DNA of 37,142 bases from positions 1 to 37,142 of the IMG/VR virus record IMGVR_UViG_3300009285_002699. One strand, written 5' to 3'. Shown one piece after another: positions 1 to 37,142 of the stretch; within the stretch, counting starts at the first letter, position 1, and each line of letters begins with the position of its first letter. A program made the position numbers and the translations under genes. Origin of the DNA: a virus. The notes below the pieces were generated by a model that was given only the letters and a program-made list of their open reading frames with translations, was not told the origin of the DNA and ran no database searches.

Positions 1-222
1 TGGGTTGCCCCAATCGAAACCCCCCGCCGTGTCGGTGGGCGTTACTGCGGTCTGCGCGAATGCGCCAGCCGGGGTCACGAAATTCCATACTAGCGTGAGG
101 CCGGTGGCGTTGTAGACAACGGAGGCCTCGATGGTAACAAAATCCGTTGAGTCTAAAAGAGGCAATTTATTGATTGGTACTTCTGCAAGTGATACATCTA
201 CGTCAAGCCAAATATCAGGCAA
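1..222 (-). CDS. Tail/baseplate structural protein, N-terminal part (cut by window edge)
   Basis: An open frame of 74 codons runs off the left edge. It starts with TTG at 222, six bases after an AGGAGG ribosome site (229-234), and no ATG fits that site. The product begins L/M-PDIWLDVDVSLAEVP and continues with short beta-strand-like stretches typical of phage tail or appendage proteins; I see no named domain. It is the last gene visible in the leftward tail-tip series. The HNH gene at 287 is divergent from it. Role as a virion surface or tail protein is inferred from position only. Confidence 0.6.
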   Translation of the reverse strand, partial: MPDIWLDVDVSLAEVPINKLPLLDSTDFVTIEASVVYNATGLTLVWNFVTPAGAFAQTAVTPTDTAGGFDWGNP

Positions 223-235
223 GGCAAGCCTCCTT

Positions 236-265
236 TTGTATCTTCGGTGTTAAACATGATATAAT
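236..265 (+). promoter_or_regulatory. Candidate promoter for the HNH endonuclease gene
   Basis: TTGTAT (236-241), an 18-base spacer and a perfect TATAAT (260-265) sit just before the ribosome site AAAGGA (273-278) and ATG 287. This would give the intruding plus-strand gene its own transcription inside a minus-strand operon. Confidence 0.45.
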
Positions 266-286
266 TCCCTTGAAAGGAATTGGATT

Positions 287-802
287 ATGAAGTGCAAATG
301 TGGATGCGGAGAGGAATTTGAACCAAGTAGGGCAACGCTTTACAGAATGAAACACGGCAAAGATTCTGGCTATATGCCCGGCCACCACAGCAAGGGCGTG
401 CGTAATGCTCGCTGGAAGGGAGGCCGCTTCATGTCCGCGAATGGGTATGTTTATACCCAGTGCCCCGACCATCCTAACGCTCTGAAAAAAGGCTATGTCG
501 GCTATATTGCGGAGCATCGCTATGTAATGAGCGAGCATCTTGGTAGGCCATTGGAAACACACGAGATTGTACACCATCTCAATGGTGATAAAGCGGATAA
601 TCGCATCGAGAATCTTGTGGTGGTCTCGCGGGCCAAGCATGCCGGTATTCATACACGAGGAGAGGGCAATGGGAATTGGCATGGAGGCCGTGTCCCTATC
701 GTCTGCCAGACGTGCGGAAAAGAGTTCTTGCCGAAAGATAGAAGAAATGACTATGGGGCGAAATATTGCTCTAACCAATGTTTCTACGATAGACACAACT
801 AG
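287..802 (+). CDS. HNH homing-type endonuclease, free-standing
   Basis: 171 residues. The central HNH core is visible: EHRYVMSEHLGRPL (about 76-89), then VHHLNGDKADNR (95-106) and IENL (107-110), giving the metal-binding H, N and downstream residues of the phage HNH family. The N-terminus has a CKCGCGEEF zinc-knuckle-like start and the C-terminus a CQTCGKEF...YCSNQC zinc ribbon (140-165). WKGGR and WHGGR repeats flank the core, as in DNA-binding NUMOD-type extensions. Such genes are selfish elements that cut alleles lacking them and spread by repair. It lies opposite to and between tail genes, with a ribosome site AAAGGA and its own probable promoter. It ends 3 bases before the convergent DNRLRE gene. 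Confidence 0.9.
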   Translation: MKCKCGCGEEFEPSRATLYRMKHGKDSGYMPGHHSKGVRNARWKGGRFMSANGYVYTQCPDHPNALKKGYVGYIAEHRYVMSEHLGRPLETHEIVHHLNGDKADNRIENLVVVSRAKHAGIHTRGEGNGNWHGGRVPIVCQTCGKEFLPKDRRNDYGAKYCSNQCFYDRHN

Positions 803-805
803 CTC

Positions 806-1450
806 CTATTGCTGTGCATAATAATAATACGGATTGCCCGCGGCGGTGTAGGTCACGACCAGCTTGGGGCGATATGCCTCAGTTGCATGGTCTGACGAAA
901 AGAAACCTATTCTTGCACTTGAGGTTATTTGCCTGAGTTGCCATCCATAATTGGCGACCAATAAGTTTTCTACTCGCGCGGCAGTCAACGTAAACGCAAT
1001 AACATCAAAGGCGTCGGCTGCGCCAGAGGTATACGATTGATCCGCATCAGGAGTGCTATCGAAATCTGTACCCGAAACAGAGCATCCTGCATCGCTCCCC
1101 CCATTGTTGCCCACATCCCCAGCCCAGCGCGTAGCAGATGGGACGGCATAATTCCAACTGCTATTTTCAATCCAAGCGGAATTTGCCGATAAAATTTGAG
1201 AAATAGCCACACGTCCCGCGCCCCAGTTTGACAAGATGTTGCTAACAGTCAAATAAAGTATGGCCGAATCAATAGTCGAGCCGGATGGGATTGAGGTCAA
1301 ATCAAGCTTTATGAGGCTATTGCGCTCTCCTAGTCCGGCATGGTATACATCAAGTGTGGTACCCCCTCCTCCCAAAGCATTTGGAGAAAATGCCGGAAGG
1401 CTAGTATCAATCCCCTCCGTCGCATCTGGCTGCAAAGTAAGCGTCGTCAT
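806..1450 (-). CDS. DNRLRE-domain-like virion protein
   Basis: 214 residues. The pattern LTLQPDATEGIDTSL near the N-terminus, then NSLIKLDLTSIPSGSTIDSAILYLTV (around 44-69) and the closing RPKLVVTYTA match the DNRLRE/carbohydrate-binding jelly-roll family found in phage appendages and secreted proteins. A role in host-surface or sugar binding is inferred. It directly follows the 78-residue gene (TAG stop then ATG with no gap), so the two are co-translated. The tyrosine-rich tail NPYYYYAQQ is unusual and may be an exposed peptide. Confidence 0.7.
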   Translation of the reverse strand: MTTLTLQPDATEGIDTSLPAFSPNALGGGGTTLDVYHAGLGERNSLIKLDLTSIPSGSTIDSAILYLTVSNILSNWGAGRVAISQILSANSAWIENSSWNYAVPSATRWAGDVGNNGGSDAGCSVSGTDFDSTPDADQSYTSGAADAFDVIAFTLTAARVENLLVANYGWQLRQITSSARIGFFSSDHATEAYRPKLVVTYTAAGNPYYYYAQQ

Positions 1451-1687
1451 CTACCCCTCCCTCCCTGGCGTCCACTCCCCGCGCCGGTGCGCCTCGCTCA
1501 CCAGCGCCGCCAGCGCGTCCAGCGTCCTGTTTGCGGGCTTCCACCCCAACTTTTGGGCAATCACCAGCCAGCCGGGGGCGTCGTTCAGGGACACACGCGC
1601 CTGGGCGATGAGTTCTAGGATGCGCTTGCAGTCGTCCTCAGTGAGGGGAACACCTAGATTATTGGGGGTTGCATTTTGTGAGTTCAT
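1451..1687 (-). CDS. Small hypothetical protein upstream of the DNRLRE gene
   Basis: 78 residues, mostly helical, beginning MNSQNATPNNLGVPL and ending GEWTPGREG. No known family recognised. Its stop abuts the ATG of the DNRLRE protein, which suggests a shared transcript, perhaps a chaperone or small structural partner. The 109 bases between its start and the plus-strand gene at 1797 hold divergent regulatory space; I see no convincing promoter there. Confidence 0.55.
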   Translation of the reverse strand: MNSQNATPNNLGVPLTEDDCKRILELIAQARVSLNDAPGWLVIAQKLGWKPANRTLDALAALVSEAHRRGEWTPGREG

Positions 1688-1796
1688 GGTATACTTATAC
1701 TGAAGTAGCGGCGCGGTTTGGCCCGCCCGCTACACGGCCCAATACAGAATTTATCGGGCGCAGTAATGATAACACAACAAACCTGAGGAGTCTTCG

Positions 1797-2084
1797 ATGA
1801 AACGCATTTTGATTGTGGTCGCTTTGCTGGCAGTATTGCTCATTGCGGCAGATGTCATCCATTTGGAAATCGGGCAGCCGTTTCTTCCCAACCTCGATTG
1901 CTCACTCAACTATCTGGGTAAATATCAAGGCCCTGGCGGGCGTTGGTTTTTTGGCTACCAGGAAACTGGCGTGGGCTGCCAAACACAGACACAATACGTG
2001 ACTGACTGCCGTCTTGAGTTCTACGACAAGCTGTATTATGGCGGTCACGAACAGTGGATTTACGAGTGTGTATCACGCCAGTAA
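1797..2084 (+). CDS. Small secreted or membrane-anchored protein
   Basis: 95 residues on the strand opposite to the tail genes. MKR then a hydrophobic stretch (about residues 4-20, ILIVVALLAVLLIAADV) forms a signal peptide or single membrane anchor. The remainder has four cysteines (two pairs around 35-80) suited to disulphides outside the membrane, and many aromatics. A strong GAGGAG ribosome site precedes ATG 1797. Isolated opposite-strand genes of this kind are often 'morons' that alter the host surface; that is inference. Its 3' end overlaps the 3' end of the convergent fibre gene by 12 bases. Confidence 0.65.
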   Translation: MKRILIVVALLAVLLIAADVIHLEIGQPFLPNLDCSLNYLGKYQGPGGRWFFGYQETGVGCQTQTQYVTDCRLEFYDKLYYGGHEQWIYECVSRQ

Positions 2085-2873
2085 TCCTATAGTTTGAAAT
2101 TTGCTCTCCATTTGATCTACTCGCACCTGGAGATTTTTGACCACGGATAGAAGAGTATCCATTTCGTTTTCGCTTGCAAATCCATATATTGCTGGGCCGA
2201 CAGACTGAATGGAGTAATCTGGCGTTGCGGGGCCATCATGTGTAATCTGTGTAAGAGCAGCCGTTAGAGCGGTAGGTTGTACGGCGGGAGTGGTATTCCA
2301 AAAACCCAGCTTTTGGCTTGTGGCTGTGCCGATTTTCGTTCCGGTTGTGGTTCCAACTGCAATAGCATAAGCATCTGTAAATTCAAGTCCGGCAGTAAGT
2401 AAAAGCCATTGATCTGCCGCGGCGATGCCCGATAAATCCAGGTGTGCCTTATCATCAGAATAAATATTAAATATTGCAACCCCGCCCCCCGATATTGCAT
2501 TGGCACTTAAGGATAATTGAGCCTCGTTTGCCGACCCGACCGGCGGGGCCGCCGCCAATGTTACATTACTATATCCCCCCGACTCGTTTCCGGTTATCGC
2601 CCCCACCACATCTCGTGTTGTTTTATTTATAAAACGGAATAAACTTGACCCATCTGCATTTAGCGTAATGCCCATATCATCTAAAACTACTTGTTCCCCG
2701 GCAACCACAATCCGTTCAAAGCTTTCGGAAATCTGGTCTGCTGACCGCGCCAAATCCGGCGGGGCAACCTTATTCTCAAAGCCCCCCTGCGCCTGCCGGA
2801 CGTAGGCCTGCGTCTCCGCGAGGAACCGGGGGACGCTATTCTGCCTCAGTAAGCTATCGAAGTGTCCAGGCAT
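2073..2873 (-). CDS. Tail fibre-like protein
   Basis: 266 residues. The N-terminal half (MPGHFDSLLRQNSVP, then a helical region to about 60) looks like an attachment segment. The middle is Gly/Ala/Ser/Thr-rich beta sequence containing GFWNTTPAVQPTAL (about 190-203), a phrase typical of phage tail fibres and adhesins. The last 25 residues (LSVVKNLQVRVDQMESK) form a heptad coiled coil for trimerisation. It overlaps the start of the preceding gene's stop at 2873, so it is in the same operon as the baseplate gene. Confidence 0.7.
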   Translation of the reverse strand: MPGHFDSLLRQNSVPRFLAETQAYVRQAQGGFENKVAPPDLARSADQISESFERIVVAGEQVVLDDMGITLNADGSSLFRFINKTTRDVVGAITGNESGGYSNVTLAAAPPVGSANEAQLSLSANAISGGGVAIFNIYSDDKAHLDLSGIAAADQWLLLTAGLEFTDAYAIAVGTTTGTKIGTATSQKLGFWNTTPAVQPTALTAALTQITHDGPATPDYSIQSVGPAIYGFASENEMDTLLSVVKNLQVRVDQMESKFQTIGLLA

Positions 2874-3970
2874 TATTGATACACGCTTAAAATCTCTTGC
2901 AACCAGGCGTCGAATAAGGCCTCGGTCGCGGTGTCAATCATCGTGACTTCGGCATACCCATCACTTTCGTTATAACGCACCCCCAGCGCCCTCAAAGTGG
3001 TGTTCACGCCCAGCCCGCCGGTGCCGCCGATGCCGCTCTCCATGAACCCGCGCTTCTCCAACACCATCCGGTGTGTGCTTCCTGGGCGCAAGCTCAGTGT
3101 TAGGTCGCGGTCGCGGCTGGGGAACGCTTTGACCTTGATAGTCGTTTTAGGAACGGCCTGGTCGCGCAGGATGGTTCTCGCCAGCGCGATAGCCTGTTTT
3201 GGGCTGATGACTTTGACGCTCACCGATCCCCACCAGACCCCGAACTCCTCGACCGGCGCGGTGGTGGATGGCAGTACAACGTCCACCACGTCCCCCGATT
3301 TCAACTGTGCTTTCACGAACAGCTTCGTCCACAGGTCGCCGCTCATCACCGGAGATGCGCCAGGGTCTACAGCCACATTCGCGCCGTGCCACATCGCCTC
3401 GCCAGGGAATTTGGCCCGCGGCGTCACGTTCAATTCCCAAAGCGTTTGTCCATTGTCCAGCATCGGCTCGAAGTAATATTCGGAATAGGTGACGTCCAGC
3501 ACCGAATTGATTGCGTCCATGATGTACATGCCCGACCCAATTGTCCCGTTCTCCAATTCGCTCTGTCCAAGTTGCATCGTGCCTATCTGGACGATGGGAG
3601 TCTGTCCCTGCTGGTTGGCGTGTTGTAGCAACCAGCGTATCATCGCTCCGCCATCCAGCCCATTTGGAGGCGCTTCCAAAACTACGCGGTGGTCAAAATA
3701 GACTTCTGGGCCATAGACCTCACAAAGAAATCTCGAATCGCTCCATTCCTTATTGACGAACACGACGCCAGCCCAGGGCCGAAAATTCTCCGACCATACT
3801 ATCACCCGATTGCCCACAGCGAAGTTATCGGGGTCGATATTGAAATCTGTAATCGGCGGGAATAAAGAGGCGTGCCCCATTTTGCCCAGCACCCATTCCC
3901 GCTGCGCTTCGCAGCGCAAATCGGTGAGCGGTATTCCCTGGCGGTCGTGCACGAGGACGCGGTAGCTCAT
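2873..3970 (-). CDS. Baseplate/tail-hub protein, Gp37-like
   Basis: 365 residues. MSYRVLVHDRQGIPL, the GNRVIVWSENFRPWAGVV segment (about 53-70) and the repeated beta segments followed by a late ARTILRDQ/YNESDGYAEVTMIDTAT region resemble siphovirus ReqiPepy6 Gp37-like proteins, which form the tail hub or tail-associated component next to the distal tail protein. ATG and the upstream TAA share one base (TAATG at 3970), indicating translational coupling. Family assignment is from recalled pattern, not alignment. Confidence 0.65.
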   Translation of the reverse strand: MSYRVLVHDRQGIPLTDLRCEAQREWVLGKMGHASLFPPITDFNIDPDNFAVGNRVIVWSENFRPWAGVVFVNKEWSDSRFLCEVYGPEVYFDHRVVLEAPPNGLDGGAMIRWLLQHANQQGQTPIVQIGTMQLGQSELENGTIGSGMYIMDAINSVLDVTYSEYYFEPMLDNGQTLWELNVTPRAKFPGEAMWHGANVAVDPGASPVMSGDLWTKLFVKAQLKSGDVVDVVLPSTTAPVEEFGVWWGSVSVKVISPKQAIALARTILRDQAVPKTTIKVKAFPSRDRDLTLSLRPGSTHRMVLEKRGFMESGIGGTGGLGVNTTLRALGVRYNESDGYAEVTMIDTATEALFDAWLQEILSVYQ

Positions 3971-6534
3971 TAATTGTTCCTGTCGAAGTAGAAGAAGTCC
4001 AGCGTCACGTTGCCTGTCCCCTGATCCTCGAACAGGATTGTGTTGGCTTCGGGCAAGACCATTAAATCAATTTGCCGCACCTCCTCCGGCGTTGAGAAGT
4101 TGGCGAGTTGGTTGCTGCCGTCGTCCAACTTGAAATATTTATGCCGTTCGGTGTCCAGCACCACGATTTCGCTCGCCGCCAGCGAACCGGCCCAGCGGAT
4201 TTTTTTGCCCGTGTTTTGGTTAGTCAAGACTATATCGGGGTTAATCGTGGTCGTAGTTCCGGCCCCACCTCCCGCTGTTTCGTTTTCTGCGCCGATAGCT
4301 ACTGTTGGGAATGTGCCGCTGGTCAGCCCCACAATGATTTGTGTGGCCTCCACGAGCGCCTGATATTGTGTGGATTCCGAGAACGGCATTTCCCCATTCA
4401 TGTAAATTTGCAGAATCTTGGCAGATGTGAAGGTTTCATTAGTGCTGTTATTGTTCCAGTTCTCCCAGGTTGCGTCAACCGAAGGCGCGGTCTGAGTATA
4501 GTCAGCAATAGCCGTCATCTGCTCGCGCGAATTGCCGGAGCGCACTTGAACGGTAGGCCAATAGGCATTGTCGGTTGCATACTTTTCGCCAGTGATAGTC
4601 ACATCGTCCATCATGGCAACCGGCAAAGGCCCCAATTCCCAAAAGCCTTCAAACCGTGTGCGCTTATAAATCGCCCCGTCTTTCTGTGCTTTTATCCGAA
4701 TACCCAATTCCGAGGCGGGGTCGGCAATAGTATCCTGGTTTGCCGTGTAAAATCTAACGGCTTCGGGGTTATTTGCTTCTGGCGGGTCGTAAGAGATTCC
4801 GATAGCAGACCATTCCGCAGCCCGGCCTCCCAGGGCCGTATCCATGCTGGTGAAATCCCACCTGTCGTTCTCGGAGGTCAGGTCAAACATCGGCTTTCGG
4901 TCATCCGCCCCTGGGGTGTTGGGCGAAACGGTCGTATATTTCCCATATTCCAAATAAACTTCAAAGGGGATATGGGTAATCGTTACTCCTGCCGCGTGGG
5001 AGGCCTCCGCCGAGCCATGCGCCGCACGTTTAACACCCAGTAATTTCCCGTCCAGCGCCGCGCTTTTGCTAGTATAGGTAAAATATTCACTTCCGATTTT
5101 GACGATGCCGGAGGTAGGCAAATCTTGATGCGCCTGATAATTAGCCGCAGAAACCGCAAATTGGATATTCCCAATCGCACCCGAAGAAGCAATAGCCGTT
5201 CCTAGCGTGGCCGTGATTTTCTTTGGTAGATTTAGCCGCGCCCAGATTTCAGTACTGGTAGTGTTTATATCCTGCAACCATCTGTCTACCAGCGCGCCAG
5301 CAACTTTGATCTGTAAGTCGTTTCCATTCGCCAGCATTTTCGAGCGCGCAATCACGGCGTTATTCGCATGGGTAGCCGCCGTGGTGCCACCAATACCCCG
5401 GAGACATCCGGTAAGTTGTGTCCCTGAATTCTCCGTCCAGGCAATCTGTTCAGTGTCTACGTAACCCATGCCCGAAGTTGGTAGTCCGCCCCCGACCGCG
5501 GTATCAATATCAATCGTAGCATCTGCCGCCCCAATACCGGCTATATTATCAATCTGATTACTGACCGTAGTATCATTTACCAGGGCTGACGTATCCAAGC
5601 CATTGCCCGATTCGGCGTTTGCAAGGTTTATCGGCCAGCCGAACACGCCCATGATTAGCGCGGTAGTATTAGGATTTGTAACCTCAACAAACCGCCGATA
5701 AAGCTGCCCCAGGTCGCCGATATCCGTTGCCCCCGACCGCGCCCCCGTGGGCTGGATTCGTACGATGGGTTCTGTGTGTACGTTCCCTGTAGGTGTTATC
5801 GTAAACGTTCCATTATGCGCCGGATTGGTTTCTGTGGTTTTTTGGAATGAATAAATCCATTTGCCGTCCGCGTGCGCAAAGGCCAATCCTCGTTGTCCTG
5901 TAAAGAACTTCTCGCCTCTCGTCACTCCGGTCAGGTTTCCGGCTGGCGATGCGCTCTTGCCCATCCAGCGAATGAATTCTGTCTTATAGCCCTCATCAAC
6001 CCAGCCCCAGCCATAAGCCGGAAACGTTCCGCTGTTCGTGTCCTCATTATCGAAGGCGATAGTCGTGGCCGTAGCATTCAGCGCCCCATTTAGCTGTACG
6101 CGCGTGATGCCGCGCCAAAACGAGCCGTTACATCCAAGCACCACGGCGAATCCAGTCTCGTTCGGGGTGATGGTTTTAGGCTTGACATACATCAACCACT
6201 TTTTATTATTGGCCCCCGTTGCGGTATCCTGGCAAATTAGGGTATGCAGTCTATCCCCATGCTCCGACGTGTCGAATAGCTCCGTAATGACATCGCGCCG
6301 CACGAAGTAATTGGAACTCGTCCCCATCGCCATGATGTCAATCTGGAACTCGATAAACTTCGCCTCTGGCTCGGAATGCACCAATTCCTTGCGTAACGCC
6401 GCATCAACGAATTTTAGGCTGGCCGCAGGCACGGCGATCAACTGGTTACGCAAATTGGCCGGCGTCTTTATCTCGTAATTTGAGGTGCTCGCCAGATCGG
6501 TATTGCCGTCGTAGGAGACGAAGGTCAGATTCAT
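3970..6534 (-). CDS. Large tail protein (distal-tail/baseplate component)
   Basis: 854 residues, the longest protein here, directly after the tape measure gene, where siphoviruses place the distal tail (Dit) protein. The first ~150 residues (MNLTFVSYDGNTDLASTSNYE; KFIEFQIDIMAMG) read like a Dit-type N-terminal domain. The rest has repeated TxxxxGxxYVDTEQIAW / VKIGSEYFTYTS-like blocks (about 335-500) that look like internal beta repeats, and a carbohydrate-binding-like C-terminus. Its start overlaps the tape measure stop (ATGA). It may combine Dit and adhesin roles; this is inferred. Confidence 0.7.
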   Translation of the reverse strand: MNLTFVSYDGNTDLASTSNYEIKTPANLRNQLIAVPAASLKFVDAALRKELVHSEPEAKFIEFQIDIMAMGTSSNYFVRRDVITELFDTSEHGDRLHTLICQDTATGANNKKWLMYVKPKTITPNETGFAVVLGCNGSFWRGITRVQLNGALNATATTIAFDNEDTNSGTFPAYGWGWVDEGYKTEFIRWMGKSASPAGNLTGVTRGEKFFTGQRGLAFAHADGKWIYSFQKTTETNPAHNGTFTITPTGNVHTEPIVRIQPTGARSGATDIGDLGQLYRRFVEVTNPNTTALIMGVFGWPINLANAESGNGLDTSALVNDTTVSNQIDNIAGIGAADATIDIDTAVGGGLPTSGMGYVDTEQIAWTENSGTQLTGCLRGIGGTTAATHANNAVIARSKMLANGNDLQIKVAGALVDRWLQDINTTSTEIWARLNLPKKITATLGTAIASSGAIGNIQFAVSAANYQAHQDLPTSGIVKIGSEYFTYTSKSAALDGKLLGVKRAAHGSAEASHAAGVTITHIPFEVYLEYGKYTTVSPNTPGADDRKPMFDLTSENDRWDFTSMDTALGGRAAEWSAIGISYDPPEANNPEAVRFYTANQDTIADPASELGIRIKAQKDGAIYKRTRFEGFWELGPLPVAMMDDVTITGEKYATDNAYWPTVQVRSGNSREQMTAIADYTQTAPSVDATWENWNNNSTNETFTSAKILQIYMNGEMPFSESTQYQALVEATQIIVGLTSGTFPTVAIGAENETAGGGAGTTTTINPDIVLTNQNTGKKIRWAGSLAASEIVVLDTERHKYFKLDDGSNQLANFSTPEEVRQIDLMVLPEANTILFEDQGTGNVTLDFFYFDRNN

Positions 6535-8174
6535 GGCATCGTTCCTTCGCCGCCGCCTTCGGTTTCAATCGTTATCGTTACTTTCGGAAATCCTCCAAGG
6601 GTTTGAAATTGCTCGATAATTTCATTGAGTCGCTCCCGCATGGGATTAACTCCCTCATTTAAAATTGCAGTAAGGTCATCGATTACTCCGCCTCGCATTC
6701 CTCCCGATCCCAACAAAATCTCGTTAAATGCCCCCGTAAGAGGATCCTCGAATTTTCCCGCAATGGCGGATTTCACCGTGTTTTCGTCTATCAAATCAAT
6801 TGCCCCCGAAATTACATCGGTTAGCAATTGCCCCGCCGCTTCTGGTGTAATTCCGAGAAGTTCCGCAATTATATTCGCCCCCTCCTCCTGGGTTATTTCG
6901 CCCAACTGTATATCAAGCGCGACTGCCTCGATCTCCAAATTCTGCAATAATGCCTTTGCATCTTCTTTCGATAATGCTCCCCCCCGAAGCGCCGCATTAA
7001 TTAAATCCGAAATTCTCTGTAGGGCATCGCCGCCAGCTAAAACAAATTCAATGTCATTAATCTGATCCAGGATAGTTCCCGAAATGCCGCGGTCGATGTC
7101 ATCCCAAAATGAACCGATTTGAAATTTTATATCCCTTGCTTTCCTTTCGGCTTCGGATAATTCATCGGTAAAATCCTCGGCTTCCTCGGTGGCATCTCCT
7201 ATTCCCTCGCCCAAATCGTTCCAGTAGCGGGCGCCGAGCGCGCCCTTGTCAAATCGGCGATTTACGCGAAGCTCGAATTCGCTCCAGTTATCTGCCATCC
7301 ACTGAATTGAGCGGCTTGCCTTTTTCCCCACATCCTCAAAGGTTATCCCTAGACGATTTAATACCGTATCATACGAAACGACATTTCCTGTAATAGTACT
7401 TACTACCTCGCCAGAGAATTTATATTCGAGGTTGAGTTCCTTTTGTTTTTCTTTGGTAAGTTGGGTTTGTATAATAGATTGTTTATATATTAGGGTTAAT
7501 TTTTCCACACTGCCAGCATAATCCCCAAATATTTTTGCACCCTGGAGTGCATTTACCTTTTGTTGGACAGCTATGAGTTCTTTTTCTTTTGCAGCTAATT
7601 CGCCAGTCTTATCGGCCAATCGGGCTTCCGCAATAAAGGCTTCTCGCATCCGTTCTGCCCACTCACCCACCATGTCAGCAACTTTTCGGGTTGCAAAATA
7701 GAGCGAGGCAGTACCAATTGCCCCCTTTGCAATTTGTAATAGAGCCTTATTCCATTTTTTAGTTTCTGCCTCTGCTTCTTTTGTGGCCTCGGCGGTTCTC
7801 TCTGTTCCAGCTTCGAGATTACGCAATTCCCCGTCGACAAGCTGAGCACCCCCCCTAATTAATTTCAATGTGTCATCGAAGGATAATCCCGCCTCAGACG
7901 CCTGCTTCAATATAGCGACATCGGCGGTCATAATCTCGTTTAATTCTCGGATACTATCCGATGCCCCCTGGACTTCTTCGCCCGTTTTTGCAGTATTAGC
8001 CCCCATTTCATCCATTGCCAAATCAGCGGCAACCCCCTTTTTGTATAATTCTTCTAGGTGTTTATTTAATTCTTCGGCCTTGTCCCCCATTGCATCCAAT
8101 CCGGCAGTAGCACTATCTATCCCCGGCCCCGATTCATCAATCGTCTTGATAACCAGCTCTACGGGCACAGCCAT
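6531..8174 (-). CDS. Tape measure protein (short)
   Basis: 547 residues, almost entirely helical, with long Ala/Glu/Lys-rich coiled-coil stretches (about 20-260), a hydrophobic segment near 145-175 (LLQIAKGAIGTASLYF) and a Gly-rich end. It follows the frameshifted chaperone pair, the invariant position of the tape measure gene. Using the usual ~0.15 nm per residue, the tail would be about 80 nm long; that is inference. Its ATG overlaps the chaperone extension stop by one base (TAATG at 8174). Confidence 0.85.
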   Translation of the reverse strand: MAVPVELVIKTIDESGPGIDSATAGLDAMGDKAEELNKHLEELYKKGVAADLAMDEMGANTAKTGEEVQGASDSIRELNEIMTADVAILKQASEAGLSFDDTLKLIRGGAQLVDGELRNLEAGTERTAEATKEAEAETKKWNKALLQIAKGAIGTASLYFATRKVADMVGEWAERMREAFIAEARLADKTGELAAKEKELIAVQQKVNALQGAKIFGDYAGSVEKLTLIYKQSIIQTQLTKEKQKELNLEYKFSGEVVSTITGNVVSYDTVLNRLGITFEDVGKKASRSIQWMADNWSEFELRVNRRFDKGALGARYWNDLGEGIGDATEEAEDFTDELSEAERKARDIKFQIGSFWDDIDRGISGTILDQINDIEFVLAGGDALQRISDLINAALRGGALSKEDAKALLQNLEIEAVALDIQLGEITQEEGANIIAELLGITPEAAGQLLTDVISGAIDLIDENTVKSAIAGKFEDPLTGAFNEILLGSGGMRGGVIDDLTAILNEGVNPMRERLNEIIEQFQTLGGFPKVTITIETEGGGEGTMP

Positions 8175-8739
8175 TAGATAAACCCTCCCTGCCTAAGCGC
8201 GCGGATAAGACGCCTTTCGCTGTCGCTCAGGCGGTGAATTTCCTTCCCTATCATCCCCCGGAATCTGCTCAATGTTTCGTGAACGTTGCCAGCAGCCTTC
8301 ATCTTCTTCAACAATCCATAATCCTGGGCGAACAGGCCTCCGGTTTCAGGCAGTGTATGATAACGCTGCGCATCCCATTCCAAAACCAGTACCGGCGGCG
8401 GCGGCGCGCCTTTTTCGACGACCGCGACCACCGCCTCGATTAGTTTTTTTCTAGCTTTTCGAGCTTCGCCAGATGCGTACGAACGTCCAGCCCTGCCAGC
8501 ACGATCGCCTGCGCCGCATCTGGGCTGTCGCTCTTGTCCAGGTCGAATACCGTATAGTCCGGAATCGATGGGCATTCCCATTCCTGGATTAGCGGCTTGG
8601 CAGCCTCCCACAGCCTCAGATACATTTCCCTATCTGGCATAAGTGTTGCAATACCGTAGAACTCAAGTTGCTGCCTGACCGTGATTGCATCCGGCACGGT
8701 AAATTTTAGCTGGGGATTCTCGTGTTTGAATTCGGCCAT
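8174..8739 (-). CDS. Tail assembly chaperone, -1 frameshift fusion product
   Basis: Reading 8739 to the slippery site, slipping back one base and continuing in the -1 frame to 8174 gives a protein of about 188 residues: the 98-99-residue upstream part plus an 89-residue extension beginning LIEAVVAVVEKGAPPPPV. The extension frame is open well upstream of the slip point and has no good start of its own. The layout major tail protein - chaperone with -1 shift - tape measure is the lambda G/GT arrangement, where both forms guide tail assembly around the tape measure. Confidence 0.8.
8440..8739 (-). CDS. Tail assembly chaperone, short (G-like) form
   Basis: 99 residues, beginning MAEFKHENPQLKFTVPDA and ending LEKLEKN, stop TAA 8440-8442. 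It is produced when the ribosome does not slip at 8443-8449. ITVRQQLEFYGIATLMPD and WECPSIPDYTVFDLDK resemble phage tail chaperone N-termini. It follows the second major tail protein by nine bases. Confidence 0.8.
   Translation of the reverse strand: MAEFKHENPQLKFTVPDAITVRQQLEFYGIATLMPDREMYLRLWEAAKPLIQEWECPSIPDYTVFDLDKSDSPDAAQAIVLAGLDVRTHLAKLEKLEKN
8443..8449 (-). other. Programmed -1 ribosomal frameshift site (A AAA AAC)
   Basis: On the minus strand the heptamer A-AAA-AAC is positioned correctly in the zero frame (GAA AAA AAC) immediately before the UAA stop. Slipping one base back joins exactly to the downstream CTA ATC GAG frame. The following sequence is GC-rich (GAGGCGGTGGTCGCGG), which could form a stimulatory fold. 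Confidence 0.85.
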
Positions 8740-8748
8740 TTGATTCGC

Positions 8749-9165
8749 CTAAACCAAAGCTACGCTGGTGCGGGTGACTGCGCCGGTGATTCTGTGATCT
8801 GCCGAAAACGTTTCCAGGGTGTCAACTGACCCAGAGACTTGCACATTCTCCACAAATACCTCGCCCTGATAGTATTTGTCGGTCGTAGCATCGCCGAATT
8901 GCGTGGTTTTCGTGATGCTGGTGCGAACGCCCAACAGCGGCCCATAGATCGCCTCGGTTGTACTATTCCAGAAGCCGTTGATCGGGATAGTTGTCCCGGC
9001 CAGACCAGGGACATAAGTCCTGGTCGTATCTCCAAGCGCCGAGTCTTCTAACATGCTCACCGCAGCCTGGACGCTTGCCTGGTTCACGTGCGCAGTCAAA
9101 GCGACGGGGCTTGTCGAGGCGTTGTCGATGATAAAAATTACATCTTTTCCGGTTAGATTTGCCAT
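8749..9165 (-). CDS. Major tail protein, copy 2
   Basis: 138 residues, beginning MANLTGKDVIFIIDNAS. By manual alignment it is about 70% identical to the gene just upstream, with no gaps and the longest identical runs at GDTTRTYVPGLAG, NGFWNSTTEA and NVQVSGSV. Position between the neck genes and the tail chaperone makes it a tail-tube subunit. Both copies keep intact reading frames, ribosome sites and length. Confidence 0.75.
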   Translation of the reverse strand: MANLTGKDVIFIIDNASTSPVALTAHVNQASVQAAVSMLEDSALGDTTRTYVPGLAGTTIPINGFWNSTTEAIYGPLLGVRTSITKTTQFGDATTDKYYQGEVFVENVQVSGSVDTLETFSADHRITGAVTRTSVALV

Positions 9166-9180
9166 AGTCTTACTCCATTA

Positions 9181-9597
9181 TTAGCTAAGTGCAACACTGG
9201 TGCGTGTCACCGCACCGGAAACCCGGTGGTCTGCCGAGAATGTTTCCAGCGAATCGACTGATCCCGAAACTTGCACATTCGCTACAAAGGCCTCGCCGCG
9301 GTAATATTTCGCTGGTGAGGATTGTCCGAATTGAACCGTCCGGGCTACGCTGGTACGTACACCAATCAACGGGCCATAAACCGCTTCTGTCGTGCTATTC
9401 CAGAACCCGTTTACGGCGAAGGTAATACCCGCAAGTCCCGGCACATAGGTGCGCGTAGTGTCGCCAAAGGCCGAGTCCTCTAACAGGCTCACCGCGCTTT
9501 GTAGGCTGGCCTGATTGACATGTGTGGTCAGGACGGTAAATGTACCCGTCGAATTATCCAGTCCAAAAACATTGTCCTTTCCGGTGGGGTTAGCCAT
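9181..9597 (-). CDS. Major tail protein, copy 1
   Basis: 138 residues, MANPTGKDNVFGLDN. Paralogue of the following gene and of equal length. The small all-beta pattern fits a siphovirus tail-tube protein. The pair arose by tandem duplication and has diverged mainly in residues 9-25 and 85-105. Either one copy forms the tube and the other a cap, decoration or minor variant, or both co-assemble; the sequence does not say which. Confidence 0.75.
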   Translation of the reverse strand: MANPTGKDNVFGLDNSTGTFTVLTTHVNQASLQSAVSLLEDSAFGDTTRTYVPGLAGITFAVNGFWNSTTEAVYGPLIGVRTSVARTVQFGQSSPAKYYRGEAFVANVQVSGSVDSLETFSADHRVSGAVTRTSVALS

Positions 9598-9600
9598 TTT

Positions 9601-9777
9601 TTACTCCTCGCTCAATTCGTCCTTATGCTTTTTACCGACAGACGGCGCGGACTTGAGCATTTCACGGTATTTTGCCGCCTGCTCGTGATGGATGCTATTC
9701 AGGTTGCCGGAACGTTCCAATTGCTTTGCGTTCCTTTCGGCCTCCTCTAATAGCTTCGTGACTTTCTCTCTATCCAT
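9601..9777 (-). CDS. Small helical protein between neck and tail-tube genes
   Basis: 58 residues, MDREKVTKLLEEAERN to KDELSEE, highly charged and helical (coiled-coil-like). ATG 9777 is preferred over an upstream in-frame codon because AGGAG (9783-9787) lies five bases before it. It begins just before the stop of the tail-terminator-like gene. Function unknown. Confidence 0.6.
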   Translation of the reverse strand: MDREKVTKLLEEAERNAKQLERSGNLNSIHHEQAAKYREMLKSAPSVGKKHKDELSEE

Positions 9778-9779
9778 GT

Positions 9780-10235
9780 CTACTCCTGCAATGTGACCGT
9801 GGTTTCCTCGGCCCATTCAATACGCAATTCCTGCTTGTAGAAGCGGCGCTTGCCCACTACAACATCCTGGGGGTCATTAGCCCCTCGTACAAATACGTCG
9901 CGGATTTTCCCTGTGGTGTCCGCCGCCTTTCGGTACTGGTCGAATCGCACGGTAACATTGTCTACAACCTCTTCTATCTTTTCTAGCGTCTCGCCATAAT
10001 CCTTCCACAGCACCCAGATTTCGGCAATGGTCATCCAGTTGGTTTCGTAGGTGCCGCCGAAGGCAAGTTGCTTCCGCTCAAACCCGCCCCTACGCAAAAT
10101 GCAATACTGGCGGGATTCGCCATGATTGAGTATCTGCCATTTCCCGCGGGCGGTGTTTTTGCTGTTGAATCCATCCACCGCCTGAATTTGGGTCAGGATC
10201 AGGGCCTCGCCCGCATCATAGCTTGGGGTAGTCAT
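9780..10235 (-). CDS. Tail terminator / neck protein
   Basis: 151 residues. ALILTQIQAVDGFNSKNTARG and the closing YKQELRIEWAE with an alpha/beta pattern resemble the tail-terminator/tail-completion proteins that sit between connector and tail tube genes. It is third in the neck gene series, directly upstream of the major tail genes. Assignment is by position and general pattern. Confidence 0.55.
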   Translation of the reverse strand: MTTPSYDAGEALILTQIQAVDGFNSKNTARGKWQILNHGESRQYCILRRGGFERKQLAFGGTYETNWMTIAEIWVLWKDYGETLEKIEEVVDNVTVRFDQYRKAADTTGKIRDVFVRGANDPQDVVVGKRRFYKQELRIEWAEETTVTLQE

Positions 10236-10237
10236 AG

Positions 10238-10750
10238 CTAATAATCGAATAGCCCCCGCTTGAATTTCGGCTGTTCGTATCCGGTATTATCCGGGTCTAC
10301 CCGGTCATCCTGGAGAGTTAAACCAGTAAACGCCAAGCCCTGATGAGTGGGGTCGGCCACGGTTACGCCCTCGCGCTTCCATCCCTTTGCCAGGTTCCCC
10401 ACAAAGCGGTCAGCCGCGCCCAACAATCCGCCGAAATAGCGCGCCGGGCTTTCCTCGTCTCCACCTACCCCGGCGATATTGTTCACCATCTCGACCAGCG
10501 CCACGACCTTCGTCCGTACCCAGGCATCGCAGGATAGGCTGCATGTGCTATTGGCCGCCACCGCCGAAGGCGCGAAGCCGTGTTCGCGGATAGCTGCATT
10601 GAGCATTCCAGATACTTCGTCGATAAACCCCTCAACTTCGGTTCCGGTCGGGCGGGTATTCGCATTGAACTCGTTTTCGCCCTCTGTAAGGTATCGAGTA
10701 AGGGCAAATACCGCCGTAGTGCTTGACCAGCTATCAGAACGAATCGCCAT
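10238..10750 (-). CDS. Head-tail connector-like protein
   Basis: 170 residues, helical N-terminal half (EFNANTRPTGTEVEGFIDEV; then ALVEMVNNIAGVGG) in the way of gp6/gp15-type adaptors, with a hydrophilic tail. Its ATG shares a base with the upstream TAA (TAATG at 10750). Located among neck genes. No specific family can be claimed. Confidence 0.5.
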   Translation of the reverse strand: MAIRSDSWSSTTAVFALTRYLTEGENEFNANTRPTGTEVEGFIDEVSGMLNAAIREHGFAPSAVAANSTCSLSCDAWVRTKVVALVEMVNNIAGVGGDEESPARYFGGLLGAADRFVGNLAKGWKREGVTVADPTHQGLAFTGLTLQDDRVDPDNTGYEQPKFKRGLFDY

Positions 10751-11067
10751 TAAGTCCCTTGTCCTGCATAGCGATAGGCTTGCACCGAAACTGTCGCTGT
10801 ACCCGTAGTGCGCTGGAATTTTAGATTAGCCATAAGTGGCCGCATGTTTTCAAGCCGATGGTGCACATCTTTTTCGAGCAGCACGCCGGTCGAGAGCGTT
10901 GGCGCAGTAGAATCTGCGCGGAAACGTGCTGGCTGAGTTTCAACGGCTATATCAAGCACATCCGCCAATTGATTAGTGCTCGAAAGTCCCAGGGCTGTAC
11001 TGTCGGCCAAACTCAAGGCTTGGAAGCCTACTAAGACCAGGCCGGGGGGTGTATTTCGATTGCCCAT
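10750..11067 (-). CDS. Neck-region structural protein, unknown
   Basis: 105 residues starting MGNRNTPPGLVLVGF. ATG 11067 overlaps the previous TAA (TAATG) and follows a GGAGG site by nine bases, so I prefer it to the TTG at 11073. Beta-rich, ending VSVQAYRYAGQGT. No family recognised; probably a virion component by position. Confidence 0.5.
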   Translation of the reverse strand: MGNRNTPPGLVLVGFQALSLADSTALGLSSTNQLADVLDIAVETQPARFRADSTAPTLSTGVLLEKDVHHRLENMRPLMANLKFQRTTGTATVSVQAYRYAGQGT

Positions 11068-11282
11068 TACCAACCACCTCCGGCCAGCCTTTTGAAGCGG
11101 AGTTGTGCCTGCTTGCCAACTTCCTTGCGGCTTATAATTTCTGGCTTCCCGACCACATCTTCCTGTTCGATGATTTGTTTATCGAACATCCCGCCTAGAG
11201 GCGTCCAGAACTCGCCGCGCCGGTAGGTCTTGCCCTGATATTTGAACGTTTTCTTAACCGGGTATTGCAGTCCTTTGCTCAT
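11067..11282 (-). CDS. Small basic protein in the neck operon
   Basis: 71 residues, MSKGLQYPVKKTFKYQGKTYRRGEFW..., ending KRLAGGGW. ATG 11282 has AAGGAG about eight bases upstream, inside the 3' end of the zinc-ribbon gene. It is rich in Lys/Arg/Gln and has the look of a small SH3-like fold (YQGKTYRRGEFWTPLGG). Overlaps its upstream gene by 29 bases. Function unknown. Confidence 0.5.
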   Translation of the reverse strand: MSKGLQYPVKKTFKYQGKTYRRGEFWTPLGGMFDKQIIEQEDVVGKPEIISRKEVGKQAQLRFKRLAGGGW

Positions 11283-11526
11283 GCTCTTCGTGCTCCTTCT
11301 CGAATGCCGCCCGTCGTTCGGGCGTCGAGTCAATTAATCCTTTTATACGCGGATGCAATTCGCCTTTGCTGGGGGCGAGACCATTCCAATTCACCCGCAC
11401 GCCGCGGGGAGGAAGCCGCTCCATAATATCTCCGCAGGTTGAACACACCATCGCCGTGCTATAAAACATGCGATGCGTAGTTCGCCGCCGGTGTCCTTGT
11501 GCATCCTCGTACTCATACTCAGGCAT
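11254..11526 (-). CDS. FmdB-like zinc-ribbon protein
   Basis: 90 residues. It opens MPEYEYEDAQGHRR, the FmdB-type start, but the first CxxC pair of that family is replaced (DAQG). The second pair remains as VCSTCGDIMERL (about 27-38). FmdB-like ribbons are common in phage head-gene clusters; the role is unknown. The Glu/His-rich C-terminus (EKEHEEHEQR) is disordered-looking. It overlaps the HhH gene's end by eight bases. Confidence 0.6.
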   Translation of the reverse strand: MPEYEYEDAQGHRRRTTHRMFYSTAMVCSTCGDIMERLPPRGVRVNWNGLAPSKGELHPRIKGLIDSTPERRAAFEKEHEEHEQRTAIPG

Positions 11527-12025
11527 CGCTCTCTTCTGGATCGAATTCGTCGCGGTACGGATAAACCTCGCGGATTTTCTTCAGTCGTCCTGGGCCGATA
11601 CCGGGCACTTCAAGCAGCCTCTCATCATTGGCTGCCTGGATGAGGTAGGGCATATTCAGGCCCTCGGCGGCCAGCAATTCGGCAATCTCATCCGGCAAGC
11701 CCTCTTCTAGCGCAGACTCGGACGATTCAGTACTCAAAACAAAAACCCCATGATCCTTTTCTTCCTCCATCACAAGAGCATTCTGACAGTGCACCGGCAA
11801 GACCATTTGCTTATCAAAAAGTACTGGCCGTCTAGCGCCCCCCGCCTGTTTTTCGGTGCTGCCCTGGTCTAGCTGGTAATGGAAAACGGGGTAGTCATAA
11901 TATTGCGAAGCCTCGTCATCTATCCTCCAGCCGGGCGGCTGCGCCCATTGGTCGCCCTCCTCGTAGTGTTCGCCATCGAGGTCGAACGGTTTGTCTGCAA
12001 TCCAGATCACAATTTCTTTTGCCAT
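11519..12025 (-). CDS. Protein with C-terminal helix-hairpin-helix motif
   Basis: 168 residues from ATG 12025, which overlaps the glycosyltransferase stop by one base (TAATG) and follows AAGGAGC. The N-terminal ~80 residues (MAKEIVIWIADKPFDLDGEHY) are unrecognised. The C-terminus has a HhH-like sequence, LLEVPGIGPGRLKKIREVYP (about 136-155), typical of non-specific DNA binding or protein docking. In a neck-gene position it may be a head-tail connector using a HhH-like fold as a contact module, or a DNA-end binding protein. Confidence 0.6.
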   Translation of the reverse strand: MAKEIVIWIADKPFDLDGEHYEEGDQWAQPPGWRIDDEASQYYDYPVFHYQLDQGSTEKQAGGARRPVLFDKQMVLPVHCQNALVMEEEKDHGVFVLSTESSESALEEGLPDEIAELLAAEGLNMPYLIQAANDERLLEVPGIGPGRLKKIREVYPYRDEFDPEESDA

Positions 12026-13518
12026 TATTTGCTCCTTCGTTTGATTAGCGCCATTCCGATTTCGAGCGTCCCGAACGGCATTTGGTGTAGGGTTATTTCG
12101 GGCAGAAGTTCCACGTACCATTTATCCGGCTGTTTTGCGAGTTCTTGCACTAAGAATTGCGCTCCCTGCCCGTCAAAGTTTTCGGGGGATTGGTAGCAGT
12201 AGTCATCGAAAACCACCACAGTCTCATCGTTTATTAGGGGTTGTAAATAATTCCAATCGCTGCGCACAGTCTCATCATAGTGGTCGCCGTCTATATAAAT
12301 CAAATCGGCATAGTCAATATCGAGCGGCCTTCCTAAAGATTCTCGGCTATTCCCTACGCACAACTGTACCTCGGCCCCGGCCCCTACGAGCCTGCGATAA
12401 ACGTAATCGGCTGGTGGAGCCAGCTTCGACCATAACCCTGGCCTCTCGCTGTCAAAGAGGTCGTAACCAAAATACTGAATATCCGAGTTATAAAGCTGCG
12501 CTCGTTGGATCATCTGGCTGGCTCGCTCTCCGTTGAACGTCCCGACTTCCAAAATGATTTTCGGTTTCCGTTGGTCGATGATTTTGAGAAGCTGCTGGTA
12601 GCGCGGCATCCCCGAATCGGCCACTAGCGGATACTCAACTCCCAAAAGTTCCGAGAATACCAGGATATGATTTGCGACCCAATCGTGCCAAAGGAACATC
12701 GAAGAGGTCGATGCTCGTTCTAGTCCTGGTTTTGCCAGAGCCTTTAACTTCTCAATCAAGTCATCGGTGCCCTTGTAAATCTGGCTAGAGGGTAGTAAAT
12801 CCCTGCCGTAGCCATAATCGGGGCTGAATACCGGAACTCCACAGGCCAGGGCCTCCAGAAGCGGCAGCGGCCCGCCCTCGATGCGTCCAGTGCAAAGCAA
12901 GGCGTCGAGACCATTGTAGAACTTGCCCATATTCTTGGCGTCCAGGCTTTCAAATATCTCCACCGACATTCCGGCCAACCGCGCTTGTTCGACAATATAA
13001 TCCCAGCCCTGCCCCACAATTGCGAAGTGGAAAGGCTTGCAATCCATGTTCCAGGCCAGATCGAGCAGCATTCCTGCATTCTTGCGGCCATTGGGTTGCT
13101 CGGTTCCCACAATGCCCACAATCCGCCGCCGCATTGCATAGTCATTTACGCCTGGGTAGGCCATCCACAGCTTTTCCCTGGGAACGGAGGCATCTAATAA
13201 CTCTTGCCGTCCTGCGTAGCTCATACATATAATGCGGTCAGCGCGAGCAAGGGCGCTGATTGCCGCCTCTTCCATGCCCGGATTCGTGTGGGTGTAGAGG
13301 ACGACATGCTTGCTTTGGGCTAACTCCTCAGCATCCAGGTTTAGAATACCGTGGAATGGAACGTAATAATTTAAATCGGCTGCGGGGGCAGGACTTGCCG
13401 AACTCGTCACCTCCCAATACTGTCCAAGGGTCTCCATGATTGGACCAGCCAGCCTTTGCATTGCGTAGGAATGATATGGCTCCACGATATGGACGTGCGG
13501 CCTTTTTTCTTCACTCAC
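12025..13518 (-). CDS. Glycosyltransferase (GT-B) fused to class I methyltransferase
   Basis: 497 residues from a GTG at 13518. The GTG overlaps the upstream TGA (GTGA) and has GGAG seven bases before it, so it beats an in-frame ATG at 13581 that would lie inside the preceding gene. The N-terminal ~300 residues form a GT-B/GT4-like enzyme: EGGPLPLLEALACGVPVFSP (about 214-233) is the nucleotide-sugar binding signature. The C-terminal ~175 residues are a SAM-dependent methyltransferase of the Methyltransf_24 type: LEVGTFNGE (about 323-331), then LIYIDGDHYDE (406-416) and VVFDDY. One protein could therefore add and methylate a sugar on a virion protein, cell-surface glycan or DNA; the target is unknown. 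Confidence 0.8.
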   Translation of the reverse strand: MSEEKRPHVHIVEPYHSYAMQRLAGPIMETLGQYWEVTSSASPAPAADLNYYVPFHGILNLDAEELAQSKHVVLYTHTNPGMEEAAISALARADRIICMSYAGRQELLDASVPREKLWMAYPGVNDYAMRRRIVGIVGTEQPNGRKNAGMLLDLAWNMDCKPFHFAIVGQGWDYIVEQARLAGMSVEIFESLDAKNMGKFYNGLDALLCTGRIEGGPLPLLEALACGVPVFSPDYGYGRDLLPSSQIYKGTDDLIEKLKALAKPGLERASTSSMFLWHDWVANHILVFSELLGVEYPLVADSGMPRYQQLLKIIDQRKPKIILEVGTFNGERASQMIQRAQLYNSDIQYFGYDLFDSERPGLWSKLAPPADYVYRRLVGAGAEVQLCVGNSRESLGRPLDIDYADLIYIDGDHYDETVRSDWNYLQPLINDETVVVFDDYCYQSPENFDGQGAQFLVQELAKQPDKWYVELLPEITLHQMPFGTLEIGMALIKRRSK

Positions 13519-13835
13519 GAAGCTACTCCTTTCCGTAATCGAAAAATCCCGTCCCACAAGGGCATCAAAAACCCTTTCCAATATCCTCTAATTGGATGCC
13601 ACCAAATAATTCCCGAAATCCAAGTATTTGCTATATCGGGTTCTCCATAGGCTTCGTAATCTATATAACGCCGATTACTTCTGTCACGCAGATAAATCCT
13701 TGCTTTTCCCTTACTGGGAATCAATGGATATTTCGATGTTTCGGCGAAGAAGCAATCCGAGGTAATGTCTTTTAATCCGATATAAGCTCGAATGTATTGC
13801 CCCTCATTATCAGGAGTGAATATTCGCTTAATCAT
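13515..13835 (-). CDS. Small hypothetical protein in the glycosylation block
   Basis: 106 residues (MIKRIFTPDNEGQYIRAYIG...), with many Tyr, Trp and Arg and a C-terminal part (WHPIRGYWKGFLMPLWDGIF) that could lie on a membrane. No family recognised. It overlaps the upstream glycosyltransferase stop by eight bases and the downstream GTG by four, so all three are co-translated. Confidence 0.6.
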   Translation of the reverse strand: MIKRIFTPDNEGQYIRAYIGLKDITSDCFFAETSKYPLIPSKGKARIYLRDRSNRRYIDYEAYGEPDIANTWISGIIWWHPIRGYWKGFLMPLWDGIFRLRKGVAS

Positions 13836-14718
13836 TTGTTAGCTCCTTAATCCGTTGTCGCCATTCTTTGCGCTCGAACAGTACACCTCGTTTTACCCCG
13901 TCAAACACATCCTTTTGTTGTTCACCAAGCTCAGAGAAGTCGTTGGGATGCAGTGGATAATGAACGATATGTCCACAGCGCACGTCCGGGTCTCCCCAAA
14001 ATACGTGTCCCGCAGCATGGGCATAATATGGAAAGCGGATGTCGCTACCAATCACAGTGCGCTGGCCGGTGAGGGGGCGGATTTCCTGCTTCAATAAATC
14101 AAGTGACGCCTTTAATCTCACCTCGTCGTCCGCATTCCGGCTTTTTTTCTTTATAACTTTCTCCATAATTTTCATGGCGGCCATGATGTTATCCAAGTTA
14201 TAGGGCCAGATGTCCATATCATCTTCGAGGACGAATGGCTCGCCTTTCAGCAGTTTCCCAACGGCCTCGAAAACCTCGCGATGAACCAGTACACAGCCCC
14301 ATCCGCTCGCGCCTAATTTATGCAATTTGCCCCGTTCCGGGTCTCCCATCCAAGGCATGTGCGGCCATTCCCCATTCGGGTTATATCTAAACCACACAGG
14401 GGCAATGGGCTGGAATCGTCTCCGCAAATAGTAACCGGACACGTATGGTAGCTGATGCGAGCGCAACCGCTCCAACGTGTCCGGTTGAAATTCCATATCT
14501 GCGTCGAGCAGCAGTATCCAATCGTGGTTGGATTTTATAAAGTTGTTAATGTGCCATTCTCGCCCCTCGAATCCCTTCGTGGCCCTGATAGGGATTGGGT
14601 AGTTATCCCCCGACCTCACCACGATCTTGCGGATGCTGTCATTGGCTGACCCGTATTCTAAGTCCGGGCCAACTACGCCGATGTAAGCCGTTCCGAGATA
14701 TTTTTTGAGTATTGCCAT
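13828..14718 (-). CDS. GT-A (family 2-like) glycosyltransferase
   Basis: 296 residues. Although the start resembles a clipped GT2 fold, the key DxD motif is clear: WILLLDADMEFQPDTLERL (about 67-85), preceded by a GREWHINNF helix. LEDDMDIW (about 173-180) fits the acceptor/catalytic loop. Such phage enzymes decorate virion or host glycans. The ribosome site GGAG lies within a predicted hairpin (see 14707-14812), so translation may be regulated. It heads a three-gene glycosylation block placed between capsid and connector genes. Confidence 0.75.
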   Translation of the reverse strand: MAILKKYLGTAYIGVVGPDLEYGSANDSIRKIVVRSGDNYPIPIRATKGFEGREWHINNFIKSNHDWILLLDADMEFQPDTLERLRSHQLPYVSGYYLRRRFQPIAPVWFRYNPNGEWPHMPWMGDPERGKLHKLGASGWGCVLVHREVFEAVGKLLKGEPFVLEDDMDIWPYNLDNIMAAMKIMEKVIKKKSRNADDEVRLKASLDLLKQEIRPLTGQRTVIGSDIRFPYYAHAAGHVFWGDPDVRCGHIVHYPLHPNDFSELGEQQKDVFDGVKRGVLFERKEWRQRIKELTND

Positions 14719-14812
14719 TCAATCTCCGCTAGGGCCAGAGATTTGAGTTAGTGCGCGGGCACCGAAACCCGGTGGGCTTCCCTAGCAGTACTCGCGCACT
14801 AACTCAATACTC
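14707..14812 (-). promoter_or_regulatory. Structured RNA leader masking the glycosyltransferase ribosome site
   Basis: Read on the minus strand. A perfect 15-bp inverted repeat (14793-14807 with 14743-14757) encloses a CACCG/CGGTG hairpin and a free GCTAGGG. The next 21 bases fold as ATCTCTG-loop-CGGAGAT, whose loop carries CCCTAG, complementary to that CTAGGG. Its 3' strand contains the GGAG ribosome site of ATG 14718. An outer 8-base pair (GAGTATTG with CAATACTC, the latter within the first codons) closes the whole. This is a pseudoknot-like element able to hide the ribosome site. No terminator T-run is present. Confidence 0.6.
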
Positions 14813-14828
14813 CTCATTTTGGTCGTCG

Positions 14829-15068
14829 TCAAAGTAATTCTGCCTCAGCCTTTTGCCGTAAATCGTCCAGGATTCCTTTTGCCTGCGCAATTCGCCCAGG
14901 AGTAACCGCATTTTCGAGATTATCCCGAACGTACCAAATAGCAGCACTATTTTGGTCTTTTACGGCTATGTGGCATTTTAGCGAGTAAACATCTCCGACA
15001 CGAGTACAGATTAAGGTGACGGCCCCAATTTCGGTTGGTATAAGATCATTTAGCGCCGTCCACGCCAT
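14829..15068 (-). CDS. Small hypothetical protein
   Basis: 79 residues, MAWTALNDLIPTEIGAVTL... alpha/beta with a helical end (RIAQAKGILDDLRQKAEAELL). ATG 15068 has GGAG upstream and lies 23 bases inside the preceding gene. Unrecognised; probably virion-associated by position. Confidence 0.55.
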   Translation of the reverse strand: MAWTALNDLIPTEIGAVTLICTRVGDVYSLKCHIAVKDQNSAAIWYVRDNLENAVTPGRIAQAKGILDDLRQKAEAELL

Positions 15069-15231
15069 CGGATTCTCCTGGAGGAGCCGAAAGAGACTCC
15101 TCCATCTTATTAATCAAGAACTCACAAAACTGCATCGCGCCATTTACCGCCCCGAGTTGTTTCAATGCCTCGTCCCTTTGCAATCCAAATTCGGCAAGGG
15201 CTTGACGAAGAAACTCCTCGGTGATCTGCAC
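15046..15231 (-). CDS. Small helical hypothetical protein
   Basis: 61 residues from GTG 15231, which overlaps the upstream TAG (TAGTG). Mostly one or two amphipathic helices (EEFLRQALAEFGLQRDEALK) with a flexible Gly/Ser/Asp tail. No family recognised. Confidence 0.5.
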   Translation of the reverse strand: MQITEEFLRQALAEFGLQRDEALKQLGAVNGAMQFCEFLINKMEESLSAPPGESDGVDGAK

Positions 15232-15959
15232 TAGCTCACGCTCGTTGCAACGGACACGGCAGTAGCCGAATCGGTGTCATGCACGAGATAGTACGTTGTG
15301 GCGTTCGCGCCCTGGAACTTCATCAGCACAACCTGCGTACCGCTATCGTATTCCGTAAGCACAGCGCCGCTGGCGTCAATCAGTTCGCGGAAGCCGCCGC
15401 TCGATGCGTGGCTCGCGACATTGATCGCCGATTGGATAGCGCCCTGCGAAGACCTGTCATCATTACGAATACGGATACCGTAGGAGAGTGTGGCGGTATT
15501 GGCCTCGTTCGCAGCAATGATGTCCATAACCCCAAATTCCGTAGCGGTAGTCCCGTAGTTCTCTGATTTGACAGTAAGGCCAAGAAGCGTAGGAACGGTG
15601 CCGCCAGATTTCGCCTGTACAGAAATCAGGTTTTCCAGCCGCCCCATCGTGCCGCCAGAGCGGTTGTTAACCCCGACGTTTAACCCGCGCAGGATGAAGT
15701 TAGAATCATTCGCCGCATAGTTATTGCCGCTAATTCGCATCCAGGCATCGTTGCTATCGCCTGTAGCGACATAAGCGGCCACGCGGTCGCCAGTGATGTA
15801 GAACAGGTAGGACTTCTGGGCTGCTGTTCCGCGAAACCAAGCACTACCATCTACGGTAAATCCGTAATCCTGATTTATTCCCGTATTGCGAACGGGAACC
15901 GCTTTGTACCGTTGTTTTGCGGAAAATCCACGCCAGGAGTTTTGAGGGTGGTTAGCCAT
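15231..15959 (-). CDS. Virion surface protein next to major capsid (fibre- or decoration-like)
   Basis: 242 residues, rich in Gly, Ser, Thr, Asn and Ala, with beta-strand repeats such as FTVDGSAWFRGTAAQ (about 34-48) and NFILRGLNVGVNNRSGG. This is the style of head or tail fibre shafts. It follows the major capsid gene by 12 bases on the same transcript, suggesting a capsid fibre or outer decoration. No motif gives a firm name. Confidence 0.55.
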   Translation of the reverse strand: MANHPQNSWRGFSAKQRYKAVPVRNTGINQDYGFTVDGSAWFRGTAAQKSYLFYITGDRVAAYVATGDSNDAWMRISGNNYAANDSNFILRGLNVGVNNRSGGTMGRLENLISVQAKSGGTVPTLLGLTVKSENYGTTATEFGVMDIIAANEANTATLSYGIRIRNDDRSSQGAIQSAINVASHASSGGFRELIDASGAVLTEYDSGTQVVLMKFQGANATTYYLVHDTDSATAVSVATSVS

Positions 15960-15971
15960 CAGCCACCTCCT

Positions 15972-16919
15972 CTAAACCACATCAGCGAAGAAGTAGCCAA
16001 CGTCAGTCGCAACGGCAACCTGGTCCCACTGTTCCTTGTACTTGAAGACATCCGAGTCGGTATCCTCGCTGCGGTAGGGACGCACGCCGCCCAATCCACC
16101 GCCGGGTGCCCAAACGAAGGTCTTGCCCGCGGTAGCAGAGAACACGCCCGCGCTGGGATCAACCCAACAGATTAGGGCATCGTCGTCGATGATCGCCGAG
16201 CCGGAGAAGTCCTGTCCAAGATTAGCGGTATTGTAAGACGCCATCGAGGGCCAGTAATTCGCAAGGCCCAGAGCAGCCGCAATTGCGCCTTCCATATTCC
16301 CGATAGTGGCCTGCTGGGTGTACTTCACCCGGTCGATGATGTCGGGGTGGTTGATCAGCGCATTGTGGACGATATGCCCTACCACAATGGTATTGGCGGT
16401 CTGGCCGGTGTTCATGGAGATGGTGCGGATAGCGGTCAGCACGTCTGTAACCGGATCGCCAGCCGAGAAGTCGTCCCAGTCCGTGGTTGAGTTGTTGTCA
16501 TCGGTGCCCCACACGCTGGTAGTCATAAAGTCCGCGGCGAAGGCGCGCTCTTTGCGGATGAGGGAGCGCTGCGCCAGCAAGCGCAGGCCAGCCTCTTCCA
16601 AGTCCATCGGGACTTGGGAGTTGGCGCGCACCTCATCGGCCAGCGGGAACGACAACGCCCATTGCAGGGTCGTATAGGTGCTGGTCGAGAGGCCAAAGCC
16701 CACGCGGGGGAATTCCTGCCCAGGGGCGCGCTCTTCCATCTCGTCCACCATGAAGTATTTCTTGGTGAACGTGTAATAGGTGCCGGAATCTTTATCGACC
16801 GGAACCGGGGGGAAGACGCGCGTTGCCACGAAGCGGTTATCCGCCTGCATGTAGCCAACTGCCAGACCACTCAGTACGGGGTCGACAGCTTGTACGTCGG
16901 TTATAGTAGGAACAGGCAT
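15972..16919 (-). CDS. Major capsid protein
   Basis: 315 residues with the HK97-fold major-capsid pattern of the Mu gpT/P22-like group: ADNRFVATRVFPPVPVDKDSG near residues 26-46, FGLSTSTYTTLQWALSFPLADEVR (about 74-97), and the late VRPYRSEDTDSDVFKYKEQWD (about 277-297). Order protease/scaffold - decoration - major capsid is standard. Spacing is short on both sides and a good ribosome site (AAGGAG) precedes ATG 16919. Confidence 0.9.
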   Translation of the reverse strand: MPVPTITDVQAVDPVLSGLAVGYMQADNRFVATRVFPPVPVDKDSGTYYTFTKKYFMVDEMEERAPGQEFPRVGFGLSTSTYTTLQWALSFPLADEVRANSQVPMDLEEAGLRLLAQRSLIRKERAFAADFMTTSVWGTDDNNSTTDWDDFSAGDPVTDVLTAIRTISMNTGQTANTIVVGHIVHNALINHPDIIDRVKYTQQATIGNMEGAIAAALGLANYWPSMASYNTANLGQDFSGSAIIDDDALICWVDPSAGVFSATAGKTFVWAPGGGLGGVRPYRSEDTDSDVFKYKEQWDQVAVATDVGYFFADVV

Positions 16920-16949
16920 GGATTACTCCTTATAATTTTCCTTATCAGT

Positions 16950-17333
16950 TTAGTAGCGATCCGCGCCTGTCAAGAGCACGGAGATTTCGTCGCCGTCAGC
17001 GCCAGAGGCTTGCAAGGCCACTGCAATACGCCGTCCGTTGTCCGTTGTAGTCTCAATCATGCGCCCGGTAGAATTGCAGCGCAGAGTTTCGCCGAGCGTG
17101 ATCGTGCTGGTACCCGCAATAGCCAGGGCAACGCCCAGCATCGCCACGTCCGCCGGTTCACCCGAAGCCGGATCGTTCTGGACGATACCGATCACAACGT
17201 CGGTCGAGGCCGCCACTGAGATCACCTGCCCGGCAGTAGACGCGGCCTTGACGCCGTGATACTGTTTGGCAGCTAGGCTTGCACCGGCCACAAGGCCAAC
17301 GGGGGAAATATATTTTTGATGTACGGAAGTCAT
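16950..17333 (-). CDS. Head decoration / cement protein
   Basis: 127 residues, MTSVHQKYISPVGLVAGASLAA, small and almost all beta, like the gpD/DUF2190-type head stabilisers that trimerise on the mature capsid. GVKAASTAGQVISVAAST, DVVIGIVQND and NGRRIAVALQASGADGDEISV are typical phrases. It lies between scaffold/protease and major capsid genes, the usual place. Confidence 0.75.
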   Translation of the reverse strand: MTSVHQKYISPVGLVAGASLAAKQYHGVKAASTAGQVISVAASTDVVIGIVQNDPASGEPADVAMLGVALAIAGTSTITLGETLRCNSTGRMIETTTDNGRRIAVALQASGADGDEISVLLTGADRY

Positions 17334-17336
17334 TGA

Positions 17337-17894
17337 TTACTCCTTTTTGGCCGTCTTACGCCCAACCACCGCAAAGAGGTTGGGGTTCTCGGCTTTCACG
17401 GCTTCATAAGCCGCTACATAATCAGTATTTTCGTGTTCAGCTTGGTAAGCCTTAATCAGCGCATCCACGCCCTTAGAATCATCGGCGGGAGGCAGAGCAT
17501 CACTACCTTTCTCCCCAAGCAGCTTGGATTCGTCGATCTGCGCCGAGAGCGCGCGAAGCTGCTGGAGCGCCCAAGCACGGGTCTTTTCGGGCATCCCGGC
17601 CAGGTGGTCGATAACGGTCTCGGCATCCTCGCCAGTAACCAAGCTGGTAAATGCCGCGCCGTACTCTTCGGTCGCAAACTCGCCTCGAATTGCGGTTAAC
17701 AACTCGGCCTTAGCCCTTTCTGCTTCCATCGCCTCGATTTTCGCAGCATAATCATCGCGTTCTTTTTGCAAGGCCGTAAATTCTTCGGGTTTGATAGAAG
17801 GCTCCTCGGATTTCGGCGCGGGAGGCTTCTGGCTGAATAGCGAAACAACGCTGTCCCAAAGAGTGCGGGGAACTGCTACGGTTTCTTCTGGCAT
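17337..17894 (-). CDS. Nested scaffold protein (in-frame internal start)
   Basis: 185 residues starting MPEETVAVPRTLWDSVVSLF. ATG 17894 is in frame with the protease gene and has an excellent AAAAGGAG site (17901-17908) six bases before it. The product is the coiled-coil scaffold alone, ending FAVVGRKTAKKE. Mu I/Z and lambda C/Nu3 use the same nesting to make excess scaffold relative to protease. Confidence 0.75.
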   Translation of the reverse strand: MPEETVAVPRTLWDSVVSLFSQKPPAPKSEEPSIKPEEFTALQKERDDYAAKIEAMEAERAKAELLTAIRGEFATEEYGAAFTSLVTGEDAETVIDHLAGMPEKTRAWALQQLRALSAQIDESKLLGEKGSDALPPADDSKGVDALIKAYQAEHENTDYVAAYEAVKAENPNLFAVVGRKTAKKE

Positions 17895-18494
17895 CTCTAA
17901 CTCCTTTTCTTTATGTGTATAAATCGCTGCCGCCTCACCAAGATAGGGCGTATGCAACAGCGCCATTCCTAAAATAATCGGCGGCTCAACTTTCGATCCG
18001 TCCGGCATCTCCATCGGTTCATCCCAAATTACTTCGGGAGAGTGATAGCGATAATCGCCCTCGTCGAAAGCAAGTCTCCCCTTTGGGGTGGTTTCGGTTA
18101 AGGCATAAACGCCATCATCTCGAACTTCCAGGCCAATGATGTGTCCGCCAGCAGGGGCTTCGTCTGCGTGACTCCCCAGCTTGATTGGGGGTTTGAAATT
18201 CGGCAACCTGAACCGGGACGCTAATGCAGGGGTGATATTGCGGGTTACGCCGCCGCGCTTAAGCTCCCCGAACGGGAACAGCCGCACTGCCTCCCCCGGC
18301 GTTACGTTGACATAGCTTTCATTGGAGATAAAAACCTGTTCGGTGGTCATGTTCTCCCTTGCGTGCATCGCCGCAATTTGAGCGCCTGCCGCTTCTGGCG
18401 TGGCGTGGCAGCCCATCTTCTGGTCGGTTCCTTTTTTGAACACGCCATGAGGCTTGTCTTCTGGGCATCCTTCTTTGCGGGTTTCGTATGGCAT
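17337..18494 (-). CDS. Prohead protease (Mu gpI-like) with C-terminal scaffold
   Basis: 385 residues. N-terminus: a short Cys/His phage module (CPEDKPHGVFKKG...MGCHATPEAAGAQ, about 9-40). Residues ~50-190 are the Mu gpI-like protease (KLGSHADEAPAGGHIIGLEVRDDG; YRYHSPEVIWDE; LLHTPYLGEAAA). The rest is a charged coiled-coil scaffold (about 240-385). The annotated ATG has no ribosome site and stands three bases after a terminator T-run; ATG at residue 49 (AAGGGAG upstream) is an alternative start, though the Cys/His module argues for the long form. Confidence 0.8.
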   Translation of the reverse strand: MPYETRKEGCPEDKPHGVFKKGTDQKMGCHATPEAAGAQIAAMHARENMTTEQVFISNESYVNVTPGEAVRLFPFGELKRGGVTRNITPALASRFRLPNFKPPIKLGSHADEAPAGGHIIGLEVRDDGVYALTETTPKGRLAFDEGDYRYHSPEVIWDEPMEMPDGSKVEPPIILGMALLHTPYLGEAAAIYTHKEKELEMPEETVAVPRTLWDSVVSLFSQKPPAPKSEEPSIKPEEFTALQKERDDYAAKIEAMEAERAKAELLTAIRGEFATEEYGAAFTSLVTGEDAETVIDHLAGMPEKTRAWALQQLRALSAQIDESKLLGEKGSDALPPADDSKGVDALIKAYQAEHENTDYVAAYEAVKAENPNLFAVVGRKTAKKE

Positions 18495-18497
18495 AAT

Positions 18498-18525
18498 AAA
18501 AAAGCGCCTGGTTTTTCCAGGCGCT
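18498..18525 (-). terminator. Intrinsic terminator/attenuator before the capsid operon
   Basis: A perfect 9-bp GC-rich stem (18503-18511 with 18517-18525) with a five-base loop, followed on the minus strand by a run of T (18503-18498). It lies about 50 bases downstream of a strong promoter and ends three bases before ATG 18494, so it probably attenuates that transcript rather than only ending the upstream one. Confidence 0.75.
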
Positions 18526-18578
18526 CTTGACGCTCAATAGGAAGACACGGGCGCTCAGTGGCGCGCAGGTCTACATAA

Positions 18579-18608
18579 AGTATAAACGATTGTTTAGTAA
18601 GTTGTCAA
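18579..18608 (-). promoter_or_regulatory. Strong sigma-70-type promoter for the capsid/tail genes
   Basis: On the minus strand TTGACA (18603-18608), an 18-base spacer and TATACT (18579-18584). The transcript would start near 18572 and pass through the terminator-like hairpin before the protease gene. The 18495-18668 interval has no gene apart from this control region. Confidence 0.75.
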
Positions 18609-18668
18609 GCTAAATCCGGCATATTTATAATACCTACCAAGTCGCGTTCCTGCCCCAATGACTCTATT

Positions 18669-18911
18669 TCACTTAGAGTGTCGGCCAGCCAGTTTTCCCC
18701 TGCTTCGCCACCATGCTCGAATAACATAGAATAGCCACCCCAAAATACCCAAAATCAATATTGTCGAGCCAACAAGGTATATTGTAAAGTAAACTCCCTC
18801 GCTCCAGTTTGGATGATTGCCCCTCAAGTTAAAGGGGTCAAAGGCAAAGGCAAGCAACGAAGCTATAACGGTTAGCCCCAGGATGATTAATTCTTTACGC
18901 AACTTCATCAT
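18669..18911 (-). CDS. Small two-segment membrane protein (holin-like?)
   Basis: 80 residues, MMKLRKELIILGLTVIASLLAF... Hydrophobic segments at about 8-25 and 41-65 (VYFTIYLVGSTILILGILGWL), with a positively charged C-terminus (RAWWRSRGKLAGRHSK). AAGGAG lies before ATG 18911. Charge and topology fit a holin, but no lysis gene is adjacent, so this is only a guess. Confidence 0.6.
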   Translation of the reverse strand: MMKLRKELIILGLTVIASLLAFAFDPFNLRGNHPNWSEGVYFTIYLVGSTILILGILGWLFYVIRAWWRSRGKLAGRHSK

Positions 18912-18960
18912 TAACTCTCCTTACCAATCGTGAGTACCCTGTCTGAAGGTCTGCATGGTA

Positions 18961-19053
18961 TTATTCTATCCCAACACCTACAATGAGGGAATACTCGCCA
19001 AACGAAATCTCTACCGCCGCCCAATCTACAGAATATTCTAAGTGAAAACTCAT
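18961..19053 (-). CDS. 30-residue small protein coupled to the Com-like gene
   Basis: Starts with ATG 19053 overlapping the Com-like TGA (ATGA) behind a GAGGAGC site. The product begins MSFHLEYSVDWAAVEISF and ends LIVGVGIE. In phage Mu the gene coupled behind com is mom; this product is far too short to be Mom and shows no resemblance. Real translation is likely from the coupling and ribosome site; function unknown. Confidence 0.45.
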   Translation of the reverse strand: MSFHLEYSVDWAAVEISFGEYSLIVGVGIE

Positions 19054-19226
19054 TTTTGCTCCTCTAATTCAGCTATCTCAAACACCGATATTTTACCACA
19101 TCTCGGACATCTAATCTGTATATGCCCGTCTTTTGGCAGATGTCCACGAAACAATAACCGCCCGCAACTGCGGCAGCGAAAGTCGTAATGTCGGATTGCT
19201 TGTTTCGTGGACTGTTGCGCTGTCAT
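19050..19226 (-). CDS. Com-like zinc-finger protein
   Basis: 58 residues: MTAQQSTKQAIRHYDFRCRS..., with two zinc-binding pairs, FRCRSCGRLLFRG (about 16-28) and IQIRCPRCGKIS (about 36-47). The RCxxCxxLLF...IxIRCPRCG layout is that of the Mu Com family, an RNA-binding protein that opens the mom ribosome site in Mu. Its ATG overlaps the preceding TGA (ATGA at 19226), and its own TGA overlaps the next start. Here it may control a translation-masked gene elsewhere; inference. Confidence 0.75.
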   Translation of the reverse strand: MTAQQSTKQAIRHYDFRCRSCGRLLFRGHLPKDGHIQIRCPRCGKISVFEIAELEEQK

Positions 19227-19684
19227 GCGCCGCGGCCCTCGATGAACTCAACCATCTTCTCCACGGCCTTGTCGAACAACTCCATGATCTTCTGGTAGGA
19301 CAGCCCAATCACTTGTTCAAGCCGCCACCAATATTGCGACATGAATTGTGATTGCTGCCCTCGCTCCCCAATTACATAGGGAGCATAATTGAGATTGGTT
19401 CCGAAATGTCCCTCCTGGACATTCGCCCCTAGCTGGCGCACCTCGAAAATGTCCGGCTGCCCCAGCTTTTGTCCCGATTGGCTGACGCCGAGCGTCCTTC
19501 CCATAGTTCCTGTTCGATTATAGGTGCTTGTGGCCGGTGCTGGCACATAGGGGGGCACATTCTCCCAGAATACGAATAGGGACGCCTTTATCGTTTCGGC
19601 AATTACCGCGATAAATTTGCGGGGAGCTTGTTTCATGCGCTCCTGGATCTCTTCCAAATTGCGGATTTCGACGATCTTAGGCAT
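19223..19684 (-). CDS. HK97 gp10-like / minor head-tail protein
   Basis: 153 residues, MPKIVEIRNLEEIQERMKQAPRKF..., then YVPAPATSTYNRTGTMGRTLG (about 46-66) and GTNLNYAPYVIGERGQQSQFM (about 95-115). The sequence of a helix, a 'tgTGxLr.s' strand and 'YApyVE.G' resembles HK97 gp10-type and phage virion-morphogenesis proteins. It ends in a long helix. Located right after the MuF cluster. Confidence 0.65.
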   Translation of the reverse strand: MPKIVEIRNLEEIQERMKQAPRKFIAVIAETIKASLFVFWENVPPYVPAPATSTYNRTGTMGRTLGVSQSGQKLGQPDIFEVRQLGANVQEGHFGTNLNYAPYVIGERGQQSQFMSQYWWRLEQVIGLSYQKIMELFDKAVEKMVEFIEGRGA

Positions 19685-19686
19685 CG

Positions 19687-19986
19687 CTAAGCCCGCTCAA
19701 CATAACCCTTCCCCATACAGGTATAGCAAGTTTCCAATCCATGCCTGTGTAATGCCATAGGAGGCGAACCGGTACTAGAATACCCTATTTCCATCCCCCG
19801 TCCCTTGCTGTTCCAATATTTAATAAACTCTTCGCCTCTTCCCTTGCCCCCGCAAGTTGGGCAGGGCATCATGGTTTGCTGGAAAATCAAGTCCGATCCC
19901 TCTAACCTGTCCTGCATCATTTCACGCAAAACGTTATCCGCCTCTTCTTCAATCTTGTTTTCTATTAATCCACGCAGGAATTTCAT
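19687..19986 (-). CDS. Small protein with DnaJ-like CxxCxGxG zinc motifs
   Basis: 99 residues. Two motifs, CPTCGGKGRGEEF (about 42-54) and CYTCMGKGYVERA (about 87-99), are the paired CxxCxGxG units of DnaJ-type zinc fingers, separated by about 35 residues and preceded by a charged helix (LIENKIEEEADNVLREMM). It could be a chaperone-like or Zn-structural head protein. Follows the 71-residue gene by an overlapping stop/start at 19986. Confidence 0.6.
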   Translation of the reverse strand: MKFLRGLIENKIEEEADNVLREMMQDRLEGSDLIFQQTMMPCPTCGGKGRGEEFIKYWNSKGRGMEIGYSSTGSPPMALHRHGLETCYTCMGKGYVERA

Positions 19987-20201
19987 TACGATTTCCTTTC
20001 TTCAAAAAACTTCACGAATTCATCGGGGACTGGTTCTTCTTTGGTATTCTTTAAACCCCCGCGTGATTTCTTTAGCGCCAGAGCATATTCTTTTAGGGCA
20101 TCTTCTGCCGCCTCTCTAAGTAAAGGAATATCGGACACCCAAATTATTAACATAGTCTCAAGCATTATGATCTTTTGGGCCAGTAAAGCAAAGTAGTTCA
20201 T
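19986..20201 (-). CDS. Small helical protein after the MuF gene
   Basis: 71 residues, MNYFALLAQKIIMLETMLII... to EFVKFFEERKS. ATG 20201 overlaps the MuF TGA (ATGA), which decides this start over an in-frame ATG at 20276 located inside MuF. Hydrophobic N-terminal helix, then charged helices. Unrecognised. Confidence 0.55.
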   Translation of the reverse strand: MNYFALLAQKIIMLETMLIIWVSDIPLLREAAEDALKEYALALKKSRGGLKNTKEEPVPDEFVKFFEERKS

Positions 20202-21652
20202 GGTGCCGCCAATATCCTTTCTAGCCGCTCCTCGAAGCGGGCAATTGAGACTACGGGCAAAAGCCGGCACCGGCAATTGTGGGTTATAATATTATTGGCA
20301 AAAAACATTCCGCTATCCGTTTGGAGATTGTAAACATGACCAGAAAAATACTCGTTCCTAATCTCGATGATTTGCTCCGCCGCTATGTGGCCGGGGAGTC
20401 CGAAAATGCTTTGGCTAAGGAATCGGGCATCAACCGCTTCACCTTCCGCACCCGGTTGGTGGAGGCCGGAATAATCCCGCGTAGTCAATCCGAGGCCGAG
20501 TTGATTAAGTGGTCTAGGATGTCCGCAAGGAAACGTGCTACCCAAGTCGCTGCCGCCCATGAAGCCGCCCGTGGGCGTAAAGTCTCTTTCGCCGAAAAGT
20601 GCCGAAGGGCCAAGGCTATTGAGGGAAGCAAAACCCATAGTGTCTCTGACAATGAGATTGTTTTGGGCAATTGGTTGCGTGGCATGGGATATGCCCCAAT
20701 TCATAATCTCGCGGTTGGGCCTTATAACTGTGATCTCGGAATTAGCGCCGTCGCCGTGGAAGTCTGGGGTGGAGGTTGGCACCCGAAACCCAATGAGGCC
20801 GATAGATTCAAATACATTCTCGATGCGGGGCATCATATTATGATTGTTGATCTGGAACAACGCAGATTCCCTTTGTCCCGCAAGGTTCTCCAACACATCA
20901 TCGCCCTGATTGAGTTTGCTGGCAGCAATCCAACCATTACGCGTGAGTATCGGATGGTTCGGGGTAACGGCGAGTTCGTTTTTCGCCGTCTTAATGATAA
21001 TAATATCTCCCTCATACCACCGTTTACTAGCCGCCGCAATCCCGCCAATGGGCAATACCAACGAGTTCCCAGGTAAACAGTTTACATGTGCTGGGGGGCC
21101 TGCCTTCGGTTCCCATTCCCCTAGACCTCCTGCGCCAGGAATCGGAATAAACCAATTGCCCTCTAACGCAACTATCGTATTATCTAAAGGGGCGCAAATC
21201 GGACAAACCAACTCGTCCCGCGCCGTCATCCACCGCTTCTCGCCTACTACCCCCGAACTTGCCCACATCATCTGATTACCTTGCGAGTAAATACGGGTCA
21301 CTTCCGTTGTGGCAATCGTGGATACTCGCTGTTCGCCAAAGATTGGGATAAGCCGCGCCTCTAGCGCCGGAAGCGCCGCGCCCTCGCGTATCCAGGCCTC
21401 GATAGCGCGCATCACCTGCTTGCGAGTAGTCTCGCTAATGCCGAAGATAGTATTGAGTCGATAGAGATTAAGATACTCGATAGCCGCCGTGTTGAAAACA
21501 TCCCAGCTTATGAGCAGACGAGCTTCGGGAGGCAGCGTGTTTATTCCGCTCTCGCCTCCGGCCAGGAGGGTAAGGACTACAATCTCAATGATGTCCCGCC
21601 AGAGATTGCGCTCCTCTTCGTTCCAGAATTCCTGTTCGTAGAGATTAGCCAT
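20198..21652 (-). CDS. MuF-type minor head protein interrupted by an intein
   Basis: 484 residues as translated. Residues 1-191 plus 460-484 are a MuF/SPP1 gp7-like head protein: VSTIATTEVTRIYSQGNQ (about 110-127), RWMTARDELVCPICAPLDN (140-158), and the zinc-like end PPAHVN|CRCRLLPV, into which the intein is inserted exactly between Asn191 and the next Cys. The spliced host protein would be 216 residues. MuF proteins sit at the portal inside the head and are needed for DNA ejection or head formation, so splicing is required for function. Follows the portal gene and a short zinc-like ORF by overlapping ends. Confidence 0.9.
   Translation of the reverse strand: MANLYEQEFWNEEERNLWRDIIEIVVLTLLAGGESGINTLPPEARLLISWDVFNTAAIEYLNLYRLNTIFGISETTRKQVMRAIEAWIREGAALPALEARLIPIFGEQRVSTIATTEVTRIYSQGNQMMWASSGVVGEKRWMTARDELVCPICAPLDNTIVALEGNWFIPIPGAGGLGEWEPKAGPPAHVNCLPGNSLVLPIGGIAAASKRWYEGDIIIIKTAKNELAVTPNHPILTRNGWIAASKLNQGDDVLENLAGQRESALFQINNHNMMPRIENVFESIGLIGFRVPTSTPDFHGDGANSEITVIRPNREIMNWGISHATQPIAQNNLIVRDTMGFASLNSLGPSALFGERDFTPTGGFMGGSDLGSTFPCGHPRPLNQLGLGLTTRDYSGLHQPGAEGEAVDARFLSQSIFGLPGHIAAEQIIEIRNEYFSGHVYNLQTDSGMFFANNIITHNCRCRLLPVVSIARFEERLERILAAP
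20276..21079 (-). mobile_element. Intein in the MuF gene (268 residues, apparently complete)
   Basis: Spans MuF residues 192-459. Block A: Cys192 then LPGNSLVLP. Block B: ELAVTPNHPILTRNGW (226-241) with the TxxH pair Thr230 and His233. A central domain with the phage-intein phrase PDFHGDG (297-302). Block F/G: GHVYNLQTDSGMFFANN (438-454) and IITHN ending His458-Asn459, with Cys460 as the +1 nucleophile. All splice-catalytic residues are present, so it should be active. No endonuclease domain is encoded in its own frame; the endonuclease gene lies antisense within it. Confidence 0.9.
20336..21076 (+). CDS. Vsr-like homing endonuclease, antisense inside the intein
   Basis: 246 residues from ATG 20336, behind a GGAG site (20322-20325). 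The N-terminus holds a helix-turn-helix (LDDLLRRYVAGESENALAKE, then SGINRFTFRTRL, about 10-41). The C-terminal half is the Vsr/EDxHD-type nuclease seen in homing enzymes: AVGPYNCDLGISAVAVEVWG (126-145) followed by GGWH (146-149), with Asp133, Glu142 and His149 in the expected places, then a DAGHHIMIV strand and an EYRMVRGNGEF region. The gene ends at 21076, opposite codon 2 of the intein. It would cut intein-less MuF alleles; that role is inferred from family and placement. Confidence 0.85.
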   Translation: MTRKILVPNLDDLLRRYVAGESENALAKESGINRFTFRTRLVEAGIIPRSQSEAELIKWSRMSARKRATQVAAAHEAARGRKVSFAEKCRRAKAIEGSKTHSVSDNEIVLGNWLRGMGYAPIHNLAVGPYNCDLGISAVAVEVWGGGWHPKPNEADRFKYILDAGHHIMIVDLEQRRFPLSRKVLQHIIALIEFAGSNPTITREYRMVRGNGEFVFRRLNDNNISLIPPFTSRRNPANGQYQRVPR

Positions 21653-21848
21653 CCTTGCCTAAAAAGTCGGCCCCATCAACTAATACTAAAGGTAATATAT
21701 CCCCTTTGACATTGCAGGGCCACACTGGTATATAAGGCTTGAAATGAGAGATACAATCATCCCCATGATCTTCGGGATACCACGGCGAATCGGGTTGGAG
21801 AATTGCCCCACATCCCAGACATTTATGAAAAGGGTATTTATCATCCAC
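21645..21848 (-). CDS. Small Cys-containing protein between portal and MuF
   Basis: 67 residues, MDDKYPFHKCLGCGAILQ..., with CLGC, a later Cys at DDCISHF and one at WPCN, suggesting a zinc site. It overlaps the portal stop and the MuF start by eight bases each, so it is genuinely translated. Function unknown. Confidence 0.6.
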   Translation of the reverse strand: MDDKYPFHKCLGCGAILQPDSPWYPEDHGDDCISHFKPYIPVWPCNVKGDILPLVLVDGADFLGKDG

Positions 21849-23280
21849 TTCTCAATCCTTTCGCTGCCGCGATAATCCGGCGGCTCTGCTCGTTGAAAAA
21901 CCGCTTGAATCCAGACGCCCACTTGCCCTCCCATTCCCGCCGCTCATCATCATCAGGACTTGCGCCAACCGCGTAACGTTCCGCCCAGACATCGACGTCA
22001 AATTCGCCCTGTGGTTTTCCGTTCTGCTTCTGGAAAGCCTGATTCCGTATCTGCTCCTTTTCCATCTCCTGCTGACGCTTTTCCTCCCTTGCTGCCCGAA
22101 TTGCCTCTACGTCCAGTTTGGGCAACCCAAATGCTCCACGTAGCCAGACCTCATCCTCCTCTGTCCACGTAAGTTGCGGGGCGAGTCTCTGGATAGACTC
22201 GGATACGACATTGGCGTCTATATCCCCGGCGGGGGAATGCTCAAGTCGTAGCCCATCAGCCTCTAGGCCATTCAAGCGCATAAGCCGCGGCAGGGCAATT
22301 TTGGTAATAGTCTCCGAAACGATGTCTGCGATAACGTTCACCGACATGTTGAACAAGTCAGTTTGGTCGCGGCTCAGGCTTAGTGCCCCCACTCTGTCCA
22401 TGCCTAGCATCAGAAATTGTGCAAGCACAGACATGAGTATCCGCTTCTCGTAGCGGTTAATAATAGCGTCGACGTCGAACTGTTTGCTTCCACCTGCCGA
22501 AAGCAATTCCAGTGTCCACCCAGGCGGGAGGGCAACGCCAGCTTGCTCGTCGTTGCGAATATTGCGGACGAGGCGCACAGCACGTCCATAATCAGTGGTT
22601 TCGCTGTCTGTTTCAGTGGGGTCGGCACCCTCGGGAAGAGTAATCACGGGCAACCCCGCCACATCACGCTCGACTCCGATACCCTCAAGCATCTGGAAGT
22701 TTTTTACAAAATAATATGAGGTATACGCCGTGCGCAGAATACTGCGCCCTTCGGGATTATTGCGTTCCACACGCGCCCGATAAATAACAAGTTTCTCAAT
22801 GGGCAGGAATACACCCTTGATCGCCGTTGTGGTGCGCTGCCAAAAGCCCTCCATTCCCCCAGCCTCATCCAGTTCCCAGCGCCATATCGTATCCTGGCCG
22901 CGAAGAGCCAGCTTGCGCCACAGTATCCGACTACCATCGCGCTTATAAACAATCTCAAAGGGAGAGAAGCCGAAGGGGAGGAAAGTCAACGCTTCGATGA
23001 TATGGTCGTTCCAGGAGTTGCTCATGTTCTCGCGGCTATCATTCAGAATTTCAAGCCGCGGGTCATTTTCACCGTTTTCGCTGGTGAACTGCCACTCCAC
23101 AGAACGGACGGCTTGTTCGATTGCCATGAGCATCGCACCAACGACGGGGGAGTTTAGGCGCATTTCTTCGTAACGCTTGTAAGCCTCCTGCCCTCGAAGT
23201 TCTCGGAGGAAATCCTGCTGGATGATACCGGCCCATTGTGTCAGGCCACTGGAACCAAGTTCGGTAAAGTTATTTGGCAT
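21841..23280 (-). CDS. Portal protein (Mu gp29/DUF935-like)
   Basis: 479 residues from ATG 23280, chosen because AAAGGAA precedes it; the longer reading from 23310 would add ten residues inside the previous gene. Features: LNSPVVGAMLMAIEQAVRSVEWQF (about 43-66), LPFGFSPFEIVYK (about 101-113) and the late EGRSILRTAYTSYYFVKNFQ (about 177-196) are characteristic of the portal family related to Mu gp29. A charged C-terminal tail follows. It forms the dodecameric head vertex through which DNA enters. Confidence 0.85.
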   Translation of the reverse strand: MPNNFTELGSSGLTQWAGIIQQDFLRELRGQEAYKRYEEMRLNSPVVGAMLMAIEQAVRSVEWQFTSENGENDPRLEILNDSRENMSNSWNDHIIEALTFLPFGFSPFEIVYKRDGSRILWRKLALRGQDTIWRWELDEAGGMEGFWQRTTTAIKGVFLPIEKLVIYRARVERNNPEGRSILRTAYTSYYFVKNFQMLEGIGVERDVAGLPVITLPEGADPTETDSETTDYGRAVRLVRNIRNDEQAGVALPPGWTLELLSAGGSKQFDVDAIINRYEKRILMSVLAQFLMLGMDRVGALSLSRDQTDLFNMSVNVIADIVSETITKIALPRLMRLNGLEADGLRLEHSPAGDIDANVVSESIQRLAPQLTWTEEDEVWLRGAFGLPKLDVEAIRAAREEKRQQEMEKEQIRNQAFQKQNGKPQGEFDVDVWAERYAVGASPDDDERREWEGKWASGFKRFFNEQSRRIIAAAKGLRSG

Positions 23281-23491
23281 CTTTGTTTCCTTTATCAATA
23301 ATGAGAACATGTTCTCCCACTAATACTCCATTCCTATAAACCCCCGAAAAATAACCGCCAATAGTCCCATCTTTTCGCCGCCACAGTTGCATTGAATCCC
23401 AAGCGATTGCCTCATTTGCGGTTTCTATCATCTCCCCAAGCAATTCCATACCATCGGCACTAAATACTATAGTGGCTTCTTTAGCTCCCAT
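23270..23491 (-). CDS. Small hypothetical protein between terminase and portal
   Basis: 73 residues, MGAKEATIVFSADGMELLG..., mixed alpha/beta with FSGVYRNGVLVGEHVLII. No family recognised. Overlaps the portal start by 11 bases. Confidence 0.55.
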   Translation of the reverse strand: MGAKEATIVFSADGMELLGEMIETANEAIAWDSMQLWRRKDGTIGGYFSGVYRNGVLVGEHVLIIDKGNKDAK

Positions 23492-23573
23492 ATTCGTCCT
23501 CCTCTATTTCGGGATAGGGAAGCTCAATAGGAATAATGGATGTGGAGTTGGGATTAATCAATGTCTCTTCCAT
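23481..23573 (-). CDS. 30-residue possible small protein
   Basis: Starts MEETLINPNSTSIIPIELPY and ends EEDEYGS. It has a GGGGGG-type purine-rich ribosome site before ATG 23573, overlaps its neighbours at both ends, and shares the 11-base start context AGCCGATGGAA with the 60-residue gene. Acidic and proline-containing. Probably translated but weakly supported. Confidence 0.4.
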   Translation of the reverse strand: MEETLINPNSTSIIPIELPYPEIEEDEYGS

Positions 23574-23740
23574 CGGCTGCCCCCCCAGCTTTTTTCTAGA
23601 GAAAATGCCCATAATGCTATTCCACCCATAACCAATAGCGACGCCCCGAAAGCATCTCGCCCCGCTATTGCGAACCAAAGACCACATAAAACAAATATAG
23701 AGCCTAAGGCAAAGATTATCAATCTCAGTACCGTTTCCAT
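23558..23740 (-). CDS. Small two-segment membrane protein
   Basis: 60 residues, METVLRLIIFALGSIFVLCG, with hydrophobic segments at about 5-24 and 31-47 and a basic end SWGGSRWKRH. It starts 15 bases inside the large terminase gene; that terminase itself ends GGSRWKRY, so the overlapped end shows the same phrase in a shared DNA context. Holin-like size, but no lysis enzyme is nearby. Confidence 0.55.
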   Translation of the reverse strand: METVLRLIIFALGSIFVLCGLWFAIAGRDAFGASLLVMGGIALWAFSLEKSWGGSRWKRH

Positions 23741-25308
23741 CGGCTACCTCCACTTGCATCTTGTGCATTCCACTTGCTTTTCTGCTCCGCTTGTTTCTTC
23801 GGCAGACTAACCGCCTTCCGCAAATCCCACCATGCCCAGTATGCCGCATCCGCCAAATCCAGGGGCTTGCGCGGAAAGCGGCGCAACGAAATCTCTAAGC
23901 GTGTGTGCGTCCCAATCACGTGTACAACCTTGCCAAGTTCGTAATCCACCAGCATCTGAGAACCGCGGTGGGTCTTAGGGCCATGTCCTGCGCCAGCCTT
24001 TTCTTCGACCATCGGTGGAATCGCCTGGTATTTCAGCTTTCCTGTCCGGCGTAGCTCCTCAGCAACTTTATTATACACCGAGTACCACGTATCACCACCC
24101 TGGTCAGTCTCTACCCCGACGTGCTGCGCCTTAACCTCCACGGCAATGTCAATAGCGCGCCGCAATGCGTCTTCGGGGGAGGTGATGCCCTCCCAGGAAT
24201 AGAGCCGGTATAGAATGCCCTTGTTCGAGATACCGTCAGCCTGAATACCCATGCTATCGCTCTGGTCAGTAGCCGTGACCGCCGGGTCAACCCAAACCAC
24301 GGTGCGCACCAAGCCGGGGATTTCATGCCGCTCGCAGTGCCGAAATTCGACGTTATCATACATGCCCCCGGTGAGTTCGACCTCCTGCTGGACTTCGCGG
24401 CGAAAAGCTGTGAACCCCATCTGATCCATCTGCAACTGAGCAATCGAGAGATTTTGCCCCTCCCAGATCGGTGTCCCTGCCGAAATATAATGCCGTCCGG
24501 TATCATCCTGGTCATAGGCCACGTCTTTGATTGCCGGGAACGGGCCACTTACAATCCGGTTGATAAGATAGTCCGCCTCCTGTGTTGCGATACCTGCCAA
24601 GCGTGCCGCGACACCTTCGGGGATAATTAGGTTTTGGATAAACAGCGCCGCCAGATTGCCCAGCGCCCCAGCAGGGAGAATATCATGCGTAATAATCTCC
24701 TCTTTTTTCGTCGTGGTTGCTAAGGTGTCCTGTTTCCCGTCGATGTCATCGAAGATAATCATTTCTGGGCGTCGCTCTTCCACCTTGCCGCCGCGCTTGG
24801 CCGTGTCCAGCCCCATCGCGTCTACGGTCAGCCCGCTAGCCGTTCTAAGACGGTTTCGACGCCAGCCGCGGGAATGTCCGTATTTGCTAAGTGCCCGGTC
24901 TGCAAGCTGCGGGTCATAGCGGGGAAGGTTCTCGGCCTCCAGCATAGCGGCGATATTCTCGACGCTGCGATCTGCCTGTTCTTGGGTCTCACGTACATAC
25001 CAGATGTAATGCCTGACCCTCCGATGGCCTACAGCGACTACCGCCCCCTCTGCTCCGGTGGACTTGCCGCCGCCGCGAGGCCAGATCGCAACGAAGGGAG
25101 GAGGCTCCGCATCCTCAGTGATACCCCACACCCACTCCCAGAATTCGGCGTGATGTTCTCCGAAGGGGATACTGAATAGGCGCGGGTACATGGCAGGAAG
25201 CCAGCCCCGCCAGTCGGTCGGCGCGTCCATGCGCGCTTGCCGCCTAAGACGCTCGACCTGTAGTAACTGGTATGCCTGCGGACTCAAATAGTTCGCGAGC
25301 AAGCCCAT
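23725..25308 (-). CDS. terL: Terminase large subunit
   Basis: 527 residues, the packaging motor. Walker A PRGGGKST (77-84), Walker B MIIFDDID (183-190) and the nuclease acidic residues, WVDPAVT (Asp341), VETDQGG (Glu400/Asp402) and DLADAAYWA near the C-terminus, are all present. ATG 25308 overlaps the small subunit by 65 bases; AAAGGA eight bases upstream supports it over ATG 25230, which has no ribosome site. Length is normal for the family. Confidence 0.95.
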   Translation of the reverse strand: MGLLANYLSPQAYQLLQVERLRRQARMDAPTDWRGWLPAMYPRLFSIPFGEHHAEFWEWVWGITEDAEPPPFVAIWPRGGGKSTGAEGAVVAVGHRRVRHYIWYVRETQEQADRSVENIAAMLEAENLPRYDPQLADRALSKYGHSRGWRRNRLRTASGLTVDAMGLDTAKRGGKVEERRPEMIIFDDIDGKQDTLATTTKKEEIITHDILPAGALGNLAALFIQNLIIPEGVAARLAGIATQEADYLINRIVSGPFPAIKDVAYDQDDTGRHYISAGTPIWEGQNLSIAQLQMDQMGFTAFRREVQQEVELTGGMYDNVEFRHCERHEIPGLVRTVVWVDPAVTATDQSDSMGIQADGISNKGILYRLYSWEGITSPEDALRRAIDIAVEVKAQHVGVETDQGGDTWYSVYNKVAEELRRTGKLKYQAIPPMVEEKAGAGHGPKTHRGSQMLVDYELGKVVHVIGTHTRLEISLRRFPRKPLDLADAAYWAWWDLRKAVSLPKKQAEQKSKWNAQDASGGSRWKRY

Positions 25309-25717
25309 CTCCTAGTTCCTTTGTAACTTGTTCCTGTGTAACCTGCCCGGAGAGAATAAGGGCGGTTATTTCCTGCCGCCAATCAACACTAACCTCTCGT
25401 TTCTCTAGCCGTGACCAGCGGTCGGAATGCCGCCTCTCTAAAATCCACGCCGCAGCTTGCCATGTCCCATCCTGTGCCGCCTTATGGATACGAGTAAGTA
25501 ATATCCGTTCACCTTCCGCTTCCGCCTTTTTTAACGCCTCTAAAAACTCCACATAGACATTACGGCGGCTTGCCTTTTCACCCTTCGCCTTCCACAGATA
25601 TAAAGTGGAAACCCCAATACCCGCCGCCTCTGCCGCGGATTCGTAGGTAAGGCCAAGCTGTACGCCCTTGATTATGGCGTTTTGGGTTTCAGAGGTTAAC
25701 TTACTGGGTCTGCCCAT
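25244..25717 (-). CDS. terS: Terminase small subunit
   Basis: 157 residues. MGRPSKLTSETQNAIIKG opens a helix-turn-helix (TYESAAEAAGIGVSTLYLWKA, about 24-44), followed by a helical oligomerisation region (EALKKAEAEGERILLTRIHK). This is the usual phage TerS layout for DNA recognition before packaging. It sits directly upstream of terL. Confidence 0.9.
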   Translation of the reverse strand: MGRPSKLTSETQNAIIKGVQLGLTYESAAEAAGIGVSTLYLWKAKGEKASRRNVYVEFLEALKKAEAEGERILLTRIHKAAQDGTWQAAAWILERRHSDRWSRLEKREVSVDWRQEITALILSGQVTQEQVTKELGDGLARELFESAGIPVTTGRAS

Positions 25718-25750
25718 TTTATTACGCTACAAGTTCCGGCGTCTCGCCGG

Positions 25751-26596
25751 TCATCTCGTGCCAACCTTCGCCAATACCATCCCGTAGTTATTAATACCCT
25801 CTGGAATTTCTATATCTAGCTTTTTCTCAAGCCGGTTATCCTTGAACGGGCGATAATCCACTTGGTGTTGCCAGCGTCCCCACTTCCACGTTATTTTTGT
25901 AACGTCAGGATGCTGCCGGACAAGAGACTGCGCCATAAGTAACCTACCATCCCGATTATCTGATTTATACAGATCCTCAGTATTCCCGCCTTTCATGGTC
26001 ATTGTAGGCATCTTCTGCGCCCAAAACGCCTGAAATAATATCGTACACCAACCATCCTTTAATACCCGAAGGGACAGGTCGATATCCTCATTATAGCGGC
26101 CACGCCATCGGTAGGGAATATCGTTTTTTATTAGAATACAGGAATAAATCCTCGTATTAAGACGGAATGGAGGATCCTTTTCTTTGCTTCTAATAAACAT
26201 AAAATATTGGGGGCCAGATAATGCCACATTCTTATACCTATCCGTAAAATCCTCCATCGCCTCAAATATCGCTCCCGTTAATACGGGTATTTTTCTATTA
26301 TTATTATACCTGCCAAACGCGCGGATATTATCATCTAGCACCCAGTGCCTTTCTACCCCTAGCTCTATGGCATGTTCCCATACCCAGTTGCGCGCCGGGA
26401 TTGACCTCTGCCCTAAATTACTAAATGGCAATACTAGAATTTTATCGGGGTTAATTACTGCTGCATAATTATCATATTCCTGGGATTCAACAACTATATG
26501 GTAGGGAATCCCCATTCGTTCCAGCGCCTTACTGGTAAGTCTCGATTCCCATCGCCCCTTAGAAATTATATAAATCGGATAGCTAAGATTCGACAT
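25751..26596 (-). CDS. DNA-type glycosyltransferase, TAGT-like
   Basis: 281 residues (ATG 26596; a GTG at 26605 is possible). YPIYIISKGRWESRLTSKAL near the start, then VVESQEYDNY, the catalytic-type WVLDDNIRAF (about 90-99) and YNEDIDLSLRVLKDGW resemble the TET-associated glycosyltransferase (TAGT) family of phages, which attaches sugars to hydroxymethylated bases. A ParB-like gene lies directly upstream, a recurrent pairing in DNA-hypermodification clusters. No TET oxygenase or methyltransferase for DNA is in this window, so the modified base is unknown. Confidence 0.65.
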   Translation of the reverse strand: MSNLSYPIYIISKGRWESRLTSKALERMGIPYHIVVESQEYDNYAAVINPDKILVLPFSNLGQRSIPARNWVWEHAIELGVERHWVLDDNIRAFGRYNNNRKIPVLTGAIFEAMEDFTDRYKNVALSGPQYFMFIRSKEKDPPFRLNTRIYSCILIKNDIPYRWRGRYNEDIDLSLRVLKDGWCTILFQAFWAQKMPTMTMKGGNTEDLYKSDNRDGRLLMAQSLVRQHPDVTKITWKWGRWQHQVDYRPFKDNRLEKKLDIEIPEGINNYGMVLAKVGTR

Positions 26597-26615
26597 AGGC
26601 TTCACTAAAATCGTT

Positions 26616-27194
26616 TTATTTCTTCGCCTTCGGAAACCAAATACTACGTGTATTCTCTGTAAGGGGCTGATCTATTAGTTTGGAAAATGGCTCTATATCT
26701 TCTAGCGATGCGAAATGTACCTTTATTATTTTTACTGCCGCCAGATCCTCGTTATCGGTTTCGGGCATCCCCTTCCAATGCTCGTCGAAGTTAATAGGAT
26801 TATCAATTCCTAAGTCATGTTCCGTAAACCCCCAATCTAACAAGTCGTCTACTTCAAACGCGTTCGCTAAAGTATCCCAATTCCAATCCCCACTATTTTT
26901 ATTCAGCCGGATTGCAAGCTCCTCAGCCTCCCGCTCCGTAAGCTGGCGGTCAGGATAGCGCACGTCTACTTCATCGCCGGGCTTTGCGCCATTGGACAGC
27001 AGTACCCGTTTACGCATATGCCCCCCGATCAGGCTGCCGTCCGCGTTCACAATCAATGGATCGGCAAGGCCAAACTCTTCGATGCTGCGTTGGATATGTT
27101 CGGCATCATGCTTAGATAGTTGCCTCGGATTATTCTCCCACTCCTGTAATTCCCCGAGGCGCATTTTCTTGGTTGACCAAGTAATAGATGTCAT
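26616..27194 (-). CDS. ParB-like nuclease/CTPase-domain protein
   Basis: 192 residues. WENNPRQLSKHDAEHIQRSI (about 18-37) and the nucleotide motif LIGGHMRKRVLL (about 55-66) identify a ParB/sulfiredoxin domain; the later part (REAEELAIRLNKNSGDWNWD) is typical of phage ParB-like proteins located before DNA methylases or DNA-modifying enzymes. ATG 27194 has no clear ribosome site but overlaps the TGA of a 13-codon mini-ORF. Confidence 0.85.
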   Translation of the reverse strand: MTSITWSTKKMRLGELQEWENNPRQLSKHDAEHIQRSIEEFGLADPLIVNADGSLIGGHMRKRVLLSNGAKPGDEVDVRYPDRQLTEREAEELAIRLNKNSGDWNWDTLANAFEVDDLLDWGFTEHDLGIDNPINFDEHWKGMPETDNEDLAAVKIIKVHFASLEDIEPFSKLIDQPLTENTRSIWFPKAKK

Positions 27195-27289
27195 GTCAGC
27201 TTTCGCTTAAACGCCAAGATGCGCCGAGCCATAGCGGTTTCTCGGCCATTCTTTACCCATCTTGGCAAACAGATTTTGCATCTGGGGGT

Positions 27290-27295
27290 ATTATA
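27290..27295 (-). promoter_or_regulatory. Possible -10 element for the ParB/terminase transcript
   Basis: A perfect TATAAT (minus strand) preceded by GGTG, with no good -35 at the usual distance. The divergent interval 27195-27441 must hold promoters for both directions. On the plus strand a TTGACA (27333-27338) has no matching -10, so I cannot place that promoter. Confidence 0.3.
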
Positions 27296-27441
27296 CACCA
27301 AATGTCTCAAAATTCGTATTAAAGCTGCGGTTTTGACACTGGTTTTATACATCAATTGCACGAGAATTAGACGTTGGTCGTTTACACTTAGGATAGTGAT
27401 TAATCCCCCGCCGCCGGGTAGAGCGGCAAGGAGACCAAACC

Positions 27442-27627
27442 ATGAAAACATATCTTGTAGGAGACCTGGAACTGACCTCGGATTATTGGGAATGTGAATG
27501 TGCGGATAATTACATTCATCCCGCCACGCACTACTCCTGTCATGCCTGCCATGCCCTGCGGGATGAACAACCGGATGCCAGAGCCAACGAGGTAAGAAAG
27601 TACATCTTCAACGAGATTGCTGGTTAG
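27442..27627 (+). CDS. Small Cys-rich protein
   Basis: 61 residues, MKTYLVGDLELTSDYWECECADNY, with Cys at ECEC and CHAC (about 18-36) suited to zinc binding. AAGGAG precedes ATG 27442. First gene of the plus-strand accessory run. Unrecognised. Confidence 0.6.
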   Translation: MKTYLVGDLELTSDYWECECADNYIHPATHYSCHACHALRDEQPDARANEVRKYIFNEIAG

Positions 27628-27670
27628 CTTGCTCCTCCTCCGACTGCCTCTCACGAAAGGAGAATACACA
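27625..27670 (+). repeat. Leader module C (short copy)
   Basis: Shares GCTTGCTCCTCCTCCGA and TGCCTC with module B but has only a short hairpin remnant (TGCCTCTCACGAAAGG). Precedes the 62-residue gene. Confidence 0.5.
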
Positions 27671-27859
27671 ATGTATCAGTGCATAATCAAGAACCACAGC
27701 AAGCAAGTAGAATCGGCGTCCACTCGCGAGACGGTAGCGGAATGCGCCGCATGGTTTGCAGAACACGAAATCGGGTTTTACGACAACAAAATGATTACTC
27801 GAACCATGTACAAAGATGGCAACACAATCACCAGATTTGTATTTTGTCCCTCAAAATAG
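27671..27859 (+). CDS. Small hypothetical protein
   Basis: 62 residues from ATG 27671 behind AAAGGAG: MYQCIIKNHSKQVESAST... AECAAWFAEHEIGFYDNKMI. Mixed alpha/beta. No family recognised. Confidence 0.55.
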   Translation: MYQCIIKNHSKQVESASTRETVAECAAWFAEHEIGFYDNKMITRTMYKDGNTITRFVFCPSK

Positions 27860-27934
27860 CTTGCCCGCCGTCATACTGCCTCTCTCCAACGTGGGAGGCA
27901 GGAGAGGGCGAACGAGCCCGGAAAGGATAGACCG
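27858..27934 (+). repeat. Leader module A
   Basis: An 8-bp stem TGCCTCTC/GGGAGGCA (27877-27884 with 27893-27900, one G.U pair), then a GGGC/GCCC hairpin with loop GAACGA, then the ribosome site. The stem differs in sequence from module B while pairing is kept. Confidence 0.55.
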
Positions 27935-28159
27935 ATGATCTGCGAGAAGTGTTGGGCCGATGCCTATATGCGTCACCTGGACACCGGCAAATCGCAATAC
28001 GCTTGCTACCTCGAATTACTAGAGGAGCGCAAGGATAGCCCTTGTCATGTTGAAAAACCCGACGGCGAAAACTGGTGCCCCGTCTGCCAGGAACACATGC
28101 TCACCGTCGAGGACAACTGCATCGAGTGCGGCACGCGCACGCGCCCGATAGGAGAATAG
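27935..28159 (+). CDS. Zinc-ribbon small protein
   Basis: 74 residues. Paired cysteines ICEKC at the start, WCPVC near residue 48 and DNCIECGTR near 61 make two zinc knuckles. Ends RTRPIGE, and the DNA encoding that end carries the AGGAG ribosome site for the next gene. Unknown role, perhaps nucleic-acid binding. Confidence 0.6.
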   Translation: MICEKCWADAYMRHLDTGKSQYACYLELLEERKDSPCHVEKPDGENWCPVCQEHMLTVEDNCIECGTRTRPIGE

Positions 28160-28162
28160 AAC

Positions 28163-28381
28163 ATGAACCCCGAAGAAATCAGGAAAAATATGGACTCACA
28201 GGAAGACCGGATCGCCCAATATCAGGACATGGGGCGTTTGTCCTCATTCGAGTTGGAGATGCTTGTCATCGAGCGCGTGAAAGCCTATGCGCTCCTGAAC
28301 ATCGCCGAAACCCTAGGGGAACTTATACCATCTGGAATTGATGAGGCAGTCAAGATTTGGGGAACGGGAGAATCCAAATGA
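28163..28381 (+). CDS. Small acidic helical protein
   Basis: 72 residues, MNPEEIRKNMDSQEDRIAQY..., three predicted helices, acidic. Its TGA overlaps the next ATG. Unrecognised. Confidence 0.55.
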   Translation: MNPEEIRKNMDSQEDRIAQYQDMGRLSSFELEMLVIERVKAYALLNIAETLGELIPSGIDEAVKIWGTGESK

Positions 28382-28440
28382 CCCCCGAAGCTCTCGCCCT
28401 GTCCGCCGTGCTTGCCCTCAGACAGGAATATCGGAAATAA
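28378..28440 (+). CDS. 20-residue ORF, truncated relative of the small membrane protein at 29014
   Basis: MTPEALALSAVLALRQEYRK, starting with the ATGA overlap used by its neighbours. The first 14 residues match the 39-residue protein [16 protein letters not shown]..., whose hydrophobic segment is missing here. Likely a decayed or shortened copy. Confidence 0.4.
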   Translation: MTPEALALSAVLALRQEYRK

Positions 28441-28510
28441 CTTGCTCCTCCTCCGATTGCCTCCCTCTCACGAGGGAGGCAGTAGCGGGCGAACAAGCCC
28501 GGAATAGACG
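28438..28510 (+). repeat. Leader module B (best copy)
   Basis: A perfect 10-bp hairpin (28458-28467 with 28472-28481, loop TCAC), then a CGGGC/GCCCG hairpin (28486-28490 with 28497-28501, loop GAACAA), then the GGAATAG start region. Two ATGs follow (28511 and 28538). Confidence 0.6.
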
Positions 28511-28537
28511 ATGGCAAAATCACACAAGGAGAATAGC

Positions 28538-29017
28538 ATGAAGCACATCATAACCCCGGAAATCTTGCAGACCTTTGGCCCCTGCTCCCCGGCCAAAGAG
28601 GAGTTCGAGGAGCAATTCCCGAAGGGGCTTGACATCGGGCCGTTATGGGGCACGGTGGAAGTGGCCGACGCCAAATGGCACGAACTACTTGCCGATGCCC
28701 TGCTCAAAAAGCACATAGGCTGGGCGATCAAGGAAGGTATCCTCCCCTCCCGCATCCGGGCCGACCTGATCGGGGCCGACCTGAGATGGGCCAACCTGAG
28801 ATGGGCCAACCTGAGCGGGGCCGACCTGAGATGGGCCAACCTGAGCGGGGCCGACCTGAGAGAGGCCAACCTGAGATGGGCCAACCTGAGCGGGGCCGAC
28901 CTGAGATGGGCCGACCTGATCGGGGCCGACCTGAGAGAGGCCGACCTGAGAGAGGCCAAGGACAACGAATACACCATATGGCCGGAGGGATATAGCCCTC
29001 CGCAGGAGGCCAAATGA
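28538..29017 (+). CDS. Pentapeptide-repeat protein
   Basis: 159 residues from ATG 28538, chosen for its AAGGAG site; an in-frame ATG at 28511 would add nine residues. Residues 1-73 form a globular helical domain ([20 protein letters not shown]). Then 13 consecutive A(D/N)LxX units (about 74-138) build a right-handed quadrilateral beta helix of just over three coils, followed by an 18-residue tail. Pentapeptide proteins can mimic DNA and inhibit gyrase, but that cannot be claimed from sequence. The DNA repeats are nearly identical 15-mers, prone to copy-number change. Confidence 0.85.
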
Positions 29018-29133
29018 CCCCCGACACCCTTGCCCTTGCCGCCGTGCTTGCCCTCGTCTTCGTGACCGCCCTTGTCCTGGCCTACCTGCGCCTCACCAAG
29101 CCGAGGGCGCGCACTCGACCCATAGGAGAGTAG
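29014..29133 (+). CDS. 39-residue small membrane protein
   Basis: [28 protein letters not shown]... a single hydrophobic segment (about 5-24) with a basic end [11 protein letters not shown] overlaps the pentapeptide TGA (ATGA). Small phage membrane protein; lysis-regulator or exclusion roles are possible but not shown. Confidence 0.6.
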
Positions 29134-29136
29134 ACG

Positions 29137-29349
29137 ATGACCCCTGACGAAATCGCCAATCACTGGCAATCAATATCCCTGCACCTGGAAGTAGCAGGGA
29201 AACACTTGAAGGCGGCAGGGAAGCATCTAATCGCATTGCAAGACCGCATTCATTACAACTACGAGGACTATGGTGGCGACGACCTGATTGCACTAGCTAT
29301 CGAGGCCGAGCGCCGCGCACAGGAAGCACTAATGGAGGCCACAAAATGA
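29137..29349 (+). CDS. Small helical protein
   Basis: 70 residues, MTPDEIANHWQSISLHLEVA, with near-repeats HLEVAGKHLKAAGKHLIALQ (about 16-35). Good AGGAG site. Unrecognised. Confidence 0.55.
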   Translation: MTPDEIANHWQSISLHLEVAGKHLKAAGKHLIALQDRIHYNYEDYGGDDLIALAIEAERRAQEALMEATK

Positions 29350-29687
29350 CTGACCAATTTGATTATGAAGCATTGGGGTTGCCGTGGGCATTTTTGAAAA
29401 GTTATGACAACATCGCCTCGGAATGGAGGGCGGGGCGGCACACGATTCGCGACAAAGAGGAATGGAATATCGCTCGTGTTTGGGAGGGGATAGAGAATAG
29501 CGGACGTTCCCAAGAGGTTGCAGACAATCAGGCCGCCTACATCGTCCACGCCGCCAATCTGTATCCCGAATTGGTGGAATTGGCACGGCAAATTGTATTA
29601 GAGGATGAGGAAAGCCCCATGAGCATCCCCGCCGATATTGTCAAGGCCGCCCGTGCCATCCTCGCCAAAGCGTGGGAGGCCAAATGA
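29346..29687 (+). CDS. Conserved-type phage early protein
   Basis: 113 residues. NQAAYIVHAANLYPELVELARQIV (about 60-83) resembles the 'NA.yIV.A.N..peLv..l..i' helix seen in many small phage proteins of unknown function. The C-terminus adds a second helical copy-like segment (DIVKAARAILAKAWEAK). Starts with an ATGA overlap. Confidence 0.6.
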   Translation: MTDQFDYEALGLPWAFLKSYDNIASEWRAGRHTIRDKEEWNIARVWEGIENSGRSQEVADNQAAYIVHAANLYPELVELARQIVLEDEESPMSIPADIVKAARAILAKAWEAK

Positions 29688-29875
29688 CCATCCTCCCGCT
29701 TGACTCCCGCCAAAAGCTACTCAAGGCATTCCCGCCCCATGCTGATTTGAGGGGCTATAGTCACATGCCCCCCGAAGAGGCCGCCCGGCGGTTCCGTCTT
29801 ACAACGGGGCACGAACCGAAAACCGCATACGTGTGTGGCAATCTGTTGTTCCTAACTGCTAAAGAGGAGAGTTGA
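29684..29875 (+). CDS. Small hypothetical protein
   Basis: 63 residues from ATG 29684 (ATGA overlap), MTILPLDSRQKLLKAFPPHA..., ending TAKEES. FRLTTGHEPKTAYVCGNLLFL is beta-rich. No family recognised. Confidence 0.5.
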   Translation: MTILPLDSRQKLLKAFPPHADLRGYSHMPPEEAARRFRLTTGHEPKTAYVCGNLLFLTAKEES

Positions 29876-29876
29876 A

Positions 29877-30011
29877 ATGATCCCCGCCGCCTGCGCCCTC
29901 TTCCTGCTACTCGCTATCCTCGTTGTCTCCTGGTTGCGCTGGGAGCATCTGCCACGGCATCGGGAGAATTGCGAAACTAATAGGCGATTTGCAAGAGCCT
30001 CAAAGAAATAG
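29877..30011 (+). CDS. 44-residue small membrane protein
   Basis: MIPAACALFLLLAILVVSWL begins a single N-terminal hydrophobic segment (about 3-20), followed by a very basic, polar tail (HRENCETNRRFARASKK). GAGGAG site upstream of ATG 29877. Type III membrane or spanin-like architecture is possible; unproven. Confidence 0.55.
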   Translation: MIPAACALFLLLAILVVSWLRWEHLPRHRENCETNRRFARASKK

Positions 30012-30070
30012 CTGTGATATAATTGGGGAAGCCAGGGAGAATAAGAACCCCAACCTCGCAAAGCGCATGA

Positions 30071-30104
30071 AAATGCCCCGCCATAACGACGGGGCATTTT
30101 CTAT
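30071..30104. terminator. Bidirectional intrinsic terminator 1
   Basis: A 10-bp stem (30071-30080 with 30090-30099) with a nine-base loop and T-rich flanks on both strands. Ends the plus-strand run and, in reverse, the minus-strand operon. Confidence 0.8.
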
Positions 30105-30157
30105 CCTCCCGCCAACTGAAAGCAAGCCCTAGTATCGCTTCCAGTTGCCAAAACGAT

Positions 30158-30181
30158 GCCCCGCTAATCACGGGGCTTTTT
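30158..30181 (+). terminator. Intrinsic terminator 2
   Basis: GCCCCG (30158-30163) with CGGGGC (30171-30176), seven-base loop, then TTTTT. A weaker inverted repeat (CAACTGAAAGC with GCTTCCAGTTG) lies between this and terminator 1. The interval 30012-30237 has no gene. Confidence 0.7.
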
Positions 30182-30237
30182 CTATCTCGAAGATTAGCAG
30201 GCCGATTCTCGTTTCTCCGTGGTCGTCTGCTGCTCGC

Positions 30238-30414
30238 TCACTGGACAACCTCGCTCTGCATCTGCTCTAGCTCCTCCCTCCCATCATAGCTGTTATGTAT
30301 CACCAGCACCCCGCCATCCTCTACATACTCCACCCTGGGGGAACAGTGGCAGTGCGCCGATTGGTTATGTTCGAACAAATCATCTACGGGCAAAACATGT
30401 ATCGTCTCGCTCAT
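30238..30414 (-). CDS. Conserved-type small phage protein, possibly leaderless
   Basis: 58 residues from ATG 30414: MSETIHVLPVDDLFEHNQSA, then CHCSPRVEYVEDGGVLVIHN and SYDGREELEQ. The 'I.V.P..D..eH..s..C.C.P.v....VvvHn..DgRE' order is that of a widespread small phage protein of unknown function. A TTGCAT/TACAAT promoter ends about seven bases before the ATG, so the mRNA may begin at the start codon. No ribosome site is seen. Confidence 0.65.
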   Translation of the reverse strand: MSETIHVLPVDDLFEHNQSAHCHCSPRVEYVEDGGVLVIHNSYDGREELEQMQSEVVQ

Positions 30415-30420
30415 ACCTGG

Positions 30421-30449
30421 ATTGTAGCAGAAAGCGGGGGGGAATGCAA
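30421..30449 (-). promoter_or_regulatory. Promoter for the 58-residue gene
   Basis: TTGCAT (30444-30449), 17-base spacer, TACAAT (30421-30426), minus strand. The predicted start is at or next to ATG 30414. Confidence 0.55.
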
Positions 30450-30490
30450 GTATGCCATACAGTTTCAATCCGCCAGCCAATTCCCCTCAA

Positions 30491-31033
30491 TCATCCCCAC
30501 GCCCACTCCTCTAATTGCTTCAATATCTCACACTTGCGCGCGATCCATTCCGCGGGCGTGACCCCGTTCGCCTGTATCTTGCGCCTTAGTTCGCAGTATT
30601 CCAGGATCAGCGCCTTCGCCTCTTTGGGTGTCAGCTTCGGTTCTGCGGGATTGTGATTGCCGTCCACATGCCGCCTGAAATCGGTCACGGATGTGTCATT
30701 CTCCGCCGCCATTCGTAAGTCCTCAATGATCTCGCGAGGCGGTATCTCATACTTGCGCATCAGCGTTCCTGCCGCCTCGAAATGGGAGGGGGATAGCTGC
30801 CATTTGATTTTGCGGATGACTGCAACTTTCTGGAAGTCGCGGTAGGTCTGGCCAGCCTGGGCGCGGGCGTACAGCTGCCGAACCCCAATATTAAGCCTGG
30901 CCGCGTCCTCCCTTGTCCGCGCCCCGTTCCGGTCATAGTTGCCGATGATGCGCGAGAGCGCCAAGCACATCACCCATTTGTCGTAATCCGATTGGGCTTT
31001 GTGGGCTATGGCGCGGCGGAGGTTGTGGTTCAT
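30491..31033 (-). CDS. Hypothetical protein with HTH-like segments
   Basis: 180 residues, fully helical. ARTREDAARLNIGVRQLYARA (about 38-58) resembles a helix-turn-helix, and AGTLMRKYEIPPREIIEDLR a second helical pair. Last gene of the minus early operon and coupled by ATGA. A DNA-binding regulator is plausible, not shown. Confidence 0.5.
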   Translation of the reverse strand: MNHNLRRAIAHKAQSDYDKWVMCLALSRIIGNYDRNGARTREDAARLNIGVRQLYARAQAGQTYRDFQKVAVIRKIKWQLSPSHFEAAGTLMRKYEIPPREIIEDLRMAAENDTSVTDFRRHVDGNHNPAEPKLTPKEAKALILEYCELRRKIQANGVTPAEWIARKCEILKQLEEWAWG

Positions 31034-31338
31034 CTAAATAATGGCTTCCAATTTGAGGGGAAAATAATTGCGTGGAAATGAAAAAATCCCATCCTGAAAT
31101 TAATTTCTGGGGACAATTGCCAATGACAATCAAATCCAACACCGAATTCCCACATATTAATGTACAAATGAATTCTCATCCATGCCTTTTCGTGAATTAA
31201 CTTTCCAAGCTTCCTGTGATACGGATTGCCCAAATTATCTATCAGCACGCGGTTGTCAAAAAGTCCGATGGGGTTTCCGGTAAGGGGAAGATAGACCGCT
31301 GCCCATTGCGAAAAACGTTTCAGTGTACCGAATATCAT
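31030..31338 (-). CDS. Aromatic-rich hypothetical protein
   Basis: 102 residues, MIFGTLKRFSQWAAVYLPLTG..., rich in Phe, Trp, His and Ile; LYINMWEFGVGFDCHW suggests buried beta strands. Coupled at both ends by ATGA. Unrecognised. Confidence 0.5.
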   Translation of the reverse strand: MIFGTLKRFSQWAAVYLPLTGNPIGLFDNRVLIDNLGNPYHRKLGKLIHEKAWMRIHLYINMWEFGVGFDCHWQLSPEINFRMGFFHFHAIIFPSNWKPLFR

Positions 31339-31664
31339 TTCTGCTCCTCCAGCACATCGGCGATGGCATTAGCGAGGTCGTCGAGGTCGCCGAAAAAGAA
31401 ATAGGCTTCCCATATCTCAACGACCTCAAATCCACGTCTCTCATAACCAGATACCAATATATTCTCGACTTTGGTTATAAACTTGGCAGGCTGCTCGCGC
31501 AACCATTGCTGGCACATCCAATTCGTTTCGGGAGTGGGGTCGGAGCAGAAGCGCAATTCGCTACGGCGCCTACTGTTTTTCTCGTCGGGAGACAACCAGT
31601 GGTCGCCGCCCAAATGTCTCCACCCCAGCGTCTCCGCAACCAGCTTGTCTCGTCGTGCGTTCAT
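31335..31664 (-). CDS. Phage ABA-sandwich-like protein
   Basis: 109 residues from ATG 31664 (ATGA overlap with the upstream gene). MNARRDKLVAETLGWRHLGG opens in the style of the phage ABA sandwich family, with the later VENILVSGYERRGFEVVEIW and DLDDLANAIADVLEEQK. These are common in phage early regions, function unknown. Confidence 0.55.
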   Translation of the reverse strand: MNARRDKLVAETLGWRHLGGDHWLSPDEKNSRRRSELRFCSDPTPETNWMCQQWLREQPAKFITKVENILVSGYERRGFEVVEIWEAYFFFGDLDDLANAIADVLEEQK

Positions 31665-31900
31665 TGGCTGTTCTTCCACTCGTTGAGGGCCTCTCGTACC
31701 GCATCCCAATTCTTGCCGCTATGCCAACCTAGCCATTTGTCTGCCGCCTCTGCTACTCGTATTAGGAGAATGAGGTCAGTCCAGTCTTTGGCCAAATCTT
31801 CTAGCGCCTTTTCGAGTCCGCACGTACATGGCAAGTGCTCTTGTCCATATTCAATACAGGCACAATCTACCAAGTGCCCGGCAAAATCTTCTATTTTCAC
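31661..31900 (-). CDS. Small Cys/Trp-containing protein
   Basis: 79 residues from GTG 31900, which overlaps the preceding TGA (GTGA) and has a GGAGGTGGAG site. Sequence: MKIEDFAGHLVDCACIEYGQ..., with CACIEYGQEHLPCTCGLEKAL (zinc-like). Helical C-terminus. Unrecognised. Confidence 0.55.
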   Translation of the reverse strand: MKIEDFAGHLVDCACIEYGQEHLPCTCGLEKALEDLAKDWTDLILLIRVAEAADKWLGWHSGKNWDAVREALNEWKNSQ

Positions 31901-32067
31901 AACTCCACCTCCGCGGGCGGCGTCTCCTCGTGCCCCTCGGTCACGTCCACCCAAAAGTTATCATCCTCGGTGAACCCAAATAAGTCCGCCTCTTCGGGAG
32001 TCAATTCAAGAGGGGGGTTGGGGTGGCGCTTCACGAACCACTCCGAGAATGCTATGAGGGATTTCAT
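31897..32067 (-). CDS. 56-residue small acidic protein
   Basis: MKSLIAFSEWFVKRHPNPPL begins the product, which ends TPPAEVEL. Its ATG overlaps the previous TGA and its TGA overlaps the next GTG, so the frame is fixed by coupling at both ends. Pro/Glu/Asp-rich and possibly disordered. Function unknown. Confidence 0.55.
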   Translation of the reverse strand: MKSLIAFSEWFVKRHPNPPLELTPEEADLFGFTEDDNFWVDVTEGHEETPPAEVEL

Positions 32068-32612
32068 CGCAACGCTATCACTTTCTCCGGCTTCATGTAT
32101 TCCGGCTTATCGGGATTAGGCTTCACAGAAATAACCGCAGTTGTGAACTCCTCGAACGTGACCTCGTCCTCCGGATTCCACTCTTTGTAGAGAGATAGTT
32201 CACCATACATTTCAATGGTTTCCGGCCACAACGAAACGCCATACTGCGTAAAATGCCCACCATAAACCCGAATGTAGGGCTTTCCCGCCTTCGTGTAGTT
32301 CAACTTCATGTAATCAATCTCAAATTCTTCGTGAGGTTGCTCTGATGGGGGCTTCGGGACAAATGGCAGGGCCTCTGCATCTCCCTGGCCGGACATTTGG
32401 ACAGTGGGCTTTTGCTCTTTTAGCAGGGGCATGGCTTGGTCTTTGACACTGGCCTTTGCCGCCTCCCACAATGCCGCAATGTTCGCCGTGGTCTCCTCCG
32501 GCGTTTCGCGGGGGTCAATTACTCCCTCAATGGTGAGTTCGAGGTGCGCTTGGTTATAGTCTTTGAGGTTGATTTTGCGCCCGTAGGTTACTGTTACTTT
32601 GCTGATGTCCAT
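32064..32612 (-). CDS. Conserved-type phage protein (YGRxxNL N-terminus)
   Basis: 182 residues. VTVTYGRKINLKDYNQAHLE (about 6-25) opens a beta domain of a kind found in many phages and conjugative elements; a helical linker and Pro-rich spacer follow, then a C-terminal beta domain (YMKLNYTKAGKPYIRVYGGH). Possible nucleic-acid-binding two-domain protein. Function unknown. Confidence 0.55.
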   Translation of the reverse strand: MDISKVTVTYGRKINLKDYNQAHLELTIEGVIDPRETPEETTANIAALWEAAKASVKDQAMPLLKEQKPTVQMSGQGDAEALPFVPKPPSEQPHEEFEIDYMKLNYTKAGKPYIRVYGGHFTQYGVSLWPETIEMYGELSLYKEWNPEDEVTFEEFTTAVISVKPNPDKPEYMKPEKVIALR

Positions 32613-32639
32613 TTCAATCTCCTTCCAGAATTTGTCCTA

Positions 32640-32924
32640 TCATTTCGCTTTCTTTGGGGACTTTGGCCGTTTTTCTAGTAGGTGTTTCTCGCTCTCGTAT
32701 TTCTGGTCAAGTCCCAGGTGGTCAAGGATGAGATAAACCAATTGCCCGATCTTAGGCCGCTTAACATCATGCGTCATACCACCCCAAAATGTCCACGAGC
32801 TAAACGTCCAAATATCCATTGCTGATGCGTTGGGGCTGGAAATGTTCTGGGCCTCTTCCAATTCTTCCACCCTTCTTTCGAGGCTTTCGATTTTCTCTTT
32901 TAGTTCCTTATCATTCCAAATCAT
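32640..32924 (-). CDS. Coiled-coil small protein
   Basis: 94 residues: MIWNDKELKEKIESLERRVE is a strong heptad coil (to about 25), then an aromatic middle (FSSWTFWGGM) and a Lys-rich tail KRPKSPKKAK. Overlaps the HNH gene end by 14 bases. Unrecognised. Confidence 0.5.
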   Translation of the reverse strand: MIWNDKELKEKIESLERRVEELEEAQNISSPNASAMDIWTFSSWTFWGGMTHDVKRPKIGQLVYLILDHLGLDQKYESEKHLLEKRPKSPKKAK

Positions 32925-33291
32925 GAGGTTCTCCTTCTAGGGCAAGCCCTATCATTCGATGAATCTGTTCGTCTCTCAATTCCGGCGGCCTCCGAAAATC
33001 CCAATTCAGGAAGCCCGCCTTATCCAGTTTCAGCATCCGCCGGATATGCGCCTCTCTCGCCTCCGGCCCTTTGTCCGAGCGCGTTCCCACGTTACAGGAA
33101 TGGCAAGCGGCGGCGAGGTTCCATTCCTGGTCAACCCAATCCCTAATATCTTTAGCCGTGTGTTTGCCCTTGCGGTCGCCGAAGAGGATGTGCGCCACCT
33201 GATAGCCGCGGCCCTCGCAATGGGGACCTCGAAGCTGGCAGGTGTAGCCGTCCCGCTTCAAGACGGATTCGTGGAGGTCAGGGGTTATCAT
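32911..33291 (-). CDS. HNH endonuclease (small)
   Basis: 126 residues from ATG 33291. CQLRGPHCEGRG (about 18-29), VAHILFGDRKGKH (32-44), WNLAAACHSCNVG (about 58-70) are the Cys pairs, the His of the H motif and the N motif of an HNH nuclease. It sits in the early operon, overlapping both neighbours by 14 bases, so it may be a resident phage enzyme rather than a recent intruder. Confidence 0.85.
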   Translation of the reverse strand: MITPDLHESVLKRDGYTCQLRGPHCEGRGYQVAHILFGDRKGKHTAKDIRDWVDQEWNLAAACHSCNVGTRSDKGPEAREAHIRRMLKLDKAGFLNWDFRRPPELRDEQIHRMIGLALEGEPHDLE

Positions 33292-33781
33292 GTATTGCCC
33301 AAATTTCGAGAGACGACAGGCTTGCGCCCACAATCATTTTGTGGGACGAAGGGAACAAGCGTAACAACCCATTGGGGAGACAATCAATTAACCATCCAGA
33401 GGGACGGGTCTCATTAAATACGTCCTCGCCCGCACCATGCCTCTCAAGCCAGTTGTGCCCATACCCTCCAATCCCCTCAATGTGTATTACATCTGAACAG
33501 CCACTTACCTGAAATAGCGGAGCATTGTTTTTCACGGCCACGAAGCTCATGCAACGGTAACCGGAATCGTGAAAATGGCCTATTTCCCATATATCATGAG
33601 ATTTGAATAGGGGGGACAATCGCGATAACCTTTTCCGCAGCCAGTATTTTGCCAGTCCCACGTAATCAGTCCGGGCCGGCAAAATTATCAGACTATCACA
33701 TTTCGTTTCCTTATCCCAAGCCCTAAAAGGGATTGCGCTTAATTCTTTAATTGTCCAGTCGTCTATGTGTTTCGCATTCAT
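33278..33781 (-). CDS. Hypothetical protein
   Basis: 167 residues from ATG 33781 (GGAGGA eight bases upstream; an in-frame TTG lies two codons before). Aromatic and alpha/beta: WEIGHFHDSGYRCMSFVAVK, FQVSGCSDVIHIEGIGG, then WLIDCLPNGLLRLFPS. Looks like a compact enzyme or ligand-binding fold, family not recognised. Confidence 0.55.
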   Translation of the reverse strand: MNAKHIDDWTIKELSAIPFRAWDKETKCDSLIILPARTDYVGLAKYWLRKRLSRLSPLFKSHDIWEIGHFHDSGYRCMSFVAVKNNAPLFQVSGCSDVIHIEGIGGYGHNWLERHGAGEDVFNETRPSGWLIDCLPNGLLRLFPSSHKMIVGASLSSLEIWAIHDNP

Positions 33782-33802
33782 CCGCAAGATCCTCCGTGGG
33801 GG

Positions 33803-33904
33803 CTAATGCCGCCTCTTTGTCTCGATATATGCCGCCAGAAAAGAGGCCGCAAGCCCAATAACGATAGTTAGCATTATTGCTATTGGGGCAGACATTTCGT
33901 TCAT
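33803..33904 (-). CDS. 33-residue small membrane protein
   Basis: MNEMSAPIAIMLTIVIGLAA starts a single hydrophobic segment (about 7-26) with a basic end ETKRRH. ATG 33904 overlaps the preceding TGA (ATGA) and GGAG lies seven bases before it. Function unknown. Confidence 0.55.
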   Translation of the reverse strand: MNEMSAPIAIMLTIVIGLAASFLAAYIETKRRH

Positions 33905-34098
33905 TCCTTCGCTCCTTCCACTATGCGGGCGTGGGTTTTGCAATAGAGATTGGCGGGGCCATGTCCAGGATAATGAAGACATTGGTAATCATAGCGTTTT
34001 ATCCGATAAGCACAAAATCGGGGGACAAACCCCATATCCCTAGAAGTGCCATATTTTGTTTGCTGCGCCTCTTCCAGCGTCTTAGGAGGGTTTATCAT
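33901..34098 (-). CDS. Small Cys/His-containing protein
   Basis: 65 residues, MINPPKTLEEAQQTKYGTSR. FCAYRIKRYDYQCLHYPGHG then LYCKTHARIV provide three Cys and three His that could bind zinc. Unrecognised. Confidence 0.55.
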   Translation of the reverse strand: MINPPKTLEEAQQTKYGTSRDMGFVPRFCAYRIKRYDYQCLHYPGHGPANLYCKTHARIVEGAKE

Positions 34099-34322
34099 TC
34101 GCCTCTCTCCATCCTTTCCACCTCATCCGCCATCCGCTCCAACTCGGCGGCAACGGAATGAGGGATATGCCCGAATTCGTCCAATGTCCGGTCAGCCAGC
34201 GCACCCCGCGCATCCCACAGCTTCTTTGCGGCGAGTATCCGTTCTGGAACGGGATGCGAGGTTGCGCCGATTTGTTCCCAGCCGATTACCGGCTCTTTGT
34301 GTAGGGGATTATAGGTTAGCAT
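34095..34322 (-). CDS. Small helical protein
   Basis: 75 residues from ATG 34322, which lies inside the preceding gene's end; MLTYNPLHKEPVIGWEQIGA..., ending VERMERGE. ERILAAKKLWDARGALADRT is a helix of the small-phage-protein type. Unrecognised. Confidence 0.5.
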   Translation of the reverse strand: MLTYNPLHKEPVIGWEQIGATSHPVPERILAAKKLWDARGALADRTLDEFGHIPHSVAAELERMADEVERMERGE

Positions 34323-34593
34323 CGGTATCCTCCAAATCGGCGAGGGCAATAGAAATGATGCAGTCGCTTGAATGTCTGTCGTTCTTATCCGAGCCACACC
34401 AAAAGCAATATCCCTCATCATCCCTAAATTCCAGTTTTCTTAGCACGGCTGTTTGAAGCCGTACCCTTTCGATGAGGGCGGGGACGTCTCCAAGCGAAAC
34501 AATCATTGCAACCATATCAGAGCTATAATCATTTGAGGCTACAGCACTTGTTTGTGCCACAGAAAAACGCTGCTCAATCTCTTTTAGGTTCAT
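34309..34593 (-). CDS. First gene of the minus early operon
   Basis: 94 residues, MNLKEIEQRFSVAQTSAVAS... with a helix LIERVRLQTAVLRKLEF and a Cys pair YCFWCGSDKNDRHSSDC (about 62-78) that could bind zinc. GAGGAG before ATG 34593. Its leader region 34594-34827 holds a large palindrome. Confidence 0.6.
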   Translation of the reverse strand: MNLKEIEQRFSVAQTSAVASNDYSSDMVAMIVSLGDVPALIERVRLQTAVLRKLEFRDDEGYCFWCGSDKNDRHSSDCIISIALADLEDTDANL

Positions 34594-34661
34594 CGCGTCT
34601 CCTCATTATTTTGCGGATGTCTGCTAAATTCAAGACAAGCTTATCACAAAGCCTGAGCAGG

Positions 34662-34701
34662 ATATATCCCCCAATAGTACTAGTACCTATGGGGGATATA
34701 T
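34662..34701. promoter_or_regulatory. Large palindrome, candidate operator or terminator
   Basis: A perfect 12-bp inverted repeat (34662-34673 with 34690-34701) whose 16-base centre contains another palindrome, GTACTAGTAC (34677-34686). It lies in the intergenic region between divergent early operons, the expected site for a repressor. In RNA it would form a hairpin. Confidence 0.55.
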
Positions 34702-34746
34702 TTTCCGGCTCACTCTGTGGTATTCTAATTCTGTGACTGCTGCGGG

Positions 34747-34809
34747 TAAACCTTCCCTGCACCTATACGATAAGGCCGGTGACGCTTCGGCGTGGAGGTT
34801 TGCCTTATC
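34747..34809 (+). promoter_or_regulatory. Folded leader upstream of the SH3-like gene
   Basis: GATAAGGC (34769-34776) pairs with GCCTTATC (34802-34809), enclosing ACGC-TTCG-GCGT (a C(UUCG)G tetraloop). Upstream AAACCT (34748-34753) can pair with AGGTTT (34796-34801) inside that loop, a pseudoknot. AGGAG and ATG 34828 follow. Confidence 0.45.
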
Positions 34810-34827
34810 TCACACCAGGAGAATAAA

Positions 34828-34959
34828 ATGATAGGCGACGAAATCCTCACCCCCGAAGGGCCGGGCACGATAGTGGGCTACAAGATGTTCAAAAATATGT
34901 GGGAGGGCTATATCGTCCTGCTCTATTCGGGGCAGATAGTTTGTTGGAGGCCGAAATGA
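34828..34959 (+). CDS. Small SH3/KOW-like protein
   Basis: 43 residues: MIGDEILTPEGPGTIVGYKM, then YIVLLYSGQIVCWRPK. The 'GDeilTPeGpGtIvgy....yiVlLysG..v.w.p' layout is that of small SH3-like barrels. AGGAG lies before ATG. It stops at TGA 34957-34959, after which the same frame is open for 48 more codons of basic repeats. Confidence 0.65.
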   Translation: MIGDEILTPEGPGTIVGYKMFKNMWEGYIVLLYSGQIVCWRPK

Positions 34960-35106
34960 GCCAGGGACATAAAGAAACCCAAAAATTCCAAGCGAGCCAC
35001 CAGAACGAAGAAACCCAGAGCCTCTAAGCGAGCCCTCAAATTAAAGAAGCCCTTAGTGCCCAAGCGAGCCATGATCCACAAGAAACCCAATGAAAGCAAG
35101 CGATGA
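34960..35106 (+). pseudogene. Basic 12-residue repeats in frame behind a TGA (readthrough tail or broken gene)
   Basis: 48 in-frame codons after the TGA at 34957. They contain four copies of a 12-residue unit, KKPxxxKRAxxx (a 36-base period, units starting 34972, 35008, 35044, 35080), like histone-H1-type tails. The unit is conserved at protein level in this frame. The end (TGA 35104-35106) overlaps the ATG of the HNH gene, as for a translated gene. No good start codon is present. A competing ATG at 34956 in another frame yields only 23 residues. Confidence 0.5.
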
Positions 35107-35999
35107 AAAATTCCCATATCTATGAAACATTACTCAAACAGCAGCAAGGTGTCTGCGCGCTTCAAGTCTCGCCTGAATGTTTAGGGCGGCAAGGGAGACT
35201 TCCCGACCGATACCTCACTCACATCGATCGAATAACCTCCGGTGCGTATGGCGGGAAATACGAATTGGGAAATTGCCAACTCATCTGCCTAGAGTGTGAT
35301 TGGGAGAAGGAAGGAAATCGCCCGGCCTCCCAGCATCCGCAATTGGCCGCGGCTCATCGCCAATACAAAATGTGGCAGATAGAATATGGGCGAATGGACA
35401 GAAAAATCCGCGCTTATCAAGGAGACTTAAGCGGAACGACACGCTCTCCATACATTGACGAACATACTCTGGCAGAACTGGAAGAATTGAAGGGGTTCTT
35501 TGCCAGCCAGACAGATTTGCACGAAAAAAGGCTAAAGAAATTGGTACGGGAAACGCCGGAATGGGGAGGCTTTATGAAAAATGCCCCCGGACTAAAAGAG
35601 ATAACCGCGGCGATGCTCCTGTCCCGCGTGGATATTCATAAAGCCAACACGGTATCAGCCCTGTGGCGATATTTAGGATACGTGCCAACTAGGGGAGAAA
35701 ATAAAGTGGATGATTACAATCCCGGAAAGGGGACAGATCTGAAATCACCGCTTTTTGCCGCCCTCTCAATTTCACTCATCCGCAAGAACAGCCCCTATCG
35801 TGAACGGTATGATGCCATGAAAAAAAGAGGACTTGGACATGGACAAGCTGTTTATCGACTGATAAAGCTGTGGCTTTCGCATTTGTGGGATACCTGGAGG
35901 CAATATGAAGGATTGGAAACCCGATTGGCTTATGTAAATAACCATCTGGGACATTCTACAATCTACAAAGCCGAGGATTTTGGATGGCCCCGGCCATAA
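35103..35999 (+). CDS. HNH nuclease fused to an IS110-transposase-like C-terminal domain
   Basis: 298 residues. The N-terminal zinc/HNH part: GVCALQVSPEC (about 16-26), DRYLTHIDRITSGAYGGKYE (35-54), GNCQLICLECD (56-66), with His40, Asn57 and four zinc Cys. A coiled-coil linker (about 120-150) leads to NAPGLKEITAAMLLSR (160-175) and ANTVSALWRYLGYVP (181-195), the helix-hairpin-helix core of the IS110/IS116/IS902 C-terminal domain (Transposase_20). Then SPLFAALSISLIRKNSPYRE (215-234) and AVYRLIKLWLSHLW (249-262) complete it. The DEDD domain of IS110 enzymes is absent, and the catalytic Ser-Gly motif is not obvious. ATG overlaps the preceding TGA. Confidence 0.75.
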   Translation: MKNSHIYETLLKQQQGVCALQVSPECLGRQGRLPDRYLTHIDRITSGAYGGKYELGNCQLICLECDWEKEGNRPASQHPQLAAAHRQYKMWQIEYGRMDRKIRAYQGDLSGTTRSPYIDEHTLAELEELKGFFASQTDLHEKRLKKLVRETPEWGGFMKNAPGLKEITAAMLLSRVDIHKANTVSALWRYLGYVPTRGENKVDDYNPGKGTDLKSPLFAALSISLIRKNSPYRERYDAMKKRGLGHGQAVYRLIKLWLSHLWDTWRQYEGLETRLAYVNNHLGHSTIYKAEDFGWPRP

Positions 36000-36134
36000 A
36001 GTCCCTCGTTCTGGGCGGCGGCGTGTGAGCGCCGGGCGTAGCCTCCTCACAGAGGCATAAGGAGTTGACCCTTCGTAAGAAGGACGGCAGGGTGTCGGTT
36101 GGGAACCCGACCCGCCCAGAACCAGGGGCTTTAT
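35996..36134 (+). ncRNA. Highly structured RNA with kissing loops
   Basis: A 23-bp closing stem (35996-36018 with 36112-36134; one G.U, one mismatch) starts at the stop codon of the HNH gene. Inside are hairpin P2 (CGGCG/CGCCG, loop TGTGAG), hairpin P3 (GCCTC/GAGGC, loop CTCACA), hairpin P4 (CCTTC/GAAGG with GTAA tetraloop, 36070-36083) and hairpin P5 (36094-36111). The P2 and P3 loops are exact reverse complements, giving a 6-bp kissing contact. The next gene's ribosome site lies outside the fold. Known RNA family not identified. Confidence 0.75.
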
Positions 36135-36159
36135 CCGCAACGAATGAAAGGAGAAAAGG

Positions 36160-36351
36160 ATGGACAGAGGAACTGTGGTCGAAGCAGTTGGTTATCAATA
36201 CCTGAAAGATGGTCAGCCGGGATGGCCATCATTTCTGCCGAAAGGACAGCATCGCATTTCGGTCGTAAAGCGGACATCCTGGGGTTTGCTTGTCAAAACT
36301 GATCGCTGTCCCTGCTGGCTAAACGCAGAGTGGTTTCGGAATGCCGACTAG
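36160..36351 (+). CDS. Small SH3-like hypothetical protein
   Basis: 63 residues, MDRGTVVEAVGYQYLKDGQP... SVVKRTSWGLLVKTDRCPCW. Beta-rich with CPCW. AAAGG site before ATG 36160, 26 bases after the structured RNA ends. Unrecognised. Confidence 0.55.
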   Translation: MDRGTVVEAVGYQYLKDGQPGWPSFLPKGQHRISVVKRTSWGLLVKTDRCPCWLNAEWFRNAD

Positions 36352-36409
36352 CCTTGCGCCCCGCCCGTCTTGACAGCGCTAGTGCCACCACTTTTTGAAA
36401 GGAGACAGA

Positions 36410-36637
36410 ATGTCTACCCCATTATACAATCAGTTTAGAAAGTTCGACAAGTATCTTGATTTTAGCAACGAAACCCCAATGCCGACAGAGGCAGGCAAAA
36501 AACTAAAGCCCTGGGAAGTCCTAGCCCTGATTTATGACGCGCTGGTGGACGTTGAAGAAAAGTTCGTCCCCGAAGAAATGTTTGACAACCACGAACACGT
36601 CGAGCGGATGCGGCAAGAGATTGTCCATAAAAGATAA
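36410..36637 (+). CDS. Small acidic protein
   Basis: 75 residues from ATG 36410 (AAAGGAG upstream; an in-frame TTG 36395 lies before the ribosome site and is unlikely). MSTPLYNQFRKFDKYLDFSN then WEVLALIYDALVDVEEKFVP. Mainly helical. Unrecognised. Confidence 0.55.
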   Translation: MSTPLYNQFRKFDKYLDFSNETPMPTEAGKKLKPWEVLALIYDALVDVEEKFVPEEMFDNHEHVERMRQEIVHKR

Positions 36638-36638
36638 C

Positions 36639-36668
36639 TTGACACGGCTCTTTAACATCTGCTATAAT
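36639..36668 (+). promoter_or_regulatory. Consensus promoter for the replication gene leader
   Basis: TTGACA (36639-36644), an 18-base spacer, and TATAAT (36663-36668) with an extended TGC before it. Both hexamers match the sigma-70 consensus exactly. Expected transcription start is near 36675. Confidence 0.85.
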
Positions 36669-36676
36669 CGTCTTAT

Positions 36677-36770
36677 CCGCAGCGACGAAAGCCCGTTTTG
36701 GTGAGGCTTCCGGTGTGACCTAATAAGTCGCTGCGGAAGCCGGAGGTCTCACCAGAGCGGGTTTTTGTTT
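36677..36770 (+). ncRNA. Pseudoknotted leader RNA ending in a terminator-like hairpin
   Basis: CCGCAGCGAC (36677-36686) pairs with GTCGCTGCGG (36727-36736). A second, 15-bp stem (36699-36713 with 36740-36754) plus CCCG/CGGG spans it, with the first stem's right arm inside its loop: an H-type pseudoknot. The second stem is followed by GTTTTTGTTT, as for an intrinsic terminator. The AGGAG ribosome site of the next gene follows directly. It may be an attenuator or a small RNA. Confidence 0.6.
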
Positions 36771-36781
36771 AGGAGTATGAG

Positions 36782-37142
36782 TTGAAAATCGCCGAAGGAT
36801 TTACGCCAGTACCAGATGAGCTTGTAAAGGAACTTGGAATGACTGCTGCTTTGGTCTGGGGACGTATTTGGAGATATGCACTTGGGGAATATGGGAAATG
36901 TACGGCTTCCCAGGAAACGATAGCAACTGCCCTGAAAATGTCTCGTACAACTGTAAATCGCCATATCAAAGATTTACTGAAAGCGGGTTACATAGAACAG
37001 ATCAATCCCCCCAATGGACGGACAAACCACTATGTCCCTACAGATAAACAACAAGTTGGGATTTACGCAAAACGACAGCAGATGTTGCAAAATGAAACAG
37101 CAGATGTTGAAAATAGTTACAGCGTGATGTTGCAAAATGCAA
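36782..37142 (+). CDS. Replication-initiator-like wHTH protein, N-terminal part (cut by window edge)
   Basis: At least 120 residues from TTG 36782, six bases after AGGAG (36771-36775); the ATG at 36777 would hit TGA after two codons. L/M-KIAEGFTPVPDELVKELGM leads into a winged helix-turn-helix, CTASQETIATALKMSRTTVN and RHIKDLLKAGYIE (about 41-73). This fits phage O/DnaD/RepA-type replication proteins or a transcriptional regulator. Iteron-like repeats within the gene favour the replication role. Confidence 0.6.
   Translation, partial: MKIAEGFTPVPDELVKELGMTAALVWGRIWRYALGEYGKCTASQETIATALKMSRTTVNRHIKDLLKAGYIEQINPPNGRTNHYVPTDKQQVGIYAKRQQMLQNETADVENSYSVMLQNA
37081..37139 (+). repeat. Iteron-like direct repeats, candidate replication origin
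   Basis: GATGTTGCAAAATG (37081-37094), GATGTTGAAAATAG (37103-37116) and GATGTTGCAAAATG (37126-37139), spaced 22-23 bases, about two helical turns. They lie inside the initiator-like gene, as the lambda origin iterons lie in O. The window ends within the array, so more copies may follow. Confidence 0.5.

Follow-up and report, generated by a model that had tools for sequence, protein, structure and literature searches.

The MuF-like head morphogenesis gene of the virus record IMGVR_UViG_3300009285_002699 raises the question of whether the same base pairs encode two genuine proteins, an intein on one strand and a homing endonuclease on the other, and whether both belong to one mobile element. 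The whole stretch of DNA analysed (37,142 nucleotides, hereafter the window) contains on its minus strand an open reading frame (20198-21652) in which MuF (Phage_Mu_F) and an intein are joined in one continuous frame, flanked by genes for a Mu-type portal protein (21841-23310) and a Mu-like protease (17337-18494). Elsewhere in the window, a TET-associated glycosyltransferase is encoded on the minus strand at 25751-26605 (PF20691, E 1.5e-47), which suggests hypermodified phage DNA, and a plus-strand gene at 35103-35999 gave a weak match to HNH endonucleases (E 0.006), possibly corresponding to another mobile or packaging nuclease. Over the same bases as the intein, the plus strand is open from 20279 to 21076. 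A previous reading made without database searches (the sequence-only reading) had proposed a complete intein on the minus strand and, antisense and wholly inside it, a gene for a Vsr-like homing endonuclease.

The N-extein of the MuF-like protein (21080-21652, minus strand) matched Phage_Mu_F (E 7.6e-7) and phrog_15127 (E 3e-42), whereas the C-extein (20198-20275, minus strand), delimited by the ORF and intein boundaries, starts with CRCRLLP and includes the stop codon. The 804 nt between them (20276-21079, minus strand) encode an intein of 268 aa that matched the Pfam family Intein_splicing (E 5e-8), begins with C1 (CLPGNSLV) and ends with H267-N268, directly followed by Cys+1 of CRCR; the MuF insertion site reads HVN/C and HN/CRC at the two junctions, marked here by slashes. 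On the same strand, splice block B (TPNH, containing T39 and H42) is located at 20954-20965, where the C-terminus of the endonuclease overlaps it, block F (GHVYNL) at 20324-20341, and block G (His267-Asn268, before Cys+1) at 20276-20281. The class-1 intein residues C1, T39, H42, and N268 were each conserved in 42 of 42 aligned sequences, and Cys+1 is present in the window. AlphaFold modeled the Hint fold with pLDDT values of about 90 or more across most of residues 1-65 and 231-268, and the best Foldseek matches of the intein model were solved inteins (top E 2e-3), the closest being the Mtu RecA intein 2imz. As far as can be judged from its sequence, the minus strand at 20276-21079 encodes a complete class-1 intein at the conserved MuF motif HxN/CRC, for which splicing is inferred; on this point the sequence-only reading was correct, all blocks being intact.

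Three other kinds of insert were ruled out. An intein with an in-frame endonuclease domain does not fit, since Pfam, PHROGs, and NCBIfam gave no endonuclease match for the sense frame and the middle of the intein was modeled without a confident fold. A fractured gene with a split intein was discarded by the continuity of the MuF ORF, and a group I intron with an antisense homing endonuclease gene (HEG) by the absence of any Rfam match to a self-splicing RNA element (E ≤ 1, positions 19500-22000) together with an insert that is open in frame with MuF. The MuF-intein fusion carries the label NAD+--asparagine ADP-ribosyltransferase in the jerseyvirus records MZ560703, OQ507916, and NC_073183, probably wrongly.

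The antisense gene (20336-21076, plus strand) encodes 246 aa plus a stop codon wholly within the intein, and the AlphaFold model of its product reached a mean pLDDT of 93.1. Its likely start is the ATG at 20336, opposite His248 of block F, and the gene ends with a stop codon (21074-21076) that faces codon 2 of the intein. The containment within the intein and a ribosome site (GGAG), as claimed for this gene by the sequence-only reading, were thus found, but the start is most likely not the GTG at 20279, which represents an upstream extension. In every overlapping relative examined the two frames lie codon on codon, plus position 1 facing minus position 3.

When searched alone, the plus-strand product of the window gave no match in Pfam, PHROGs, or NCBIfam, and its relationship to endonucleases emerged from family profiles and relatives. 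A resolvase-like helix-turn-helix (HTH) domain was found at the N-terminus (20363-20470, plus strand; gamma-delta resolvase profile, E 7.5e-5; helices H10-43 in the model), Pfam HTH_7 being matched by 19 of 24 relatives, and single members of the family matched HTH_7, MTES_1575, and DUF559. The family profile matched 3r3p, the catalytic domain of I-Bth0305I (E 3.6e-8), and the top ranks of the structural alignment were occupied by Vsr 1cw0 (Z 10.2, 110 residues, rmsd 2.4) and I-Bth0305I 3r3p (Z 9.7, 90 residues, rmsd 2.2). Throughout the endonuclease alignment, which covers 98 loci, the catalytic candidates E107 (20654-20656), D133 (20732-20734, in YNCD), and E142 (20759-20761, in VAVEV), all on the plus strand, were conserved without exception (98/98), and Y130, N131, and R157 were nearly invariant. 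The D, E, and H active-site candidates of the sequence-only reading therefore fared unequally: the Vsr-like fold and the acidic residues were upheld, whereas H149 was present in only 76 of the 98 endonucleases, and no second invariant D was found for the EDxHD signature. On the basis of the profile matches, the invariant residues and the modeled fold, the antisense product is an HTH protein with a Vsr-like nuclease domain, of homing-endonuclease type, whose nuclease activity is inferred. According to the coordinates, E142 lies opposite F107 of the sense motif DFHGDG, which is the codon mirror of the antisense active-site strand AVAVEV; because of this mirroring and of the confident intein fold, two structured proteins are read from much of the first 125 intein codons.

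In this register antisense stops come only from TTA, CTA, and TCA codons; therefore, openness alone is weak proof and a careful null was needed. The plus frame might be open and conserved merely through its codon-on-codon position opposite a conserved intein, and this is favored not only by the rarity of antisense stops but also by the scores of sense-preserving codon shuffles, which still averaged 87 ± 16 bits with an endonuclease profile built without the window's sequence. The real frame, however, reached 287.7 bits as compared to a maximum of 128 in 300 shuffles, and the antisense frame stayed open in a single one of these 300. Moreover, antisense identity was higher than sense identity in 259 of 261 pairs, substitutions wobbled in the antisense frame, the free-standing homologues described below presented from 5 to 13 stops in the sense frame, and the predicted product adopts a Vsr fold with high confidence (pLDDT 93). 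The explanation by position alone was rejected on these grounds and retains next to no credibility.

Differences per codon position were obtained from 36 independent pairs, in which each locus was used once although some sequences came from one cluster. Values at antisense positions 1, 2, and 3 were 0.305, 0.193, and 0.483 in the middle of the intein, and 0.251, 0.119, and 0.349 in the nuclease core, and position 3 exceeded position 1 in 35 of the 36 pairs (P 1e-9). Opposite blocks A and B they were 0.314, 0.113, and 0.244, with the wobble back in the sense frame and both depressed, and the flanking extein displayed an ordinary sense pattern (0.345, 0.25, and 0.617 for sense positions 1, 2, and 3).

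The opposite possibility is that the endonuclease is the sole functional gene, the sense frame being open while the intein is dead or MuF broken. The middle of the intein (aa 126-228; 20396-20704, minus strand) could be taken in that sense, as it has no conserved sense fold and is effectively a mirror of the endonuclease gene: pLDDT was mostly below 50 at residues 128-226, opposite the antisense HTH half, and identity was 46% in sense vs. 64% in antisense. Nevertheless, the splicing residues are invariant, and sense-frame stops were absent from 117 embedded loci where 696 would be expected from local codon usage, whereas free-standing endonuclease genes contained about as many as predicted; these codon-usage nulls rest on limited coding sequence per locus. 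In the reverse shuffle, with the endonuclease kept, the intein profile scored 254 bits for the real sequence vs. 138 ± 12 bits. The sense frame dominates at blocks A and B, and a broken MuF would be expected to impair head assembly. A dead intein or broken MuF is accordingly very improbable. The shuffles, stop counts, and wobble shifts taken together indicated selection on both frames, each of which takes the lead over a different part of the DNA: the sense frame is dominant at blocks A and B and the antisense frame elsewhere, and both are constrained over approximately the first 125 intein codons. Constraint in both frames, which the sequence-only reading had proposed as a check, was thus seen in the substitution pattern: purifying selection acts on the antisense reading and on the sense frame as well.

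Signals for the expression of the antisense gene were located within the splice blocks. The Shine-Dalgarno sequence GGAG (20323-20326, plus strand) lies opposite block F, whose reverse complement provides both this site and the ATG. The Leu codon of block F was CTC (GAG on the other strand) in 67 of 86 relatives, in contrast with 19% expected, and its His codon was CAT (ATG on the other strand) in 82 of 91, as compared to 46% expected. A TATAAT hexamer (20285-20290, plus strand), -10-like and a candidate antisense promoter, is contained in the codons of block G, 9 nt inside the splice junction; a perfect TATAAT near the junction is missing from most relatives, but was present in 21 of 97 vs. 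1.5 ± 1.1 (maximum 5) in 300 sense-preserving codon resamplings. The Shine-Dalgarno sequence and ATG in block F codons and the TATAAT in block G are more than codon usage explains. The TATAAT bias supports a putative private promoter for the antisense gene without proving it, and no recognisable -35 was found for this hexamer in the window by a bacterial -35/-10 scan.

A tblastn search with the plus-strand product retrieved 132 phage records, all below 60% identity, including Salmonella jerseyviruses and records from Escherichia, Klebsiella, Pseudomonas, Vibrio, Gordonia, Haemophilus/Aggregatibacter, and others, and these relatives lay mostly antisense within genes that carry a head-protein or hypothetical-protein annotation. 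The profile of the GGGW subfamily matched 234 viral stretches and a second profile 39. Relatives with the plus frame interrupted by stops would have refuted the sequence-only reading; among the 165 loci first collected, the opposite in-register frame was free of stops except at L002/L069 (one contig), L041, and L148, with 5, 12, and 13 stops, respectively, while the other two opposite frames of the 165 loci had from 2 to over 40. The exceptions (L002 3800-4666, L041 455-1345, L148 2884-3891) are free-standing endonuclease genes, convergent with an intein-less MuF and just downstream of it. To check whether an intein-bearing MuF always has the opposite-strand ORF, as the sequence-only reading had proposed, inteins were collected by sense sequence alone; each of the 80 obtained, which were those nearest to the window, had an antisense endonuclease match.

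The free-standing endonucleases were nested among the embedded ones (quick tree, SH-aLRT 82-96). A free-standing endonuclease as the ancestor was not favored, since given this nesting an escape from an intein is as likely or likelier, though only tentatively so because sampling began from embedded copies. The record of phage GE_vB_HIL (L250) is flagged UNVERIFIED, and its frameshifts were disregarded. A scan of viral contigs that used the complete MuF-intein protein as query detected no relative, the peptide patterns being too specific, and scanning of genome contigs detected only one Arcobacter MAG, with a single narrow motif, so that absence there means little. In the annotated records examined the antisense gene was unannotated, except for the free-standing copy of phage IME285. 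Inteins with an antisense gene are widespread, mostly unannotated, and not peculiar to the window.

Nine Gordonia phage records, among them those of Lennon and SchottB, have a different protein in antisense. Where the locus itself was read (L247 2381-3205 and L248 2381-3205, from Lennon and SchottB), the same MuF site is occupied by a different intein without a Vsr-like gene, whose antisense in-register frame reads ...AAYVAAFIDGEGTVTV..., a LAGLIDADG-like endonuclease. Cyanophage PP and Caulobacter phages encode relatives of this protein (E 2e-6 to 8e-6); it matched I-MsoI weakly (E 4e-4) and Pfam LAGLIDADG_3 below the cut-off of that family, and a viral-contig scan with it yielded no relative. 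The two Gordonia variants differed at 16, 6, and 51 of the antisense positions 1, 2, and 3, respectively, with the wobble at antisense position 3. Since Vsr-like and unrelated LAGLIDADG-like genes occur at the same MuF site, antisense capture seems to have happened at least twice.

With regard to mobility, an intein-less sister was not detected for the phage of the window itself, and the evidence comes from Jersey/Kaguna-type phages. Among these, Escherichia phage XY1 (NC_073325, L246) provided an exact empty site, in which a relative's MuF is without the insert, exactly 816 nt being absent and 103 of 120 nt being identical, with no gap, across the join; this absence could reflect loss rather than the ancestral state. 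In L177 (IMGVR_UViG_3300040801_000142) a single MuF is interrupted by inteins at two separate positions, and each of these contains an antisense Vsr-like endonuclease gene of its own. In L185 (IMGVR_UViG_3300036760_000785) the splice blocks of a shortened intein are intact while its antisense endonuclease is truncated and interrupted, as in a decaying stage. The empty site, the double insertion, and the decayed copy are what a homing cycle would be expected to produce; homing as such is inferred from comparison of sequences.

The antisense protein might be real but have some other role than the homing of this intein (for example regulator, phage interference nuclease, or maintenance factor): an HTH protein with a nuclease domain could act elsewhere, and an intein endonuclease that cut a rival phage's gene would spread too. 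Such a role is nonetheless unlikely, with only a slim chance left to it: the antisense gene is contained exactly within the intein, its family matches a mobile-intron endonuclease (I-Bth0305I), a relative holds the exact empty allele, a decayed copy is tolerated (L185), and a second intein at a second MuF site has an antisense gene of its own (L177). We consider it highly probable that the locus is a composite mobile element, a MuF intein carrying its own homing endonuclease gene on the opposite strand, in which splicing, expression, cutting, and homing are inferred. The MuF precursor would splice itself free of the intein, leaving the host gene unharmed, and the endonuclease would be expressed separately, from an opposite-strand promoter of its own. 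The nuclease is not fused to the intein, and therefore its expression would be independent of head-gene expression. It would then bind and cut intein-less MuF DNA in co-infecting phages, and repair of the cut would copy the whole insert.

Several known systems share part of this organization. I-Bth0305I, of the EDxHD/Vsr-like family, resembles the antisense product in its catalytic fold (3r3p), a conserved E and (A)xEV motif, DNA-binding modules, and carriage by a mobile element; however, its gene belongs to a mobile intron (PDB name 'Mobile intron protein'), whereas the window gene is antisense inside an intein coding sequence, and in the window's family neither the H nor the second D of the EDxHD signature is invariant. 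Bifunctional in-frame inteins (LAGLIDADG, e.g., PI-SceI) share the Hint splicing domain, the conserved motif of an essential protein and the homing logic, but there one polypeptide has both activities, while in the window a separate opposite-strand gene has its own ribosome site. Dassa and colleagues reportedly described in 2009 fractured genes with split inteins and a free-standing Vsr-like HEG between the halves. The likeness consists of an intein associated with a Vsr-like homing endonuclease; in those genes host gene and intein are split, whereas in the window the intein runs uninterrupted, with the endonuclease gene overlapping it on the opposite strand. Didymium group I introns with antisense HEGs (His-Cys box) similarly place an endonuclease gene antisense to the host gene within a self-splicing element (PMC9548176). 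A group I intron, however, is an RNA element whose opposite strand need not encode protein, whereas in the window the same base pairs encode two proteins. No intein with an antisense endonuclease was found in the open-access papers searched, subscription papers being outside the scope of the search, and because of this limit the novelty of an architecture apparently undescribed is likely rather than certain. The sequence-only reading had known of no established case of a Vsr-type nuclease antisense within an intein; its statement stands within that scope, for an arrangement shared with many relatives.

In textbook mobile inteins the endonuclease is encoded in frame, and inteins without an in-frame endonuclease are usually taken as immobile relics. 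Here a large family of inteins without in-frame endonuclease holds a complete and selected opposite-strand gene, largely missed by gene finders. Antisense placement is probably a general strategy of phage inteins: at least two unrelated endonuclease families would have been captured in MuF inteins at one and the same site, and in the larger family the promoter and ribosome site would lie in the splice blocks and about 125 codons would be dual, so that the nuclease is expressed independently of the host gene and may be switched by the direction of transcription. The locus offers a strong natural example of genes that overlap completely, codon on codon, with selection on both and regulatory signals embedded in splice motifs, which makes it useful for studies of overlapping-gene evolution, and new Vsr-like homing endonucleases directed against a conserved head gene of phages might be obtained from the family.
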